DNA of 64,000 nucleotides from Levilactobacillus acidifarinae DSM 19394 = JCM 15949. GTDB lineage: Bacteria; Bacillota; Bacilli; Lactobacillales; Lactobacillaceae. Both the position numbers and the translations under genes were made by a program. Position 1 is the stretch's first letter; the number at the start of each line of letters is the position of its first letter. Shown one piece after another: positions 1-64,000 of this stretch. The notes under the pieces were generated by a model that made no database searches, was not told where the DNA came from, and was given only the letters and a program-made list of their open reading frames with translations. The stretch lies in the NCBI RefSeq assembly GCF_001434835.1, contig NZ_AZDV01000028.1:238363-302362 (forward strand), in the 5' to 3' direction.

Positions 1-121
1 TGTTTTAAAATAAAAATTAAAATCCGATGTCACATTTTAAGTGTATTTAATTTGCCACTTCTGTATACCATATACAGGAATTGACTAAGTTTCACCCCCG
101 ATTATTCACTCTGATGATTAA

Positions 122-157
122 GGAAGCTCGCCGGTCGACAATCGAGCGGCGAGCTTC
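122..157 (-). terminator. Terminator after oppA-like gene 1
   Basis: Ten-base inverted repeat (GAAGCTCGCC / GGCGAGCTTC) just beyond the stop at 171, read on the minus strand. The downstream T-run is poor (TTCCTTAATC), so termination may be leaky. The 120 bases to its left are AT-rich and show no gene. Confidence 0.6.
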
Positions 158-170
158 GATAATACATGCA

Positions 171-1808
171 TTACTTGGAGATGTAAGTCTGACTGAAGTC
201 CCAGTTAGCGCCGGTTGGGAAGTAGATGATTCCCTTGACGTTGGACTTGACCAGTTGTGGCTTAGCTTGTTGATAGATTGGGATGATCCCTTGATCGTTC
301 ATCAACGTCTTTTCAGCGTCAACCAAGTCGTTCCACCGAGCGGATTCGTTGTTGGCATCTTGGTTGTTGGCCTTGTCGATGTCCTTGTCGTACGTTGCGG
401 ACTTCCACTTCCCGTTGTTGTACGAGTTGTCGGAAGTAAACAGTGACAAGAAGGAGATTGGATCGGCAAAGTCAGCACCCCAGCCAGAAACCACGGCATC
501 GAATTGACCATTTTGTGACCGGCTCAACCGCGTCTTGAATGGTAAGTTACTGTTCGTGACCTTCAACCCAGGTAACTTGGCCCATTGACTCTGAACGTAT
601 TCAGTAGCGTTCTTGCCGGCTGGCGTATCATCGGCCGTTAAGGTCAGCGACACGTTCGACTTCCCGGTTTCCTTTAAGGCCTTCTTCCAAAGCGTCTTGG
701 CTTTGGCTAAGTTGTAAGCCGTCCCTTCGTCCGTCTTAGCTTGCTTAGCGAAGTCCGTGCCCTTGTAGGAAACTAACCCGTCAGCCACGTACCCAGATGG
801 CACCGTGGAGCCGTCTTGTAAGACCTTGTTGACGAATTGGTTCCGGTTGATGGCTAAGGACAAAGCCTTCCGGGCGTTGACGTTCTTAAAGAGGCTGTCT
901 TTCTTTTCGTTCAATTCAATGTAGAAGGTTGACGCACCCTTCCGAACCACGTACTGTTTACTGTTCTTGTAGTTCTTCGGTTGTTGACCACTCAGGTAAG
1001 TAGCGTCCAACTTGCCACTTTGATATTGACTCAAAGCAGTTTGGGGATCCTTCATCGTCTTGAAGTTGATCTTCTTCAACTTGACGTTCTTAGCGTTCCA
1101 GTAGTTGCTGTTCTTGCTTAACGTCCAGTTGTCTGACGTCCCGGTCCAGTAAGTTAACTTGAATGGCCCATTGTAAACGTTACTTTGCGCGTTAGCAGCG
1201 TACTTCTTGCCGTACTTTTGAACAACCTTTTGATCTTGTGGGTAGAAGGTTGGGTTAGCGACTAAGGCTGGGAAGTAGTTCGTCGCCTTGGTCAGGGTGA
1301 CGACGACCTTGTAGTTACCGGCCGCCTTAATCCCTAAGCTGGAAACCGGCTTCTTACTGTTCATGATGGCGTTAGCGTTCTTCACTTGAGCGAACAAGTA
1401 AGCGTATTGCGAAGCGGTCTTCGGATTAACGGTGCGTTGCCAGGAATAAACAAAATCTTTAGCGGTAACGGCATCCCCGTTACTCCACTTGGACTTCCGT
1501 AAATTGAAGGTATACGTTTTCCCGTCCTTGGACTTGGAATAGCTCTTGGCGACCCCAGGATGGGTCTTACTGTTCTTCCCCATCCGGAGTAACCCTTCGT
1601 TGGTGTTGTTCAGGGTTTCGCCGGAAACCACGTCGGTCGCCGTGGAAATATCCATAGATGGTAAGGCCGAGGATTCCATCCAGTCTAAGGTTTGGTCCTT
1701 CGCCTGGCTGGCACCACTGTTACTACTGGACGAGCTCCCACACGCCGCTAATAAGATTGCGGCAAACGTGGCAACCGTCCCTAACTTGACTGCTGAATTG
1801 ATCTTCAT
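171..1808 (-). CDS. Oligopeptide ABC transporter substrate-binding lipoprotein (OppA-type), copy 1
   Basis: Extracytoplasmic peptide-binding protein of the SBP_bac_5 family (545 aa), expected to deliver oligopeptides to an Opp transporter. A hydrophobic signal segment ends in the lipobox LAAC at about residue 23, so the mature protein should be a lipoprotein anchored at the Cys. The body carries family hallmarks such as the segment around LRKSKWSNGD and a C-terminal YQ...GIIPIYQ region. The ATG at 1808 is preferred because AGAGGGG lies upstream; a GTG one codon earlier is also possible. Copies 2 and 3 follow in tandem with clear homology along their full length. No oppBCDF genes are in the window, so partner permeases must be elsewhere. 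Confidence 0.93.
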   Translation of the reverse strand: MKINSAVKLGTVATFAAILLAACGSSSSSNSGASQAKDQTLDWMESSALPSMDISTATDVVSGETLNNTNEGLLRMGKNSKTHPGVAKSYSKSKDGKTYTFNLRKSKWSNGDAVTAKDFVYSWQRTVNPKTASQYAYLFAQVKNANAIMNSKKPVSSLGIKAAGNYKVVVTLTKATNYFPALVANPTFYPQDQKVVQKYGKKYAANAQSNVYNGPFKLTYWTGTSDNWTLSKNSNYWNAKNVKLKKINFKTMKDPQTALSQYQSGKLDATYLSGQQPKNYKNSKQYVVRKGASTFYIELNEKKDSLFKNVNARKALSLAINRNQFVNKVLQDGSTVPSGYVADGLVSYKGTDFAKQAKTDEGTAYNLAKAKTLWKKALKETGKSNVSLTLTADDTPAGKNATEYVQSQWAKLPGLKVTNSNLPFKTRLSRSQNGQFDAVVSGWGADFADPISFLSLFTSDNSYNNGKWKSATYDKDIDKANNQDANNESARWNDLVDAEKTLMNDQGIIPIYQQAKPQLVKSNVKGIIYFPTGANWDFSQTYISK

Positions 1809-1873
1809 CACTTATTCAACCCCTCTTAGTTGGTCATGGAACAAAAACTAACACCTCAAATTTGATTAGCCTT

Positions 1874-1902
1874 AGTGTATATTAGAAAAGCATTAAAATC
1901 AA
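1874..1902 (-). promoter_or_regulatory. Promoter of oppA-like gene 1
   Basis: Minus-strand -35 TTGATT (1897-1902) and -10 TACACT (1874-1879) with a 17-base spacer, in an AT-rich intergenic stretch (1809-2151). The only other structure I see in that stretch is the terminator of copy 2. Confidence 0.7.
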
Positions 1903-2089
1903 TAGAAATATCTAATTTATTTTTAGTAAACCGTTATAAACACTGATTTATCAATCTTTTAAATTAAGGATAATTGATTAATTCAGTAAATTTTTCCCCG
2001 AAGTTCATTCTAAAATTGAATAAATATCATTTTCAAAATTAGTAAATTCACTTTAAAAACTCATTAAACGTTAAGCTGGCAAACTAAAT

Positions 2090-2121
2090 CCGTGGCAACC
2101 TCCCGAGGCTACCACGGACTT
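2090..2121 (-). terminator. Terminator after oppA-like gene 2
   Basis: Interrupted hairpin CCGTGG...CCTC / GAGG...CCACGG read on the minus strand, about 30 bases beyond the stop of copy 2 and followed by an AT-rich tail without a long T-run. Confidence 0.55.
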
Positions 2122-2151
2122 TGGGTGACGCTAAATTGACTTAAGGTGAGA

Positions 2152-3777
2152 TTACTTGGCGATGTAAGCCTTACTGAAGTCCCAGTTAGCCCCAACCGAG
2201 TAGTAAACCACGTTCTTGACCTTGGACTTCACCAGCTGTGGCTTGCCCCCCTGGTACAGCGGAATGATCCCTTCGTCCTTTAATAAGACCTTCTGGGCGT
2301 CCACCATGTTCTGCCACCGGGCGGCCGGCTTGTTGGCGTTGGTGTCCGTGGCGGCCTTGATCAACTTGTCGTAAGCGGCCGACTTCCACTTTCCGTTATT
2401 GTACGAGTTATCCGACGTAAACAATTGTAAGTCGGTGATTGGGTCGGGGAAGTCCGCACCCCAGAGACTCACGACCACGTTAAACTGCTGATCAGCGGAC
2501 CGGGCCAAACGCGTCTTGTACGGAATATTTTGGTTCGTGACCTTGATGCCGGAGAGCTTGCTCCACTGGCTTTGCAGATACTCGGTGGTACTCTTGGCCA
2601 CCGGCGTATCGTCAGCCATCAGCGTCAGGTTGTAACTCTTCCGCCCGGTTTCCTTTAACGCCTGCTTCCAAAGGGTCTTGGCCTTGGCCAGGTCGTAGGT
2701 CGTGGCGGACTTGACCGTGGCTTGGTCCGCAAAGTCCTTGCCGTCGCGTAAGGCCAATTTCTTGGTCACGATGCCCGTGGCCGGAGTTGACCCGTCGGCT
2801 AAGACCTTGTTGGTAAACTGACTCCGGTTGATGGCCAGCGACAGGGCTTGACGTGCCTTGACGTTTTTCATCATCGAATCGGACTTCTGGTTCATTTCCA
2901 CGTACGCCGCCCGCGAACTGGTCAATGAGCGGTAGTCCTTGTTGTTCTTGTAGTTCCGTGGTTGTTGCCCGCTCAGGTAGATGGCGTCCATCTTACCGCT
3001 TTGGTACTGACTTAACGCGGTTTGGGGATCCTTGATGGCGCTAAACTTGATGTGTTGCAACTTCACGGACTTGGCGTTCCAGTACTTCGGGTTCTTGCTT
3101 AACGTCCAGTTATCCGACGTCCCGGTCCAGGAAGTTAACTTGAATGGCCCGTTGTAGACGTTATTTTGGGCGTTGTTGGCGTACTTCTTGCCGTACTTCT
3201 GCACCACCTTTTGGTTCTGGGGGAAGAAGCTGACCTGGGCGACCAACGTCGGGAAGTAACTAACCGCGTGGGTTAGGTGAACGACCACTTTGTAATTGCC
3301 CTTGGCCTGAACCCCTAACGTGGAGACGGCCTTCTTGCCGTTCATGATGGCGTTGGCGTTCTTTACGTCAGCGTACAGGTAAGCGTATTGCGACGCTGTC
3401 TTGGGATTGACCGTTCGTTGCCAACCATAGACAAAGTCCTTGGCGGTCACGGGATCCCCGTTACTCCACTTAGACTTCCGCAAATTAAACGTGTACGTCT
3501 TCCCGTCCTTAGACGTGGTGTAGCTCTTGGCCACGGCCGGATAGGTCTTGTTGTTCTTCCCGAATTGTAAGAGCCCCTGACCCGTGTTATTCAGCGTCTC
3601 TGCCGAAATAATGTCGGTGGCTAGTGAATTATCCATCGACGACAATGATGAACTTTCCATCCAGGTTAAGGTTTGATCCTTGGCCTGGCTGCTGCTAGAA
3701 GAACTCCCACACGCCGCTAACAGAATCGTCGAGAGCGTGGCGACAGTCCCTAACTTAATAAACGAAGTTACCCTCAT
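2152..3777 (-). CDS. Oligopeptide ABC transporter substrate-binding lipoprotein (OppA-type), copy 2
   Basis: Second tandem SBP_bac_5 peptide-binding lipoprotein (541 aa from this start). The signal peptide ends in LAAC followed by GSSSSSS. The open frame extends 16 codons further upstream, but the ATG at 3777 has AGAGGGG at good spacing, and its peptide aligns with the N-termini of copies 1 and 3 (xxxKLGTVAT). That decides the start. It is closer to copy 3 than to copy 1 in many segments (for example the EMNQK/EMNEK and SLWGADFPDP regions), suggesting that copies 2 and 3 duplicated more recently. Confidence 0.93.
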   Translation of the reverse strand: MRVTSFIKLGTVATLSTILLAACGSSSSSSQAKDQTLTWMESSSLSSMDNSLATDIISAETLNNTGQGLLQFGKNNKTYPAVAKSYTTSKDGKTYTFNLRKSKWSNGDPVTAKDFVYGWQRTVNPKTASQYAYLYADVKNANAIMNGKKAVSTLGVQAKGNYKVVVHLTHAVSYFPTLVAQVSFFPQNQKVVQKYGKKYANNAQNNVYNGPFKLTSWTGTSDNWTLSKNPKYWNAKSVKLQHIKFSAIKDPQTALSQYQSGKMDAIYLSGQQPRNYKNNKDYRSLTSSRAAYVEMNQKSDSMMKNVKARQALSLAINRSQFTNKVLADGSTPATGIVTKKLALRDGKDFADQATVKSATTYDLAKAKTLWKQALKETGRKSYNLTLMADDTPVAKSTTEYLQSQWSKLSGIKVTNQNIPYKTRLARSADQQFNVVVSLWGADFPDPITDLQLFTSDNSYNNGKWKSAAYDKLIKAATDTNANKPAARWQNMVDAQKVLLKDEGIIPLYQGGKPQLVKSKVKNVVYYSVGANWDFSKAYIAK

Positions 3778-3826
3778 ATCTTTCAACCCCTCTAATATGT
3801 ACCTATCAACCATACAACATGTCATT

Positions 3827-3855
3827 ATGATAAATGATAAAACGATGAGAATAAA
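3827..3855 (-). promoter_or_regulatory. Promoter of oppA-like gene 2
   Basis: Minus-strand -35 TTTATT (3850-3855), 17-base spacer, -10 TATCAT (3827-3832). The bases after the -35 (CTCAT) match those of the copy 3 promoter, so the promoter was probably duplicated with the gene. Confidence 0.55.
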
Positions 3856-3898
3856 TAGTATTTTTTAATTTTATATTAATTTGTTTGATCTGAACACA

Positions 3899-3937
3899 TA
3901 AAAACCGGGGCCAATCGTGGGATTGGTCCCGGTTCTC
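3899..3937 (-). terminator. Terminator after oppA-like gene 3
   Basis: Hairpin of ACCGGGACCAATC and GATTGGCCCCGGT type, with a T-run on the minus strand, located 40-80 bases after the stop at 3977. Confidence 0.8.
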
Positions 3938-3976
3938 ATTTATCATCAAATTTTAAAGATTAGTCCGGCCAACCGC

Positions 3977-5617
3977 TTACTTCGAGATATAAGCGTGACT
4001 GAAGTCCCAGTTAGCCCCAATTGGGTAGTAGACGACGTCCTTGACCTTCGACTTCAACAGTTGCGGTTTCCCACCTTGGTACAGCGGGATAATCCCTTCA
4101 TTTTGCAGCAGAATCTTTTGGGCAGAAACCATTTCGGTCCACCGCTTGTCTGGGTTGTTGGCATCGGTCGTCGTGACCTTCTTGATCAGGTTATCGTAGG
4201 CCTGATTGGACCACTTGCCGTTGTTGTAGGTGTTCCCCGACGTAAACAGTTGCAGATCGGTAATGGGATCTGGGAAGTCCGCGCCCCACAAGGAAACGAC
4301 GACGTCAAATTGTCCCGCTGCCGAGCGAGCCAGGCGCGTCTTGTACGGAATGTTTTGGTTGGTGACCTTTAAACCGGGCAGCTTACTCCATTCACTCTGG
4401 AGGTACTCGGTGGTACTCTTACCGACCGGCGTATCATCGGACATCAAGGTCATATTGTAACTCTTCCGTCCGGTCTCCTTTAAGGCTTCAGCCCACAGCT
4501 TTTTCGCCTTAGCCTGATCATAGGCCGTGGCACTTGGATCCGTGGCCTCGGTCGCAAAGTCCTTGCCCTTATAGGTTGCTAACCCCTTAGTCACGATCCC
4601 GGTTGCCGGAATCGATCCGTCGGCCAAAACCTTCTTGGTAAACTCCGGACAGTTAATGGCTAAGGACAACGCTTGACGGGCCTTGGTATCACGCATCAAC
4701 GAATCGTGTTTCTCGTTCATTTCCACGTAGGCTGCCCGGGCACTGGTCAAGGACCGGTACCCCGGATTGGACTTCAGGTTCCGGGGTTGTTGGCCCGTCA
4801 GATAAATGGCGTCCAACTTGCCACTTTGATACTGACTCAACGCCGTTTGTGGGTCCTTAACGGCACTAAACTTCAACTGGTGTAGCTTAACCCCCTTGGC
4901 ATCCCAGTAGTCTGGGTTCTTCGTCAACGTCCAGTTATCGGACGTCCCGGTCCAATAAGTCAGCTTAAACGGCCCGTTGTACACGTTGTTTTGCGCGTTA
5001 GCCGCGTAGCCCTTGCCGTACTTTTGAACGACCGACTTATTTTGTGGGAAGAAACTGACCTGAGCCACTAGGGTTGGGAAGTAACTGATTGGGTGAACCA
5101 AGTTAACCACCAACTTGTAGTTACCTTCCGCCTTAACGCCTAAGTCACTCGCCGGGGCCTTACCCTTAGAAATCGCGGTATCATTTTTAACGTCCGCGTA
5201 AAGGTAAGAATATTGTGACCCGGTCTTAGGATTGACGGTCCGTTGCCAGCCGTAGACGAAATCCTTAGCGGTAACCGGTTGCCCGTTGCTCCACTTGGAA
5301 TGCCGAAGATAGAAGGTATAGGTCTTGCCATCCTTCGACTTGGTATACCTGGTTGCGACCGACGGGTACGTCTTGTTGCCCGCCCCAAACTTCAACAGAC
5401 CAGCTCCGGTATTGTTCAACGTTTCCCCCGAAATAATATCGGTCGCCAGTGAGTTGTCCATGCTGGTCAGTGATGAACTCTCCATCCAGGTCAACGTTTG
5501 GTCCTTGGCCTGGGCCGTACTAGACTTAGCCGGTGAGGCGCTATTGCCACAAGCAGCTAATAACGCGGCTGCCAGCGTGGCCACAGTCCCCAACTTGACC
5601 ATTGCTGATACTTTCAT
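3977..5617 (-). CDS. Oligopeptide ABC transporter substrate-binding lipoprotein (OppA-type), copy 3
   Basis: Third tandem SBP_bac_5 lipoprotein (546 aa); signal peptide with lipobox LAAC. The ATG at 5617 is preceded by GAGGGGAG. One oddity: the segment ALSLAIN is followed by CPEF, where copies 1 and 2 have RNQF and RSQF. A family-typical Arg is thus replaced by Cys-Pro, giving an unpaired Cys in an exported protein. Peptide specificity cannot be read from the sequence. Confidence 0.93.
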   Translation of the reverse strand: MKVSAMVKLGTVATLAAALLAACGNSASPAKSSTAQAKDQTLTWMESSSLTSMDNSLATDIISGETLNNTGAGLLKFGAGNKTYPSVATRYTKSKDGKTYTFYLRHSKWSNGQPVTAKDFVYGWQRTVNPKTGSQYSYLYADVKNDTAISKGKAPASDLGVKAEGNYKLVVNLVHPISYFPTLVAQVSFFPQNKSVVQKYGKGYAANAQNNVYNGPFKLTYWTGTSDNWTLTKNPDYWDAKGVKLHQLKFSAVKDPQTALSQYQSGKLDAIYLTGQQPRNLKSNPGYRSLTSARAAYVEMNEKHDSLMRDTKARQALSLAINCPEFTKKVLADGSIPATGIVTKGLATYKGKDFATEATDPSATAYDQAKAKKLWAEALKETGRKSYNMTLMSDDTPVGKSTTEYLQSEWSKLPGLKVTNQNIPYKTRLARSAAGQFDVVVSLWGADFPDPITDLQLFTSGNTYNNGKWSNQAYDNLIKKVTTTDANNPDKRWTEMVSAQKILLQNEGIIPLYQGGKPQLLKSKVKDVVYYPIGANWDFSHAYISK

Positions 5618-5660
5618 AACGACTCAACTCCCCTCACGTCTCTCTTATGACGTTATGGCC

Positions 5661-5689
5661 ATCCTAGATTGGAAACCAATGAGAATCAA
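5661..5689 (-). promoter_or_regulatory. Promoter of oppA-like gene 3
   Basis: Minus-strand -35 TTGATT (5684-5689), 17-base spacer starting CTCATTGG, -10 TAGGAT (5661-5666). Confidence 0.6.
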
Positions 5690-5749
5690 CATCGTTCTAT
5701 AATCTTGTAAGGTATCCTAACCCACATTCCCCCCGAAAGGTCTAGCACA

Positions 5750-5758
5750 TGGTATACT
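5750..5758 (+). promoter_or_regulatory. Extended -10 promoter of hflX
   Basis: TG-G-TATACT extended -10 with no recognisable -35, followed by AAGGAG and the ATG at 5791. The same ATGGTATACTGA string appears in front of the degV-family gene on the other strand (about 27573-27584). Confidence 0.6.
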
Positions 5759-5790
5759 GAGCCCATAAGAATAATAAGGAGTGTGAGCAT

Positions 5791-7083
5791 ATGGACGAAA
5801 CACCAGCAACACCCGTCATTACCATTGGCCTCAACTCAGGACAGGCCACGTTTGACTACGCTATGGCCGAATTAGACGCCCTAGTGGAAGCCAACAACAT
5901 GACCGTGGTCGAACGGGTGCAACAGGCCTTAAGTAAACCGAATCCCGGCACCTATTTTGGAACCGGGAAGGTAGAAGAACTGGCCACCATCGTCGCGGAC
6001 GACGGCGTCGACACCATCGTGGTCAACGATGAGCTGACCCCCAGCCAAATTCGGAACCTAGAGGCCGGCACCAAGGCTCGCATCATCGATCGGACCGGTT
6101 TGATTCTTGAAATTTTCGCCAACCGGGCCCAGTCCCGCGAAGCTAAGTTACAGGTTCAATTGGCAATGTTACAGTACCAATTACCGCGGCTGCACACCAG
6201 TGCCTCGCAACGACTCGACCAACAGACCGGGAGCGGTGGTGGCGGTGGCTTCACCAACCGGGGGGCCGGGGAATCGCAGACCGAAATGAGTCGGCGGACC
6301 ATCCAACGGTCGATCAACCATGTCAACCACGAATTAAAGGAAATTAATCAGGCCGCCGAAACCCAACGGGCCCAACGTGAACGTAACCAACTGCCCTCAA
6401 TTGCCTTAGTCGGTTACACTAACGCCGGTAAATCCACGTTAATGAACGCCCTGGTGCAACGCTTCGGCAAGAACGAAGACAAGCAGGTATTCGTCAAAAA
6501 CATGCTGTTCGCCACATTGGACACCAGTGTCCGGCAGCTGATCTTCCCCGACCAAAAGAAACTCCTATTGAGTGACACGGTCGGTTTCGTCAGCCAACTA
6601 CCGACCAACTTAGTCAAGGCCTTCCGCTCGACACTAGCAGAAGCGGCCAACGCCGATCTGTTAATTCAAGTGGTCGATTACGCCGACGTAAACCGGGAAG
6701 CCATGATGGCGACGACGGAAAAGACCTTACAAGAAATTGGGGTCACCGACGTGCCGATGATCACCGTCTTCAACAAGGCGGATCTAACCTCGGCAACCTA
6801 CCCCAGTCGCGCGGGCGATCAGTTAATTCTCTCGGCCAAAGACGACGCGTCCATCGATATGCTGGTCCAAACCATGAAGGAAAAGGTCTTCCACAACTAC
6901 GTGACGGCTAACTTCCTGATCCCGTTTGACGCCGGGGACGTCGTCGCGTACCTCAACGACCACGCCAACGTGCTTAAGACGGATTATCAGGCCACGGGAA
7001 CCGCCATGCGGGTTGAATTACCCCAAGCCGACTTTAATCGCTTCAAACGGTACGTTGTGACCGACACGCCAACCGAAGACTGA
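5791..7083 (+). CDS. hflX: Ribosome-associated GTPase HflX
   Basis: HflX-family GTPase (430 aa, normal length), which binds 50S/70S ribosomes and helps split or rescue stalled ribosomes. The N-terminal HflX domain runs to about residue 145. It is followed by the glycine-rich stretch (about 148-160) and the ESQTEMSRR linker helix, then the G domain with P-loop GYTNAGKST (208-216), DTVGF and NKAD. The ATG has AAGGAG nine bases upstream. It is a single-gene transcript, with a hairpin terminator about 230 bases downstream. Family assignment is secure; the cellular role is from the family. Confidence 0.96.
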   Translation: MDETPATPVITIGLNSGQATFDYAMAELDALVEANNMTVVERVQQALSKPNPGTYFGTGKVEELATIVADDGVDTIVVNDELTPSQIRNLEAGTKARIIDRTGLILEIFANRAQSREAKLQVQLAMLQYQLPRLHTSASQRLDQQTGSGGGGGFTNRGAGESQTEMSRRTIQRSINHVNHELKEINQAAETQRAQRERNQLPSIALVGYTNAGKSTLMNALVQRFGKNEDKQVFVKNMLFATLDTSVRQLIFPDQKKLLLSDTVGFVSQLPTNLVKAFRSTLAEAANADLLIQVVDYADVNREAMMATTEKTLQEIGVTDVPMITVFNKADLTSATYPSRAGDQLILSAKDDASIDMLVQTMKEKVFHNYVTANFLIPFDAGDVVAYLNDHANVLKTDYQATGTAMRVELPQADFNRFKRYVVTDTPTED

Positions 7084-7240
7084 AATCTGAGACCTGAACG
7101 CTTCCGGGCGAGTTAGTTAAGATGAAACTGGTCGCCTCCAGGCTGTACACGAGAAGTTTCGTCAATGGCAACTAATTTTAGACGTTGATCATCTACTAGC
7201 TAATCAACCATCAATCAATTAATTCAAGTTATCCGGTGAG
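7084..7240. repeat. Degenerate copy of a palindromic intergenic repeat
   Basis: Gene-free stretch after hflX. It contains GAACGCTTCCGGGC (about 7095-7108) and CCTCCAGGCTGTAC (about 7129-7142). Both match the two arms of the nested palindromic element at 45558-45705 (GAACGCTTGCGGGC and CCTCCAGGCTGCAC). The middle of the element is missing or unrecognisable. Confidence 0.4.
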
Positions 7241-7310
7241 TCATCCATCGCCAATTAATAGATATCCTGCTTGGTAGCCACATTTCAAACTAAATTTTGC
7301 ATTTAACTAA

Positions 7311-7342
7311 AAAGGAACCGCGATTTTTCGCGGGTCCTTTTT
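7311..7342 (+). terminator. Terminator downstream of hflX
   Basis: AAAGGAACCGCG / CGCGGGTCCTTTTT hairpin with a T-run on the plus strand. Confidence 0.8.
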
Positions 7343-7461
7343 AGATCGAAAATACACGGCAGATTGGGATTATTCGGTTATTTTTCATAATTTTTGTAAG
7401 CGTTTTCTTCTATTATATAGGTTACTTTCGTCCGCGCAAAATCACTGACTTGAGACCATCC

Positions 7462-7498
7462 AAAAAGCGGGACCAATCGTTAAGACTGGTCCCGCTTT
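7462..7498 (-). terminator. Terminator of the amino-acid ABC operon
   Basis: AAGCGGGACCA / TGGTCCCGCTTTTT hairpin read on the minus strand, 27 bases beyond the last permease stop. Confidence 0.85.
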
Positions 7499-7524
7499 AA
7501 TAGACGATTTATGATGTCCGTTAG

Positions 7525-8181
7525 TTAAGCCTGGCGCTTTTCAAGGTACCGAGCTAATTCGGACAACGCGAAGCAGACGATGAAGTACAGCACCGCAATT
7601 GCCACGAACATCGGAATGATATAGTTGGTGTTCTGCCCGTAGATGATCTGGGAACGGTATAGCATTTCTGGCAACAAGATAATGGTTGCTAACGAGGTAT
7701 CCTTGACCAGTGAAATAAACTGGCTCACGATCGCTGGGATCATCTTGACCATGGCCTGCGGCAACACGATGTGCCACAACCCCTGCCAGTAGGTCAACCC
7801 GTTAGCCCGGGCCCCTTCCATCTGACCGGAGTCCACGGCCTGAATCCCCGACCGAACGATTTCGGCCAGCATGGCGGATTCAAAAATCGTCATGGCCAAG
7901 ATTGCGGCCGGAATGACTTCGGGCTTAACTCCCAGGTTCGGCAACCCAAAGTAGATAAAGAACAGAATCAAAATCAACGGTAGGTTCCGAATCACGTCAA
8001 TCACAAAACCGACAATTGCGGAGAAATACTTGATCTTGACGTACCGGATGACCCCTAAGATGGCACCAATGATAAAACTCCCGATGATGGAGGCCACCGA
8101 CACTAGGATGGTGATCCCCAGGCCACCGAACAGGTAGCGTAAGTTATCCGGGGAGTATGCGGCAATAAAATTATTCAGCAT
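7525..8181 (-). CDS. Polar amino-acid ABC transporter permease (second of two)
   Basis: Inner-membrane permease of the HisM/GlnP type (218 aa) with several hydrophobic helices. The EAA-loop signature that contacts the ATPase reads GARANGLTYWQGLWHIVLPQA at about residues 123-143. It is the last gene of the four-gene operon and starts 13 bases after the previous stop behind GGGGAGG. It should form a heterodimer with the permease at 8195-8833. Glutamate/glutamine/aspartate-type substrate is likely from the family, but not proven. Confidence 0.93.
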   Translation of the reverse strand: MLNNFIAAYSPDNLRYLFGGLGITILVSVASIIGSFIIGAILGVIRYVKIKYFSAIVGFVIDVIRNLPLILILFFIYFGLPNLGVKPEVIPAAILAMTIFESAMLAEIVRSGIQAVDSGQMEGARANGLTYWQGLWHIVLPQAMVKMIPAIVSQFISLVKDTSLATIILLPEMLYRSQIIYGQNTNYIIPMFVAIAVLYFIVCFALSELARYLEKRQA

Positions 8182-8194
8182 GGTTAATCCTCCC

Positions 8195-8833
8195 CTAAGC
8201 TAAACGCTTTTCTAAGTAGCGCATGTAGTAACTGATCGGCATGGTGATGATCAGATAGAGCACCCCGACGGCGGAATACGCGGCCATGGTCTCTAGTGAA
8301 CTCGATGCGATCGAATTCCCCTGATACATCAGGTCAAACCCACCCACGAAGGCTAAGGTCGACGAGTTTTTGACCAGGTTCACGAACTGGTTACCCAGTG
8401 GTGGGATCACGTACCGAAAGGCCTGCGGCAACACGATGTAGCGCATCGACTGCCAGAAGGTCAACCCGTTGGAGCGGGCTCCCTCCATCTGCCCCGGATC
8501 GACGGATTGAATCCCCGCCCGCACCGTTTCGGCGATAAACGCCGAGGTATAGAGCGTCAACCCAATCGTCCCGGCGGTAAACCCGTTCATCTTTAAGACG
8601 TACAGTGGAATCACCACGTAGAAGAACATGGTGATGACCAATAACGGAATGTTCCGGAAGATTTCGATGTAGACCCGGGCCACGCCGCGGGCAAACTTAT
8701 TGGGCGACTCTTCGAGTAAGGCGAAGAAGGTCCCAATAATCAAACTAAAAACTAACGCAATCAAACTACATAATAGCGTCTGGCCTAACCCATACAGGAG
8801 GGTGCCACCGTAAGCTTGAAAAATATGAATCAT
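8195..8833 (-). CDS. Polar amino-acid ABC transporter permease (first of two)
   Basis: HisQ/GlnP-type permease (212 aa) with the EAA loop GARSNGLTFWQSMRYIVLPQA. Its ATG overlaps the stop of the binding-protein gene (ATGA, 8830-8833), which indicates translational coupling. Together with the 7525-8181 protein it forms the membrane channel of this importer. Confidence 0.93.
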   Translation of the reverse strand: MIHIFQAYGGTLLYGLGQTLLCSLIALVFSLIIGTFFALLEESPNKFARGVARVYIEIFRNIPLLVITMFFYVVIPLYVLKMNGFTAGTIGLTLYTSAFIAETVRAGIQSVDPGQMEGARSNGLTFWQSMRYIVLPQAFRYVIPPLGNQFVNLVKNSSTLAFVGGFDLMYQGNSIASSSLETMAAYSAVGVLYLIITMPISYYMRYLEKRLA

Positions 8834-9666
8834 TCTTGAGCCGCCTCCTCGTAATCAAAGCCTTTGACGTTGTGGAACCACTTGTGCAGGATTTTCTGGT
8901 ACTGGCCGTTAGCCCGTAATTCCGCAATCGCCTGGTTAATGCCCTGCCGGAACGGCGTTTGGGTCTTATCTACGGCAATCCCGTAAGGTTCGGAGACAAA
9001 CGTGCCCCCAGTAACCACGTAGTCGGGGTTCTGGACGGACATCCCGTAAAGGATCCCGTTATCGGTCGTCAGTGCTTGACCTTGGCCCGATTTCAAGGCC
9101 GTCATGGCTTGCGCGTAGTCGGTCAATTGTAAGACCTTAGCGTGCGGCGCCACCTTGGCCACATTTTCAACGGAGTCTGAGCCGACAACCCCCAGGACCG
9201 TCCCCTTTTGTTGATTAAGATCCTTAACGTTTTTAATGCTACTGCCCTTCTTAACCAGTAACGACTGACCGGCATAGAAGTAAGTATTGGTAAACGCGAC
9301 CTGCTTGCGCCGTTCTGGCGTGTTGGTCATGGTGGCGATGATGGCATCGATGTTCCCGTTCTTCAACATCGGCATCCGCGTCGAACTCGTCACCTGAATG
9401 AATTTAGCTTTACCCTTAGACCCTAACATTTGCTTGGTGATTGCCTTGGCAAGATCAATTTCAAATCCCTTGATCTGCCCGTCCTTGGTATCTAACAGAC
9501 CAAATAGCCGGGTATCGGCCTTGACCCCCCAAGTAATGGTCTTTGACTGTTGATCAACCTTTAACACGTTTCTGGATGACAACGGTTTGGACCCACAAGA
9601 ACTGACGACCACGGTCAGGGCCACCAGTGCCAGCATCAGGCCTAGGCTACGCATCAATTTTTTCAT
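8830..9666 (-). CDS. Amino-acid ABC transporter substrate-binding lipoprotein
   Basis: SBP_bac_3 family binding protein (278 aa), a lipoprotein with signal peptide and lipobox VSSC at about residues 21-24. Typical segments are GFEIDLAKAI, the ATMTNTPERRKQVAFTNTYF ligand-pocket region and EPYGIAV. The arginine of the ERR motif usually binds the substrate alpha-carboxylate, in keeping with a polar amino-acid ligand. The start is behind GGGAGGG; the next permease gene overlaps by four bases. Confidence 0.93.
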   Translation of the reverse strand: MKKLMRSLGLMLALVALTVVVSSCGSKPLSSRNVLKVDQQSKTITWGVKADTRLFGLLDTKDGQIKGFEIDLAKAITKQMLGSKGKAKFIQVTSSTRMPMLKNGNIDAIIATMTNTPERRKQVAFTNTYFYAGQSLLVKKGSSIKNVKDLNQQKGTVLGVVGSDSVENVAKVAPHAKVLQLTDYAQAMTALKSGQGQALTTDNGILYGMSVQNPDYVVTGGTFVSEPYGIAVDKTQTPFRQGINQAIAELRANGQYQKILHKWFHNVKGFDYEEAAQE

Positions 9667-9685
9667 AAAGCGTGTCCCTCCCTGA

Positions 9686-10423
9686 TTAATGCAAAATCTT
9701 GCTTAAGAATTGACGAGCCCGTTCGTTGGTTGGCTCACCGTTAAAGAATTGATCCTTGGAATCGTCTTCGAGAATCCGCCCATCGGCCATGAAAATCACC
9801 CGGTTGGCCACTTCGCGAGCGAACCCCATTTCGTGGGTCACGACCAACGACGTCATACTGGAATCCCGGGCAATGGTCTTCATGATGTTCAGCACATCGT
9901 CAACCATTTCGGGGTCCAACGCACTGGTCGGTTCATCGAACAATAGACACTTAGGCTTCATGGCTAAGGACCGCGCAATGGCGATTCGTTGTTGTTGTCC
10001 CCCGGATAGTTGGGCCGGCATCTTCGGGGCCTGATCGGCCAAGCCCACACGGTCTAACATCTCCATGGCCACTTTTTTGTTTTCAGCCTCATCCCGGTGT
10101 AACACGATTCGGGGTGCTAACATGATGTTTTCCAGAATCGTCTTGTTCGCGTACAGGTTAAAGTGTTGGAACACCATCCCCACGTTCTTCCGAATCCGGT
10201 TAATATCGGTCTTGGGGTTGGCTAAATCTTGCCCGTTAACGATCAACTTACCTTCGCGAATCCGTTCCAGCCCGTTCACCGAACGAATCAGTGTCGACTT
10301 CCCGGAACCGGATGGGCCGATCAGCACGACGGTTTCCCCGGCTTCGATGGTTAAGTTGATATTATGCAACGCGTGAAAGTCACCGTAATACTTCTCCACG
10401 TTGTGGAATTCAATCATTGACAT
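9686..10423 (-). CDS. Polar amino-acid ABC transporter ATP-binding protein
   Basis: ABC ATPase of the GlnQ/HisP type (245 aa): Walker A GPSGSGKST, signature LSGGQQQR, Walker B CLLFDEPTSALDPE and the switch His in VVTHEMGFA. The open frame continues 30 codons upstream, but the ATG at 10423 has GGAGGG seven bases before it and gives the normal family N-terminus (MIEFHNVEKYYG). First gene of the operon ATPase - binding protein - permease - permease. Confidence 0.95.
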   Translation of the reverse strand: MSMIEFHNVEKYYGDFHALHNINLTIEAGETVVLIGPSGSGKSTLIRSVNGLERIREGKLIVNGQDLANPKTDINRIRKNVGMVFQHFNLYANKTILENIMLAPRIVLHRDEAENKKVAMEMLDRVGLADQAPKMPAQLSGGQQQRIAIARSLAMKPKCLLFDEPTSALDPEMVDDVLNIMKTIARDSSMTSLVVTHEMGFAREVANRVIFMADGRILEDDSKDQFFNGEPTNERARQFLSKILH

Positions 10424-10541
10424 ATTTTTCCCTCCACTAGAATAGGTTGGGGCTCCGGACGGCTGGTCCGTAGCCCCACCACTAAGGTTATTGTGGTCCC
10501 TACTGCTCCTCAAAGTTTCGAACTTGCAGGGTCTAAATTAA
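10424..10541 (-). promoter_or_regulatory. Structured 5' leader of the amino-acid ABC operon
   Basis: The transcript leader (about 110 nt) can form three hairpins: AAGTT/AACTT, ACCAC/GTGGT, and a strong GC-rich stem GGGGCTACGGAC / GTCCGGAGCCCC that ends about 16 bases before the GGAGGG site. There is no T-run and no T-box TGGNACCGCG motif. A role in regulation is only inferred. Confidence 0.4.
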
Positions 10542-10570
10542 AGTTTAAACCAAAAAAATAGGCCGGTCAA
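10542..10570 (-). promoter_or_regulatory. Promoter of the amino-acid ABC operon
   Basis: Minus-strand -35 TTGACC (10565-10570), 17-base spacer, -10 TAAACT (10542-10547). It predicts a start near 10535 and a leader of about 110 nt. Confidence 0.75.
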
Positions 10571-10663
10571 AAACATTACCTCGGCCCCCACGTCCTCAAC
10601 CAGGTCGTTATCCCCTCAAAAGAGTTACCTATCAACCGTTTTCGCCCGATAATGACCGGTCAA

Positions 10664-10690
10664 AAAAAGTCCCGGCCGCAGCCGAGACTT
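10664..10690 (-). terminator. Terminator after the 10.7-kb membrane-protein gene
   Basis: GTCTCGGC / GCCGGGAC hairpin followed by seven T on the minus strand, directly beyond the stop at 10708. Confidence 0.8.
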
Positions 10691-10707
10691 GACTCAAAAC
10701 GTTTAAA

Positions 10708-11658
10708 TTAATGGTGATACCGTGACCGCCGCGTCATTGGTTCTTCATCTGAAGAAGCCGACGTACTCGTCGTCGATGGTTGGTCATACCGTTGCCGCCG
10801 GGTCGTTCCCGTCGGTTGTATGTCCTGGCCTGGTGTCGGTGCTGTGGAATCGTTCTGGTGTTTGTACGCCAGTTGAACCGCCACCGCAAAGTCGTTATCC
10901 TGCTCGATCAACGTGGTTCTGCCGACGACCTTGAACGGGCCCCCAACCAACGTCGCGTTAGCCAAGTACAACTTGAATTGGTCGCGCACGTCGTTGACGT
11001 TTTGCAACCCCACCGTGCTCACCGTTCCCACGGCTTGCTTATCGGCCTGATTTAAGCCTGCGTAGACCACCAAACGATTGGCTTCATTTTGCATTTCGAA
11101 GTATGGAATTAAGACACCGGGACCGGACGCGTAGACCGGCTTGCCGTCCTTTTGAACTTGTTCCATGATTTCACGGTCGCCCAGCCCAGAATAATCCAGC
11201 CGCAATAGCCGGTTTTGCTGAAGCTGAGTCGCCAAGTTTTTAATGTTCTGTTGCTGAAGCGGCGTCGACGTCAGCTTCCCGGGTAAAATCTTCTTTTCGT
11301 CGAAGTACCCGTTCGCCGGAATGTTCCGTCCCAGGTTATTTCGCCGCGGTTGGGTCGTTTCGGCCTCCTTGGGCTTCGTCCCCAACAGTTTCTCAATCTT
11401 AGGTGAAATATCGAACGGGGCCTTCTTCTGAGTGAAGTAGTAGATGCCGTTCAAAAACACAAAGTATAACAAGATAATTGCCACCAATAAGATCAATAGA
11501 CCCCAGAACGGGTGGCCATTTTGCAGGTAACGTACCGCAATGTAGAAGAGGTAAAAGTCCCCCAGCAAGCCCAATACCGTATAGATCCGGTTCTTGAGCT
11601 TGACACTGACGTTCACGTACCCTAGGTAGTGATTGACCATATCAAGAAAGCTTAACAT
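10708..11658 (-). CDS. Conserved hypothetical membrane protein
   Basis: 316 aa, function unknown. Two hydrophobic helices near the N-terminus (about residues 27-45 and 50-73) are followed by a long soluble region (about 120-265) that looks like a globular domain, and a low-complexity tail rich in Thr, Ser, Arg and Asp ending in RRSRYHH. The start is behind AAGGGGG. It lies 20 bases after the Ser/Thr-rich gene at 11679-12233 and probably shares its transcript. I recognise the type only as a lactobacillus membrane protein of unknown function. Confidence 0.8.
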   Translation of the reverse strand: MLSFLDMVNHYLGYVNVSVKLKNRIYTVLGLLGDFYLFYIAVRYLQNGHPFWGLLILLVAIILLYFVFLNGIYYFTQKKAPFDISPKIEKLLGTKPKEAETTQPRRNNLGRNIPANGYFDEKKILPGKLTSTPLQQQNIKNLATQLQQNRLLRLDYSGLGDREIMEQVQKDGKPVYASGPGVLIPYFEMQNEANRLVVYAGLNQADKQAVGTVSTVGLQNVNDVRDQFKLYLANATLVGGPFKVVGRTTLIEQDNDFAVAVQLAYKHQNDSTAPTPGQDIQPTGTTRRQRYDQPSTTSTSASSDEEPMTRRSRYHH

Positions 11659-11678
11659 CTTCGGTCCCCCTTTCTGGC

Positions 11679-12233
11679 TTAGTTGCCACTGTCAGTAGTC
11701 CCACCGTCGTTCGTGGTGCCCTGCTGCGTCGTAGTCGTGCCGTTAGTCGTGTTACCGGTCGTGCCGGTCGTATCGGACGTGGTATCATCATCGGTCGTGG
11801 TATTGTCACTCGTCGTATTGTTAGTGTTCCCCGTCGTCGTGGTTGAACTAGACGACTTCTTCTTGGACGTGGTGGTGCCACCCGTCGTGGTATTCCCCGT
11901 CGTACTGGTGGTATCATCCCCGGATTCCGACGTATTGTCCGCCGACGAACTTTGCGTATCCGTCGAAGAACTATCCGCCGAAGACTCCTTGTCCTTACTG
12001 CTACTATCGGAAGAATCCGAACTCTTATCTTTCTTGCTACTATCGTCACTCGGCTTCTTCTTATCAGAACTATCCGAGAGCCGCCCCGCTAACGACGAAC
12101 TGGTCGTCGACACGCGACTGGCCCCTTCGTTGGTCTTGGTCACGGAATTGGTCACCACGTTGGTGGCCCCGAGTGCCAACGCCATCGACAGGATCGCGAA
12201 TGGCGTGATAAACGGTGGTGTGCGGTACGCCAT
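11679..12233 (-). CDS. Ser/Thr/Asp-rich low-complexity membrane-anchored protein
   Basis: 184 aa. One hydrophobic N-terminal helix (about residues 10-30) is followed by an almost pure Ser/Asp/Lys tract (about 50-95) and then a Thr/Gly/Asn tract to the end. No LPXTG motif is seen, so the N-terminal helix is the likely anchor, with the tail in the cell wall. AAGGAGGAATAAAAC precedes the ATG. Such tails are often glycosylated in lactobacilli; that is inference. The opposite strand carries a long Val/Ser open frame that is only its shadow. Confidence 0.75.
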   Translation of the reverse strand: MAYRTPPFITPFAILSMALALGATNVVTNSVTKTNEGASRVSTTSSSLAGRLSDSSDKKKPSDDSSKKDKSSDSSDSSSKDKESSADSSSTDTQSSSADNTSESGDDTTSTTGNTTTGGTTTSKKKSSSSTTTTGNTNNTTSDNTTTDDDTTSDTTGTTGNTTNGTTTTQQGTTNDGGTTDSGN

Positions 12234-12307
12234 GTTTTATTCCTCCTTATGCCTAACTCATTCAGTCCATTATCTCACGGTCAGACAAAAACTTTCTCAA
12301 AATTCCG

Positions 12308-12766
12308 TTAATTTTTAACTAAGGCTGCTTCGGTAACGCCCGCGGCCTTGCAATCGGCACACAGACCGTAAAGCTCAAAACTGTGCCCCGTCACGTCACA
12401 CCCCGGCAGTTGATCGGTGAAGAAGTCCAACGGGCACATTTGCAACTCCGTGACCTTCCCACAGTTCTGACAAATGAAGTGGTGGTGGTGTTGATGGTGG
12501 AAATCACACTGGTACTTCACCCGGGCGCGCTCCTGTTCCGTATTTTGCTCCACGATGCCAACCTCTTCAAATTCCTTGAGGTTGCGGTACACCGTGTTGT
12601 GACTCATTCCCGGAAATTCGGTCCGCATATAGGCGTCGACGTTCACGACGTCCGTGTAGTGACCCTGATTGGTCAACAGGAACGATAAGAGCGCGTGCCG
12701 TTGCTTGGTGAGCTTTAACTTGTTCTTTTTTAAAATCGCCACAGCGGCGGTCAATGATTCTGCCAT
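12308..12766 (-). CDS. Fur-family metal/peroxide-responsive repressor
   Basis: 152 aa, typical Fur-family size. The N-terminal winged helix includes KLKLTKQRHALLSFL and GMSHNTVYRNLKEF (recognition helix). The C-terminal dimerisation domain has a His-rich metal site (DFHHQHHHHFIC) and two CxxC pairs (CQNC and CADC) that form the structural zinc site. Whether it senses Zn, Fe/Mn or peroxide (Zur, Fur or PerR) cannot be fixed here. SD AAGGAGG. No Fur-type box is obvious beside it. Confidence 0.9.
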   Translation of the reverse strand: MAESLTAAVAILKKNKLKLTKQRHALLSFLLTNQGHYTDVVNVDAYMRTEFPGMSHNTVYRNLKEFEEVGIVEQNTEQERARVKYQCDFHHQHHHHFICQNCGKVTELQMCPLDFFTDQLPGCDVTGHSFELYGLCADCKAAGVTEAALVKN

Positions 12767-12850
12767 GATGGACGGCCTCCTTATAATTAGTCCGAATTCC
12801 CTGTTAGTTTAGCATACTTCCTAAGAAACGCAACTGACGGTCTACCGCGC

Positions 12851-13411
12851 CTATTCGGCGGTCAATCGGGCCATCAAGTCGTCAAGGGCCAGTTGGGTTC
12901 GTTGCCAATGATCGTTGTTGAGTTCAATGGCTCGGCCACGTAAAGCGAGTGGCATGGTTAGATCTCGCCGGTATTCCGGACTCGCCAACCGTTGTTTCAA
13001 CATGGTGGCGTTGTCGCCGCGTGACGACAAGCGTTCCTGCAGTTGAGTCGAGTCGGTCACCGTCAAGAAGATCACCACGGCCCGGTCGCCCAAGGTTTGC
13101 GCGTAGGTGATGGCGCCCTTCGTATCTAACACGATGGCCGGAAACGGTGCGCGCTTAAAGCCGGCGGCAATCCCCTCTTGGGACGACCCGTAGTGGTAAC
13201 CCGCGTAAACCACGGATTCTAAGTAGTGGTTCTGAGCAAACGACTCATCGGTTTCAAAGTAATAATCGCGGCCGTTGACCTCGCCGGCCCGGGGTGGTCG
13301 GGTCGTGTGGGTCACAATCCGGGTCACGGGGTAGTTTTGAGCGAGATAGCGTTGGACCGTAGTCTTCCCCGTCCCCGTCGCCCCGGTAATCACTAATACT
13401 TTGGGCGTCAT
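12851..13411 (-). CDS. Guanylate-kinase-like P-loop protein
   Basis: 186 aa. Walker A GATGTGKTT at about residues 9-17, then the guanylate-kinase pattern THTTRPPRAGEVNGRDYYF (GMP-binding region) and a YAGYHYG segment. The true housekeeping guanylate kinase is normally longer and better conserved, so this is probably a paralogue in nucleotide metabolism. Its ATG overlaps the Nudix gene stop (ATGA at 13408-13411), so the two are translationally coupled. Confidence 0.8.
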   Translation of the reverse strand: MTPKVLVITGATGTGKTTVQRYLAQNYPVTRIVTHTTRPPRAGEVNGRDYYFETDESFAQNHYLESVVYAGYHYGSSQEGIAAGFKRAPFPAIVLDTKGAITYAQTLGDRAVVIFLTVTDSTQLQERLSSRGDNATMLKQRLASPEYRRDLTMPLALRGRAIELNNDHWQRTQLALDDLMARLTAE

Positions 13412-13827
13412 AGGGCACCCGCCGTCAAATACGCGTGGGCCTTGTCGAGGGCCCCCTGCAGGTTGGCGTAGCTCAGCGTTGCTCTGGCTTCACTGTACGG
13501 GAACCAGCCAAAGTCGCTGATTTCGACCTTTTGCCGGGTAATCGTGACGTCGTCGGCCACCTTAGCGGTATACAACACCACGTGTTTGTGGTGCCCGTTT
13601 TTCATATCATAGTCTAAGACCACGTTAAATTCAGGATCCACGGTCACGTCCAATTGGGTTTCTTCTTGGATCTCGCGGTGTGCCGTTTCTAAGTTCGTTT
13701 CGGTCCCTTCCACGTGACCCTTGGGGAAGCCCCAGAAGTCACTGGTAGCACTCTTTAACAATAAGTATTGGGGTTGGCCGTTTTTAATCTGGTAAACGAC
13801 CGCTCCACTAGCATTTTCGGTAATCAT
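13408..13827 (-). CDS. Nudix hydrolase
   Basis: 139 aa single-domain Nudix hydrolase. The Nudix box begins GHVEGTETNLETAHREIQEE at about residues 37-56, with the REIQEET catalytic helix and the following QL intact. The FPKGH start resembles Ap4A/dinucleotide-polyphosphate hydrolases, which is a weak hint at substrate. SD AAGGAGG at 13837-13843. It forms a two-gene operon with the guanylate-kinase-like gene and is preceded by a strongly structured leader. Confidence 0.9.
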   Translation of the reverse strand: MITENASGAVVYQIKNGQPQYLLLKSATSDFWGFPKGHVEGTETNLETAHREIQEETQLDVTVDPEFNVVLDYDMKNGHHKHVVLYTAKVADDVTITRQKVEISDFGWFPYSEARATLSYANLQGALDKAHAYLTAGAL

Positions 13828-13851
13828 TCAACCGACCTCCTTGATCGTTTT

Positions 13852-14039
13852 AATTGGTGTCGTAGCGGGGATGCTGCGTCAGTCGGGGCATTTTAGATGG
13901 TCCCCCGCACAATTGCTGACTCGGTAGCGTCATATGCCGTCTTCCGCTACACGTGAAACGCACGGCTCGTACCCAGTTTAAGGCTGATACCGGTCCCCGC
14001 CAAAGCTGACGTTTCGGGAGGCGCCCCGCCGCACCAATT
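13852..14039 (-). ncRNA. Unassigned structured RNA / leader upstream of the Nudix gene
   Basis: On the minus strand, AATTGGTG (14032-14039) pairs perfectly with CACCAATT (13852-13859), followed inward by GCGGGG/CCCCGC and CGTCAG/CTGACG. Inside lie hairpins GTATCAG/CTGGGTAC, CGTG/CACG, GTAGCG/CGCTAC and CGGGG/CCCCG. The G-T wobble pair in the first hairpin is allowed only in the minus-strand RNA. A TATAAT (14059-14064) lies just upstream. It ends about 8 bases before the Nudix ribosome site, so it is a leader or a processed small RNA. It does not match the riboswitch signatures I know (TPP, FMN, B12, lysine, T-box, M-box, ykkC, c-di-AMP). Confidence 0.5.
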
Positions 14040-14160
14040 TCGGTAATCGCAAATCCCTATTATAACGGAATCAGTGACACCCGAATAGCCTTCGCACCCG
14101 GTTTTCAAAAATGAGACCGGTAAAAAGCCGAATTTTCGCCGTTAATCAGCCGAACTCTCA

Positions 14161-14190
14161 TTGACTTTTAATTTAATTCTAGGGTACACT
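14161..14190 (+). promoter_or_regulatory. Promoter of amino-acid permease gene
   Basis: -35 TTGACT (14161-14166), 18-base spacer, -10 TACACT (14185-14190). It gives a short leader of about 30 nt before the GGGGG site and ATG at 14226. Confidence 0.75.
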
Positions 14191-14225
14191 TAGCCAAGAT
14201 ATCAACTACTTTAAGGGGGCCTCTT

Positions 14226-15620
14226 ATGGCTATTTCACGTCTCTTTCGCCGCGAGAAACTCGACAGTTATCTCAGCAGCGACAAACATTTTGCAAAAACC
14301 ATGTCCGCTAAGGATCTCATGTCCTTAGGGATTGGTGCGGTGATTGGTACCGGGATCTTCATTCTCCCCGGGACCATCGCCGCGCAGTACAGCGGGCCCG
14401 GGATCGTCTTGTCCTTCCTATTAGCCGCCATCGTCTGCTCCACCGCCGCCATGTGTTACGCGGAGTTTGCCTCCGTGTTGCCCGTCGCCGGCTCCGCCTA
14501 CTCTTACGGTAACCTGGTCTTCGGCGAAATTATTGGCTGGGTGCTGGGCTGGGCGTTGATCCTGGAATACGTCTTGGCCGTGGCCGCCGTGGCTAACGCC
14601 TTTGGGGCCTACTTTAAATCGTTCGTGGCCGGCTTTCACCTGACCATCCCCACGGCCATCGCGGGGCCCTTCGATCCGGCTCACGGGACCTACGGCAACC
14701 TGGTCGCCATTCTGGTGGTCTTTTTTATTAGTTGGCTCCTGAACCGGGGGATGCGCGAATCCATGCGGATCAACAACGCCATTGTCATCGTTAAAATTGC
14801 CATTATTATTTTATTTGTCGTGGTCGGAGCGTTTTACGTCCGGCCCGAAAATTGGCATCCCTTTGCCCCGTTTGGTGCCGCTGGGATTCGACGTGGCGCC
14901 GCAACCGTGTTCTTTGCTTACTTAGGCTTTGACGTGGTCTCTTCTTCGGCCGCCGAAGTCAAAAATCCCCGGCGGAACATGCCCATCGGGATCATCGGAA
15001 CGCTGGTGGTCGCCACCGTCTTATACATGTTAGTCGCCATCGTCTTGACCGGGATGGTCACCTACACCAAGTTAAACGTGGCCGATCCCGTGGCCTTTGC
15101 GTTGACCCTGGTCCACCAGAACTGGACTTCCGGCATCATCTCGTTAGGAGCGCTGGCCGGCATGTTCACCATGATGGTCACTATGATCTATAGCTCGTCA
15201 CGCCTGATCTACTCGGTGGGTCGCGACGGCCTGTTACCCAAGTTCTTAGGCAAGATCGATGCTCAAACAGGGACGCCCAAGCACAGTCTGGCAGTAGTTA
15301 CCGTGGTCATCGCCATTTTAGGCGGCTTCGTGCCGTTGGACCAACTGACCAACCTGGTCAACATCGGAACGTTGGTGGCCTTTCTGTTCGTGTCCTTCGG
15401 GATCATTCGGTTACGTCACCTACCAGAGATGCCCCATAATTCCGGCTTTAAGGTGCCCTTCTACCCCGTCCTACCCATCATTTCGGGCTTGCTGTGTTTC
15501 TACATGATGCTCCAACTGCCCGCCGAAACGTGGATTGCGTCCACCATCTGGTTCGCGTTGGGGTTGGTGATTTATCTGACCTACGGCTTACGTCACAGTC
15601 GGTTAAACGACCAGGAATAG
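14226..15620 (+). CDS. APC-family amino-acid permease
   Basis: 464 aa with about 12 hydrophobic helices. The APC signature is in helix 1 (SLGIGAVIGTGIFILPG, about residues 33-49), and the FFAYLGFDVVSSSAAEVKNP segment is typical of the cationic amino-acid transporter (CAT/YfnA) branch. It is a secondary transporter in the cytoplasmic membrane. Substrate not determinable. Plus strand with its own promoter; pepX follows 116 bases later, so uptake of amino acids and peptide breakdown are neighbours. Confidence 0.92.
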   Translation: MAISRLFRREKLDSYLSSDKHFAKTMSAKDLMSLGIGAVIGTGIFILPGTIAAQYSGPGIVLSFLLAAIVCSTAAMCYAEFASVLPVAGSAYSYGNLVFGEIIGWVLGWALILEYVLAVAAVANAFGAYFKSFVAGFHLTIPTAIAGPFDPAHGTYGNLVAILVVFFISWLLNRGMRESMRINNAIVIVKIAIIILFVVVGAFYVRPENWHPFAPFGAAGIRRGAATVFFAYLGFDVVSSSAAEVKNPRRNMPIGIIGTLVVATVLYMLVAIVLTGMVTYTKLNVADPVAFALTLVHQNWTSGIISLGALAGMFTMMVTMIYSSSRLIYSVGRDGLLPKFLGKIDAQTGTPKHSLAVVTVVIAILGGFVPLDQLTNLVNIGTLVAFLFVSFGIIRLRHLPEMPHNSGFKVPFYPVLPIISGLLCFYMMLQLPAETWIASTIWFALGLVIYLTYGLRHSRLNDQE

Positions 15621-15736
15621 GAGAAAAATTTCCGAAAGGCTACTCACCAACTCAACCCACCACTCCAATGAGCGGAACAACCATGTCTGTTATAAACTAG
15701 TTTCACACACACTTTTAGGTTAAGGTAGGCGATTTT

Positions 15737-18175
15737 ATGCGTAATCAACAATTTGCAATTCGTCCCACCACGCCCGCACAGGCGTTAGCCGAATTGCACC
15801 AAATTCGTTTCTTAGACACCGTCACGGACCGACTCACCACGCCGGGGGCCCTCTTAAAAGCCTTCTACGCTAAGAGTTGGCCCGAGTTCCCGGCAACCAG
15901 TAGCGTGGACGCCCAATTGGCCAATCTGATGGCAACGCCGATTGACGACGCCAGTACCTTCTTGGCCGCCCACGATAACGTGCCGGTCACGGTCTTTTAT
16001 AACCTGGCCTTACAACGGTTAAATTTTGCGGTCGGCCACGACTTCGACTTAGCCGATCCGTTGGCCGCCATGACCAAGATCCAATTACCCGTTAGTCCTC
16101 ACGCTGGGCGTGACTTCACGCTAGCCGAGCTCAAGCAGGCCTGGTACCTGTTGTTGGCCACCCATACCAAGACCGGTCAGATCTTCCTGGATCAACTGAC
16201 CACCCACGGCTATTTCGCACCGTTCTACCACGACGCCGGTGTCACTAAGCCGCTGCTCTTTAACGGCAAGGCCCAGGCGGTCTTCGATACTAACGACCTG
16301 TTACGCGACGTGGTCTACGTGGAAAGTCCGCAGGACACCGACCACGACGGAAAACGGGACCTGCTAAAGGTCGAAGTCTTACGTCCGGCCGAGACCGCCG
16401 ACGGGCTGAAAGTCCCCGTTTTATTCACGTCAAGTCCCTACAACCAGGGGACTAACGACGCCGAGGGCGAGGCGCTGACCCACAACGTCAACGTCCCCCT
16501 CACGCCCAAGCAACCCGTTCAACGAACGTTGGCCGACGTGACGGCACCGGACAGCAACCCGACCATTCCCGCGCCCCGGCCCGTGACCGCCACGACGCGT
16601 ACGGCCGAAGAACACTTCGCTCGTGAGAACTCCTACACGCTAAACGACTACTTCTTGGCCCGGGGGTTTGCCGTGGCTTACGCCGCCGGCATCGGGACCA
16701 AGGACTCCGACGGGTTACGGACCACCGGTGACCCCGACGAAACCATCTCGACCACCGCCGTGATCGAATGGCTCGCCGGTAACCGAACGGCCTTCACTAC
16801 GCGCGCCGCCACCACGGCCATCGCCGCGTGGTGGTCCAACCAGGCCATCGCCATGACCGGGCGTTCCTACCTCGGGACCCTATCGACGGCGGCCGCGACC
16901 ACCGGGGTCAAGGGGCTCAAGACCGTCATCAGTGAAGCCGCCATCTCTAGTTGGTACGATTATTACCGTGACGGCGGTTTAGTCATCGCCCCCGGTGGGT
17001 TCCCCGGCGAAGACGCCGACGTTTTAGCCGAAGAGGTCTTTAGCCGCCAGCAACAGGCCGGCGCCTATCATCGCATTCAAGGCAAGTGGCAAGCTGCGTT
17101 GGCCCAAATCACTCACGATCAAGACCGCACCACCGGGAACTACAACCGGTTCTGGGACGCCCGCAACTATCTGAAGCACGCGCAAAACATCAAGGCCGAC
17201 CTCCTACTCGTCCACGGCCTCAACGACTGGAACGTCAAACCCCGCAACGTCAATAACCTATGGAACGCGGTCAGAGACTTACCCGTCACCAAGAAATTAA
17301 TTCTCCATCAGGGACAACACATCTACATCAACGCTTTTCGTTCCATCGACTACACCGACATCGTTAACCTCTGGTTGACCCACGAACTCCTGGGCGTGGA
17401 CAACCAGGCCGAAACGTTGTTGCCTAACGTCATCATCCAGGACAACACGCAACCCGAACACTGGCAGGCCTTTCCCGACTGGGACGCTCCGACCAACCCG
17501 CAACGGCGGTTTACCCTACGTGAAGGTGAATTGATCGACGCACCCGTGGCCACCCCGGGGACCGGTGCCATCAGCTTCAACGACCAGTTACCGGCCAAGC
17601 AATTTGATCACTACACCCATCACGTGGACGACTGGCAGGCCGCCCTACTAGGCGATAAGCACAACGCCATGGACAACCACCGCTTGATTTTCAAGTCGGC
17701 CGGGTTAGACCATGACCTGGTGCTCGATGGCAAGCCCACCGTCAACCTGCGAGTGGCCGTCAACCAGCCCGTGGGGATGTTGAGTTTTCAACTTGTGGAC
17801 TACGGCGAGGCTAAACGCCTGAAGGCCAGTCCAACCCCCTTGCGTCAGGCCCTTGACTTGGGGTACCACTGGCGTGAAGACAGTCTGCGTGAATTTGAGC
17901 TCGGCGGGACGACCCCTTGGCACCTGATTACCAAGGGCCACCGCAACCTGCAAAACCGGACGAACACCTATCAGGTCGACGAGTTGAAACCCAACGTCTT
18001 TTACGACCTGAGCGTGACCCTCCAACCGACTCACCACCGGTTACTGGCGGGTCACCAACTGGGCTTAGTCATCTACGCCACCGACTTCGGCATGACGGTC
18101 CGGGGCAACCAAGACCTGCAATATTCGATCCAACTGGATACGGCCACGCTGACCGTGCCCACGTTAGCGGATTAG
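15737..18175 (+). CDS. pepX: Xaa-Pro dipeptidyl-peptidase PepX
   Basis: Cytoplasmic serine peptidase of family S15 that releases Xaa-Pro dipeptides from peptide N-termini; central in use of casein and other proline-rich peptides. 812 aa, close to other lactobacillus PepX. N-terminal PepX domain (about 1-165), alpha/beta-hydrolase domain with nucleophile Ser377 in GRSYLGT, the Asp in [10 protein letters not shown], the His in HQGQHIY, and a C-terminal jelly-roll domain. The neighbouring prolyl aminopeptidase supplies the complementary proline specificity. Confidence 0.97.
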
Positions 18176-18248
18176 AAAGTTGGGCCTTTAATTAAAAGCA
18201 TGATAAACTAGACATCATTAAAACTTTAAGCATCGGGGGAATTTGATT

Positions 18249-19157
18249 ATGAAACAAGGAACCACCATCATCACGCTCGACAACGGCTACCACCTCTGGA
18301 CCAACACCCAGGGAACCGGCGACATTCACTTGCTGGCCTTACACGGGGGGCCCGGCGGCAATCACGAATACTGGGAAGACACCGCTAAGCAATTAGCCAA
18401 GCAGGGGCTGAACGTCCAAGTCCACATGTACGACCAATTAGGCTCCTGGTACTCCGACCAACCCGACTATAGCAAGCCGGAAAACCAAAAGTTATTGACT
18501 TACGACTACTTCTTAGACGAAGTGGAAGAAGTTCGGCAAAAGCTCGGGATCGACAAGTTCTACCTGATCGGCCAATCCTGGGGTGGCGCGCTAGTTCAAA
18601 TGTACTCCTTAAAGTACGGCCAACACCTCAAGGGAGCCATCATCTCGTCGATGGTCGATAACATCGACGAATACGTGGTCAACGTCAACAAGATCCGTGA
18701 AAAGATCATGACGGCCGATCAATTGGCTTACATGAAGCAAATCGAAGCCAACGGCAACTACGATGACGCCAAGTACCAAAGCTTAGTCGACATCTTGAAC
18801 AAGGGCTACGTTGACCGGAAACAACCGGCTGCCATCTCTCACCTGATCGACACCACGGCGACCGACGTTTACGGCGCCTTCCAAGGCGATAACGAATTTG
18901 TTATCACCGGGAAGCTCAAGGAATGGGACGTTCGGGACCAACTCAAAAACGACCAAGTTCCGACGTTAGTCACTTTCAGTGAACACGAAACGATGCCGTT
19001 AGCAACGGGTAAGCGGATGGCTGAAACCATTCCACACGCCCGTTGGGCCACCACGCCAGAAGGTGGTCACCACCACATGATCGATAACGCCCCGGTCTAC
19101 TACGACCATTTGGCAACGTTCATTCGTGACGTGGAAAACGATAACTTCAACGACTAA
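18249..19157 (+). CDS. pepI: Prolyl aminopeptidase / proline iminopeptidase (PepI-type)
   Basis: Serine peptidase of family S33 (302 aa) that removes N-terminal proline. HGGPG oxyanion motif at residues 32-36, nucleophile Ser110 in GQSWGG, and the C-terminal His in EGGHHHM. An upstream TTG (18243) is possible, but the ATG at 18249 is correctly spaced from CGGGGGA (18234-18240). An extended -10 (TGATAAACT, 18201-18209) gives it a promoter separate from pepX. The alternative is a related amino-acid amidase of the same family. Confidence 0.9.
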   Translation: MKQGTTIITLDNGYHLWTNTQGTGDIHLLALHGGPGGNHEYWEDTAKQLAKQGLNVQVHMYDQLGSWYSDQPDYSKPENQKLLTYDYFLDEVEEVRQKLGIDKFYLIGQSWGGALVQMYSLKYGQHLKGAIISSMVDNIDEYVVNVNKIREKIMTADQLAYMKQIEANGNYDDAKYQSLVDILNKGYVDRKQPAAISHLIDTTATDVYGAFQGDNEFVITGKLKEWDVRDQLKNDQVPTLVTFSEHETMPLATGKRMAETIPHARWATTPEGGHHHMIDNAPVYYDHLATFIRDVENDNFND

Positions 19158-19171
19158 TAAGTTGATCGTCA

Positions 19172-19210
19172 AAAAACGCTTAGTGACCTTCCGGGCCGCT
19201 AAGCGTTTTT
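19172..19210. terminator. Bidirectional terminator between pepI and the acetyltransferase gene
   Basis: Perfect AAAAACGCTTAG / CTAAGCGTTTTT inverted repeat with A- and T-runs on both sides, serving the two convergent genes. Confidence 0.85.
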
Positions 19211-19223
19211 CCGTTGTTCTGGC

Positions 19224-19841
19224 TTATTTAGGATTTCGCACCGGCCGGATGATCTGTGCCGGATTGCCAGCCGCAATCACGTTGTCCGGTAAATCGTGGG
19301 TCACCACGGAGCCCGCGCCAACCACCACGTTGCGGCCAATCGTCACGCCGGGCAAGACGATGACCGATCCGCCGAACCAGCAGTAATCGCCAATCGTGAT
19401 GGGCGAATCGTATTCCCAGCCCTGCGCACGCAGTTGCCAATCATCGGTTGGATGGTTGGGGGTGAAGAGTTGACAGTTTGGCCCAATAAAGCAAAACTTC
19501 CCAATCGTGACCTTACCCGCGCTGAGGATCTGCAACCGGGCGTTAATGAAACTGCCCGCCCCAATCGTCAATTGCTTGGGGTGCTCGATACTGACGATGG
19601 GACAGTACAGTTCGACGTCCTTCCCCAAATGGGGCAAGAACTCCCGAATTAATTGGTTGGCTTGCGGAATATCGGTTTTAGCCACATCGTTAATGTGTTG
19701 GACCGTCTGGGCGCTTTGCTTCACGATGGCCTGCATCTTGGGTTCATGCACGTACTGGTACCAATCCCCGTCGGCCACCTTTTGAAAAATATCCTTATGT
19801 GCACTTTGCTGTAAAATCTCGGCGCTAATCTTTTTAACCAT
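19224..19841 (-). CDS. Maltose/galactoside O-acetyltransferase-like protein
   Basis: 205 aa acyltransferase of the left-handed beta-helix (hexapeptide repeat) type. Hexapeptide repeats run from about residue 90 (LTIGAGSFIN, VTIGKFCFIG, ITIGDYCWFGG, VTIGRNVVVGAGSVV), ending in the family signature NVIAAGNPAQIIRP. The loop FTPNHPTDDWQLRAQGWEY contains the expected catalytic His. It should use acetyl-CoA; the sugar acceptor is unknown. The N-terminal 60 residues resemble the maltose-acetyltransferase helical domain. Confidence 0.88.
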   Translation of the reverse strand: MVKKISAEILQQSAHKDIFQKVADGDWYQYVHEPKMQAIVKQSAQTVQHINDVAKTDIPQANQLIREFLPHLGKDVELYCPIVSIEHPKQLTIGAGSFINARLQILSAGKVTIGKFCFIGPNCQLFTPNHPTDDWQLRAQGWEYDSPITIGDYCWFGGSVIVLPGVTIGRNVVVGAGSVVTHDLPDNVIAAGNPAQIIRPVRNPK

Positions 19842-19921
19842 TCTGAAAACCCCTTTACGTTAACCTAAATCGTTTACATCCTAGTGTACCCCAAAACGCA
19901 GTTAGTTGCCTAGGAAAACTA

Positions 19922-19957
19922 AAAACCAGGACCCCCGGTTGGCGGTCCTGGTTTTTA
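19922..19957 (-). terminator. Terminator of L,D-transpeptidase gene 1
   Basis: AAAAACCAGGACC / GGTCCTGGTTTTT type hairpin immediately beyond the stop at 19960, with T-runs in both directions. Confidence 0.85.
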
Positions 19958-19959
19958 AG

Positions 19960-20538
19960 TTAATGAATTTCAACGCGCATCCCGTATGGCACGTGGTGGT
20001 AGACCCACTTGGCATCGGCAATTGAGAGCCGCACACAGCCGTGAGAAGCGGGCTTCCGTCCCAGTTTAGCGGCTTCCGACTTCACGTAATGGCCCTGTCG
20101 ATCAACCGGGACACTGTGAAATAAGTAGACGCCGTGGTCCTTCCAAGAGACCCAGTAACGGGCGCCTTCACCGGACGCTGCGTTATAGAACGAGTAGCCC
20201 CGTTGCGCTTGAATGTGGTAGGTTCCCTTAGGCGTCGGGGACTTCTTGGTTCCCGTCGAGCAGTACATGGTGTACAGAACCTGCTTATGGGCGCCTTGAT
20301 GGTTGTAGACGTAGACCCGTTGGCGCTTAGTACTGACGTATAACCACGCGTGACGGTAATGTTTCAGGTTCGGGTAAGGCTTGGCTTGCGATGGCCGGTG
20401 CCAATTAATGGTTTTCTTAGCCGTCGTAACCTTAGCGGGCGCCTCAGCAATGACGCGCGCCGGGGTGGTCCCCCAAGCAACGCTTCCCGCAATAATTAGG
20501 CCCAAAACCAGCCCGCCGATTAAATGATGACTCCGCAA
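19960..20538 (-). CDS. L,D-transpeptidase (YkuD family), copy 1
   Basis: Exported cell-wall enzyme (192 aa) that makes 3-3 peptidoglycan cross-links or attaches proteins, using a catalytic Cys. One N-terminal helix (about 5-24) is the anchor or signal. The YkuD domain from about residue 60 ends in the active-site motif SHGCVRLS with the upstream FHSVP His. The start is TTG at 20538, nine bases after AAAGGAG. Copies 2 and 3 follow on the same strand, with strong similarity from the WHRPSQAKPYPN segment onward. Confidence 0.93.
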   Translation of the reverse strand: MRSHHLIGGLVLGLIIAGSVAWGTTPARVIAEAPAKVTTAKKTINWHRPSQAKPYPNLKHYRHAWLYVSTKRQRVYVYNHQGAHKQVLYTMYCSTGTKKSPTPKGTYHIQAQRGYSFYNAASGEGARYWVSWKDHGVYLFHSVPVDRQGHYVKSEAAKLGRKPASHGCVRLSIADAKWVYHHVPYGMRVEIH

Positions 20539-20682
20539 AATAAGTCGCTCCTTTATGTCGCTGCCAAATGACTTAGTGGCAACACTTTGTCAGCTATTCA
20601 TCATACCACAGTGTTCTGGCGAATCCAGCCTTAATTGGAAAGCCAACGCCCCTCATTTGCGGCTAAGTGTGTGGTCTAAGCA

Positions 20683-20713
20683 CCAAAAAAAGCCCCGCCA
20701 ACCGGCAGGACTT
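20683..20713 (-). terminator. Terminator of L,D-transpeptidase gene 2
   Basis: AGTCCTGCC / GGCGGGGCT hairpin followed by a T-run on the minus strand. Confidence 0.8.
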
Positions 20714-20721
20714 TCAACGAA

Positions 20722-21330
20722 TTAACTGTGAATGACGACTTTCATGCCATAAGGAACGGTCTCGTAGACCCATTTGGCATCGGCCACGGACAACCGGACA
20801 CACCCATGGGAGGCGGCGGACTTTCCCAGTTCCTCGGCTTCCTTTTGGATGTAGTGGCCGTCTTGATCGGTGGGCACACTGTGGAAGAGGTAGATGCCGT
20901 GATCTTTCCAGGACACCCAGTAACGGGCCCCTTCGCCGGAACTCTGGTTGTAAAAGAAGGTGCCCCGTTCACTTTGGATGTGGTAGGTTCCGGTTGGCGT
21001 GCCGTTCTTCTTGCCAGTCCCCGTCGAGCAGTACATGGTGTAGAGCACCCGGTGACCATCCTTGATGTAGACCCGTTGGCGGGTGGTGTTCACGTCTAGC
21101 CAGGCGTTGGGATGGTTCTTCAAGTTCGGGTACGGTTTACTTTCGGACGGCTTACGCCAGTCGATGGTCTTGGCCTCGGCTTGCGTGGTCGAATTAGTCG
21201 TGTTTTTTTTTGCGGATTGACTCGTCTGCGGCGTCGATGTCGCGGATAAGCGTTGGAAAAGGTGGTTCAGGCCCCAGCCGGCGACTAAGACCACCAGCAC
21301 CACCAAGAGCAACTTTCTAAAGTGCTTCAT
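20722..21330 (-). CDS. L,D-transpeptidase (YkuD family), copy 2
   Basis: 202 aa, signal anchor at the N-terminus, a short Ser/Thr/Gln/Lys linker (about 30-55), then the YkuD domain with FHSVPTDQDGHYI and SHGCVRLS. The ATG at 21330 is preferred over a TTG one codon earlier, because AAGGGTG is then at correct spacing. The upstream region has a -10 without a good -35 and a pair of tandem palindromes, suggesting an activator-dependent promoter. Confidence 0.93.
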   Translation of the reverse strand: MKHFRKLLLVVLVVLVAGWGLNHLFQRLSATSTPQTSQSAKKNTTNSTTQAEAKTIDWRKPSESKPYPNLKNHPNAWLDVNTTRQRVYIKDGHRVLYTMYCSTGTGKKNGTPTGTYHIQSERGTFFYNQSSGEGARYWVSWKDHGIYLFHSVPTDQDGHYIQKEAEELGKSAASHGCVRLSVADAKWVYETVPYGMKVVIHS

Positions 21331-21358
21331 CAAATTTCACCCTTTTATTGATATTTTC

Positions 21359-21439
21359 ATTGTATGACCTACCATAACCGTTTTTTCTGAAAAAAGGAAG
21401 CTATTTGACTAAATCGTAATCTTAATTTGACCAAATCGT
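21359..21439 (-). promoter_or_regulatory. Promoter with two tandem operator-like repeats upstream of L,D-transpeptidase 2
   Basis: A -10 TACAAT (21359-21364) lacks a convincing -35. Some 40-75 bases upstream are two 15-base direct repeats, ATTTGACTAAATCGT (21403-21417) and ATTTGACCAAATCGT (21425-21439, plus-strand reading). Their period is 22 bases, two helical turns. Each is built on the near-palindrome ATTTG-N2-CAAAT. This is the arrangement expected for an activator such as a response regulator. Confidence 0.55.
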
Positions 21440-21482
21440 TAAACTCATTTTGAAGGCGTTCACGACCAGTTCACCCCCGTTA

Positions 21483-21534
21483 AAAAAACGCAAAAGGCGC
21501 CCTTCCGAACATTTCTGTCCGCAAGCGCACCTTT
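21483..21534 (-). terminator. Terminator of L,D-transpeptidase gene 3
   Basis: Interrupted AAAGGTGCGC / GGCGCCTTTT stem with an A/T-rich 3' side, ending in GCGTTTTTTT on the minus strand. Confidence 0.65.
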
Positions 21535-21536
21535 AA

Positions 21537-22085
21537 TTAAGCGTGAATGACGACCTTCATCCCGTAAGGCACGTGCTGGTAAACCCATTGTGCATCGGCC
21601 ACGGATAACCGGACACAGCCGTGTGACGCGCCCGTTTTACCGAGCTGTTCGGCCTCCTTCGGAATGTACGCCCCGTGCTTATCGATGGGGACGCTGTGAA
21701 ACAGGTACACCCCGTGATCTTTCCAGGAAACCCAGTAACGGGCGCCCTCACCAGACGTCGGGTTATAAAAAACTTTTCCCCGTTCCGCTTGAATGTGAAA
21801 GGTGCCGGTCGGCGTGGCGTTCATTCCCGTCCCGGTCGAGCAGTACATGGTGTAGAGCGTTTGCCGCCCGTCCTTGACGTAGACCCGTTGCCGATTGGTA
21901 TTGACGTCCAACCAGGCGTTGGGGTGCGCCGTTAAATTCGGGTACGCCTTCGTCTCGGAAGGTGCGTGCCAATCAATGGTCGGTTGGGCGACCCCAATCT
22001 TAAACCACAGGAGTAACTGGTTCAGCCCCCAACCGGCGATGAGTAGCACCCCAATAATCATCAAAAATTTACGCAAATTCCGCAC
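21537..22085 (-). CDS. L,D-transpeptidase (YkuD family), copy 3
   Basis: 182 aa; N-terminal helix (about 8-26), almost no linker, then the YkuD domain with FHSVPIDKHGAYI and SHGCVRLS. GTG start at 22085 behind GGGGGCG. It begins only 23 bases after the ABC-F gene stop and is probably its second cistron, unlike copies 1 and 2, which have their own upstream regions. Confidence 0.92.
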   Translation of the reverse strand: MRNLRKFLMIIGVLLIAGWGLNQLLLWFKIGVAQPTIDWHAPSETKAYPNLTAHPNAWLDVNTNRQRVYVKDGRQTLYTMYCSTGTGMNATPTGTFHIQAERGKVFYNPTSGEGARYWVSWKDHGVYLFHSVPIDKHGAYIPKEAEQLGKTGASHGCVRLSVADAQWVYQHVPYGMKVVIHA

Positions 22086-22108
22086 GGTGTCGCCCCCACA
22101 CGTCCTGA

Positions 22109-23662
22109 CTAATTGGCAGAATTCTTTAAACTCAGTTTTTCGACGTTTAAGATCTTATCGACCAGACCGGTGTAAAAACTGGCCTCATGGCTGACGATGA
22201 TGGCGTTCCCCGGGAAAGACCCAATGGCGTTCTTCAGGGCTTGCTTGGTTTCGTCATCCAAGTGATTGGTCGGTTCATCCATAATCAGGAAGTTTGCGGG
22301 TTCAAATTCCATCATCGCGAGCTTGACCTTGGTCTGTTCGCCCCCGGAAAGTTCCCCGATGGGTTTCATGGCGTTGGCCGAATCCAACCCACACTTGGAC
22401 AGCTTCGTTCGAATGGCCTTTTGCGGCAACTTTTCGTACTTAGCCTGAATGATCTGTAACGGCGTTTGGTGGTCGTTATCCCAGACTAAGTCCTGACTAA
22501 AGTAACTGATCTTGGCCGATGGGGAGAAGTGGGCTTCCCCACCCTTGGCCTTGATCAACCCTAAAATAGACTTGATCAGGGTCGATTTCCCGACCCCGTT
22601 GAAGCCGGTCAACCCCACCTTTTGGTTAGTGGTTACCGAGAAGGTCACCGGCTTTAATAACGGCCGGTCGTACCCGACGGAGAGTTGGTCGACCACCAAG
22701 GCGTTTTGCGACCCCGTATCCTGATACGGAAAGTCGAAGTGCGCCTGAATGTTAGTCGACGGCGGATCAACCCGGTCCATCCGGTTCAGCATCTTTTCGC
22801 GGGACTTAGCCATGGTCGACTTCGAGCCGGCCTTGTTCTTGCGAATAAAGCGTTCGGCCTTTTCGATGACGACCTGTTGCTTATCAAATTCCCGTTGTTG
22901 GGCCTTCTCACGTTCCTCACGTTGCCGCATGGCCTGCTTGAAGTTTCCCCGGTACTTGGTAATGCGCCCAAACGCCACGTTAATGATACAGTTGGTGACG
23001 TTTTGCAGGAAGTCGTAATCGTGAGACACGATGAGCGCAGCCCCTTCAAACCCATTGAGGTAGTCTTCCAACCAGGCGATGTGCGTGACGTCCAGGTAGT
23101 TGGTCGGTTCGTCCAGTAAGATGACGTCGTTGTTTTCTAGCAATAACTTGGCCAAAATAATCTTGGAACGTTGGCCCCCGGACATCTTAGCCACCTCGTG
23201 GTCCCGACCAATGTCGTCGAGGCCTAATCCGGAGATGACCCGTTCAATCTCGGTTTCGACGTCGTAGAAGTTCCGTGCGTCGAGTTGCTCTTGCAGGCGG
23301 CCCGCCCGTTCGAGTAATTTATCATCCATTTTTTCGGCGTATTCCGTATATAACGCGGTCATCCGATCGTTCATTTCGTATAAGTCTGCGTAAGCCGTAT
23401 GCAAGAACGCGATCAGCGTCATCCCCTCCGGAATGTCCGCGTACTGGTCCAAGTAACCGACCCGCGCCTTGTTTTGCCATTTGACGGACCCCGTCACGGG
23501 GAGCTCCTGGCCCGTAATAATCTTGATTAGTGTGGACTTACCGACCCCGTTTTGACCGACGACGCCCATATGTTCACCCTTGTTCAGTTGAAAGCTGGCA
23601 TCGGCGTACAGTTGTTTGTCCGCGAAGCTCATGCTCAGGTTATCAACCTCTAATAGTGGCAC
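22109..23662 (-). CDS. ABC-F family ATPase (translation-associated)
   Basis: Cytosolic twin ABC ATPase without membrane domains (517 aa). First cassette: GQNGVGKST and MSGGQRSK with LLDEPTNYLD. A charged helical linker follows (about 240-300, REEREKAQQREFDKQQ). Second cassette: GFNGVGKST and LSGGEQTK with MDEPTNHLDD. ABC-F proteins act on ribosomes; this one resembles housekeeping members more than antibiotic-resistance ones, but that is a judgement. The GTG start at about 23662 is chosen because GGAAGGA precedes it by seven bases and it gives the normal N-terminus (PLLEVDNLSMSF). The frame runs on upstream for 13 codons without a ribosome site. Confidence 0.9.
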   Translation of the reverse strand: MPLLEVDNLSMSFADKQLYADASFQLNKGEHMGVVGQNGVGKSTLIKIITGQELPVTGSVKWQNKARVGYLDQYADIPEGMTLIAFLHTAYADLYEMNDRMTALYTEYAEKMDDKLLERAGRLQEQLDARNFYDVETEIERVISGLGLDDIGRDHEVAKMSGGQRSKIILAKLLLENNDVILLDEPTNYLDVTHIAWLEDYLNGFEGAALIVSHDYDFLQNVTNCIINVAFGRITKYRGNFKQAMRQREEREKAQQREFDKQQVVIEKAERFIRKNKAGSKSTMAKSREKMLNRMDRVDPPSTNIQAHFDFPYQDTGSQNALVVDQLSVGYDRPLLKPVTFSVTTNQKVGLTGFNGVGKSTLIKSILGLIKAKGGEAHFSPSAKISYFSQDLVWDNDHQTPLQIIQAKYEKLPQKAIRTKLSKCGLDSANAMKPIGELSGGEQTKVKLAMMEFEPANFLIMDEPTNHLDDETKQALKNAIGSFPGNAIIVSHEASFYTGLVDKILNVEKLSLKNSAN

Positions 23663-23855
23663 GGTTAAATCCTTCCCTTCTGCTCTTATGCGTTCGCACA
23701 AAAAAGCCCCGACAACGTCAAGGCCGTTTTTCTACATTAATACGTCATAACTTAACACGAAACCCGCCCCAGCGTCAACAACGCCTCCCTAGGGGGTTGC
23801 CGAAGAACTATGCTATAATGATGAAAATTTGCTTCACTAAGGACTGACATCTTGT

Positions 23856-24239
23856 ATGAACATTCGCGACATTGACCACATTACTCTGACCGTTAGCGAC
23901 ATCGAGCGTTCCGTGCGCTGGTACCACGAGGTTTTCGACCTCCCTATCATTGAATTCGACGATGGTCGCCGCGGCGTCAAGCTCGGTAAACAAAAGATCA
24001 ACTTCCAAGTCGCCACCGCCCCGCATTTACCGGTGGCCAAGCACCCCACGGTTGGGGCGGCGGACTTTGCCATCATCGCCACCGATCCTTTGGCCAACAT
24101 TCTCTCCCACCTGACCAACTACGCGGTCGAGATCATCGACGGTCCGTTACCTAAGCAAGGCGCCCAGGGTCCCATGACCTCGGTCTACGTGCGCGACCCG
24201 GACGAAAACTTAATCGAAATCGGTAAATACGATAACTAG
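23856..24239 (+). CDS. VOC-family (glyoxalase/dioxygenase-fold) protein
   Basis: 127 aa, a single vicinal-oxygen-chelate module. It starts DIDHITLTVSDIERSVRWYHEVF, with metal-ligand His in the first strand, and ends VYVRDPDENLIEI with the ligand Glu. It probably acts as a homodimer. The substrate is unknown; it may be a lyase, dioxygenase or resistance-type protein. It is 27 bases ahead of the CPBP protease gene and likely co-transcribed. Confidence 0.88.
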   Translation: MNIRDIDHITLTVSDIERSVRWYHEVFDLPIIEFDDGRRGVKLGKQKINFQVATAPHLPVAKHPTVGAADFAIIATDPLANILSHLTNYAVEIIDGPLPKQGAQGPMTSVYVRDPDENLIEIGKYDN

Positions 24240-24266
24240 TGGTAACGCATAAGGGGGAATCGTCAC

Positions 24267-24971
24267 ATGCACAAGGCACCTCGGGGCATCATGGCCCTCT
24301 TTGATTGGCTCGGCCGGTGTGGCTACTGGGTTGGCTTTATCATCATTTATTTAGTCGATTCAATGATTCTAACCACGGCCACCAGTTTGGCCAGCACCCA
24401 ACCCGCCGCGGCCACCCGAATGATTGGCATCATGCTCATTTATTCAGCGGGTCTCCTGGCCTTTATCAGCTGGCGCTACCAAAAACAGTTGGATTACGAC
24501 AATCCGCGACACTTTGGGCGCACACCGCTAACCTTTCAACGACTCGGTCAGCTCATCGCATTGTTTTTGCTGATGTATGGTGTTCAGATACTCTGGAACG
24601 TTCTGATTGGGACACACGTGTTAAGTAGTCCCGCCAATCAAACGACCATTAATCAACAAGTCCAACTATTACCGTTCTGGAACCTCGCCTACTCGGTCTT
24701 CTTCGCACCGGTGATTGAAGAACTCATCTTTCGCGGCATCTTCTTGAACTACTTCTTCCGTAAGAATAACCGTTGGATGAACTTGCTTGGCGTGTTCGTG
24801 TCTGGTCTAATTTTCGGTTACATGCACGTCGGGGGCTTCTCGTGGACGCTTCTGATGTACTCGGCGCTAGGCTGGGTCTTGGGCTTTGCCTACCTGCATT
24901 TCCGGGACATTCGTTACGACATTGCGCTGCACTTTATGAATAACGCCTTATCGTTATTGGCCTTTGTCTGA
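24267..24971 (+). CDS. CPBP-family intramembrane metalloprotease
   Basis: 234 aa with about six or seven membrane segments and the CPBP (CaaX protease-like) motifs EELIFRGIF (EExxxR), FGYMHVG and HFMNNA, which supply the glutamates and histidines of the metal site. In lactobacilli this family includes bacteriocin-immunity proteins, but no bacteriocin gene is next to it. SD AAGGGGG. The operon with the VOC gene ends at the terminator at 25022. Confidence 0.9.
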   Translation: MHKAPRGIMALFDWLGRCGYWVGFIIIYLVDSMILTTATSLASTQPAAATRMIGIMLIYSAGLLAFISWRYQKQLDYDNPRHFGRTPLTFQRLGQLIALFLLMYGVQILWNVLIGTHVLSSPANQTTINQQVQLLPFWNLAYSVFFAPVIEELIFRGIFLNYFFRKNNRWMNLLGVFVSGLIFGYMHVGGFSWTLLMYSALGWVLGFAYLHFRDIRYDIALHFMNNALSLLAFV

Positions 24972-25021
24972 TACCCCAGACGCTTAACCTAATGACCCAA
25001 TTTTTAACTTCGAACCAGAAT

Positions 25022-25059
25022 AAGGGACCTCGCAAATCATCCGCGAGGTCCCTTATTTT
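25022..25059. terminator. Bidirectional terminator
   Basis: AATAAGGGACCTCGC / GCGAGGTCCCTTATT inverted repeat between the convergent CPBP and zinc-ribbon/DUF805 genes. Confidence 0.85.
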
Positions 25060-25082
25060 AATCGCTTTATTTTACCTAGAGT

Positions 25083-26321
25083 TTAAGAAAGAGCTATTTG
25101 CGCATCAAAATCTTTATGACTATTGTCGTCTTCATAATCATCCGTGTCGTAAGACCCAGTCCATTTAAGCCGAGCAGTAGTCAAATCGCTAACCTTTTCC
25201 AACTTAGGAATCAAGAAATAAATATTTCCATCCTTCTGTGCGTTAGCATTAAGGTCACCATCAAAATCGTCGCTATGATACATGTCTGCTTCAACCTGCT
25301 GACCATCATTGGTATTTAAGGTTGCTTGTGCTGGAAAGGTTGATATATCCTTACTCCCCACTTTAATTGCCATGTGAACCTTCACAATCCCATTGAATTT
25401 AGTTTTTTTACTATCGTTTCCATCGTATGTTCCGTCAGTTTTATAAACAGTCACTTTATCAATACTGAAATTAGTTCCTGCCCATGTAGTGTCCTTAAAC
25501 TTAGTTGCATAATCTTTTTGATCAGCAATATCAATTTTAGACCTTCCTAACGTCATTGTATGGCCATCTTTTGCGTCAGAACTGCTAGATTCATCAGTAG
25601 TATCCTCCGACTCGCTGCTAGATGATGAGGACTCCACTTTTGAACTAATAGTACTCTCCGACTTATTATAATCCGCCATTTTTGTTGCATAAGCCATAGA
25701 ATTAATCGAAATTGTACAAATTAAGGTTAAAATAACAAGTATTACCCAATTCTGCCACTTTTTATACCATTTTTCTGACGAATAATGCTTATCAAAGCGT
25801 TTTCCCTTCGAATCTGACTCTTTAGTGAAAAATACGATCAACATAATAAGCCCAACTACGGGAATTAACCCCAACCACAAACAATTTCCCGAACGATTAG
25901 TATCGTGAAGTCGCCGCACTGACGCTGAAAATTGTAGAATCGCTAAAAAGGCCCATAGACCACCTACAATTATCTGTAGGATTAATTGTTGGAAGCTATA
26001 TAATCCCATTCCATAGCTAAACATTGACATTGCTTTTGGTACTAAGGTCATCCCCAATAGAACATTAATTAGAAATAAATCTAAATACAACCACCAAAAG
26101 TTAGCACGATTCGTGCACTTGCCTAACGTAAATGCCTCCCTAATACCTAACTTAAAAGCACTAGTCATATTTGGTGAGCTTTCTTCCTGAAATTGCACCT
26201 GTTCTCCAGACTTTTCATCCCCTACAACTGTCTGCTTTGCGCCACACACTGCACAAAACATAACATTTTCTGGAAGTTCCTCACCACATTGAACACAGTA
26301 CTTTATCCCCTTCTCCGACAT
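25083..26321 (-). CDS. Zinc-ribbon + DUF805 membrane protein with extracellular domain
   Basis: 412 aa, function unknown. An N-terminal zinc ribbon (CVQCGEELPENVMFCAVCG) is followed by a DUF805-type membrane domain (about 60-170, several helices, GKCTNRANFWWL and RRLHDTNRSG motifs). Then come another helix (about 192-212), a Ser/Glu-rich linker, and an exported C-terminal domain (about 255-405) resembling the small domains of lactobacillus surface lipoproteins. Base composition and codon use are markedly more AT-rich than the neighbours, as is its upstream region to about 26550. This suggests recent acquisition or different ancestry. Confidence 0.85.
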   Translation of the reverse strand: MSEKGIKYCVQCGEELPENVMFCAVCGAKQTVVGDEKSGEQVQFQEESSPNMTSAFKLGIREAFTLGKCTNRANFWWLYLDLFLINVLLGMTLVPKAMSMFSYGMGLYSFQQLILQIIVGGLWAFLAILQFSASVRRLHDTNRSGNCLWLGLIPVVGLIMLIVFFTKESDSKGKRFDKHYSSEKWYKKWQNWVILVILTLICTISINSMAYATKMADYNKSESTISSKVESSSSSSESEDTTDESSSSDAKDGHTMTLGRSKIDIADQKDYATKFKDTTWAGTNFSIDKVTVYKTDGTYDGNDSKKTKFNGIVKVHMAIKVGSKDISTFPAQATLNTNDGQQVEADMYHSDDFDGDLNANAQKDGNIYFLIPKLEKVSDLTTARLKWTGSYDTDDYEDDNSHKDFDAQIALS

Positions 26322-26549
26322 TTTGTTTCCTCCCTTAAAAATCAGCTTTTAATGTCTTCAGCTTTTGGACAGAATAATCATAGTTCCCCGAATATAAAAC
26401 AATTAATTATAAATAGCATTCGATTAAAATTATATAAAACTAAACTAATCATAAATGACCTTGTAGAAGAGCACAATCTTTATTAAGTACAACACGCTAA
26501 TTTTAAATTGCTGATTTTATGAAATGAGTTTCATAACTTTTTAAATTAA

Positions 26550-26583
26550 AAAAGGTCCAACGACATTTAATTGCCGTTAGACC
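26550..26583 (-). terminator. Terminator of the degV-family gene
   Basis: GGTCTAACGGCA / TGTCGTTGGACC hairpin with six T on the minus strand. Between it and the start at 26321 the region is AT-rich; I see nothing else in it. Confidence 0.8.
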
Positions 26584-26616
26584 CACTAATATCCATATTT
26601 AGTTTCATTGTCTAAA

Positions 26617-27498
26617 CTATAGTTTAACCAAGTCCCGATAATCCCGTGCCCAGGCTAGCCCCATGGCGCCGTCACCCACATGGACCCCAAAGCTGGGGCC
26701 AATCAAGGCCGCGTCAAACGTGACCTGGGGGAAGCGATCGTGAGCCGCCATCAACCACTGTTCCGTGGTCTCCGGTTGATCGGCGTTAAGAATCGTGGCC
26801 TTAACCGGGGGACTCTGGTTGAGGTCGGGCGCCATTAAATCTAATAAATCGCCCAACGCACTCTTCAACCGCAGGGTACTCCCGGCAAACCGAATCTTAC
26901 CGGAGTCCTCAAAGACCAGTAACGGCTTCCCCGCTAGTAGCGGGGCGTTCCCCGGCCCGTGACCCGGATTGATCTCCCCCGTATGTAACAGGGGCCTAAT
27001 CGAATCGACCACAAACCCGGTATGCGCCGTCTGCCGTAGCGTGGCTAACCGGTCCAGAATCGTTGCGACCGGGACGTCTTGGGCGATCAACGCCGCGGCT
27101 AACCGGACCTGGTCGCCCATTCCCGTAAGGATCGTTCGGGAGTCCCACGGCCAAACCTTGACACTCTTGATATTTTCAACGTAGGCGCCCAACGTATTCA
27201 TGAACCCCGACAACCCACTGGTCGGCCCAATCACGATCACGTCCGTCACCCCCTGGTGGGCTAATTGGTCACAGGTGGTGTGAACCGTCTGCATCGAAAT
27301 TTGTGGGGCGGTCGGCACCATCTTCCGGGGCTTACTCAAGCGTAATAGCCGGTAATAATCGGCCGGACTTAAATCCTGATATTCATGATACTGGCGGTTC
27401 CCAAACATAATGGGCGCCGCGAGCAGGGTAATCCCCCTAATCTCGGTCTCCTGGGGGGTAATCCCCGCCGACGTATCCGTCACAATGGCAATCTTCAC
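26617..27498 (-). CDS. DegV-family fatty-acid-binding protein
   Basis: 293 aa cytosolic DegV/FakB-type protein, expected to present fatty acids to a fatty-acid kinase. N-terminal KIAIVTDTSAGI matches the TDS-type signature, GPTSGLSGFMN carries the ligand-binding SGL(S)G-like motif, and the C-terminal domain has a late GPSFGVHVGDGAMGLAW segment. GTG start behind GGGAG; upstream extended -10 TGGTATACT on the minus strand. The ligand is inferred from the family only. Confidence 0.88.
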   Translation of the reverse strand: MKIAIVTDTSAGITPQETEIRGITLLAAPIMFGNRQYHEYQDLSPADYYRLLRLSKPRKMVPTAPQISMQTVHTTCDQLAHQGVTDVIVIGPTSGLSGFMNTLGAYVENIKSVKVWPWDSRTILTGMGDQVRLAAALIAQDVPVATILDRLATLRQTAHTGFVVDSIRPLLHTGEINPGHGPGNAPLLAGKPLLVFEDSGKIRFAGSTLRLKSALGDLLDLMAPDLNQSPPVKATILNADQPETTEQWLMAAHDRFPQVTFDAALIGPSFGVHVGDGAMGLAWARDYRDLVKL

Positions 27499-27660
27499 GA
27501 CGGCATCTCCCTTGCTTTCGTTGGCGTTACGGCGGTAAATTGCCGCAATCCGTTCCTAAAGTTAATTATGTTTCAGTATACCATGTCCTTGCCTCAGCAC
27601 CAGCCGTTTTTCATGGGGTGATTGCGGAAATCCGATTGCTGAAAAACCGCTAAAAGATAG

Positions 27661-27689
27661 TTGACGTCCGTGTGGCAATGCCGTACACT
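27661..27689 (+). promoter_or_regulatory. Promoter of the TrpXYZ-type operon
   Basis: -35 TTGACG (27661-27666), exact 17-base spacer, -10 TACACT (27684-27689). The predicted start near 27696 gives a leader of about 270 nt. Confidence 0.8.
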
Positions 27690-27724
27690 AAATTTATTCA
27701 GAATACGGAAAGAAGGAAAGTTAT

Positions 27725-27772
27725 ATGCAAATGTCTAAGATGACCTTAAATGGACGTTGGCAAAGCCGGTAA
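27725..27772 (+). CDS. Leader peptide with a single Trp codon (attenuator ORF)
   Basis: Short ORF MQMSKMTLNGRWQSR followed by TAA. It has its own ribosome site AAGGA seven bases upstream and lies about 30 nt after the predicted transcript start. Trp codon TGG is codon 12, three sense codons before the stop. Downstream are alternative hairpins and a strong terminator, then an ABC transporter of the TrpX type. The stop-proximal codons AGC CGG form one arm of a pairing with CCGGCT at 27831-27836, so ribosome position can control folding. I read it as a tryptophan-sensing attenuator peptide. Confidence 0.65.
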   Translation: MQMSKMTLNGRWQSR

Positions 27773-27928
27773 TCAAGTCGTCATCACTGTAGATGCGACT
27801 TGAGCTCACAGAGTGCTCTTCGCATCTGCGCCGGCTAACTTTCTGATGGAAAGGGTCTGCACGGATGAATTATCCGCCAGCGGCCCATTAATTTTTGGGG
27901 TACCCGCTGCGGCTGGGTGCCCTTTTTT
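27764..27928 (+). promoter_or_regulatory. Attenuator: mutually exclusive hairpins and terminator before trpX-like gene
   Basis: Hairpin A: TCAAGTCG (27773-27780) with CGACTTGA (27796-27803). Hairpin B: AGATGCGA (27791-27798) with TCGCATCT (27820-27827). They share CGA and cannot coexist. Outer pairing AGCCGG (27764-27769)/CCGGCT (27831-27836) overlaps the end of the leader ORF. CGGAT/ATCCG (27862-27876) follows. The terminator is GGGTACCCGC / GCTGGGTGCCC with six T (27897-27928). GCCAGCGG just before it can pair into the terminator's left arm as an antiterminator. No T-box motif is present. Confidence 0.6.
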
Positions 27929-27968
27929 AGTCGGAAAAGTCAACTTTCACGAAGCGAGGTTTATCAGG

Positions 27969-28964
27969 ATGAAACGGTTATACGGATTAATTGCTATTTT
28001 ACTCATTTTTCTGGGATTCGCCTTCGTTAAGGAGAATCATCAACAAAGTGCCCAAAAAACGGGCACGCCAACCGTGGGGATCTTACAGCTCCTCTCCCAC
28101 CCGGCACTCGATGCCATCCACAAGGGCATCATTCACGGGTTAGCCGAAGAAGGCTACCACGTGAATAAGAACATCAAGATCGACTTTCAAAATGCCCAAA
28201 ACGACCAAAGCAACCTTAAGACCATGAGTGCGCGATTCGTCAACGAACACGCCAACGTCATGATTGGGATTGCCACACCGGCCGCCCAAGCGTTAGCCAA
28301 CGCCTCCAGCACCACGCCGGTCGTCCTCGGTGCCATCACCGATCCTAAGGGCGCCGACCTGGTCAAGAGTAACACCCGGCCGGGCACCAACGTCACCGGG
28401 GTCTCCGACCAGGCACCCCTAAAGGCCCAACTAAAATTGATTCAAAAAATCATGCCGAACATGAAGACGCTAGGCATCATCTACACGTCGTCCGACGATT
28501 CGGCCACGGCCCAATACCACCAATTCGCGGCCATTTGTAAACAAGAACACGTCAAGCTCAAGGCCTACTCCATCGCCAACACCAACGACTTGAACCAGGT
28601 CGCTCAGCAGATGGTTTCGCAGGTCGACGCCGTCTACGTACCGACCGACAACACCGTGGCTAGTGCCATGCAAACGTTGGTCGCCACGGCCAACGCCAAG
28701 AAAGTGCCCGTGTTCCCAGCCGTGGATACTATGGTCAAGGCGGGCGGCCTCGCCACGCTCAGTATCAACCAGTACAAGCTGGGCGTCGAAACCGGGAAAA
28801 TGACCGCCGCCATCCTGCGGGGTAAGAACCCGGCCACCACGCCAATTCACTTTGAACGCCGCGGGGAAATGACCATCAATTTAGCCGCCGCTAAGAAACT
28901 GGGAATCACGCTTCCTAGCGACGTCGTCAAGGAAGCCCAACAACACGGGGAGGTCTTTAAATGA
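27969..28964 (+). CDS. trpX: ABC transporter substrate-binding protein, TrpX type
   Basis: 331 aa exported binding protein of the ABC_sub_bind (DUF534) family, used in lactobacilli and streptococci for tryptophan-type uptake. N-terminal hydrophobic anchor (about 5-19), without a lipobox Cys. Domain segments are VGILQLLSHPALDAIHKGI, NDQSNLKTMS, GAITDPKGADLV and GVSDQAPLK. The frame extends 52 codons upstream through the terminator, but the ATG at 27969 gives a proper signal segment and follows GAGG. It overlaps the permease gene (ATGA, 28961-28964). Tryptophan specificity is supported by the leader peptide, not by the protein alone. Confidence 0.85.
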   Translation: MKRLYGLIAILLIFLGFAFVKENHQQSAQKTGTPTVGILQLLSHPALDAIHKGIIHGLAEEGYHVNKNIKIDFQNAQNDQSNLKTMSARFVNEHANVMIGIATPAAQALANASSTTPVVLGAITDPKGADLVKSNTRPGTNVTGVSDQAPLKAQLKLIQKIMPNMKTLGIIYTSSDDSATAQYHQFAAICKQEHVKLKAYSIANTNDLNQVAQQMVSQVDAVYVPTDNTVASAMQTLVATANAKKVPVFPAVDTMVKAGGLATLSINQYKLGVETGKMTAAILRGKNPATTPIHFERRGEMTINLAAAKKLGITLPSDVVKEAQQHGEVFK

Positions 28965-29860
28965 GTTTAATGGTATCTGCAATCGGACAAGGCCTGCTTT
29001 GGGCCGTCCTCGGGGTGGGGTTATTCCTCACCTTTAGAATTCTAGATTTTGCCGACATGACGGTTGAAGGCACCTTCCCGCTGGGCGCGGCCACCTGTGT
29101 CGCCGCCATCAGCAACGGGATGTCCCCCCTTGTCGCCACGTTACTGGCCTTTATCGTGGGTAGTCTGGCCGGTTTAATCACCGGTTTGCTCTACACCAAG
29201 GGTCACATCCCCATTCTGTTAGCTGGTATCTTGGTCATGACCGCCTGCTACTCCGTTAACCTACGGATCATGGGCCGGGCCAACGTGTCCCTACTGGGAA
29301 AAGCCACGCTCTTTAAGAACCACTTTCTGGAAGGATTGCCGCAATACTTTGACAGCGTCTTTTTAGGCACCCTGGTCATGGTCGTGGTCACCGGTATCGT
29401 GATCTACTTCCTACAAACCCAGTTGGGGCAAGGATTCATTGCCACCGGGGATAACCAAACCATGGCGCGTTCCCTAGGCATCAACACCGATAATATGAAA
29501 ATTATGGGTCTAATGGTCTCTAACGGACTGATTGCCTTCGGGGGCGCCCTGGTCGCCCAAAACAACGGCTACGCCGACGTCAACATGGGAATCGGGATCA
29601 TCGTGATTGCCCTGGCCTCCATCATCATCGGAGAAGTCGCGTTTGGCGATTTAACGCTAAACCAACGGTTAGTTGCCGTGACGCTCGGGAGTATTCTTTA
29701 CCGGTTCGTCTTACTGATCGTTCTGAAGTTAGGTTTCAACGCCAACGACTTGAACCTGTTATCCGCCATCGTCTTAGCCCTGTGCATGATGCTACCGGTC
29801 TTCAAACAGGCCTTCAACTTCAAGCACATTTTGAAACGGGGGTTAGATACTAATGACTAA
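28961..29860 (+). CDS. trpY: ABC transporter permease, TrpY type
   Basis: 299 aa permease with about nine membrane helices, of the branched-chain/ribose permease fold (LLWAVLGVGLFLTFRILDFADMTVEG start, GVALVAQNNGYADVNMGIG-like segment at about 195). Translationally coupled to trpX by a four-base overlap and overlapping the ATPase gene by eight bases. It should form the homodimeric channel of this importer. Confidence 0.85.
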   Translation: MSLMVSAIGQGLLWAVLGVGLFLTFRILDFADMTVEGTFPLGAATCVAAISNGMSPLVATLLAFIVGSLAGLITGLLYTKGHIPILLAGILVMTACYSVNLRIMGRANVSLLGKATLFKNHFLEGLPQYFDSVFLGTLVMVVVTGIVIYFLQTQLGQGFIATGDNQTMARSLGINTDNMKIMGLMVSNGLIAFGGALVAQNNGYADVNMGIGIIVIALASIIIGEVAFGDLTLNQRLVAVTLGSILYRFVLLIVLKLGFNANDLNLLSAIVLALCMMLPVFKQAFNFKHILKRGLDTND

Positions 29861-30623
29861 ACCATTACTCCAACTTAAAGACGTGGTGCTCAAGGTGAAC
29901 CGCCACACGCCCGAAGAAATTAAGATTCTCGATCACCTCAACCTGACCATCAACGCCGGGGACTTCATCACGGTATTGGGGTCCAACGGGGCCGGAAAAT
30001 CCACCCTGTTCAACGCCATCGGGGGTGACCTCACGATCGATAGCGGTCAGATCCTGCTCAACGGCCGCGACATCGCTCACGATTCCGTGGAAAAGCGCAC
30101 CCGCTTTCTCAGTCGGGTCTTTCAGGATCCCAAGTTGGGTACCGCCCCGCGGATGACCGTGGCCGAAAACCTCCTGTTGGCCGAACGTCGGGGCCAACGC
30201 CGGGGCCTACTTCCACGCCGGTTGAACAAACAGCTGGCCCACTTCAAGAAAATCACGGCGACCATGCATAACGGCCTGGATCAGCGTCTGACCACCGCCA
30301 CGGGGAACCTCTCCGGGGGGCAACGCCAAGCGCTAAGCTTCTTGATGGCCACGTTAAAGCGCCCTGAACTATTGTTGCTGGACGAACACACCGCCGCGCT
30401 GGACCCGCAAACCAGTCAAGACTTGATGCACCTGACCAACGAGCGGGTCCAGGACCAAAACCTGACCTGCCTGATGATCACCCACCACCTCGAAGACGCC
30501 CTGACCTATGGCAACCGCCTGATTGTCCTGCACCACGGCCAGGTGACCTTTGACGTCGCCGGAGCCGAAAAAGCCGCGTTGACCACCGAAAAGCTCTACA
30601 GTTTCTTCGCGGAAATTGAATAA
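29853..30623 (+). CDS. trpZ: ABC transporter ATP-binding protein, TrpZ type
   Basis: 256 aa ABC ATPase with Walker A GSNGAGKST, signature LSGGQRQ, Walker B LLLLDEHTAALDP and switch His MITHHLEDA. The Walker B Glu-Pro pair is replaced by DEH rather than the usual DEP, as in other members of this transporter type. Last gene of the operon; a large inverted repeat follows at 30654-30706. Confidence 0.87.
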   Translation: MTKPLLQLKDVVLKVNRHTPEEIKILDHLNLTINAGDFITVLGSNGAGKSTLFNAIGGDLTIDSGQILLNGRDIAHDSVEKRTRFLSRVFQDPKLGTAPRMTVAENLLLAERRGQRRGLLPRRLNKQLAHFKKITATMHNGLDQRLTTATGNLSGGQRQALSFLMATLKRPELLLLDEHTAALDPQTSQDLMHLTNERVQDQNLTCLMITHHLEDALTYGNRLIVLHHGQVTFDVAGAEKAALTTEKLYSFFAEIE

Positions 30624-30653
30624 CTTAGGCTCACTAAAAAAACTTCCAATAAA

Positions 30654-30706
30654 TAACACCCCCCAGGGGCCTTCGCCATTTTCGCGAGAGTCCCTGGGGG
30701 GTGTTG
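30654..30706. repeat. Large inverted repeat between convergent genes
   Basis: AACACCCCCCAGGG and CCCTGGGGGGTGTT face each other around a 24-base centre that includes TTCGCC. The stem is very stable but neither side has a T-run, so it may be a factor-independent stop of unusual form or a transcript-stabilising structure. Confidence 0.6.
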
Positions 30707-30747
30707 ACGTTAGGAGACCCATTTAAGGGTTCCCGTTAAGTCATCGT

Positions 30748-31614
30748 TTATTTATTCTCGTAAATCTTAATCAACCCCTGCGTGCCGTCATCGCCCAACC
30801 CACAGTCGTCAACCATGGTTTCGTAGAGTTGCTTCGCTTGCTGGGTCGCCGGTAGGTCCAAGTGCATCTGGTCGGCTTCCCGGAGCGCAATTCGTAAGTC
30901 TTTTAAGAAATGCTTCGCAAAGAAGCCCGGGGTGTAATCGTTCTTTAGGATCCGGGGCACGTAATTATCCATGCTCCAATTGTCGGCCCCCCCACTACTT
31001 AGCGTGGCTAAGACCTGGGGTAAGTCGAGACCGGCCGCCTTAGCATAAACCAGCATTTCGGTCAGCCCGGTCATGGTCCCCGCAATCATAATCTGGTTGG
31101 CCATCTTGGCGTGTTGGCCCTTGCCGGCCGCACCAAAGTAGTTCACGCGTTGACCAATTTGGCCAAACACGGGTTTTAACTGGTCGTAAGCGTCTTGATC
31201 GCCGCCGACCATCACGGTCAACGTGGCGTTCTTCGCGCCCACATCCCCACCGGAAACCGGTGCGTCTAACGCCCGGAGTCCCAGATGATGGGCGACTGCC
31301 GTCAAGTCTACGGCCAGAGCCGGCGTACTGGTGGTCATGTCCACTACAATACTACCGGGCTTAGCCCCCGCAAAGATGCCTTCAGCGCGCGAATACACAT
31401 CCTTAACGTCCTGAGGAAAGCCAACCATGGTGATAATCACCGTCGATTGGGCGGCTACGGCTTGCGGTGAGTCCGCCCAGGTGGCCCCCGCCGCCAGAAC
31501 GGTTTGCGCGTGCGCCTTAGTCCGGTTATAAACCACGACCTGGTGCCCCGCTTTCAATAGATTTTGAATGATGCCAGTACCCATGACACCCGTCCCGATA
31601 AATCCAATTTGCAT
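30748..31614 (-). CDS. 3-hydroxyisobutyrate dehydrogenase-family oxidoreductase
   Basis: 288 aa beta-hydroxyacid dehydrogenase. N-terminal Rossmann motif GFIGTGVMGTGI with NRTKAH (suggesting NADP preference), the substrate motif DAPVSGGDVGAKNATLTVMVGG at about 117-138, and the catalytic Lys in GKGQHAKMANQ. Acts on a small hydroxyacid (tartronate semialdehyde, hydroxyisobutyrate or similar); which one cannot be told. SD AAGGGGG; single gene. Confidence 0.9.
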   Translation of the reverse strand: MQIGFIGTGVMGTGIIQNLLKAGHQVVVYNRTKAHAQTVLAAGATWADSPQAVAAQSTVIITMVGFPQDVKDVYSRAEGIFAGAKPGSIVVDMTTSTPALAVDLTAVAHHLGLRALDAPVSGGDVGAKNATLTVMVGGDQDAYDQLKPVFGQIGQRVNYFGAAGKGQHAKMANQIMIAGTMTGLTEMLVYAKAAGLDLPQVLATLSSGGADNWSMDNYVPRILKNDYTPGFFAKHFLKDLRIALREADQMHLDLPATQQAKQLYETMVDDCGLGDDGTQGLIKIYENK

Positions 31615-31855
31615 TTCACTAACCCCCTTGGTTGTGATTAGCCCTATCGTACCACGAAACCCCTATAAGGGGTCAGCAACGCGCCCCTCTGGTTCATTAC
31701 CCCCGACCACCGTGACGCCCCCACACGAAAAAAGTGAGTGCCCCCTTCAGCAATCTAAGTTTCTTCTAAACCAACTCTCAAATCATTTTCAAGTTAACTT
31801 TGCGTAACCCTGGGATTGAAACGTGGGCTAACCGGCAGTTGGTGCCGCTTAATTC

Positions 31856-31898
31856 AAAAGCGACAATTATTCCAAAACCAGGAATAATTGTCGCTTTT
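31856..31898. terminator. Bidirectional terminator in the 31.6-31.9 kb gap
   Basis: Perfect 18-base stem AAAAGCGACAATTATTCC / GGAATAATTGTCGCTTTT with a 7-base loop, downstream of terC on the minus strand. The rest of the 333-base gap shows no gene. Confidence 0.85.
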
Positions 31899-31947
31899 AC
31901 GTTAACGTTCGAAGGCTAAACGCCATTGGACCCACGTTACTCAATCA

Positions 31948-32715
31948 TTAGTCTTTTTTAGATTCGGCCGGTTTCTGTGCACCTCGCCGTTGCCGAATCA
32001 CGTGAATCAGCAGCGTCACAATGATGGCTCCGACCACAATCAACCCAAATACCGCCGCCGGAATCTCGATATCGATGGCCGGGATCGACAGAAACAACTT
32101 CAGCGCGATGATCCCAATCAGAATGTAAGCCATGGGTTCCAACTCGGGAATCCGTTGCATCAACTTCATGATGATCTCGGCAACCCCCCGCATCGCCAAG
32201 ATTCCGATCATGCCCCCAATCAGGACAATCACGGGATTGTTGGAAATCGCCAACGATGCCAGGACCGAATCCACGGAGAAGACAATATCCATTAATTCAA
32301 TCTGAATCACAACGGACCAGAACAACGAAAACACCCGGTGTTTCTTGTCTGTGACCAATTTACGCGTGTGCTTCACGCGGGTTCGGGTAAAGAATTGAAA
32401 GACCAGATAGGCCAGATACAGTGACCCCAAGACCTTAATCTCCCAGAAATGAATCAAATAGGTCCCCAACCCAATGATGATGAACCGAAAAACGTAGGCT
32501 CCCCAAATTCCGTAAAACAGCGATTTCTCGCGCAATTCCTGCGTCGGTAATGATTGCGTTTGGGCGGCCAAAACCACCGCATTATCGACGGACAACAGGC
32601 ATTCGATCAGCACCAACGAAAAAATAATCAGCCAATCGTTACCCGTTGTAATCACAGTTGCCCAGTTCTGCGGGTCAAAGAACGGCCCGTATAACTGACT
32701 TAGAAAATGTAACAC
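31948..32715 (-). CDS. TerC-family integral membrane protein
   Basis: 255 aa with about seven membrane helices. TerC signatures are IECLLSVDNAVVLAA (about 37-51) and ELMDIVFSVDSVLASLAIS (about 140-158), with the conserved Asp residues of both repeats. Family members export Mn2+ or help metallate exported proteins. GTG start at 32715 with GAGG and AAGGAG upstream. I looked for a yybP-ykoY manganese riboswitch before it and did not see one. Confidence 0.9.
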   Translation of the reverse strand: MLHFLSQLYGPFFDPQNWATVITTGNDWLIIFSLVLIECLLSVDNAVVLAAQTQSLPTQELREKSLFYGIWGAYVFRFIIIGLGTYLIHFWEIKVLGSLYLAYLVFQFFTRTRVKHTRKLVTDKKHRVFSLFWSVVIQIELMDIVFSVDSVLASLAISNNPVIVLIGGMIGILAMRGVAEIIMKLMQRIPELEPMAYILIGIIALKLFLSIPAIDIEIPAAVFGLIVVGAIIVTLLIHVIRQRRGAQKPAESKKD

Positions 32716-32942
32716 CGCATGCCTCAGCTCCTTTTTTATTGGGGCTATTTTACCATACCGACGGGCCGACTGGCGACTAACCCGCCAAATTTTTTTGCCG
32801 GCGGAGCCGCTCGTTGGTTAATTGACCTGAGTCATTCATCATTTAAATCGTTGAAAATGTTACCGAAACGCCATCATCTTGTTATTAATTCGCAACTAAA
32901 GCGCGTTACCATAAATGTATACTACCAATCAAAGGGGAATGG

Positions 32943-34265
32943 ATGGTTATTGTGAAAAAACTCATGTTAATTGCCGCTTCCGCACTTTTTGCGGGCGGCT
33001 TGCTACCCGTGGGCGCGGCTCACGCCAGTAGCTATTTGACAATTACGAACACCCAGAATACGGACTACAACGCCCGGTTCGTGAGTCAGTCGAAGCGTAA
33101 CGATGGGATCTACTACTACGGTCCCTATAAGACGCGGCGGTCGGCCACGACTAGGGACGCCAGTGGGAAAAACTGGCAACACCGGTTCGTACGGGTCAGC
33201 CAAACGGCCACGCTGTCTAACGGCGTGAAGTTCGTCAAGTTTTCGTGGTACGGCAAGACCATTGGCTGGGTCGACCAGCGAGCATTGCAGAAGTTCAGTC
33301 GAACCAGTAACGCCCAAGCCTTGCTGACTAACGCCCACTTTAAAGGGCGGGCCATTTTGTTTAACAACTACTCGACTAACGCCAGTCACGTCAGTGTAGG
33401 ATACGCTGACGCGACCAGCCAAACGGCCAACGCCACCAATACCCTCTACCCCATCGCCTCGTTACAAAAGGTGATGACGGGGGCCATCATCGAACAATTG
33501 GCTAGCAACAACAAGCTGTCAATGAACGATAAGTTAAGCAAGTTTTATCCCAGTGTGAAGTACAGCCAAAACATTACGATTCGACAATTGCTGGATCACC
33601 GTTCCGGCATCAACATGGCCGAAAGTACGCCGGGGTCCCTGCTTACCACCCAAGCGGCCCAAATCAACTACACGTTACAGCAGTTGAATTCGACCGGGAA
33701 ATCCAGCTTTAATTACACCAACGCTAACTACGCCTTACTCGCCGCCATCGCCTCGAAGGTGACCGGCCAGAGTTATGAAGACCTGGTTCAAAGCCGGATC
33801 ATCAAGCCGTTGGGGTTACAAAACACCTACGCATGGGATCAATTACCAACTTCTCAATTAGCGGCCAGCGGTTACACTTACGCGAACTGCAAGGACTACC
33901 AGAGCGCCAACGTTTCCCAAGCTTTAATGTCCTCATTGTTGGGTGCCGGTAACTACTACTCCACGCCGGAAGATTATGCGACCTTCCAACGGGGGCTACG
34001 CAACGGTAAGGTGTTAACCAAGGCGCAATACACCGATCTGGCGAACAACAATAAGTACACCTACGACGGTGGCATGTACCACTACAGTGGTGGGATGAAA
34101 CGCATCCGTGGGTCTTTGACCGGAGCCGGTTACGATACCGTGCTGTACGGGACTGAAGGCAACAAGTACGGCGCGATTCTCTTCGCCAACCAAAGTCCAA
34201 CCAAATCAATTAATACTTTGGCTCAGACGTTGTACAGTCTCGCCGAAAACTATAACGAAAATTAG
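32943..34265 (+). CDS. Secreted beta-lactamase-family serine hydrolase with SH3-like wall-binding module
   Basis: 440 aa exported protein: signal peptide ending AHA-S (about residue 29), and an SH3_8/GW-like module (about 30-120, HRFVRVSQTATLSNGVKFVKFSWYGKTIGWVD). A class C penicillin-binding/esterase domain follows, with SLQK (SxxK nucleophile), the YTN motif in FNYTNANYALL and a late glycine-rich region. Probably a D,D-peptidase or esterase at the cell wall. The SH3-like module resembles those of the two carboxypeptidases at 54.8-57.4 kb. SD AAAGGGG. Confidence 0.88.
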   Translation: MVIVKKLMLIAASALFAGGLLPVGAAHASSYLTITNTQNTDYNARFVSQSKRNDGIYYYGPYKTRRSATTRDASGKNWQHRFVRVSQTATLSNGVKFVKFSWYGKTIGWVDQRALQKFSRTSNAQALLTNAHFKGRAILFNNYSTNASHVSVGYADATSQTANATNTLYPIASLQKVMTGAIIEQLASNNKLSMNDKLSKFYPSVKYSQNITIRQLLDHRSGINMAESTPGSLLTTQAAQINYTLQQLNSTGKSSFNYTNANYALLAAIASKVTGQSYEDLVQSRIIKPLGLQNTYAWDQLPTSQLAASGYTYANCKDYQSANVSQALMSSLLGAGNYYSTPEDYATFQRGLRNGKVLTKAQYTDLANNNKYTYDGGMYHYSGGMKRIRGSLTGAGYDTVLYGTEGNKYGAILFANQSPTKSINTLAQTLYSLAENYNEN

Positions 34266-34269
34266 CGTT

Positions 34270-34317
34270 AAAAAGTAGGGGATCATCGCTAAGCTCAGCG
34301 ATGATCCCCTACTTTTT
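34270..34317. terminator. Bidirectional terminator between convergent hydrolase genes
   Basis: Perfect 21-base stem (AAAAAGTAGGGG... to ...CCCCTACTTTTT) with a five-base loop, one of the strongest hairpins in the window. Confidence 0.92.
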
Positions 34318-34322
34318 TGATT

Positions 34323-34946
34323 TTACGTGTCGTATTGATTCAAATTATACGTGGCAATCACGTTGGTCAACTTCTTAGCGTAATCCGGATCCGTGGCGTA
34401 ACCGTTAGTTTGTAACAGCTTCGCGGCCGTTTGATAATCCGTCACGGTTCCCTTAAAATAGTTTTGTTTCAACAACGCGTCGTGATCCAGGATAGCGTCC
34501 GTCAAGTTCGGATAATCGCGGAAAGCCGCCTTGACCTTGATTCGCTTATTGTTCACGTATTCGGCGGTCCAGAATTCCTTACTGCTGCCCTGATAAGCGC
34601 CCTTCACCCCAAACGGGTTATTGGCTTGCAAGAACAGTTGCGAGGTCCCCCAGCTGGACTCCAAGATGGCCTGGGCAATCACGATACTCGGCAACACCTG
34701 CCCATTTTGTTGGTAGACCCGAACCGCGGGGGCTGCCATTTTCTTGATAAATTGCTGCTGAGCGGCAGTTTCATTCGACGACGAGCTACTCGTGGTCTGG
34801 GTGACAAATCCGGATTCAATTTCTGTCTTTAATTTACTACGCACCAACAAGCCACCGCCGACAACCAATAGGACCATGACAAAGATCCAAGTGGCAAAGG
34901 CAGGGTGGCTATTTCGCTGATGACTTCTTCGACGTCGTTTTGGCAC
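34323..34946 (-). CDS. Membrane-anchored glucosaminidase/muramidase (GH73)
   Basis: 207 aa. A basic N-terminus (KRRRRSHQR), one membrane helix (about 18-36), then a GH73 peptidoglycan hydrolase domain with the catalytic Glu in AQAILESSWG and the NNPFGVKG and YATDPDYAKK motifs. It cleaves glycan strands in the cell wall. GTG start at 34946 is chosen because GGGGGG lies six bases upstream; the frame runs on 29 more codons over the promoter region (TTATAATAGG). Confidence 0.9.
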   Translation of the reverse strand: MPKRRRRSHQRNSHPAFATWIFVMVLLVVGGGLLVRSKLKTEIESGFVTQTTSSSSSNETAAQQQFIKKMAAPAVRVYQQNGQVLPSIVIAQAILESSWGTSQLFLQANNPFGVKGAYQGSSKEFWTAEYVNNKRIKVKAAFRDYPNLTDAILDHDALLKQNYFKGTVTDYQTAAKLLQTNGYATDPDYAKKLTNVIATYNLNQYDT

Positions 34947-35066
34947 CCGTGTCCCCCCAATTTCCGTTATAATTGGTCCTATTATAACCACCTTTACCGT
35001 CAGGGGAAACGACTTTGATGCAGGCCACAACAAAACTTAATCTTTTCTCGAAAGGAGGCCGGCCAC

Positions 35067-36053
35067 ATGTTACTCAGTTTGATCTTTTTTCTCCTGTGTC
35101 TGACCGCGCTAATGACCTTTTGGCAACCCCACGGTCTGTTCAGCGCCGTCATCACCAGTTTAAGCGGCGGCTTAATTATCTTAATTGCCAGCTTTTCCCA
35201 CCATGCTTGGGCCCAAGGATTAGCCTTGATTGGTTGGGCGGTCGTGACCTTCATGGCCGTCAGTGGGGTCCTCACCCTCCTACTCATTCTCATCACGCCC
35301 CAACGGGTCTTGCGTAAACGCGAACGGCTCACTTGGGGGTTACGTCTAGCAATCGGCGGCTGGTTAGTCCTGGGTGGCGGTTGGACTTGGGCCGTCTTGA
35401 CCGGCCACTTCAGTGATACTCTGTGGCCCTGGGTCACGTTTATTCCCGTCTTTAGCCTTTATCTGGGCATCCTCTACGTTGCTAGTCTGGTGGGCTACGG
35501 TCGGGCGAGTCTCCATCGCTTTCGGAACGCCGACACCCTGGTCATCCTGGGTGCCGGACTCGTCAACGGTAACCAGGTTGGCCGCATCTTAGGCGCCCGG
35601 TTAGACACCGCTTTAGCGTTGGCCAAACACCAATCCTCGCCAGTCACACTATTGGTCACGGGTGGGCAAGGGCCCGACGAGACCGTTAGTGAGGCGGCAG
35701 CCATGGCGGCCTACTTACAAGCCCACGGTTTTCCTGCCGAACGAATCGTCCAAGAAACGGCGGCGACCAACACCCTAACCAACCTCTTCAACAGCCAACG
35801 TCTCTGGGTCAAGTTGCCCCAGCAGGGCGGCCAGGTCGTCTTGATCACCAGTAGCTACCACCTCTTTCGCGCTCAAATTCTCGCCCACCATTTGGGGATT
35901 CGGTGTCCTGGGGTCCCCGCCCCGACGCGTTGGTCCTACCTACCGCTGGCGTGGGCTCGCGAATTTCTGGCCATCCTCATGCTTCACCCCCGCCTGCACC
36001 GGGGCGTCCTCGTGACGTTGGTGGTCATCAATGGTCTCTGGCTTTTGATCTAA
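35067..36053 (+). CDS. YdcF/ElyC-family membrane protein (DUF218)
   Basis: 328 aa. Four to five N-terminal helices (about 1-150), then the DUF218 domain (about 157-290) with VILGAGLVNGNQVGRILGARLD, the VTGGQGPDETVSEAAAM loop, ETAATNTLTN and TSSYHLFRA. Family members are linked to envelope polysaccharide or undecaprenyl-phosphate metabolism. The ATG follows AAAGGAGG. A 110-nt hairpin lies in its 3' region. Confidence 0.88.
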   Translation: MLLSLIFFLLCLTALMTFWQPHGLFSAVITSLSGGLIILIASFSHHAWAQGLALIGWAVVTFMAVSGVLTLLLILITPQRVLRKRERLTWGLRLAIGGWLVLGGGWTWAVLTGHFSDTLWPWVTFIPVFSLYLGILYVASLVGYGRASLHRFRNADTLVILGAGLVNGNQVGRILGARLDTALALAKHQSSPVTLLVTGGQGPDETVSEAAAMAAYLQAHGFPAERIVQETAATNTLTNLFNSQRLWVKLPQQGGQVVLITSSYHLFRAQILAHHLGIRCPGVPAPTRWSYLPLAWAREFLAILMLHPRLHRGVLVTLVVINGLWLLI

Positions 36054-36061
36054 AAAAGAGT

Positions 36062-36180
36062 GTGCCAAAGGGCGTTTAGCAGATGAGCATTAACGTCGTC
36101 AGTTAGATCATCCCGTTTTGGGATGATTTGACTGATGGGGTTAAGCGGAATCTGCTGTCCTTTGGTCCACGTTTCGGCAC
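36062..36180 (+). ncRNA. Long imperfect hairpin in the ydcF-type gene 3' region
   Basis: Arms pair in successive blocks: CCAAAGG/CCTTTGG, AGCAGAT/ATCTGCT, TTAAC/GTTAA, and 15 pairs CAGTTAGATCATCCC/GGGATGATTTGACTG around a GTTTT loop. Two G-T wobbles in the last block pair only in plus-strand RNA, so the plus strand is the likely functional transcript. It is followed by a terminator at 36197. Confidence 0.5.
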
Positions 36181-36196
36181 CGTCTATTCGGTGAAT

Positions 36197-36233
36197 GAAA
36201 AGAAGCCAGGACTTATCTCCTGACTTCTTTTAG
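36197..36233. terminator. Bidirectional terminator
   Basis: AAAAGAAGCCAGGA / TCCTGACTTCTTTT inverted repeat overlapping the stop of the minus-strand choloylglycine-hydrolase gene. Confidence 0.8.
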
Positions 36234-37207
36234 TTTAAATCTGTCACAGTGAATTCATTTTTTATCGGGTAAAATTTTGGCGTTTTCCAGGACAACATTT
36301 CCCGGGTTAAGCGCAGCCGCACCACATCTAACCGGTTATAGGGTTGAAAGTAGTACGTTAAGGATTCGCTACAAGTCGCCGCCCGGTAGACCGAATAGGT
36401 TGGCCGGTAATGGTGGCTCTGGGGGACCGTCACGCTATCGAGCAAATGCCAGGCGCTAATGATCCCCGCCGGTTCGTCAGCGGGGAGGTCGGCCCGTTCC
36501 TTGTAGTAGGCGGCCCGCACAAAGCGCCCACCCGGAGTATACGACCCGCTAGGCACCGGCTTACCCGAAAACCGCCCGGTCGTCACCCGCGGCGTGTTTA
36601 CCGGAACCGTTCCGGCGACAAAGTCATCGGTGTAATTAACGTATTGACCCAGGCGCTCAAGCTGTAACTCGAAGTCTTTACTGTTGGTGACCACCCCCAA
36701 CGGATTTTCCCGGATACGCATGGGAAAGTGTGTGGGCTCGATCACCACGGTCCGTCCCGTTCGGTCGACCACCGCGAAGTGTAACTCACTGTCACCGATT
36801 GAATTGGCCGCTAACCGCCCACTCATTAGCTGAATCTCGGGTAAGTGAGCCTCAATCTCCGCAATCGAACCGTAGCGACTTAATAAATAGAAAGAAAACT
36901 CAAACGGGGCTAAATGAACGTACCCCGGTGTGGGCGTATCGACCAGTTGCGAACCGTTCGCAAAGGTGAGTTTCTGCACGCTCAGCCCCTTTTCGTTAAC
37001 ACCATCGGACACGTCAATCTCGTGGTCGTGGGGGCCGCCCCCACCAATTAATGCGTACTTGGTCACGTGCGACTGGTCGTCAAACAAGCTTTGCCATTGA
37101 TACCCCCGCGGTACGAAGAGCGGCATGCTGCGCATCACGTGCCAATCCATGGTTCGCGCTAAAATGTGGCTACCATCTTTCGCAATCTGTAAAATACTGG
37201 TACACAT
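36230..37207 (-). CDS. Choloylglycine hydrolase-family enzyme (bile salt hydrolase / penicillin V acylase)
   Basis: 325 aa N-terminal-nucleophile hydrolase of family C59. Cys2 becomes the catalytic N-terminus after Met removal, and Arg18, Asp21, Asn175 and Arg228 fall at the classic catalytic positions. Substrate could be conjugated bile acids, penicillin V or N-acyl homoserine lactones; sequence alone does not decide. GAGGAGG precedes the ATG. It starts 12 bases after a 79-residue gene and is probably co-transcribed with it. Confidence 0.9.
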   Translation of the reverse strand: MCTSILQIAKDGSHILARTMDWHVMRSMPLFVPRGYQWQSLFDDQSHVTKYALIGGGGPHDHEIDVSDGVNEKGLSVQKLTFANGSQLVDTPTPGYVHLAPFEFSFYLLSRYGSIAEIEAHLPEIQLMSGRLAANSIGDSELHFAVVDRTGRTVVIEPTHFPMRIRENPLGVVTNSKDFELQLERLGQYVNYTDDFVAGTVPVNTPRVTTGRFSGKPVPSGSYTPGGRFVRAAYYKERADLPADEPAGIISAWHLLDSVTVPQSHHYRPTYSVYRAATCSESLTYYFQPYNRLDVVRLRLTREMLSWKTPKFYPIKNEFTVTDLN

Positions 37208-37219
37208 GGTCCGCCTCCT

Positions 37220-37459
37220 CTAGTCTGCGGCCTGAGCGTCGGTTAAGAATTGTTGAAACTGTTGGTCGATGGTCCGTTGCCGGGCCGTTTCACCGGACAG
37301 GGCCATCCCGGCCACGCTGGCCGTAATTTGTAAGTAAGCAAACAAAATTTGACTGGGGTCTAAACCCGTCTGCTGGGCCAGCTGGGTGGCAAACTCGAAC
37401 CGGTGGGCCCCCATCAGTGCCGCAAAGGGACTCACGTAAGCATGATGGCGTTTGGCCAT
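37220..37459 (-). CDS. Small hypothetical protein
   Basis: 79 aa, predicted helical and cytosolic (FEFATQLAQQTGLDPSQILFAYLQITASVAG, then Gln/Ala-rich C-terminus). No domain recognised. The ribosome site is weak. It is kept because it is directly upstream of, and in the same direction as, the choloylglycine-hydrolase-family gene, with normal codon use. Confidence 0.6.
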   Translation of the reverse strand: MAKRHHAYVSPFAALMGAHRFEFATQLAQQTGLDPSQILFAYLQITASVAGMALSGETARQRTIDQQFQQFLTDAQAAD

Positions 37460-37588
37460 AAAATCATCTACTTTCTTTTAGTTCGTAAGTACTCCTACTT
37501 TACCGGCTTTTAGCGGGAAGTCAATCAAAAGACTTCCTTAACTTTTCCTAAATCAACACCTATCCCTTTCGGATGGGCCTGAATATGG

Positions 37589-37594
37589 TAGAAT
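37589..37594 (+). promoter_or_regulatory. Extended -10 promoter of the MMPL gene
   Basis: TATGGTAGAATTA carries TG-G-TAGAAT. The same TATGGTAGAAT string stands before ltaS (43199-43208), hinting that the two envelope genes use a similar promoter. Confidence 0.5.
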
Positions 37595-37660
37595 TAAGCA
37601 TGAATTGCACCCTGCTTGCACGGCGGGAAACTAATTACTTAGAGAGGACTCAGATTACAT

Positions 37661-40462
37661 ATGCAAGAACGGATTAGAAAGCTTCATCATAACCGAATTT
37701 TTGCACTCGTATTCTGGTTAGTTGTGGTCTTTGCGGCCATCGTGACCTTACCGAATGTCAATACGATCATTCAATATGATGGTCAACCACAATTGGCGAA
37801 TACGAGTCAACCCGTTAAGGCCAGTCAAGTACGCAACCATTGGGGTCGTAATCTTGATGGGACCTATACGGTCAACGCGGTCTTTAACAATCCCGCGGGT
37901 AAACTGACGAACAAACAGTTAGCCGCCATCAACAAGACCACGTCGTCGTTACAGAAAAAGTCGACCTACTACGGGATTCAAAAGATCACTACCATAACCA
38001 ACACCCCGACTAGTCGGCCACAGTTACTATCCAAGGATCAATCCACGGAAATTGTCCAACTGGCCGTCAGTCATAATCAGGGACCCGTTCGCGACATTGC
38101 CAAACAACTGAAGAACGAAATTGCCACGGTCGGCTTGGAGACCTACGTCACCAGTCCTGAGATCGTGAGCGATGCGGCCAACGAGCATATCGCCTCGTTT
38201 ACGCTGATTGTCATTTTGATGACCCTACTGATTGCCTTAGTTGCGATGGGGATTTTATTTGCTTCCATTATTGCGCCAATCATTACCTTCTTGGCCATTC
38301 TCATTAGCTATATTTCCACCCTCAGTCTCGCAACGAACTTGGCCTATCACTGGAACTTCGCCTATTCCGAATACACGCCGATCTTCTTACTCTTAGGAAT
38401 CAGCCTGTTTACCCTGCTGACCAGTTTTTGGTTCTTTAGGGACCTGCGCAACCTGGTCGACGAAGGGACGGACAGTCAAGCCGCAACAACCCAAGTTATT
38501 CACAACCTGGGCTACCGCATCTTAATCAGTACCCTGAGCCTGACGTTAGCCTTTGGTAGCCTGATGCTCTTCAAATTCTCCAGCATCCGCGCGCTCGGTA
38601 TTCTGGGCGTTGGGTTTGCCATCACCGGCTTGGCCAGCGTGACCCTGATTCCGGTCTTTGCCGGGATGCTCGGAAACAGCCTCTTCTGGCCAAAAAAGAC
38701 CCGGCCCCAGTTGGCCGACCACAAGTTGTGGCGGCAACTCGCTCGGTTCGGACTTTGGCAACCCTGGATTGCGGTCATCGTCGTCCTCTACTTTGCCGGA
38801 GTCGGCCTGTTTGGCGGCACCCAATCCCACTTGAATTACAATAACGCGCAAGATATTCCGAATAACCAAGCCGTGCAAGGGGCACGGGTCCTCAGTGCCC
38901 ACTTTGGTCAAGGAAAAGCCACGCCGGTCACGTTGTACCTGCAAACTAAGCAACGGCTGGATAATCAGGATCAACTGTACCAACTCGACAATTTAACCAA
39001 GAAGTTACGGGCCCAACCAGGGGTAGCGGCGGTGACGTCGGTTACCCAACCGGGGGGCCAACCCGTCACCCAGTACTACGTTTCCCGTCAATTAAACGGG
39101 GTCACCACCAGTCTGTCTGGAGCCATGGGCCAACTGCAGTCCATCCGTAACGCCATCAAGGCCGACCAAAACGGCTTGAAGCAAAAGGATTTAAAGGCTG
39201 AGGTCAAGCGCCTCGATAAACTCTCCACCAAGACTGATAAGTTAGTCAGTCAAAGCAGTCGCCTTCAATCGGCCCTCTCTTCGGTTCAAAGCAATACCTC
39301 AACCAGCAGTAGCTCTTCTAAGGCCGCTCGCCGGTATATTCGCCAGCTGAATCGGATCAACACCGATTTGAACACCGCCTCAACAACGCTGACCAACTTA
39401 GCCGCAGCCGTTGGCGCCACTAGCAGTGACGTCAGCACCGTACAGTCTAACCTGAGCACCTACCAAGAATCTATCAAGGCCGTGAACTCTAGCCTGGGGC
39501 AAACGCGCAAGCAAGTGCAAAAGCTGAACACGTCCATTAACAAGATTTACACGTACTTAGGTGGGCTGCAAAATTCCGAAGCCGCGAAATCCTTGTACCT
39601 AACGCCAACGCAATTAGCCAGTGGTGATTTCCAACAATCCCTGGTGAACTTCACCGACGCCAAGGTCAAGACTACGTACCTGACCATCACGTTGAAACAA
39701 GAACCGAACGCCAAGACCACGACCAAGACGCTCCAGTCGCTCAAACAAGTGGCTACGAGTCAGTTACGGGGTACGTCGCTAAAGGATGCCACGTTGACCT
39801 TCTCCGGCCAACCGGTCGTAACGTCGACGTTACAAGAACAGTTCCAACACGACTTACCACGTGTCTTATTATTAGTCTTTGGGATTACGTTACTCCTACT
39901 CGTGATCTTTAGTCGGTCATTGTTACAGACCAGTTACTGGTTCCTGACCTTCCTGGCTTCCGCAGCGGCCAGTTACCAACTGACCCGTCTGATCATGCAA
40001 TGGCTAACCGGAAACAGTCAGTTCAACTGGCAAGTGCCATTACTGGCCTTCGTCCCCCTGACGGTGCTCGCCGTGGTCGAATTGACCCAGTTAGCGTTGA
40101 GTTACCGGTTAAACGAGGCACCGTTACTCGATTGGCTGCTCCCCGGAATTCACGAGGTCGGTCAAACCATGCGGCATTCACTGTTCATCGTGATTGCCGG
40201 CGTCCTCGGCTTGCTAGCGGCCGAATCACAAGTCTTAACGGCGGTCACGTTAATCACCGTCTTGACGGCGATCATCTTTAACATCATGCTACCGTTAATG
40301 GCGTCATCCTTCGGCAAGCTCTCCGTGGTTATTCCCGCGCAAAAACCTTACCAGTTCCACTGGCCAACGCGGAAATCTGCAGCCAAACGGCCATCGCGGC
40401 GTTCCTGGCGGCGGCACCACACCGATGAGTCCACCGACCACCCAAAAGATGACCAAAAATAA
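37661..40462 (+). CDS. MMPL-family (RND-type) membrane transporter
   Basis: 933 aa. One helix at about 13-32 precedes an exported domain (to about 175). A block of helices follows (about 180-390, with GFAITGLASVTLIPVFAGM), then a long second exported domain (about 400-715) whose middle (480-640) is Ser/Thr/Asn-rich and coiled-coil-like, and a second helix block (about 720-885). The C-terminal tail is basic (KSAAKRPSRRSWRRHH). Such proteins export lipids, siderophores or drugs; substrate unknown. A MerR regulator is encoded convergently just downstream. Confidence 0.88.
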   Translation: MQERIRKLHHNRIFALVFWLVVVFAAIVTLPNVNTIIQYDGQPQLANTSQPVKASQVRNHWGRNLDGTYTVNAVFNNPAGKLTNKQLAAINKTTSSLQKKSTYYGIQKITTITNTPTSRPQLLSKDQSTEIVQLAVSHNQGPVRDIAKQLKNEIATVGLETYVTSPEIVSDAANEHIASFTLIVILMTLLIALVAMGILFASIIAPIITFLAILISYISTLSLATNLAYHWNFAYSEYTPIFLLLGISLFTLLTSFWFFRDLRNLVDEGTDSQAATTQVIHNLGYRILISTLSLTLAFGSLMLFKFSSIRALGILGVGFAITGLASVTLIPVFAGMLGNSLFWPKKTRPQLADHKLWRQLARFGLWQPWIAVIVVLYFAGVGLFGGTQSHLNYNNAQDIPNNQAVQGARVLSAHFGQGKATPVTLYLQTKQRLDNQDQLYQLDNLTKKLRAQPGVAAVTSVTQPGGQPVTQYYVSRQLNGVTTSLSGAMGQLQSIRNAIKADQNGLKQKDLKAEVKRLDKLSTKTDKLVSQSSRLQSALSSVQSNTSTSSSSSKAARRYIRQLNRINTDLNTASTTLTNLAAAVGATSSDVSTVQSNLSTYQESIKAVNSSLGQTRKQVQKLNTSINKIYTYLGGLQNSEAAKSLYLTPTQLASGDFQQSLVNFTDAKVKTTYLTITLKQEPNAKTTTKTLQSLKQVATSQLRGTSLKDATLTFSGQPVVTSTLQEQFQHDLPRVLLLVFGITLLLLVIFSRSLLQTSYWFLTFLASAAASYQLTRLIMQWLTGNSQFNWQVPLLAFVPLTVLAVVELTQLALSYRLNEAPLLDWLLPGIHEVGQTMRHSLFIVIAGVLGLLAAESQVLTAVTLITVLTAIIFNIMLPLMASSFGKLSVVIPAQKPYQFHWPTRKSAAKRPSRRSWRRHHTDESTDHPKDDQK

Positions 40463-40480
40463 GTAATTCAGTCACCGTCA

Positions 40481-40518
40481 AAAAACGGGATCCCGCAGAA
40501 ATGCGAGGTCCCGTTTTT
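40481..40518. terminator. Bidirectional terminator
   Basis: AAAAACGGGATCCCGC...GCGAGGTCCCGTTTTT stem between the convergent MMPL and MerR genes. Confidence 0.8.
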
Positions 40519-40570
40519 GACAGTTACTTTTAGTTTAGCGACCAACTCCCCAGACCGGTCACTTGACCCT

Positions 40571-41044
40571 TTATTCCGGTGACGCCTGCGTTAACTTTTG
40601 CGCTTGGGCATTAGGCACCAAGCGGTACGCGACCGATTTGTCTTCGGGCAGGAGCGCCATTAACGTTTGGTGATCGTCAAAGGGGCCGAGATTAATGGCC
40701 ATTTGACCGTCGATCTCCGCAAATCCCTGTAATCCCGTTGAAATAAACCGGTGAAGGACTTTAGCTCGTGAGTTCCTGGCCGCGGCCTTTTGCCCGGCGG
40801 CGGCCAGGGTGTAACCACTGTCCAAGAAATACTTAATCATGGAGACCTTCACAAACGTCCCGAACGAATAGACCCGGGCCTGTTCACCTTCGCGTTCACG
40901 CGACTTAATGAGGCCCTTTTTTTCCCAATACCGTAGCTGACGTGGCGACACGCCCGTCATGCTGGCCAACTCCCCAATCCGAAAGACCAAGCGGTGTACG
41001 TCAAATACGCGTCGCATTTCATCCGTGAATTCTGCCACGTCCAT
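40571..41044 (-). CDS. MerR-family transcriptional regulator
   Basis: 157 aa. The DNA-binding domain begins near residue 21: FRIGELASMTGVSPRQLRYWEKKGLIK, then a wing (REGEQARVYSFGTF) and a helix (VSMIKYFLDSGYTLAAAG). The C-terminal half has no Cys pattern, so it is not a metal-type MerR; a stress or multidrug type is more likely. AGAGGGAGG precedes the ATG. Control of the adjacent MMPL gene is suggested only by position. Confidence 0.88.
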   Translation of the reverse strand: MDVAEFTDEMRRVFDVHRLVFRIGELASMTGVSPRQLRYWEKKGLIKSREREGEQARVYSFGTFVKVSMIKYFLDSGYTLAAAGQKAAARNSRAKVLHRFISTGLQGFAEIDGQMAINLGPFDDHQTLMALLPEDKSVAYRLVPNAQAQKLTQASPE

Positions 41045-41178
41045 TGCCTCCCTCTGGCTGAACTGTTTTTGTCAAGAAGTAGTTTACCAAGCTTTACCCG
41101 CCAATCGCAAGTTATCTTCCCAGAAAGTAATGTTTTGTTTAAGACATTTAACGGCATTGCAACTCACTTGTTACAAAA

Positions 41179-41207
41179 TTGTCATATTAGACTGGTAACC
41201 TTGTACT
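41179..41207 (+). promoter_or_regulatory. Promoter of the NlpC/P60 gene
   Basis: -35 TTGTCA (41179-41184), 17-base spacer, -10 TGTACT (41202-41207). Confidence 0.65.
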
Positions 41208-41237
41208 TGTAAATTCATGAGGAGTTGTGATGTTAGG

Positions 41238-41759
41238 ATGAAAAAATTAGTTAAAAGTATTGCGACAATCGCACTAGTTGTTTCGGGAGCCGTTACGTTG
41301 GCTACCACGACAGCCGCCGCTGATAGTACCGATGCAACAACTGATCCCACGACAGAGACAACTGCACCAGCTGCGACTAAGAATACGACGTTCAAATCCG
41401 TTTACAAGGTTGCTAAGGCCCACTTAGGTGCCTCATACGTCTACGGTGCCGTTGGACCAAACGTCTTTGACTGCTCCGGCTTTACCAGCTACATCTACCG
41501 GAAGGGTGCTAACGTAACCTTACCACGGACCGCTCAAGCGCAATTCAACGCTTACAAGCACGTGAAGTACGCCAACATCAAGAAGGGTGACTTAGTCTTC
41601 TTCGGTGGCAGCAAGTACTCGATTTCTCACGTCGGCATGTACATTGGTAAGGGTAAGATGATCGATGCACAAAACCGTGGTGTGGTTCGCGAAGCCGTTC
41701 ACGCCCCATGGTGGCACGCCGTTGGTTATGCCCGGGTAGATACGACGAGCAACAACTAA
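41238..41759 (+). CDS. Secreted NlpC/P60-family peptidoglycan endopeptidase
   Basis: 173 aa. Signal peptide (about 1-27, ends TAAA-D), Thr-rich linker (about 28-48), then the catalytic domain with Cys in NVFDCSGFTSYIYR, His in SISHVGMYIG, and the third residue in NRGVVREAVH. It cleaves stem-peptide bonds in the cell wall. The frame has an ATG at 41217, but the ATG at 41238 starts the signal peptide (MKKLVKS); GAGGAG is somewhat far from it, so the start is slightly uncertain. Confidence 0.9.
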   Translation: MKKLVKSIATIALVVSGAVTLATTTAAADSTDATTDPTTETTAPAATKNTTFKSVYKVAKAHLGASYVYGAVGPNVFDCSGFTSYIYRKGANVTLPRTAQAQFNAYKHVKYANIKKGDLVFFGGSKYSISHVGMYIGKGKMIDAQNRGVVREAVHAPWWHAVGYARVDTTSNN

Positions 41760-41800
41760 CTCCTAACGTTCTCATGAATAAATAGATCGGAAAAACCTCG

Positions 41801-41842
41801 AAACGTTGCGCATTAGCAGATGGCTAGTGGCAACGTTTTTTT
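41801..41842 (+). terminator. Terminator of the NlpC/P60 gene
   Basis: AAACGTTGC...GCAACGTTTTTTT hairpin on the plus strand. Confidence 0.8.
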
Positions 41843-41846
41843 GTGA

Positions 41847-41886
41847 TTCAAAAACGGGTCCGCACTGTCGGCCGGTCCCCGTTTTG
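41847..41886 (-). terminator. Terminator of the GNAT gene
   Basis: AAAACGGGGACCGG...GGACCCGTTTTTG hairpin read on the minus strand, next to the stop at 41896. Confidence 0.75.
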
Positions 41887-41895
41887 AGTTTCCAT

Positions 41896-42336
41896 TTAGT
41901 TCTTAGCGCCTTGGTAACGCATGGTCTTATGCTGGATTCCCGCTTCTTCAAACGGTTCCCCTAGCGCGACAAAACCAAGTTCCTGGTAAAATGCGAGGGC
42001 GGTCAACTGGGCGTCCAGTTCGATGCGCGCCACGTCCGACTTCTGCGCGTCGGCGATAATCTGCTTGATAAGCGTCCCGGCGTACCCCTGATGGCGCGCA
42101 GTGGCCACCGTGGCGACCCGCTGGATCTTGACCCGGTTACCGGCCAACATATCGATTCGCGCCGTTGTCACGGGGTGGTCGTCCACGTACCCCACGTAAT
42201 GCATCTTATCTTCATCGGTCCCGTCGAGTTCATCGTGGGGATCGATCCCCTGTTCGTCAATAAATACCTGGCGTCGAATTCCAACGGCGTCTTGGTAACA
42301 GGGATTCTGGGTCCCCCATGCCATGCGACATTCCAT
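41896..42336 (-). CDS. GNAT-family N-acetyltransferase
   Basis: 146 aa, ElaA/YjcF-like GNAT fold: IRRQVFIDEQGI near the start, acetyl-CoA motif QRVATVATARHQGYAGTLIKQI (about 75-96), and ALAFYQELGFVALGEPFEEAGIQHKTM at the end, a pattern typical of this subgroup. The acceptor is unknown. It lies 17 bases after the phosphatase gene and is likely its second cistron. Confidence 0.88.
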   Translation of the reverse strand: MECRMAWGTQNPCYQDAVGIRRQVFIDEQGIDPHDELDGTDEDKMHYVGYVDDHPVTTARIDMLAGNRVKIQRVATVATARHQGYAGTLIKQIIADAQKSDVARIELDAQLTALAFYQELGFVALGEPFEEAGIQHKTMRYQGAKN

Positions 42337-42353
42337 ACTGTCAGCTCCGTTTC

Positions 42354-43013
42354 CTAATCTTTTTGATTGTAACTCAGGACCTGAATGTCCTGAGCGGTCA
42401 ACCGTAGCTTCGTTAAGCTCCCGTTAGCGGGACGGACACTCAGGTCGTACTTCCCCTGGCCATAGCGTTCCATCAAGCTCAGTAACGTGTTGCCATGACT
42501 AATCAGTAAGACGTTATCGCCATCGTGAAGCACCGGATTGTGCCGAATCAGGTCAAACCCCTGGTCCACTCGTTGCCAGTATTCCGCATTATCCTCGGCT
42601 TGATGAAACGGGTCAGCGGCCTTCAAGAAGTCTTTAGCCTGACCAATGGAATACTTGGCTTCAATGGCCTTAAACGTCGGCACGCCGTGGGGCGCACCGG
42701 CTACGTACCAGGCTTGCGCCATATCGGTCCCCTCGTAATACCCGTAAAATTCTTCTCTAAAGAACGGGGCCGTCACAAGCTTGGGCGCCGAAGCGTTGGC
42801 CGCGATAATGGTCTGTGCCGTTTGTTCGGCTCGGGTGGTGTCACTACAGTAGGCCGCCGCAAACGACACGTCCTTAAGTCGCTGACCAGCCTGTCGAGCA
42901 TCTGCCAGCCCCGCCTCGGTCAACGGCGAGTTACTCCAACCCTGTAACTTATTATAAATATTGAAATAGGTTTGCCCGTGCCGCACCACGTACAGCGTGA
43001 TTCCTTTATCCAT
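42354..43013 (-). CDS. Histidine-phosphatase (phosphoglycerate-mutase-like) protein
   Basis: 219 aa. The catalytic RHG motif is in YVVRHGQTYFN (phospho-His), with the second Arg in SDTTRAEQT, Glu in FREEFYGYYEG and the late His in LLISHGNTL. It is more like broad phosphatases than glycolytic mutase. The ATG at 43013 gives this standard N-terminus; the frame runs 19 codons further upstream. Confidence 0.88.
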   Translation of the reverse strand: MDKGITLYVVRHGQTYFNIYNKLQGWSNSPLTEAGLADARQAGQRLKDVSFAAAYCSDTTRAEQTAQTIIAANASAPKLVTAPFFREEFYGYYEGTDMAQAWYVAGAPHGVPTFKAIEAKYSIGQAKDFLKAADPFHQAEDNAEYWQRVDQGFDLIRHNPVLHDGDNVLLISHGNTLLSLMERYGQGKYDLSVRPANGSLTKLRLTAQDIQVLSYNQKD

Positions 43014-43198
43014 AACGTCTTCACACCTTTCGTCTAAACTTACCTCTAGTGTACCAAATAACCCCACCAAAGCGGTTACATTTTGGCAGTTGACTTAAAG
43101 TTTTCCTAAACTTCCCCCTAGAACTAGGCTGACCTGGAAGTTCTTTGCTAGGATAAGTAAAATGGTTCCCCGTAGTTTGCCAGTTCAGGGGGCAAATT

Positions 43199-43319
43199 AT
43201 GGTAGAATAGGGCTATTATTCCGGCGAGAACCCGCGTTTATTCTGAAAGTTCTCGTCACCTAGTCTGTTTCCGAGCCCGTCTCGGCCCATTATTATCCTG
43301 ATACGAAGGAGCAATTATC
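43199..43319 (+). promoter_or_regulatory. Extended -10 promoter and 110-nt leader of ltaS
   Basis: TATGGTAGAAT (43199-43208) is a TG-G-TAGAAT extended -10. The leader can form GGCGAGAAC / GTTCTCGTC (about 43222-43259) before GAAGGAG and the GTG at 43320. Confidence 0.5.
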
Positions 43320-45452
43320 GTGGAACGTTTCAAAAAGATTTGGGCCCGAACCGGGACTAGAATGGGCTTCGTGGCCCTCCTAGTTATCCTGTTTTGGCTA
43401 AAGACCCTCGTCGCCTACTTTGTCGACTTCAACTTGAACCTCAGTGATCCCTTTCAATTTCTGATCCTCCTGTTGAATCCGCTGGCGACGACGCTCCTAC
43501 TCTTCGGACTCGCCTTATACTTTAAACGTGCCCGTTTTTTCTATCCCTTTTTATTTTTAATCGACATTCTCAACACGTTACTCCTCTACATCAACGTGAT
43601 CTACTTTCGAGAATTCACCGACTTCATGACCGTGAGCACCATGTTGGGCTACTCCAAGGTCGATCAAGGCCTGTCCGGTAGTTCGCTGGCCCTCACCTCA
43701 CCGCACGACATTCTTTACTGGTTAGATCTGGTTGTCGTGTTGGCCTTACTCGCGACCCGGCGCATCTACATCGATCCACGCCCCGTCAACAAACGGGTGG
43801 GGTTAGCCGTCACGTCCCTGGCCATGCTGCTATTTGCAGGAAACCTCACGTTGGGGGAAATGGACCGGCCGCAACTACTGACCCGGACCTTCGACCGGAC
43901 CTACGTGGTCAAATACTTGGGGTTAGACGCCTTTACCGTCTATGACGGCATTAAGACCCAACACACCAGCGAAGTCCGCTCACACGCCAAGAAATCCGAG
44001 CTAGACGGCATCTTGAAGTTCGTGCACCAAAACTACGCCGCTCCGGACAAAAAGCTCTACGGCGTTGCCAAGGGCAAGAACGTCATTGTCTTGCACCTGG
44101 AGAGTTTCCAACAGTTCTTGCTGAACCGTAAGGTCAACGGTCAGGAAGTCACGCCATTTCTGAATAAGCTCTACAATAGTCGCTCGACCTATAGTTTTGA
44201 CAACTTCTTCCACGAGGTCGGCCAAGGGAAAACCTCCGACGCCGAAACCATGCTAGAGACCGGGACGTTCGGCCTATCGCAAGGTTCGTTATTTACCCAG
44301 TTAGGCAACGACAACACCTTCCAGGCGGCCCCCGCCATCTTTGACCAGTCCGGCTACACCACGGCGGTCTTCCACGGGAACGTGGCCAGCTTCTGGAACC
44401 GCAGTAACACCTACAAGAACCTGGGTTACCAGTACTTCTTCGATGCCAGTTATTACGATACCTCCGGGGATAAGTCTCTGGGGTACGGGTTAAAGGACAA
44501 ATTACTGTTCAACGATTCCGTCAAATATCTCCAACACCTGCAACAACCGTTTTACGTCAAATACCTAACCGTTACCAATCACTTCCCGTACACGCTGGAT
44601 AGTGAGGATTCCAGCTTCAAGACGCCGAATACCGGTGATAAGACGGTCGACAACTACTTTAAGACTGCCCATTACCTGGACCAATCCGTTAAGGAATTCT
44701 ACCACTACCTCAAGAAATCGGGGCTAGCCAAGAACTCGATCATCATGCTTTACGGGGACCATTATGGGATTTCCAACTCGTCGAACAAGGCCTTAGCGAA
44801 AGTCTTAGGCGTTAATCCCGATGATTGGGACGATTACGATAACGCTCAGCTTCAACGGGTGCCACTGATGTTTAACATGCCGGGCTACACCCACGGCAAG
44901 GTGGAACACCAGTACGGTGGTGAAATCGACGTTCTCCCGACCCTGCTCCACTTGATGGGCATCAGTTCCAAGAAGTACCTGCAGTTTGGAACCGATCTGT
45001 TCTCTAAGGAACACAACCAGGTGGTGGCCTTCCGAAACCGCGATTGGGAGAGTCCCGACTATACGTCGGTCGATGGCACCATCTACAGCAATAAAACCGG
45101 TGAAGAATTGCACCCGACCGGCAAGCAAAAGACGGCCATCGAAAAGATGCAAAAACACGTCAACGAGGCCTTAAGCTATTCGGACTCGTTGAACCAAAAG
45201 AACCTCCTGCGTTTCTACCACCCAAAGGGCTTTAAAGCCGTTGACCCGAACGACTATAACTACGCCGACGGGTTGGAAAAGGCCGAGAAGCTCGAAGACA
45301 AGCTGGGCTTGAAGTCCACCAGCCTCTTCTCGCGCAACGGGAACAAATCCACGCAGCAGTGGTACAGTACCGACGCACCGGAACTGAATCACAAGGAAAC
45401 CGATTCGAACCGCATCAAGATTACCAACCAAGACGATACCAGCGGTAAGTAA
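43320..45452 (+). CDS. ltaS: Lipoteichoic acid synthase LtaS-type sulfatase-fold enzyme
   Basis: 710 aa polyglycerol-phosphate polymerase of the cell surface. Five membrane helices span about residues 15-180; an extracellular sulfatase-fold domain follows from about 253. Catalytic residues are Glu261 in HLESFQ and Thr305 in QGKTSDAE, plus YGDHYGIS for metal binding. The C-terminal tail is charged (about 600-710). GTG start behind GAAGGAG. A related primase-type enzyme (LtaP) is a less likely alternative. Confidence 0.92.
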   Translation: MERFKKIWARTGTRMGFVALLVILFWLKTLVAYFVDFNLNLSDPFQFLILLLNPLATTLLLFGLALYFKRARFFYPFLFLIDILNTLLLYINVIYFREFTDFMTVSTMLGYSKVDQGLSGSSLALTSPHDILYWLDLVVVLALLATRRIYIDPRPVNKRVGLAVTSLAMLLFAGNLTLGEMDRPQLLTRTFDRTYVVKYLGLDAFTVYDGIKTQHTSEVRSHAKKSELDGILKFVHQNYAAPDKKLYGVAKGKNVIVLHLESFQQFLLNRKVNGQEVTPFLNKLYNSRSTYSFDNFFHEVGQGKTSDAETMLETGTFGLSQGSLFTQLGNDNTFQAAPAIFDQSGYTTAVFHGNVASFWNRSNTYKNLGYQYFFDASYYDTSGDKSLGYGLKDKLLFNDSVKYLQHLQQPFYVKYLTVTNHFPYTLDSEDSSFKTPNTGDKTVDNYFKTAHYLDQSVKEFYHYLKKSGLAKNSIIMLYGDHYGISNSSNKALAKVLGVNPDDWDDYDNAQLQRVPLMFNMPGYTHGKVEHQYGGEIDVLPTLLHLMGISSKKYLQFGTDLFSKEHNQVVAFRNRDWESPDYTSVDGTIYSNKTGEELHPTGKQKTAIEKMQKHVNEALSYSDSLNQKNLLRFYHPKGFKAVDPNDYNYADGLEKAEKLEDKLGLKSTSLFSRNGNKSTQQWYSTDAPELNHKETDSNRIKITNQDDTSGK

Positions 45453-45459
45453 TCACGTA

Positions 45460-45509
45460 AAACACCATCCCAATTCTGGAAGACCTTCCAGTACCGGGAT
45501 GGTGTTTTT
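45460..45509 (+). terminator. Terminator of ltaS
   Basis: AAACACCATCCC / GGGATGGTGTTTTT with an inner CTGGAAG/CTTCCAG stem. Confidence 0.88.
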
Positions 45510-45557
45510 GGTTTTATAATTAAGTTACGATTAATATCATTTCAGCTAAAGCTGTCA

Positions 45558-45705
45558 CCTGGAGGTGAGCAGGGGCTGGAACGCTTGCGGGCACGATTTT
45601 GAACCTCGCTAAACCCGCGAGTTTCAAAACTCGACCTTATCCTAAGTCGACAAAAGATGTCAACTAAGGATAATTTCGCTGGCTGAGCCCCTGCTCACCT
45701 CCAGG
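45558..45705. repeat. Nested palindromic intergenic element
   Basis: Outer arms of 20 bases are perfect complements: CCTGGAGGTGAGCAGGGGCT (45558-45577) and its reverse complement (45686-45705). Inside are two more hairpins: TTTTGAACCTCGC/GCGAGTTTCAAAA (45597-45629, one mismatch) and TTATCCTAAGT/ACTAAGGATAA (45637-45673, one mismatch, with inner GACA/TGTC). This forms a three-way cruciform or folded RNA with no coding potential. Related fragments occur after hflX at 7084-7240. The remaining gap to 45844 shows nothing I recognise. Confidence 0.65.
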
Positions 45706-45844
45706 CTGCACCGTCAAATGATCAAATTTAAAACTGCTCTGAGCGTAACATCGTCCAACCTTAGCTATTCTTGTCTTGATTGCCTGACAACCTAGCATAG
45801 AACTCAACCGCACGACGCAACCTTCACTTCACAGCGATCACCGG

Positions 45845-46837
45845 TTAACCTTCTCGCAATGAGGTACTGTGAATCGGGCCCCGTTTATCCGGGAAGTATG
45901 CCGCCATGATCTGGTGCACCGCGATTGGGGCCTCACCATAACCCGTGGCAATCAGCGGTTGCTTACCGGTGTACGTGGCGCCATCCCCAATCGCAAAAAC
46001 GCCCGGCACGCTGGTCATCATGGTTGAATCGACCGCAATCAAACGCCGATCCCGCTCAAAGGCTAGATCCCAGCCCTCGATCACGTGGTAGTCGGACGTG
46101 AAACCGTAACTGATCAGCAGTTTATCGACAATCACGTGTTCTTCGGTATCGGCCCCAACCGTCTTGATGGTCACGTCCACCGCACCGTCGGCCGTAGGAG
46201 CGAGGTTGCGGATCAGGTACGGGGTCTTCACCGTCACGCTGGATTGGTGCAACACGTCAACCATGTGCTCCAACCCGCGAAAGGTGTTGCGCCGGTGTAA
46301 CAAAGTCACCGACTCGGCGACCGATTCCAGCATCAGGGCTTGGTCAATGGCCGAGTCGCCCCCACCAGCCACCAAGACCCGCTGCCCGCGGAACTGTTCC
46401 TTATCGGGAACACTATAGCTCACCTGCCCACGAGCGATGAAGTCATCGACGTTTGGTACGTTCAAGGGCCGCGGCGCAAAGGCTCCGTTACCCACCGCCA
46501 CGATCACGGTTTTACTGTGGGTGATTCCCTTGGGCGTGGTGATTGCAAATCCCTCGACGATCCGTTGAAGATTGGTGACCGGCGTCCCCGTTTGAATAGT
46601 CAGGGGAAATTGGGCCAACTGTTGCCGTTGAGCCGTGATCAGATCTCGCCCCTGAATGGCGGGATACCCGGCAACGTCGAGGATGGTCTTTTCGGGGTAC
46701 AACGCGTTCACCTGGCCCCCCAGGTCGGCTAGGCTTTCCACCAAATGGGTCTTGGCGTTGCGCATTCCCGCGTAAAAGGCGGCAAACATCCCCACGGGGC
46801 CGCCCCCAATAATTGTGATATCGTACGTTTCAGTCAT
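45845..46837 (-). CDS. Ferredoxin/flavodoxin-NADP+ reductase (thioredoxin-reductase-like)
   Basis: 330 aa FAD/NADPH flavoprotein. FAD motif ITIIGGGPVGMFAAFYAG at the N-terminus, NADPH motif VLVAGGGDSAIDQALML at about 155-171, and late FAD motif GVFAIGDGATY. The redox-active CxxC of thioredoxin reductase is absent, which places it with TrxR-like ferredoxin-NADP reductases of Firmicutes. ATG at 46837 behind GGAG; the frame runs on 46 codons upstream through the divergent neighbour's start region. Confidence 0.9.
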   Translation of the reverse strand: MTETYDITIIGGGPVGMFAAFYAGMRNAKTHLVESLADLGGQVNALYPEKTILDVAGYPAIQGRDLITAQRQQLAQFPLTIQTGTPVTNLQRIVEGFAITTPKGITHSKTVIVAVGNGAFAPRPLNVPNVDDFIARGQVSYSVPDKEQFRGQRVLVAGGGDSAIDQALMLESVAESVTLLHRRNTFRGLEHMVDVLHQSSVTVKTPYLIRNLAPTADGAVDVTIKTVGADTEEHVIVDKLLISYGFTSDYHVIEGWDLAFERDRRLIAVDSTMMTSVPGVFAIGDGATYTGKQPLIATGYGEAPIAVHQIMAAYFPDKRGPIHSTSLREG

Positions 46838-46882
46838 GTTGATCACTCCATTTTTTAAATTTAATTGAAAGGAAGTCTGAGT

Positions 46883-47638
46883 ATGCATCGTGCTCGCTGG
46901 ATTAGTCTGGGAATTAGTCTTCTCATCGTGCTGGGCTTGACGGGCGCGTGGGCGGCCCATCATCGGGCCCTGCACCAGCTGCGCGTCCCCCAGACCGGTA
47001 CGGCGACCCTGTTATTACCGGGAGACGGTGGCAACTGGCTTTCGTTACGGAGCATGACGCTCACCTTAAGCCAACCCCACGTGGCCACCCATAGTTTGAC
47101 CGCTCACGTGGCTACTAACGGTCACGTTAGCTGGGAACAGCTACGTTCCGTCCGGGCCAATAACCCCATTATTCCCGTCCTATTCGCGGATAATACGCAC
47201 CCCCAACGGGAAGCCCGCCAACTGGTCGGCGTCCTCAACGACTTAGCCACGCGTTACCACATCACACACGTGAACTTCGTGGGCCATTCGTCGGGTGGGA
47301 CCATCGCTTTGGCCTACCTGAACTTATCCCGACAAGCTCCCGTGACCGTCATGCACCTGGTATGCATCGGTGCCGATTTTCCCGGAATTGTCCCACTAAC
47401 CCGGCATTATCCCCAACTCAAGGTTTTAAACCTGGCGGGCATGATCGATGCGGTGCCTAACGACGGTGAGGTCCCGTTAACCGATGCCCGCCAGCTTGCC
47501 CCGTTGGTTCGCGGGCACGTTGCCAGTTACCGGTTCAAAATCATACACGGCCACCTGTGGCAGGTGGAGCACTCCTTGTTACACGAGAGTGGTCCGGTCG
47601 ACAGAGAAGTCGCAACGTTTCTTTATCGGCCCAACTGA
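46883..47638 (+). CDS. Membrane-anchored alpha/beta hydrolase (DUF915-like)
   Basis: 251 aa. N-terminal helix (about 6-23), then a lipase-like fold with the oxyanion segment LLLPGDGGN and nucleophile Ser in FVGHSSGGTIAL. The acidic residue and the late His (HGHLWQVEHS) are plausible. Substrate unknown. ATG at 46883 with AAAGGAAG; an upstream TTG lacks a ribosome site. It starts only 45 bases from the divergent reductase gene, and its last 16 bases overlap the convergent PrsW gene. Confidence 0.82.
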   Translation: MHRARWISLGISLLIVLGLTGAWAAHHRALHQLRVPQTGTATLLLPGDGGNWLSLRSMTLTLSQPHVATHSLTAHVATNGHVSWEQLRSVRANNPIIPVLFADNTHPQREARQLVGVLNDLATRYHITHVNFVGHSSGGTIALAYLNLSRQAPVTVMHLVCIGADFPGIVPLTRHYPQLKVLNLAGMIDAVPNDGEVPLTDARQLAPLVRGHVASYRFKIIHGHLWQVEHSLLHESGPVDREVATFLYRPN

Positions 47639-48666
47639 GTCGCCTTTAAAATTCGTTGTCCCTGTAAGGTCCGAGCCTCCCGCAAGCCAGCATTGACCAG
47701 CACGTAGATGGCCAACCACCCGATGGCAATCAGGACCCACTGCTGCAAGTAAAGCATGTCCAGCACCGCGAACGGGGCGTTCCAATCCCACGCGGCGTGC
47801 AGCAGGATGGCTAGCAGGTAGAACCGTAAAAACTTCGGGGCTACCATGTTACTCCCCGTGACGGGTTGATGGCGGTCTTTGGCTAAAATAATTGCCGCGC
47901 CCATGATTGCTGACCAGATGGTGTGGGTGCCGATGGCTTGCCAACTGCGCATTAGCAGCGTGACCAACCCGTATTGGCCGGTGTAACCCGCCGTCTCGAA
48001 GACCGCGAACCCCGCACCGATGGCGGCCCCGACCAGTAACCCGTTAAAGATGTAGTTGAGCTGAAACCGGTTGATAAAAAAGGCAATGACCAGCATCTTG
48101 GCCGTTTCCTCGATGAATCCCACGATCAGTGCCGATTCCCAGGAAGTCCCGTTACCCGACGGAATCAGGGAGTACAGAATCATGGTTGCCACCAACGATA
48201 GGATGCCACCCACCAGAAAGATCGTTAACAGCTGGTAGACCGAAAGGTTCTGAAACACGTTCATTTCGAAAAACATAATCAGTAACGAAAACGGCACGGT
48301 CAACGACCCAATAAAGATCATTCCGGGTACCGCGTTATTGCTCCGAAAAACCAAAAAAAGCATGGCTAGCAAAACAAAGCTACTGCCCAAAACGGCAAAC
48401 ACTCGTGAAAACAGCCAGGGCTTGACCGGGGTCACGGAGACCGCCTCCAGTGAGGGTGTGGTGTTACGGGTTCCCACGATAAACAGGGATTCGGCGTCGT
48501 CGCGGTTGTGGGCCTTGAAGACCTCCGAGAACATGGCAAACAGATGAATCTCCACCACCTTATTCTCACCGGTCCATTCGTTCATTTCCTTGGTGGCGTC
48601 GTCTAACAGATGATTATGATAATGAAACCGCCGTTTCAACGGCTTGACCGTTTCCTTATTCGCCAT
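47623..48666 (-). CDS. PrsW-family intramembrane metalloprotease
   Basis: 347 aa with about eight helices. PrsW motifs are FIEETAKMLVI (EExxK), GAAIGAGFAVFETAGY and HTIWSAIMG, followed by HAAWDW, which place the metal-binding Glu and His residues in helices. In Bacillus, PrsW clips an anti-sigma factor; the target here is unknown. A cytosolic N-terminal region (about 1-85) is extra. SD AAAGGAGG. Confidence 0.88.
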   Translation of the reverse strand: MANKETVKPLKRRFHYHNHLLDDATKEMNEWTGENKVVEIHLFAMFSEVFKAHNRDDAESLFIVGTRNTTPSLEAVSVTPVKPWLFSRVFAVLGSSFVLLAMLFLVFRSNNAVPGMIFIGSLTVPFSLLIMFFEMNVFQNLSVYQLLTIFLVGGILSLVATMILYSLIPSGNGTSWESALIVGFIEETAKMLVIAFFINRFQLNYIFNGLLVGAAIGAGFAVFETAGYTGQYGLVTLLMRSWQAIGTHTIWSAIMGAAIILAKDRHQPVTGSNMVAPKFLRFYLLAILLHAAWDWNAPFAVLDMLYLQQWVLIAIGWLAIYVLVNAGLREARTLQGQRILKATQLGR

Positions 48667-48780
48667 GGCCGATCCTCCTTTACGCTACCTTGGCCGTCAC
48701 CGCAGCACGACCAAGGGCTAAAATAGTCCCCACCTATCTTACCGTGAAGTCTGCTCGCCTTCAACAAATGCCGCCGAGGG

Positions 48781-48809
48781 TTGCAGAATGTAACCCGTTA
48801 CATTATAGT
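48781..48809 (+). promoter_or_regulatory. Promoter with embedded palindromic operator, nucleoside hydrolase gene
   Basis: -35 TTGCAG (48781-48786) and -10 TATAGT (48804-48809) with 17-base spacing. The spacer is filled by a perfect palindrome, AATGTAAC-CC-GTTACATT (48787-48804). A bound dimeric repressor would block RNA polymerase directly. The form resembles LacI- or GntR-type operators; no such regulator gene is in the window. Confidence 0.75.
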
Positions 48810-48857
48810 TAAGTTAGGCATTTAGCCGACTATGGATTACAGAGGGGATACACAATT

Positions 48858-49814
48858 ATGGCAAAACGCAAAATGATTTTGGACCTAGATACTGGGATCG
48901 ATGACTCCTTAGCCATCGCCTACGCCTTGGGGGCCCCGGATGTTGATTTAATCGGGATCATGGGTTCTTACGGGAACGTCTACGTTGAAGACGGTGCCAA
49001 GAACGCCTTAAAAATTTTGGAATTATTAGGTCACACTGACATTCCCGTTTACGTTGGGGAAAGTCACTCTTCTACCAGTGACCACTTTGACCGGATGCAA
49101 GTAAGTGCCAACATCCACGGAGAAAACGGGATTGGCCAAGTCGACCTCCCAGAACCTAAGCGGGCCATCGAAAAAGAATCCGCAGTGGACTTCTTGATCG
49201 ACGCCACCCACAAATACGGTAAGGACTTAACCTTAGTCCCAACCGGTCCCATGACCAACCTGGCTGCCGCCTTAAAGAAGGCCCCAGAAATTGCCACGGA
49301 AATCGGTAACGTGACCTTCATGGGTGGCGCCTTAACCGTTCCGGGTAACGTGACCTTCGTTGCCGAAGCCAACATCAACCAGGATGCCGAAGCGGCTAAC
49401 GCCGTTTTGACGAGTCCATTACACTCCACGATGGTCGGCTTAGACGTGACCTTACGGACCTTATTGACCCGCAAGGAAACCCAACAATGGCGTGATCTGG
49501 GCACTAAGTCCGGTGAAAAGTTTGCCGACATCGTCGACTACTACATCGAAGCCTACCGTCAATTCAACGATAACTTGGGTGGTTGTGCCTTACACGATCC
49601 ATTGGCCGTTGGGGTTTCATTGGATCCTTCCTTCGTCCAAACGCTGGATCTCAACATGCTGGTCAAGTACGGTAAGGAAGATTACGGTCGGACCATCGGT
49701 GATGATAACCGGCTGAACGAACCCACTAACGTCAAGGTGGCCGTCCAAGTGGACGCTGACCGTTACTTAAAGACGTTCATGGACTACCTGACGAACCTCT
49801 TCAAGCAAAACTAA
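48858..49814 (+). CDS. Nucleoside hydrolase (inosine-uridine preferring type)
   Basis: 318 aa. The Ca2+-binding DLDTGIDDSLA motif near the N-terminus and conserved VPTGPMTNLAAAL, FMGGAL, EANINQDAEAA and CALHDPLAVG segments identify the IUNH family, which splits ribonucleosides into base and ribose. It could feed ribose to central metabolism. Gene order is monocistronic, with the palindromic operator upstream and a terminator at 49853. Confidence 0.93.
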   Translation: MAKRKMILDLDTGIDDSLAIAYALGAPDVDLIGIMGSYGNVYVEDGAKNALKILELLGHTDIPVYVGESHSSTSDHFDRMQVSANIHGENGIGQVDLPEPKRAIEKESAVDFLIDATHKYGKDLTLVPTGPMTNLAAALKKAPEIATEIGNVTFMGGALTVPGNVTFVAEANINQDAEAANAVLTSPLHSTMVGLDVTLRTLLTRKETQQWRDLGTKSGEKFADIVDYYIEAYRQFNDNLGGCALHDPLAVGVSLDPSFVQTLDLNMLVKYGKEDYGRTIGDDNRLNEPTNVKVAVQVDADRYLKTFMDYLTNLFKQN

Positions 49815-49852
49815 TTTATCAACTCAGCTCGCCTATTGGCGATTTAAGTCAA

Positions 49853-49892
49853 AAAAATCCAGTTGGTCTTTGCGGCCACTGGATTTTTTGTG
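49853..49892 (+). terminator. Terminator of the nucleoside hydrolase gene
   Basis: AAAAAATCCAGTTGGTC...GCCACTGGATTTTTT hairpin. Confidence 0.82.
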
Positions 49893-50004
49893 ATCTGTTA
49901 TTAATTTGCTAACCTAAACATTATGCTAGTTAGAATGAAGCAACCTGCCTCTAGGATGGCATTTAACCCTTCAAGCACCCCCTACTAACACAGCACGGGT
50001 GAAC

Positions 50005-50658
50005 CTACTTCACGTTAAAGTTCTTCACCATGTTTGTGACCGCTTCATTGGCGTACTGCGTGGCCACCTGTTCCTTTTGGGCCTGCGTGGCATCGATCGA
50101 GTCAAACGCCTTTAAGTACTTCTTGTACATCGTTGGTTTTACGTACTTGGTCGCGTAAGCCTGGGCCGGACTGGTCTTAGTCCGGGTGTACGTATACGTC
50201 GTCCCACTGGTGCCTAAACGTCGGTTAGCCTTGGTCCCAGTCAGCTTAGCACTGAATTTATTCGTGGACTTCTTGGTTAATTTGAACGTGTAGGTCTTCT
50301 TGGACACCGACGTGGTGGTCTTGTCACCCGTCTGCTTAAAGTTCAACAACCGGTATTTGGTGGTCAAAACCTTGTTGTTCTTACTCATCTTCAGTGACGT
50401 GATTGTCCCGTACTTGATACTAGGGTCACTGCCAAAATCACCCATGACCAGAATCGGGGCCGTTTTTTTACTATTTGTCGTGGATTGGATTGTGGCAAAG
50501 TGGAAGGCGCTCTTCGCCTTAGCACTCTTGTAATATCTTTGAAGATCTTGATTCACAAACTTAGGGGTTGATTTGGCACTAGCCACACTAGGCGTTAACA
50601 CGCCCCCCATGGTGCCCGCAACTAACATAGTCATTCCGATCTTCGCCCATAAACGCAT
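50005..50658 (-). CDS. Secreted hypothetical protein
   Basis: 217 aa. Clear signal peptide (about 1-27, ending ASA-K) and a Lys/Thr/Ser-rich mature protein of predicted beta-strand type up to about residue 150, then a helical C-terminus (PAQAYATKYVKPTMYKKYLKAFD...). No lipobox, LPXTG or known domain. AAGGAGG before the ATG. Function not recognised. Confidence 0.78.
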   Translation of the reverse strand: MRLWAKIGMTMLVAGTMGGVLTPSVASAKSTPKFVNQDLQRYYKSAKAKSAFHFATIQSTTNSKKTAPILVMGDFGSDPSIKYGTITSLKMSKNNKVLTTKYRLLNFKQTGDKTTTSVSKKTYTFKLTKKSTNKFSAKLTGTKANRRLGTSGTTYTYTRTKTSPAQAYATKYVKPTMYKKYLKAFDSIDATQAQKEQVATQYANEAVTNMVKNFNVK

Positions 50659-50737
50659 CTCATTTTCCTCCTTAAGTAACGTAACTGTTTTATTTAGTGT
50701 GCCACATTCGACCCGCCTTCTCAGTTAAGGTGTTTCA

Positions 50738-51553
50738 TTAATTGATAGCGTCTTCAAAGACCTGCTGTAAATAGGTGGCCACCCCGGCCGCATTATTTTC
50801 CGTTGGCGTTTGATGGTTCGCCGCGGCCTTGACCTCAGGCTGTCCGTTTAACATGGCGACCCCGTCACCAGCCGCCTTGATCATACCCAGATCATTTTCC
50901 GCGTCCCCAAAGGCCATTAGGTTACTAAAGTTCCAGCCAAAGTGCGTCAATAACTGACCTAAGCCCACGGCCTTATCCATGTCGGCCGCTAAAAATTCCA
51001 AAATTTTCGGCTGTGACCGCACTACGTGGTACTGCTGCTTCAGGTCCGGCGTTAGGGTTGCTACGACCTGATCCAAGACGGCGGCGTCCGTGGCCATGAC
51101 CGCCTTGCTGTAGAGATGATCCGGCAGATCGGCAAAATTCGTGGGTGTGAAGGCCATCGGTGCCTTGAGCATCTGCTGGTACACGGACGGTTTTAAATCG
51201 GCAATCGGATAAACCTGTTCAAAATCCAAAATATCTAACGGGTACCCGTTGGCCGACGCAAACGCGTGTAACAGCTCAAAATCGCGGTGCTTCAACCCAC
51301 TCTGAGCCAACGTTTCTTTGGTAACATTGTTCACCACTAAGGCCCCGTTAAAGGTAATCGTAAAGTCCCCCGGCGTCGTCAAGCCTAGTTGTTTAATGTA
51401 CCCCCAAATCGCATTGATCGGTCGGCCGGTACACAGAACCACCTTCATCCCTGCCTGATGCAGGCGTTGTAAAGTGGCCACGTTCTCCTCACTAATCGTC
51501 TTATCGGTATTCAGTAACGTCTCGTCTAAATCGAGCGCAATCATCTTGATCAT
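50738..51553 (-). CDS. Cof-type HAD-IIB phosphatase (1)
   Basis: 271 aa HAD phosphatase with DLDETLLNTDKTIS (motif I; second position Asp-Glu), VLCTGRP (motif II), a Lys motif and GDAENDLGMIKAAG (motif IV). The C2B cap suggests sugar phosphates or flavin-type substrates. It is the last gene of an apparent four-gene minus-strand group with the DUF915 hydrolase, a PTS IIC and a second HAD. Confidence 0.9.
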   Translation of the reverse strand: MIKMIALDLDETLLNTDKTISEENVATLQRLHQAGMKVVLCTGRPINAIWGYIKQLGLTTPGDFTITFNGALVVNNVTKETLAQSGLKHRDFELLHAFASANGYPLDILDFEQVYPIADLKPSVYQQMLKAPMAFTPTNFADLPDHLYSKAVMATDAAVLDQVVATLTPDLKQQYHVVRSQPKILEFLAADMDKAVGLGQLLTHFGWNFSNLMAFGDAENDLGMIKAAGDGVAMLNGQPEVKAAANHQTPTENNAAGVATYLQQVFEDAIN

Positions 51554-51607
51554 GGTCTAACCTCCAGTTAACCTCAGTTTACTCGTTACGATTTCAAAAG
51601 TGAACCT

Positions 51608-52423
51608 CTAGTCCAAAAGGTCCTGACGAATCAACCGCACAATCTGTTGGTTCTCCGGGAGGTTGGCGTGGTTAGCGTTGGCCCCACTCACGGTGATTTG
51701 GGTGAAGCTTTTGACCTGCTTTTGAAAGATGTACTTGCCCCGATCGACACTGTCAAACGGCACGATACCGTCACCGGTATATGACTGACTGCCGGCGAGT
51801 GAATAGACAACTAGGTCTTTGGACAGGTGTTGTCGACCAGCCACCAGTTGGGTAAACATCGGCGTATCCACCTTGGGATTGGCCTCTTCCAGGTTGAACG
51901 GCGACGCGATGGTCATCAACCGGTCGGCATGCGCCCCGGTTTTCGCCATCGCGTTTTCCATGAACAACGTCAAGATCAAGCCGCCGTTGGAATGCCCCAT
52001 GGCCGAAAAGTGGTTAAAGTGATAGGTCTTCTGCAAGGCTCGAAACGCAATCGTAAACCACGCCGCCTGTTTACGAATATTCGTCAACCCATCGGCGCGG
52101 TTCTGGAAGCCAATGACAATAAATGGCTGCCGATCCCCCCGACGAATGGCCCCACTGTAGACTAATTGATTGTTGGTTTTAACCTCGACGCGTAGTAGGC
52201 TGTGCTGGGTCTTGGTCTGGGTGTTCAGTTCCTTGACCAGCTGATTGAACCGGTTCTGCGTGGCACTGGACCCCGGCACCAAGATCACCGGCGCCATGGC
52301 ACTACGGTAAGTGGCCCGGGCGGCGCGAATTTGCTGCGAGTGCCAACACAGGCCCGGCACACTGAGTAAGCAAATCAAGGCGAGAATAATCCCTAAGCTC
52401 CAATAATGGTTAAAGCTTCGCAT
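51608..52423 (-). CDS. Membrane-anchored alpha/beta hydrolase, DUF915 family
   Basis: 271 aa. One N-terminal helix (about 5-25), then APVILVPGSSATQNRF (oxyanion region), nucleophile Ser in AMGHSNGGLIL, Asp in TGDGIVPFDS and His in ANHANLPEN: a full triad. Extracytoplasmic; substrate unknown. ATG at 52423 has GAGGAGG upstream and overlaps the end of the PTS IIC gene by 14 bases. Confidence 0.87.
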   Translation of the reverse strand: MRSFNHYWSLGIILALICLLSVPGLCWHSQQIRAARATYRSAMAPVILVPGSSATQNRFNQLVKELNTQTKTQHSLLRVEVKTNNQLVYSGAIRRGDRQPFIVIGFQNRADGLTNIRKQAAWFTIAFRALQKTYHFNHFSAMGHSNGGLILTLFMENAMAKTGAHADRLMTIASPFNLEEANPKVDTPMFTQLVAGRQHLSKDLVVYSLAGSQSYTGDGIVPFDSVDRGKYIFQKQVKSFTQITVSGANANHANLPENQQIVRLIRQDLLD

Positions 52424-53711
52424 CACTGATGGCCTCCTCGTGAACGCGTTGTTCCGCAATGGCCGCCCACTTCACAAACGGGTAGTAGATGGCCGTACTT
52501 AGGACTAGATTGATGCTGGCTAACCCTAACGCCGATAAAGCACCCCCGGTTCCCAGATAGCTGATCAGCGGACCAGGCGTCCCCACGGCAAACGCATACG
52601 CCGAAGCGGGCACCCAGTGGAGGGCTAAACACAGACTGCTCAACGACAGACAGGCCGCCGGCGCCAGTAAGAACGGCAGCCACAAAATGGGACTCAGGAT
52701 TACGGGTAAGCCGACTAAAAGTGGCGCATTAAAATTCCCCAACACGGGAAGGACGCTGAGCCACCCGATGTGCCGTTGCGTGGCGTTGTGGGTCACCAAA
52801 AAGATGGCCACCAGTAGCCCTAAGGTCATCCCCGTTCCCCCCATGTTGGCGTACGGTTGTAAGATCGTCTGACCGGTCAGCGGATGGGGTAAGCGCCAGC
52901 TGTTCGTCTCCAAGACCGTCGCCAGGTTCTGGGCGGCCATTGCGGCTTGTTGCGGGGTACTCGGTAGTGGACTCAAAACCCCTAACCAGGCCAAGCCCCC
53001 GTTTAGCACACTAACGCCTAAGAGGGATCCCCAACCACTCGCTCCAGTCAGCGGCCCGCGCAACCACGCGGTTAATCCGGTCGTTGACCCCAGCGGCGCG
53101 CGCATGAGCCACAATACCCCCAGCAATGCCGTCAACAAGACCCCCAGGGTGCCTAACGTTAGTGGACGAATCACGACATCACTCGGTTGCGACCACCGTT
53201 TGACGCTCCAACCATACAGGTTGCCAATAAGCAACCCGATTGCGATTCCTAGGGCCAAGCCCGTCAAACCTAAGTTCATCGCCGTCCAGTCGAGGGGCCG
53301 ACCAGCCCGCAAGGTGGCCGGATTGACGTTCAAAAATTGCAGGGCCAGGACCGCTAAGCCGCCGCCCATCAACCGATCACTGGTTTGGCGCGTCACGCGG
53401 GCGATCAATAAATAGCTGACGGCAAACGCCACACCCAAAACGGCCAAGCCCAACGCACCGGTCTGAACCAGCAAGACTCCCTGCTGTAAGCGAGTCCGTC
53501 GCAACAACCAAGACGTCACGTGGAGGGTCTGGTAATAGTAGCCCGTGGATTCCAACCAACTACGGTTAACCAGGTCGGCTAAGGTCCCCACCAAGACCAA
53601 CGGAAAGACCAGGCGTAGCGCCGTCATGACCACCCGGACCTGTTGCCGTTTACGCCAGCATAGTTCCCTCGCAATGGCCCACTGGCCGAATCGACTCACT
53701 TGTTTTGCCAT
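52410..53711 (-). CDS. Orphan PTS IIC component (lactose/cellobiose type)
   Basis: 433 aa with about ten helices, of the CelB/EIIC-Lac family. The ANMGGTGMTLGLLVAIF region and FNAPLLVGLPVILSPILWLPF correspond to the conserved FNINEPxxFGxPIxxNP block, though the usual Glu of that block is replaced by Ala-Pro. No IIA or IIB genes are next to it, so it may borrow them or have a different role. ATG at 53711 behind GGGGGTGG; the frame runs 27 codons upstream. Confidence 0.82.
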   Translation of the reverse strand: MAKQVSRFGQWAIARELCWRKRQQVRVVMTALRLVFPLVLVGTLADLVNRSWLESTGYYYQTLHVTSWLLRRTRLQQGVLLVQTGALGLAVLGVAFAVSYLLIARVTRQTSDRLMGGGLAVLALQFLNVNPATLRAGRPLDWTAMNLGLTGLALGIAIGLLIGNLYGWSVKRWSQPSDVVIRPLTLGTLGVLLTALLGVLWLMRAPLGSTTGLTAWLRGPLTGASGWGSLLGVSVLNGGLAWLGVLSPLPSTPQQAAMAAQNLATVLETNSWRLPHPLTGQTILQPYANMGGTGMTLGLLVAIFLVTHNATQRHIGWLSVLPVLGNFNAPLLVGLPVILSPILWLPFLLAPAACLSLSSLCLALHWVPASAYAFAVGTPGPLISYLGTGGALSALGLASINLVLSTAIYYPFVKWAAIAEQRVHEEAISDAKL

Positions 53712-53788
53712 GCACCGCCACCCCCATCGCCTTCGATTGTAACCCGTCAGTCGGGGACAACCTTCCTCGAAACGATTGGTTAGGGTGG

Positions 53789-54616
53789 TCACTCCTCAAA
53801 CGTGGCTAACCACGCGTCAATCTGATCTAAAACAACCGGCGCCGCATTGGTCCGTGTCGTTTGTTGATCCGCGATGGCGCGGACTTCGGGTGCCGCATTC
53901 GCCACCGCAATCCCCTGACCGGCCCACCGTAACAGGGCCAAATCATTGCCGGAATCCCCAAAGGCCGCCACCTGTTCTCGCGATACCCGCCAGTCTTGGG
54001 CTAACGCTTGGACGGCCGTGGCCTTATTAACCCCCGGTAGCGACACGTTTAAACCGCCCAGCCCACTGCTGGTCGCCACCAGCCGCCCCGCAAATTCTCG
54101 GTTAAAGGCTGCGACTTGGGGGGCAACGTCGCTGTGGTGCCAGGTCACGTCCAATTTAAGAATGGGGACGGTGACCCGGCCCAACTGAGCAACGTGAGTC
54201 AGACTGGGATAGAAGGCTTGAGACGCGCGGAACCGGTCACCGGTCGCCGGCAATTCCGTGTACGCCCGCGTCACGCCACAACTAATCAGAAAGTTGCCCG
54301 TGAAGCTCGGTGCCGTTTGCATCCAGGCCACCGCCGTGCGGACCAGCTCAGCCGGAATCGGCCGCGTTTGGCAAATCGTTCCCCGCCCCGTAGCCGTCAA
54401 CGCGCCGTCCTCAACCACGTAGGTCAGCTGGGCCGCTTCCTGCAGCCCACCAAATAAGGCCTGCACGTGATTGAGCGGGTCACCGGTCGCCACCACCAAG
54501 CGGCTCCCATGGCGAGTCAACGCGCGTAACGTGCGGTCCAAGCGCGCGTGATCGTAGGTGCCCCGTGGGTCCAAAAAAGTGCCGTCTAAGTCCGTTGCAA
54601 TGAGTCGTGGTAACAT
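53789..54616 (-). CDS. Cof-type HAD-IIB phosphatase (2)
   Basis: 275 aa. DLDGTFLDPRG (motif I), VVATGD (motif II), Lys in NKATAVQAL and GDSGNDLALL (motif IV); C2B cap in between. Possibly a sugar-phosphate phosphatase acting with the neighbouring IIC. It sits 78 bases ahead of the IIC start. SD GAGGGGG is eleven bases from the ATG. Confidence 0.9.
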   Translation of the reverse strand: MLPRLIATDLDGTFLDPRGTYDHARLDRTLRALTRHGSRLVVATGDPLNHVQALFGGLQEAAQLTYVVEDGALTATGRGTICQTRPIPAELVRTAVAWMQTAPSFTGNFLISCGVTRAYTELPATGDRFRASQAFYPSLTHVAQLGRVTVPILKLDVTWHHSDVAPQVAAFNREFAGRLVATSSGLGGLNVSLPGVNKATAVQALAQDWRVSREQVAAFGDSGNDLALLRWAGQGIAVANAAPEVRAIADQQTTRTNAAPVVLDQIDAWLATFEE

Positions 54617-54716
54617 GATTTTTCAATCCCCCTCTGCGTCCATGAAAGTACTTTCAGCATACCGATTTCCCGTACGGGACGCAACGACTAACCCTTGCTT
54701 GACTCAGTTCCGCCAA

Positions 54717-54753
54717 AAAGGACCCTCGCGTGTAATGCCGCGAAGGTCCCTTG
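54717..54753 (-). terminator. Terminator of D,D-carboxypeptidase gene 1
   Basis: GGGACCTTCGCGG / CGCGAGGGTCC hairpin followed by TTTTT on the minus strand, about 85 bases beyond the stop at 54837. Confidence 0.8.
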
Positions 54754-54836
54754 GTTAACCATTTGAATACTGTCTATAAAACGGGCTCGTTAATTTTCTT
54801 ATTTCGGTAGGTCATGCAGACTCAGCAGTCCCCAGC

Positions 54837-56006
54837 CTAGCTAGCCATACTGCTAGATTTGTACGCATAATTCATTAGCGAGCGGGTTTCCGTGAATTCA
54901 TTTTCATCATGAAGCACCACCGTAATGACCCGGTGCTTGCCACTCTTCTGGCCAGTCCCCACGAAGCAGTACCCTGCCAGCGGTGTGTACCCGGTCTTCA
55001 ACCCGTCAACGTTCAACGACGCCTGGTAGTACTTCCGACCGGACAACAGATTATTGTAGTTGTAAAGCGATTGGCCATCGACACTCTTGGAGCCAATCTT
55101 TCCGTCGGTAACCACCCGGGGATAGTCGTTAATCAGGTGGCGTGAAATCGTCGCCACGTCCTTGGGCGAAACCAGATTGGCGTTAGCCGAACCGTAGTTG
55201 TACCCAAAGGCCTTAAGATCACTGTTTTCCAACCCGGATGCCGACACGAAGCTGGTATGCGTCAGCCCCCAGCTCTTGGCTTGGGCGTTCATCTTCTGGA
55301 TGAATTTGGCGTTGCTCCCGGCCACCCATTGACCCAGCGCAATCGCCGCGTTGTTGGACGAATCAAGGTAGGCCGCGTAGTAGAGGCCTTGCACCGTGTA
55401 CTTGTGACCGGACTTAAACTTAAAGCCCCCGCACGCGGCGTCGTTGCCCATCGCAACCAGGCCCTTACTGCTGGTGTCGACCACGTCGTTCCAGCTTCCC
55501 GACCCGCTGTTAACCTTCTGCAAGGTCAGGTAGAGGGTCATAATCTTAGAAACCGAGGCAATTGGCCGTGCCGTGTTGGCCGCCTTAGACCAAACGACCT
55601 TTCCGGTACTAGCATCCATCGCCACGGCACCCTTGGCGTACTTCAACCCAAACGGCGCAGTCCCCTTGGTCAAATAACCGTGCCAGATCCAGCCCTTAAC
55701 GGAACCAGCCTTGTTGGTCACGTACAGGTAAATACCCTTCGAATTGCCGTGCTTCCACGTCGCCTGTTGCGTGGCATACCAAGTCGTGTTCGGATAGGTC
55801 TTCAGTGAGGCGACCTTGCGTGAATGGCCTTGCGTATACAAGGCGCCACTCGTGCTCTTCTTGTGATACGCCGTTTTCGTTAAGGTTTTCGACGAGACCG
55901 TTGTATACGTGGCCGCGTGCGCGGTTTGGGGATGGGTCAAGCCGACGCCCAGGGTCAGCGTGGCGACAAACGCCAAGGCCCCGAGCTTTAAATTACGAAC
56001 TGTCAT
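54837..56006 (-). CDS. D-alanyl-D-alanine carboxypeptidase with SH3-like module, copy 1
   Basis: 389 aa exported serine peptidase of family S11 (penicillin-binding protein). Signal peptide to about residue 31 (AHA-A), SH3_8/GW-like module (about 33-115, ending VKGWIWHGYL), then the catalytic domain: Ser151-x-x-Lys154 in ASVSKIM, Ser216-Ser-Asn218 in DSSNNAA, and Lys337-Thr-Gly339 in GLKTGYT. It trims terminal D-Ala from stem peptides, limiting cross-linking. Unlike classic PBP5 it has no C-terminal amphipathic anchor; the N-terminal module may bind the wall. Confidence 0.93.
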   Translation of the reverse strand: MTVRNLKLGALAFVATLTLGVGLTHPQTAHAATYTTVSSKTLTKTAYHKKSTSGALYTQGHSRKVASLKTYPNTTWYATQQATWKHGNSKGIYLYVTNKAGSVKGWIWHGYLTKGTAPFGLKYAKGAVAMDASTGKVVWSKAANTARPIASVSKIMTLYLTLQKVNSGSGSWNDVVDTSSKGLVAMGNDAACGGFKFKSGHKYTVQGLYYAAYLDSSNNAAIALGQWVAGSNAKFIQKMNAQAKSWGLTHTSFVSASGLENSDLKAFGYNYGSANANLVSPKDVATISRHLINDYPRVVTDGKIGSKSVDGQSLYNYNNLLSGRKYYQASLNVDGLKTGYTPLAGYCFVGTGQKSGKHRVITVVLHDENEFTETRSLMNYAYKSSSMAS

Positions 56007-56172
56007 GTCATGAGTCCCTTCTAGTTTTGATAAGCTATTTCCAACCTAACACGTTCCCGTCGAAAACAACACGCCCACCAAGACTTTGTAATCCGCTTGT
56101 TGTGCGTGTCATCTTCTTGTAATCCACCCCTTGGCGGCATTTAGTTTTCTCACTTAATCTTCTGAATAAACA

Positions 56173-56207
56173 AACGGGGCGCGGTCCATTGGTCCGCACC
56201 CCGTTCA
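56173..56207 (-). terminator. Terminator of D,D-carboxypeptidase gene 2
   Basis: AACGGGGTGCGGACC / GGACCGCGCCCCGTT hairpin on the minus strand. Confidence 0.75.
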
Positions 56208-56254
56208 CGCATAGGCTAATTAATCCAACGACTAATCGGCTCCTGCGGCAAATC

Positions 56255-57424
56255 TTAATAATTCATTTCCTTCGCGGCAAACGCGTGGGTCATCAACGAC
56301 CGCGTTTCCGTAAATTCGTTCTCATCGTGGAGAACCACCGTGATGAGCCGGTGCTTATCGTGGCGAACGGCCGTCCCCACAAAACAGTAGCCCGCCAACG
56401 GCGTGTATCCGGTCTTCAACCCGTCCACGTTTAACGACGCTCGGTAGTATTTCCGTCCCGGCAGCAGGTTGTTGTAGTTATAGCACAGCTGACCGTTCAC
56501 GGTTTTCGACCCAATCTTTCCGTCCACCACGACCCGCGGATACTTGGTGATCAAATGGCGGGCCACGATGGCCAGATCCTTAGGCGATACTTCATTGGCA
56601 TTGGCCGTGCCATAAGCGTAGCCGTACCGCCGAAGATCGCTATTTTCCAGTCCGGAAGCGGACACGTACTTGGCATGACTAAGGTGCCAAGCCTTCGCCT
56701 GCGCGTTCATCTGCCGAATAAACTTTCCGTTACTGCCGGCGACCCACTTACCCAGGGCAATGGCCGCGTTATTCGAGGAGTCCAAGTAGGCGGCGTAGTA
56801 AAGTTCCTTGACCGTGTATTTATGATGGACCTTGAACCGAAAGCCCCCGACCGAGGAATTCTTCCCCATGGCAATCAAGCCCTTACTGTTGGTCTTCACG
56901 ATACTGTGCCAACTACCAGACTTACTGTGCACCTTTTTGAGCGTCAAGTAGAGGGTCATAATCTTACTGGTCGACGCGATTGGCCGTGCCGTATTGGCGT
57001 TTTTGGCCCAAACGACCTTTCCGGTATTGGCATCTAACGCCACGGCTCCCTTCGCGTATTTCAAGTGAAAGGCCGCTTTACCGGTCTTCAGATAACCGCG
57101 CCAGACCCAGCCCTTCACGGACCGACTCGCGTTAGCCACGTACAGATAAACGCCTTTAGATTTACCGTGCTTGAGCGTGGCCTTTTGTGTGGCGTACCAA
57201 GTCGTGTGCGGGTAAGCCCGCAGACTGGCAACTCGCTTCGTGTGTGTCCGGTTATAGAGCGCACCCTGTTGTCCCTTTCGGTGATAGGCGTGTTTGGCCA
57301 CCTTCTGCGTTGCGACCGTCTGGTACGATGCGGCCTGCGCCTGGAGCGGTTGCCCGCTACCCAATCCTATGCCGGCGACTAAAACTGCCCCGTAACCGAC
57401 TAACTTCAACTGCCAACTTTGCAT
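56255..57424 (-). CDS. D-alanyl-D-alanine carboxypeptidase with SH3-like module, copy 2
   Basis: 389 aa, the same length as copy 1 and alignable without gaps across the motifs: SxxK in ASTSKIM, SSN in DSSNNAA, KTG in GLKTGYT. Its SH3-like region (about 33-115) is richer in His, Arg and Lys than in copy 1, so wall binding may differ. It is separated from copy 1 by its own terminator and upstream region; tandem duplication is clear. Confidence 0.93.
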   Translation of the reverse strand: MQSWQLKLVGYGAVLVAGIGLGSGQPLQAQAASYQTVATQKVAKHAYHRKGQQGALYNRTHTKRVASLRAYPHTTWYATQKATLKHGKSKGVYLYVANASRSVKGWVWRGYLKTGKAAFHLKYAKGAVALDANTGKVVWAKNANTARPIASTSKIMTLYLTLKKVHSKSGSWHSIVKTNSKGLIAMGKNSSVGGFRFKVHHKYTVKELYYAAYLDSSNNAAIALGKWVAGSNGKFIRQMNAQAKAWHLSHAKYVSASGLENSDLRRYGYAYGTANANEVSPKDLAIVARHLITKYPRVVVDGKIGSKTVNGQLCYNYNNLLPGRKYYRASLNVDGLKTGYTPLAGYCFVGTAVRHDKHRLITVVLHDENEFTETRSLMTHAFAAKEMNY

Positions 57425-57692
57425 GACCCGAAATCCTTCTTTACATTCTAAATTATGGGCGACTAATCCATTGGCTGATTAACCAAAACATCTAATTATT
57501 CGACCATTTATCAGTTTACCACTTGGGGCAACTGACGCCAAAGCTCTTAATTGGTCTGGACCGTTTGTCGGGTCACACTGTTTTTCATCAGGACCGTTTC
57601 TCATCTCAACAGCTAAAACCTTGGTTACGATTGTCCCCCGTTAGCGGTTGCATTTTCCCCAGAGAATGGTTACGCTAAGAGTAATTTAAATC

Positions 57693-57811
57693 CGACTGGG
57701 GTGCCCGTATGGCTGAGATCAAACCCATTGAACCTGCTCTGGACAATTCCAGCGAAGGGACGGTGACTTATCAAGCAATTGGCCCCCACTATCAATTTAG
57801 TGGGGGCTTTT
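57693..57811 (+). promoter_or_regulatory. TPP riboswitch with terminator
   Basis: THI-box: GGGGTGCCCGTATGGCTGAG, then ACCC, GAACCTGCTCTGGACAATTCCAGCG and AAGGGA are present in order (57699-57760). The GCCCCCACTA / TAGTGGGGGC hairpin with TTTT (57782-57806) is the regulated terminator. It controls the ykoEDC-tenA operon: high thiamine pyrophosphate stops transcription. The 430-base gap before ykoE is otherwise empty. Confidence 0.95.
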
Positions 57812-57856
57812 CACCTTCGGACACCTCAGCGGCAAAATTGAGGAGGAGACAATTTT

Positions 57857-58423
57857 ATGGCACGTTGGCACGTTAAGGATATTATTCTAGTCACGATTTT
57901 AGCAATTTTTATGGGGGTTATTTTCTGGGTAACCGGCCCCCTCTACACCGTTTTAGGGGCAGCTCTCGCCCCATTTGGTCTACAACCCATGGCTAACGAC
58001 TTACTGTTAGGTCTGTGGTGCATGGCCGGTCCACTGGCCGGATTCGTCATTCGCATTCCCGGCGCCGCAACGTTAGGTGAACTCTTGGGCTCCGTCGTCG
58101 AGATGTTTCTCGGCGGGATGTGGGGCGCCGCAACCCTGATTTCCGGGGTCGTTCAAGGCGTCGGGTCCGAATTAGGATTCGTCCTCACGGGATACAAACG
58201 CTACAACTGGTTGACCCTGGTACTGAGCGCCCTCACCACCACGTTAGTGACCTTTGGGTGGGACTTCTTCCGTAGTGGGTACAACAAGTACCAATTCGGT
58301 TTCATGATGGTTCTACTCATTACCCGTTTCATTTCTGTCTTTGTCTTCGGGGGCGTCTTGACCAAACTCATCACTAACTTGTTGAGTCGGGCCCACGTTT
58401 TGTCCCCACGCGCAAACGCTTAG
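57857..58423 (+). CDS. ykoE: ECF-transporter S component YkoE (thiamine/HMP precursor uptake)
   Basis: 188 aa, six-helix YkoE-type substrate-binding membrane protein of the energy-coupling-factor transporter for hydroxymethylpyrimidine or thiamine. The conserved ELLGSVVEMFLGGMWG and GVVQGVGSELGF segments are visible. SD GGAGGAGA. It starts the operon controlled by the TPP riboswitch; the ATPase and T-component genes follow directly. Confidence 0.92.
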   Translation: MARWHVKDIILVTILAIFMGVIFWVTGPLYTVLGAALAPFGLQPMANDLLLGLWCMAGPLAGFVIRIPGAATLGELLGSVVEMFLGGMWGAATLISGVVQGVGSELGFVLTGYKRYNWLTLVLSALTTTLVTFGWDFFRSGYNKYQFGFMMVLLITRFISVFVFGGVLTKLITNLLSRAHVLSPRANA

Positions 58424-58439
58424 TACTGGAGGAACCTAT

Positions 58440-59849
58440 TTGGCGACCGTCACCATTCAAAACTTAACTTATGCCCCGACCCATCAAGCCCCCGTCTTAC
58501 GGGATCTCACGGCCACCTTTTCCGGTGGTCGCTTTTCCCTTTTAACCGGTCCGTCCGGTAGCGGGAAAACAACGCTTTTACGCTTCATTGCGGGCTTAAC
58601 GCCGTTACCAACTACCGCGCAAATCACCTTCGACGGGCAAACACTCGCCGACCAACAACCCACGCAACGGTCCCGCACCGTTGCGCTGCTCTTTCAAGAA
58701 CCCAGCACGCAGTTTACCATGAATACCGTAGCCAACGAACTGCGGTTCGCCCTGGAAAATCAGCAGGTCGCGCCCGCCGACATGGCCGCTAAGATTACGG
58801 CCGCCTTAGACTTCGTGGGGATTGCTAACCTACGTGACCGGTCTTTGATGCAACTGTCCGGCGGCGAACAGCAGAAGGTTGCGCTCGCCATCATCGTGGC
58901 CATGGACAGCGACGTGATTTTACTGGACGAACCCTTCGCCAGCATCGACCCGGCCACCCGACAAACGTTGCTCACGCGGCTGGTTCAACTCTGTCACGAC
59001 CGCAACAAAACCATCATTCTGGCCGACCACGACCTGAGTGGTTATGCCAAGTGGGTCGACCATTTAACGGTGCTCCACAACGGACAACTAACCACCCTTT
59101 CGGCAACGGCCACGCAAGAACGCCTGTCCGCCTTTACGCCGGAACGGTTACAGTTGACTCACGTCCAACTACCGGACGCGACCACCAAAAGTTGCTTACA
59201 GGGACACCAATTTGGGCTCACACGGAACGACCGGGTACTGATTCGCCCGCAAGACCTGCCCTTACTCACGCATAAGTTGACCCTCATTACGGGGCCTAAT
59301 GGGAGTGGTAAGTCAACCTTTTTCCGGGCGCTCGTCCGCTTAGGCACCTACCAAGGCACGTTAACGTACCAGGGAAAAGACATTCACCGGTTACGTCGGC
59401 GCGCCTATGCTCGTCACGTCAGCCTGATGTTTCAAGCCGCCACGGCCCAATTTCTCAACGTCACGGTCGCCGAAGAGCTGGCCCTGTCTCAGAAATACGG
59501 CAACACGACGTACTTCACACCCGACCGGATTCAAGCTGCCCTCGACCAGCTCAACCTGACCGGTCGCGATCAGCAAATCATCTATTCACTCAGCAGCGGG
59601 CAACAGAAAAAACTGCAACTTCTATGTATGCTGATCATGGCCCCGGACGTGTTACTCCTCGACGAACCCCTCAAAGGTCTCGATTTGCAATCCGTCCAAG
59701 CGGCCCTGGAGCTTTTGACCACCACCCAACGGGCGCTCCACCTGACGCTGGTAATGATCAGTCACCAGCTCGGCGGACTCAACGACTACGTGGACTATCA
59801 CTTGGCGTTGACCCACCAACAATTTGTCTATCAGGAGGCGACATCGTGA
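58440..59849 (+). CDS. ykoD: ECF-transporter twin ATPase YkoD
   Basis: 469 aa with two ABC cassettes. First: GPSGSGKTT, LSGGEQQK, ILLDEPFASIDP. Second: GPNGSGKST, LSSGQQKK (signature with Ser in place of the first Gly), LLLDEPLKGLD. TTG start at 58440 behind GGAGGAA. Its stop overlaps the ykoC start (GTGA). The two halves should form the ATPase pair of this dedicated ECF module. Confidence 0.93.
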   Translation: MATVTIQNLTYAPTHQAPVLRDLTATFSGGRFSLLTGPSGSGKTTLLRFIAGLTPLPTTAQITFDGQTLADQQPTQRSRTVALLFQEPSTQFTMNTVANELRFALENQQVAPADMAAKITAALDFVGIANLRDRSLMQLSGGEQQKVALAIIVAMDSDVILLDEPFASIDPATRQTLLTRLVQLCHDRNKTIILADHDLSGYAKWVDHLTVLHNGQLTTLSATATQERLSAFTPERLQLTHVQLPDATTKSCLQGHQFGLTRNDRVLIRPQDLPLLTHKLTLITGPNGSGKSTFFRALVRLGTYQGTLTYQGKDIHRLRRRAYARHVSLMFQAATAQFLNVTVAEELALSQKYGNTTYFTPDRIQAALDQLNLTGRDQQIIYSLSSGQQKKLQLLCMLIMAPDVLLLDEPLKGLDLQSVQAALELLTTTQRALHLTLVMISHQLGGLNDYVDYHLALTHQQFVYQEATS

Positions 59850-60499
59850 ATCCCACGTTAAAATTAGCCGTCATCGTCCTAATTGCCTTGGAGGTCTCGT
59901 TCACCCAGGTCTGGGCGGTCAACGTCGCTTTGATTGTGATTGGGCTGATTATTTTATTAGTCGCCCATATTCGGCTCCGGACACTGCTGTGGTTGACGGT
60001 CGTTCCCCTCTTCTTTGCCAGCGCGCTGGTCTGGTCGCTGATGCTCCGGGGGAACGCGACGTCCCACTTCTTAATCGTTCTGTTCACCCGGATGTTCGTT
60101 TACGTCTACCTTGGGGCGACCTTTACGCAAACCACGGCTCCCCTCGAGCTGACCCGGTCGCTCGAGCAAAACGCCAAGTTGCCTTCAAAATTTGCTTACG
60201 GCTTTCTGGCCGCCTTCAACCTGTTTCCGAAGATTCGTGCGGAGGTCGCCACCGTGCGTGCCGCCGCTTTGATGCGGGGTCAGGTGCTCCACGTCTGGTC
60301 ACCTCAACTGTACTTTAAAGTCATTTTAACGGCCATGACCTGGTCCGAACAACTGGCTGACGCCATGACCTCACACGGTTACGTGGAGGGGGCTCCGCGG
60401 ACTTACGCACTAACCATCCCCCTGAAGCCCCGTGACTGGGTCTACTTTACCGGCAGCTTGGTCTTAGTCCAAGTTGGACTCTTCCTGGGTCTGCCCTAA
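59846..60499 (+). CDS. ykoC: ECF-transporter T component YkoC
   Basis: 217 aa transmembrane EcfT-type protein with four to five helices and the coupling motif AALMRGQ (normally AxxxRG). The open frame extends far upstream inside ykoD, but the real start is GTG at 59846, preceded by AGGAGG and overlapping the ykoD stop by four bases. Confidence 0.92.
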   Translation: MNPTLKLAVIVLIALEVSFTQVWAVNVALIVIGLIILLVAHIRLRTLLWLTVVPLFFASALVWSLMLRGNATSHFLIVLFTRMFVYVYLGATFTQTTAPLELTRSLEQNAKLPSKFAYGFLAAFNLFPKIRAEVATVRAAALMRGQVLHVWSPQLYFKVILTAMTWSEQLADAMTSHGYVEGAPRTYALTIPLKPRDWVYFTGSLVLVQVGLFLGLP

Positions 60500-60517
60500 C
60501 TCGAAAGGAGTTTTTTG

Positions 60518-61168
60518 ATGTTTACCGATGATGCCCATACCGCCGCCTTAGCGAGCTGGAACGCCTCCAAGCACCACCCATTCATTCAAGCCCTTCAGGC
60601 CGGAACCTTGCCGTTAAGCACGTTTCGGTACTATCTGATTCAAGATCATTATTATCTGCAAGAATTCGCTAAAGTCCACGAACTGGCCGCGCAGCAAACG
60701 ACCGATGCCGCCGCGGCTGCCCAACTACGTGCCGGTGCGCAGAGCTTGGAAGACGGCGAAGTCGCTAACCGCCAAACGTTCTATCACGAACTCAACATCA
60801 CGCCGGCCGAAATTGCGGCAACCCCGATGGCTCCCACAAATTACGCCTATACCAGTCATCTGTACCGGATGCTGGTGACGGCGGGAACGCCCGGGGCCAT
60901 TGCGGGATTGTTACCATGCTACTGGTTATACGCCGAGATTGGGGCCCAATTAGCTCGGTCCGGATCACCCGTTCCAATCTACCAAACCTGGATTGATACC
61001 TACACTGCCACCGACTATACCGACGCCATGACCGCCCAGCTCGCACTGACTAACCGGGTCGCCACCCCGGCAAACACGCCAGCACTCCTGGCGGCCTTTC
61101 AAAAGAGTAGCTGGTACGAGTTGCACTTCTGGCAAATGGCGTTAGACCACGAAGACTGGCGCCTCTAA
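60518..61168 (+). CDS. tenA: Thiaminase II / aminopyrimidine aminohydrolase TenA
   Basis: 216 aa TenA family. It hydrolyses thiamine breakdown products to HMP, salvaging the pyrimidine. Asp43 in LIQDHYY, Cys134 in LLPCYWLY and Glu201 in WYELHFW match the catalytic set. It starts at ATG 60518 with AAAGGAG; a TTG one codon earlier is less likely. Last step of the thiamine-salvage operon with ykoEDC. Confidence 0.94.
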   Translation: MFTDDAHTAALASWNASKHHPFIQALQAGTLPLSTFRYYLIQDHYYLQEFAKVHELAAQQTTDAAAAAQLRAGAQSLEDGEVANRQTFYHELNITPAEIAATPMAPTNYAYTSHLYRMLVTAGTPGAIAGLLPCYWLYAEIGAQLARSGSPVPIYQTWIDTYTATDYTDAMTAQLALTNRVATPANTPALLAAFQKSSWYELHFWQMALDHEDWRL

Positions 61169-61186
61169 CCTAACGGAAGCGTCCCA

Positions 61187-61216
61187 TTGTTCAAGTCGGC
61201 CGGCTTGCCCTATAAT
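61187..61216 (+). promoter_or_regulatory. Promoter of the small membrane protein gene
   Basis: -35 TTGTTC (61187-61192), 18-base spacer, -10 TATAAT (61211-61216). Its position rules out a start codon at the upstream end of the open frame. Confidence 0.65.
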
Positions 61217-61249
61217 GGACTTACACCGATAGAGAAAGTGGTGAGTCCG

Positions 61250-61612
61250 TTGAAAAAGTTACGGCAAGTATCATTCTTAGACTTCTTTGGGTTCTTAGCC
61301 CTAATCTTGGGCTTGATGATCGAGGGTTACGCGCTAATCAACCGTCCCGGGACGACCGTTAGTGGTGACGATATGTTTGGTGGCGCCGTTGTGCTGGCCC
61401 TCGCCACAGCGTTTCTTCACGACCGCTCGTTCGGACTGCGCTTAAGTCTGATTGGCCTAAGTACCCTGGGCGTTGGCTATTTCGTCTTCAGCCATACCCA
61501 GGCGTGGTTGTGGACCATCTTGCTCGCCATTGCGGTGGCGGTTTTCCTGATTTTTTGTTTTGGTCTCAGTCGCGACGTCCGGCAAAACCACAGCAACTGG
61601 CCCCAATTTTAA
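61250..61612 (+). CDS. Small membrane protein of unknown function
   Basis: 120 aa with three to four membrane helices (about 8-26, 44-58, 66-82, 85-102) and a short charged C-terminus. TTG start at 61250 is chosen because GGTGAG lies just upstream and the promoter is at 61187-61216; GTG at 61241 is an alternative. No domain recognised; its position after tenA but with its own promoter says little about its role. Confidence 0.7.
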   Translation: MKKLRQVSFLDFFGFLALILGLMIEGYALINRPGTTVSGDDMFGGAVVLALATAFLHDRSFGLRLSLIGLSTLGVGYFVFSHTQAWLWTILLAIAVAVFLIFCFGLSRDVRQNHSNWPQF

Positions 61613-61627
61613 GCTTAATGACAACCG

Positions 61628-61654
61628 CTGTGACTTGCGAGTCACAGTTTTTTT
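61628..61654 (+). terminator. Terminator of the small membrane protein gene
   Basis: Perfect CTGTGACT / AGTCACAG stem, four-base loop, seven T. Confidence 0.9.
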
Positions 61655-61668
61655 GTGCCAAAAGAAAA

Positions 61669-61690
61669 CAGGCCAACCGAAGTTGACCTG
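61669..61690 (-). terminator. Terminator facing the 57-residue protein gene
   Basis: CAGGTCAAC / GTTGGCCTG stem with a TTCG loop and TTTTCTTTT on the minus strand. Confidence 0.75.
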
Positions 61691-61784
61691 CTTCCCTGCT
61701 TGATAAACTACAAAAGACTGTAGTCATGTAATCATTATGATTACCGATATTTAAAGAAAACCTTACCGGTGTCCCGGTTCCAGA

Positions 61785-61958
61785 TTAGTCCGCAGGAGAC
61801 TGCGGCGCGACCCGCGCGTACGACGGGTGGTTGGGCCGGGAATGTATTTGCGATTGTGGGGTGAAACCCTTGCCCATCAAAAACCATGACAGACCGCTGA
61901 CAACGGCCAGCATCACAATGGCGATTCCCAGGCCGGTAATTACCCGTTGTAAATTCAT
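61785..61958 (-). CDS. 57-residue single-pass membrane protein
   Basis: Short gene: ATG at 61958 with GAGG seven bases upstream, stop TAA at 61785. One strong membrane helix (about residues 6-29, ITGLGIAIVMLAVVSGLSWF) is followed by a polar tail (GKGFTPQSQIHSRPNHPSYARVAPQ). A matching terminator lies 95 bases downstream. Function unknown. The longer overlapping frame at 61741-61971 is its shadow. Confidence 0.6.
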   Translation of the reverse strand: MNLQRVITGLGIAIVMLAVVSGLSWFLMGKGFTPQSQIHSRPNHPSYARVAPQSPAD

Positions 61959-62250
61959 GTTGCCACCTCATTTAAGTCCTGTGTCGGAGCGGAAATTAAA
62001 AACTAGCTTCTAGCTTAACCGCCGAACGTCACAAAACCGTGACAGAATATCGAAATTTCGCTAACAGTTTCAAGACTGCGCGTTAACGGGTAATTGTCAT
62101 ATTGTTTTTTAGTTTACGCAATTTTACCGCAATCATCAAGTCAAAATCAAAACTTTTACCGTTTGGAAGGACTTATTGCGCCCCTTTGACCAAACTTTAG
62201 TATAATAAAAGGTGAGCAGCAAGTAGGATTATCATTTGGAGGGATTATGA

Positions 62251-62445
62251 ATGAGTCAAGAATTAAGTAGTCTGGCTGAAGCAATCATCGCCTACCAAAA
62301 GAAATACGATAAGACCGACGGCGAGATGGCCTATGGTTCCCGCCTGACGGTTGAGAAGTTTCACGCCATCAAAACCGGTGAACTGCAACCCAATAGTGAC
62401 GAACAAAGCGCGCTTCAAAGTTTAATCGCCAAGAAACCCCACTAA
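62251..62445 (+). CDS. Small conserved lactobacillus protein (LBP_cg2779-like)
   Basis: 64 aa, predicted helical and soluble (ELSSLAEAIIAYQKKYDKTDGEMAYGSRLTVEKFHAIKTGE). The LTVEKFHAIKTGE segment is reminiscent of a helix-turn-helix recognition helix. Similar short proteins are common in lactobacilli; the family name is from memory and tentative. Start behind GGAGGG; upstream -10 TATAAT at 62201-62206; hairpin terminator follows. Confidence 0.75.
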   Translation: MSQELSSLAEAIIAYQKKYDKTDGEMAYGSRLTVEKFHAIKTGELQPNSDEQSALQSLIAKKPH

Positions 62446-62456
62446 AACGCCATTAA

Positions 62457-62500
62457 AAACGGGTCCGAATGAAGGTTAACTTCAGCGGGCCCGTTTTTTT
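62457..62500 (+). terminator. Terminator after the 64-residue gene
   Basis: AAACGGGTCCG...CGGGCCCGTTTTTTT hairpin. Confidence 0.85.
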
Positions 62501-62510
62501 ACGGTCAATT

Positions 62511-63032
62511 TTAACTGGTCTTAGCCTCAAACGCAGTCCAAGCCCGCCGGTAAGCGGCCGCCGTGTGCTCGTCAAACGCCACTAAGCACACCGTCACGTC
62601 CGGATGCGTGGCCAGCCAGGTCGCAATCGTTTGGGTCGCCACCTGGGCCGCCGCGTCCAACGGGTAACCGTAGACCCCCGTGCTAATCGACGGAAAGTCC
62701 ACGCTGTGACAGCCCTTTTGCGCGGCTAAATCGAGGCTGTTGCGGTACGAGTTGGCTAATAATTGGGCTTCGCCGCGCGTCCCGCCGTGCCAGACTGGCC
62801 CCGGGGTATGGATGATCCACTTGGCTGGAAGTCGAAAGCCGGGCGTGACCTTGGCTTCCCCGGTCGCGCACCCGTTGAGGGGCACACAGGCCGCGAAGAG
62901 TTCCGGCCCCGCCGCACGATGGATCGCCCCATCAACCCCACCGCCCCCTAACAGGGTGGTGTTCGCGGCGTTGACGATGGCGTCCACGTGACTTTGCGTA
63001 ATGTCACCTTGACTCACCTTAAACTTTGCCAT
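62511..63032 (-). CDS. Macro-domain protein (ADP-ribosyl/O-acetyl-ADP-ribose hydrolase type)
   Basis: 173 aa, a complete macro domain: [27 protein letters not shown] (ADP-ribose loop) and the second loop [18 protein letters not shown]. It binds or hydrolyses ADP-ribose derivatives. ATG at 63032 with AAAGGAG; the open frame runs 22 codons upstream into the previous gene's end. It starts four bases after the stop of the zinc-ribbon gene, so the two are in one operon. Confidence 0.92.
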
Positions 63033-63036
63033 GTCG

Positions 63037-63288
63037 TCACTCCTTTGACCAGGGCCACCGCCAGCGATGCGGTTTCGCCGCCGCTTTAGCCCCATCACGT
63101 TGTTTCAGTCGCTTCATTCCCTCCTTGTAAGGGTTAGCGTACAACGCGTTCAAGTTTAATTTTTGACTGGTTTCCTGAGACGCCGTGGTCCGGAACGGCC
63201 GCAGATCCGTGTGGCACTGGGGACACGTCTCATCTTGCGCCGTGACGGCCGTGCCACAATGCGGACAAAACTGTAAATTAGCTGTCAT
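63037..63288 (-). CDS. Zinc-ribbon small protein
   Basis: 83 aa. Zinc ribbon at the N-terminus ([20 protein letters not shown]), then a linker and a basic Trp-rich end ([12 protein letters not shown]). Related proteins occur beside membrane proteins in lactobacilli. Its start overlaps the end of the membrane-protein gene upstream by eleven bases. Function unknown. Confidence 0.8.
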
Positions 63289-63643
63289 CTCGCTGGTCCT
63301 CCGTTGACTGTTGGTGCTGATGCTGCTGGTTGCGTTGCCGATTACGCCGTTGCGTTGCCGCCGCCTGCTTGGCAGCCGCTTGCTGCTGAGCAGCTAACCG
63401 TTCGGCGCGTTGTTGGGCGGCCAAGGCCTTTTGCTGGTCGGCCGCACGGCGTTTCGCCTGACTCCGATAGCTATAGAAGCTCCACAGCCCCACGGCGATA
63501 AACGCCACGAGAATCTGTAGTGGCACCTGCCACCAAACCACCTTTGTGGCAAAAAATAGATCATAGCCAATCAAGACTAACGACATGGCGCCAACCACGG
63601 AACATGTATCCCGTAGCCAACGTGGCCAAGTCTTCCAGTGCAT
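63278..63643 (-). CDS. Two-helix membrane protein with Gln/Arg-rich tail
   Basis: 121 aa. Two membrane helices (about 12-30 and 34-54), then a long charged helix rich in Ala, Gln, Lys and Arg (probably coiled coil). The end is Gln/Arg/His-rich (RNRQRNQQHQHQQ). ATG at 63643 is eight bases after AAGGGG; a GTG three codons earlier lacks spacing. Function unknown; same operon as the zinc-ribbon and macro-domain genes. Confidence 0.72.
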   Translation of the reverse strand: MHWKTWPRWLRDTCSVVGAMSLVLIGYDLFFATKVVWWQVPLQILVAFIAVGLWSFYSYRSQAKRRAADQQKALAAQQRAERLAAQQQAAAKQAAATQRRNRQRNQQHQHQQSTEDQRDDS

Positions 63644-63661
63644 GTCAGTCACCCCTTTAGG

Positions 63662-64000
63662 TTACAAATCGCCCTCGACCTTCAACTGGCGTTCGGTCAA
63701 GTAGGCGTCGAGGTAGCCAAAGGCCAACTCATCAACGTCTGCGACCTGATAAATCTTCCCCACCTGATCGAGTTGTCCGTCTTCGACCTGATGAAAGATA
63801 AAGCGTTTAGCCCCCACCTGGCTAGGGTACCCTAACAGATTGTCGCCATCGTGTAACTTCAGGCGAATCACGGTATGGAAAGCCGCGGCCTGGGTCAACC
63901 GGGCACTAAATTGGTCGACCGTGGCGTCGAAGAGGCGCTCGTCGTTTAAGACCGGCTGAATCTGATGCCGGTTGGCCCGGTTCAGTAACGTGAATAACCG
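63662..64000 (-). CDS. Hypothetical protein, 5' end beyond the window
   Basis: The frame is open without a stop from 63662 to the right edge, so at least 113 residues are present and the start lies outside. The visible part begins RLFTLLNRANRHQIQPVLND and ends with TERQLKVEGDL. It is soluble, mixed alpha/beta, and has no motif I recognise. It is the first visible gene of the minus-strand operon with the membrane, zinc-ribbon and macro-domain genes, 18 bases before the next start. Confidence 0.75.
   Translation of the reverse strand, partial: RLFTLLNRANRHQIQPVLNDERLFDATVDQFSARLTQAAAFHTVIRLKLHDGDNLLGYPSQVGAKRFIFHQVEDGQLDQVGKIYQVADVDELAFGYLDAYLTERQLKVEGDL

Follow-up and report, generated by a model that had tools for sequence, protein, structure and literature searches.

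Genes for tryptophan in Firmicutes are, in the textbook view, under the control of a T-box or of TRAP. In Escherichia coli, the trpL leader has four arms; stalling of the ribosome at its Trp codons leads to the antiterminator, and full translation leads to the intrinsic terminator. The his attenuator of E. coli and Salmonella has a long chain of alternating hairpins and a run of His codons. TnaC is induced by Trp and is Rho-dependent; the ribosome stalls at its stop codon, and its W-to-P spacing is fixed.

The principle of the his attenuator has been described, as have His leaders in Firmicutes (PMC9413887, available part). In bacilli, hisS paralogs are preceded by a His leader peptide with a stretch of His codons, which the available part of the article says replaces T-boxes (PMC2965389). 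In Streptococcus suis, trpXYZ is controlled by a Trp T-box and, in the part of that article available, the authors leave open how general this is (PMC9382623).

We have analysed a stretch of 64,000 nucleotides of Levilactobacillus acidifarinae DSM 19394 (the window), in which trpXYZ is preceded by a leader. Like E. coli trpL, this leader has a short ORF with Trp a few codons before the stop, a predicted coupling of stalling to an antiterminator and of completed translation to an intrinsic terminator, and cognate genes downstream; unlike trpL, it has one Trp codon, seven arms where trpL has four, and a guard helix joining its final codons to arm c; its target is a transporter and its host is Gram-positive. 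The long alternating hairpin chain is shared with the his attenuator, but the present leader has one arm more and only one sensor codon. The short ORF with one critical Trp is shared with TnaC, but the fixed spacing is not conserved in the present leaders. Leader-peptide attenuation in Firmicutes is shared with the hisS paralogs, where, however, there is a stretch of His codons, the genes are others and the available part of the article reports no RNA architecture like the present one (PMC2965389). The S. suis T-box acts on the same operon, responds to the same signal and also works by transcription termination but, going by the same part of its article, it senses the tRNA directly, has no ORF and is a quite different RNA (PMC9382623).

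Full-text searches of open-licence papers gave no title or opening of an abstract that reports a Trp leader peptide upstream of trpX or from Lactobacillales. The available part of a study of lactic acid bacteria regulons makes no mention of tryptophan, trpXYZ, T-boxes, attenuation or leader peptides (PMC3616900). Leader-peptide attenuators as such are an established kind.

The leader and its alternating arms

The features of the locus are given in Table 1. The 15-codon ORF with a good ribosome site and a single TGG at codon 12, as set out in a preliminary description of the sequence, is there, and so are the two mutually exclusive hairpins, the outer pairing over the last codons and the strong terminator (stem, 27897-27922; T-run, 27923-27928), with the ATG of trpX (27969) 40 bases further on. 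The 17-spaced promoter of the same description is present as a motif, but one such motif was found where 1.1 are expected in shuffled sequence, so it is weak by itself. The predicted TrpXYZ-type transporter is borne out by a TrpX score above the cut-off, followed by a permease and an ATPase; the best match of TrpX among solved structures is 3lft (E 2.5e-82).

Table 1. Features of the trpXYZ leader and operon in the window
Feature	Position	Strand	Basis or remark
Sigma-70-like promoter TTGACG-17-TACACT	27661..27689	+	Consensus scan, 9/12
Shine-Dalgarno-like AAGGAA of leader ORF	27713..27718	+	Sequence; relatives also purine-rich before start codon
Leader peptide ORF, 15 codons, MQMSKMTLNGRWQSR, then stop	27725..27772	+	Homologous ORF in L002-L077, 76/79 named loci
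Sensor codon TGG (Trp, codon 12), sole TGG of leader ORF	27758..27760	+	
Guard helix P1, 5' arm AGCCGG = codons 14-15	27764..27769	+	Pairs with 27831-27836; covariation
Arm a, CAAGTCGTCATC	27774..27785	+	a:b helix, covariation
Arm b, TGTAGATGCGACTTG	27788..27802	+	Partner a or c; covariation
Arm c and P1 3' arm, TCGCATCTGCGCCGGCTAACTT	27820..27841	+	b:c and P1, covariation; c:d, folding
Arm d, GGGTCTGCACGGATG	27853..27867	+	Partner c (antiterminator side) or e
Arm e, TATCCGCCAGCGGCCC, 3' half of hairpin d:e	27871..27886	+	
Arm f, terminator 5' half; alternative partner e	27897..27909	+	
Arm g and U-run, intrinsic terminator 3' half	27910..27928	+	
trpX, tryptophan ABC transporter substrate-binding protein	27969..28964	+	NF041285.1, E 6.3e-147, 488.8 bits (cut-off 390)
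trpY-type permease	28961..29860	+	PF02653 (BPD_transp_2)
trpZ-type ABC ATPase	29853..30623	+	PF00005

The leader transcript folds better than all of 200 dinucleotide shuffles (z -3.84). There are seven arms, a to g, each of which is able to pair with the next. The pairings fall into an ON set (a:b, c:d and e:f) and an OFF set (b:c, d:e and f:g), f:g being the terminator, and a:b (27774-27785 with 27792-27802) excludes b:c (27789-27798 with 27820-27829). P1 joins codons 14-15 to the 3' part of arm c. A hairpin, d:e (27853-27886), precedes the terminator; this helix, c:d and e:f were absent from the preliminary description. Computed helix energies in the window are -14.9 to -17.0 for the first five helices, -22.0 for f:g and -13.7 for P1. 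The U-rich tail after d:e is good in many Levilactobacillus species and poor in the window.

Covariation was counted for P1, a:b and b:c in two alignments, A1 (45 sequences) and A2 (58 sequences, including nine that do not lie before trpX, four of these nine without a Trp codon). For P1 with b:c, 91.1% of cells are paired in A1 and 91.0% in A2, with 50 double-change cells against 14.8 after shuffling in A1 and 113 against 33.4 in A2. For a:b the paired cells amount to 79.4% (A1) and 91.6% (A2), and the double-change cells to 40 against 11.1 and 56 against 17.7. Kinship alone can beat shuffles without any structure, but sliding the partners by 1-3 columns lowers pairing to 24.9-47.0%, compared with 79.4-91.6% at the true partners. 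There is no excess of further pair types for P1 with b:c in A1 (21 against 21.0 shuffled); for a:b in A2 the double-change pairs number 5 against 3.5 (68 of 500 shuffles reach this) and the pair types 12 against 10.4. P1, a:b and b:c thus show covariation, although not on every measure.

The helices c:d, d:e and e:f are supported by a swap test, by folding and by inspection of the arms. The swap test compares duplex energies of a leader's own arms with those of arms swapped from another genus, and covers 72 of 77 leaders, as do the ribosome scans below (L002, L032, L036, L039 and L063 were dropped because arm segmentation failed). The own arms beat the swaps in 87% for a:b, 81% for c:d, 89% for e:f and 79% for P1, in comparison with 37-48% for non-neighbour controls. 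Values for b:c (96%), d:e (97%) and f:g (100%) are partly circular because these arms were defined by folding. Within single genera some helices fail the test or come close to 50%. In Enterococcus this holds for e:f (41%) and c:d (53%), in Latilactobacillus for c:d (48%) and a:b (54%), and in Ligilactobacillus for c:d (54%).

Two models of the leader were used in searches: R1, a covariance model whose core includes the Trp codon, and R2, a codon-free model. The leader is single in its own genome, where R2 has one match up to E 5 and R1 has one at 1.8e-16 and three more at E above 1. No family of Rfam 15 matches the leader element; in 27600-28000 there are two Rfam matches up to E 5, both by chance and to unrelated families. 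Elsewhere, at 57687-57778 (+), there is a TPP riboswitch (59.4 bits), the window's only Rfam match at the gathering threshold.

Predicted switching by ribosome position

We infer that the leader very probably controls trpXYZ as a ribosome-mediated transcription attenuator, its signal being a shortage of charged tRNA-Trp. This reading follows from features expected of an attenuator that can be read from the sequence: a conserved ORF with an SD-like site and a Trp codon, covarying and mutually exclusive helices that end in a terminator, and genes for Trp import (trpX) or trpB downstream. It upholds what the preliminary description had proposed for trpXYZ.

Under a shortage of charged tRNA-Trp, the ribosome would halt with TGG in the A site, hiding the codon arm of P1 and leaving arm a free; a:b, c:d and e:f would then form, the terminator f:g would be blocked and trpXYZ would be transcribed. 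When Trp is ample, the ribosome would reach the stop codon and hide arm a, and b:c, d:e and the terminator f:g would form. If the ribosome is missing or has stalled at an earlier codon, P1 would sequester arm c and termination would again be expected. The operon would be opened only by a stall within about three codons. Since an upstream stall would let P1 form, the ON window is predicted to be narrow and one well-placed Trp codon could suffice, which would explain how a single codon gives specificity.

Ribosome position was scanned by equilibrium folding under the assumption of a footprint of +13 nt, counted from the first A-site base to the ribosome edge; a change of 3 nt in this footprint moves the ON window by one codon. 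The mean probability of c:d over 72 leaders is 0.57, 0.60 and 0.56 at codons -1, 0 and +1 from W, compared with 0.30-0.34 at -5 to -2 and 0.41-0.44 at +2 to +5, and it climbs again to 0.54 at +6 (70 leaders). The mean b:c probability, 0.31 at W, has grown to 0.75 by +3 (72 leaders). In the leader of the window, c:d reaches 0.82, 0.83 and 0.82 at R, W and Q, whereas the preceding N and G give 0.10 and 0.20 and positions further upstream 0.45 and 0.40; at the stop codon the antiterminator stands at 0.45 and b:c at 0.75.

Merging identical sequences reduces the 72 leaders to 63. The predicted contrast is clear in the mean, as the proposal that a ribosome at the Trp codon decides termination would have it; singly it is present in 47 of the 63 distinct leaders, where the value at W is higher than at codon -3 and at the stop codon (by a margin of at least 0.1 in 32). 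The leaders that do not have this contrast are mostly from Secundilactobacillus and Lacticaseibacillus. By a cruder switch score, 28 of 77 real leaders lie above 0.5 (median 0.43) and none of 60 shuffled ones does (median 0.056).

Leaders with two Trp codons were also scanned. The ON window spans both Trp codons in L208 (W15-W18, 0.70) and in L076 (0.91), and covers them in part in L245 (0.83 and 0.61). In L211, a leader before trpB, the first Trp lies inside the ON window (0.68) and the second outside (0.07).

Conservation of the leader peptide and competing explanations

The leader DNA is matched in every one of the 35 genomes examined from the genus, that of the window among them; secondary matches in three of them were rejected as chance matches within coding genes. 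Of the 79 named loci collected by way of TrpX, 76 have a W leader ORF upstream of trpX (L002-L077, from Lactobacillaceae and, as L076, one Enterococcus), a W share that is biased because recognition required W. The TrpX of L002 is 98% identical to that of the window, and the leader of L037 seems to use a CTG start. The three other loci (L078-L080, Christensenella and Eubacteriales records) have no leader of this type and no R1 match, and were left out of later counts. The leader is more than 450 bases upstream of trpX in L008, L009, L024-L027, L047 and L072, which have about 250-500 bases of extra DNA between attenuator and trpX in comparison with their relatives.

Within the family to which the window belongs, R1 has a match in 277 of 397 genomes (26 of 40 genera); within the order it has one in 137 of 395 (E 0.01; 39 of 80 genera), with six families beyond the window's own. 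Both draws include the window genome and relatives of training sequences. If the attenuator reading is true, these sampled genera would hold a third solution for Trp control in Firmicutes beside T-box and TRAP, from which one could predict the regulation of Trp uptake, and perhaps of Arg and Phe uptake, in lactobacilli and enterococci. The 20 R1 loci taken from outside the family (L200-L219), among them L206, which is the Enterococcus training locus L076, and L213 and L214, which share one genome, all have a W leader. A W leader is likewise present in 20 of 20 order loci picked from matches of the codon-free R2.

The R2 tally for the family (273/397) may contain a few false matches of the atpA type, and that for the order (226/395, E 0.05) was discarded, in favour of the R1 tally, as inflated by atpA matches at a lenient threshold. 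L230 (E 6.5e-4) and L237 (E 0.035) are such false matches to atpA, neither trpX nor a leader was seen at L231 (E 0.0135), and L233, L234 and L236 match in antisense at loci that the count already includes.

TrpX is present in 14 of the first 20 listed family genomes with no model match. Among 11 trpX loci from unmatched genomes, nine have a W leader preceded by an SD (L261, L262, L266-L270, L272 and L273), L265 has a WWWLG ORF, read by eye, with no clear SD, and in L271 no leader was found; the ends are of the WW type or WWW in eight and of the WQS type in two. A missing match is therefore not a missing leader. A THF riboswitch lies near the trpX locus of L270 (L270:454-609).

The leaders were compiled in a non-random set of 161 (141 distinct ORFs), 77 from the named set and the window and 84 from model matches. 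Trp is present in 153 of the 161 and in 133 of the 141 distinct ORFs, most of them recognised by a search that required W. Among these 133, there is one Trp in 91, two in 40 and three in 2; the codon after W is CAA in 123, and the second codon after W is NNC in 127, whether the amino acid is S, N, F, I, L or R. That NNC is kept whatever the residue is as P1 pairing would demand. At 2-4 residues upstream of the sensor, 97 of the 141 distinct leaders have an [LVIFM]N motif, which in 54 of the 97 has Q ahead of it; the motif is lacking in the other 44, such as MSSLVNRSWQSR of Lentilactobacillus. The QLN motif is common to the Trp, Arg, Phe and WW versions of the leader and is kept despite change of the sensor codon. 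Its recurrence hints at selection on the nascent peptide, but may also have an RNA-level reason.

It is conceivable, if rather improbable, that the mechanism is a hybrid in which the codon-specific stall is joined by a nascent QLN-x-x that slows the ribosome at the sensor and so sharpens or times the response. The frequency of [LVIFM]N near the sensor, the use of all six codons for its Leu and its occurrence in all four versions argue for this, whereas the 44 leaders that lack it argue against, and the Asn, which is AAT in 93 of the 97, may point to a cause at the RNA level. We know of no arrest motif of the QLN kind.

Stalling on the nascent peptide as in TnaC, which the preliminary description had raised for GRWQSR, is very unlikely. 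Here the peptide, with or without free tryptophan, would stall the ribosome at the stop codon and so decide termination. The end of the peptide is indeed conserved within the genus, and [LVIFM]N with its varied Leu codons suggests some selection on the peptide; the expected conservation of RWxSR does not extend to relatives, however, where the ends are WQNWRR, WWRR, WWWLG and WQS (WQ[S/N]WRR being common outside the family) and the sensor W is 3-10 codons from the stop. The NNC codon that follows Q regardless of residue, and the presence of the same RNA core in leaders for Arg and Phe, also speak against arrest of this kind, and a ribosome at +3 to +5 is on average predicted to be less ON than one at W.

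A tRNA-sensing T-box or other riboswitch with an incidental ORF is highly improbable: trpX of S. suis is T-box controlled according to the available part of its article (PMC9382623), but the ORF and its Trp codon are conserved here and, in line with the preliminary description, no Rfam T-box is found up to E 5 in 27600-28000, nor at the gathering threshold in the 11 further trpX loci. Two serial hairpins upstream of trpX could also be constitutive tandem terminators beside a non-functional ORF, which is barely credible given that the exclusive helices covary and the ORF persists across the order.

Downstream genes and exchange of the sensor codon

Of the 20 family loci L147-L166, 19 have trpX downstream and L159 has an OppA-type protein; all but L165 have a recognisable leader ORF. 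The loci of other families, L200-L219, have trpX in 18, trpB in one and an OppA-like protein (by eye) in one. The trpB case is L211, where the Trp leader MTFTATQSWQSWHR precedes trpB (TIGR00263, E 1.3e-185; L211:524-1963). In L194 a Trp leader is upstream of an Opp4A-type protein.

Homologues that lack the Trp codon, which would have counted against the preliminary description, do exist: Trp is absent in 8 compiled leaders. All eight, however, have Arg or Phe codons instead, with the same RNA core, and precede other genes. Six of them (L181, L191, L193, L195, L196 and L225) end in LNIRLRS(R/Q), with CTG CGA in place of TGG CAA. Five of the six, L191, L193, L195, L196 and L225, are from one genus and precede a GlnH/ArtI-like binding protein-permease fusion (scanned in L191 and L225, by eye in the rest), and L181 precedes an OppA-like protein (by eye). 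These six are putative Arg attenuators, for which the signal may be Arg or Leu. Five of them were scanned for ribosome position: R-L-R gives 0.80-0.86 in L181 compared with 0.28 at the next codons, with K7-L8 equally high, and 0.49 compared with 0.11 in L191; the rise at R-L-R is weak in L196, and L195 and L225 are nearly flat.

The other exchange is to Phe. The Phe-rich leaders L235 and L238, ending in QLNNSFFFGFFR, precede a paralog of TrpX/TrpY, which in L238 scores 349.5 bits, below the TrpX cut-off of 390. Both are putative Phe attenuators; L235 is predicted ON at N11-G16 (0.50-0.70) and OFF at F17 (0.08), and the ribosome scan of L238 is flat. Such replacements of the Trp codon in nature, by Arg or by Phe codons, would allow a ready test of the roles of codon position, RNA chassis and nascent peptide. 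One may speculate, with little confidence, that the Lactobacillales have a family of codon-programmable attenuators with one chassis (a guard helix and a domino chain of hairpins), a codon window of about three positions (Trp, or Arg or Phe in paralogs) and a QLN nascent peptide that aids the pause, which would make the device partly a sensor of codons and partly one of the nascent peptide type.

Some leaders have other surroundings. In L192 (L192:1477-3100), the Trp leader MTFNDLQFNTAWQSWH is before genes for a TIGR04076 protein and an aldo/keto reductase, which are unexpected candidate members of the Trp regulon. L243 and L249 are R2-matched W leaders with the hairpin core and no adjoining gene found, the only long ORF in L243 being on the opposite strand. 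Finally, L183 is a second copy of the leader followed, by eye, by a reverse-transcriptase-like ORF and not by trpX, an arrangement that is perhaps an intron insertion.
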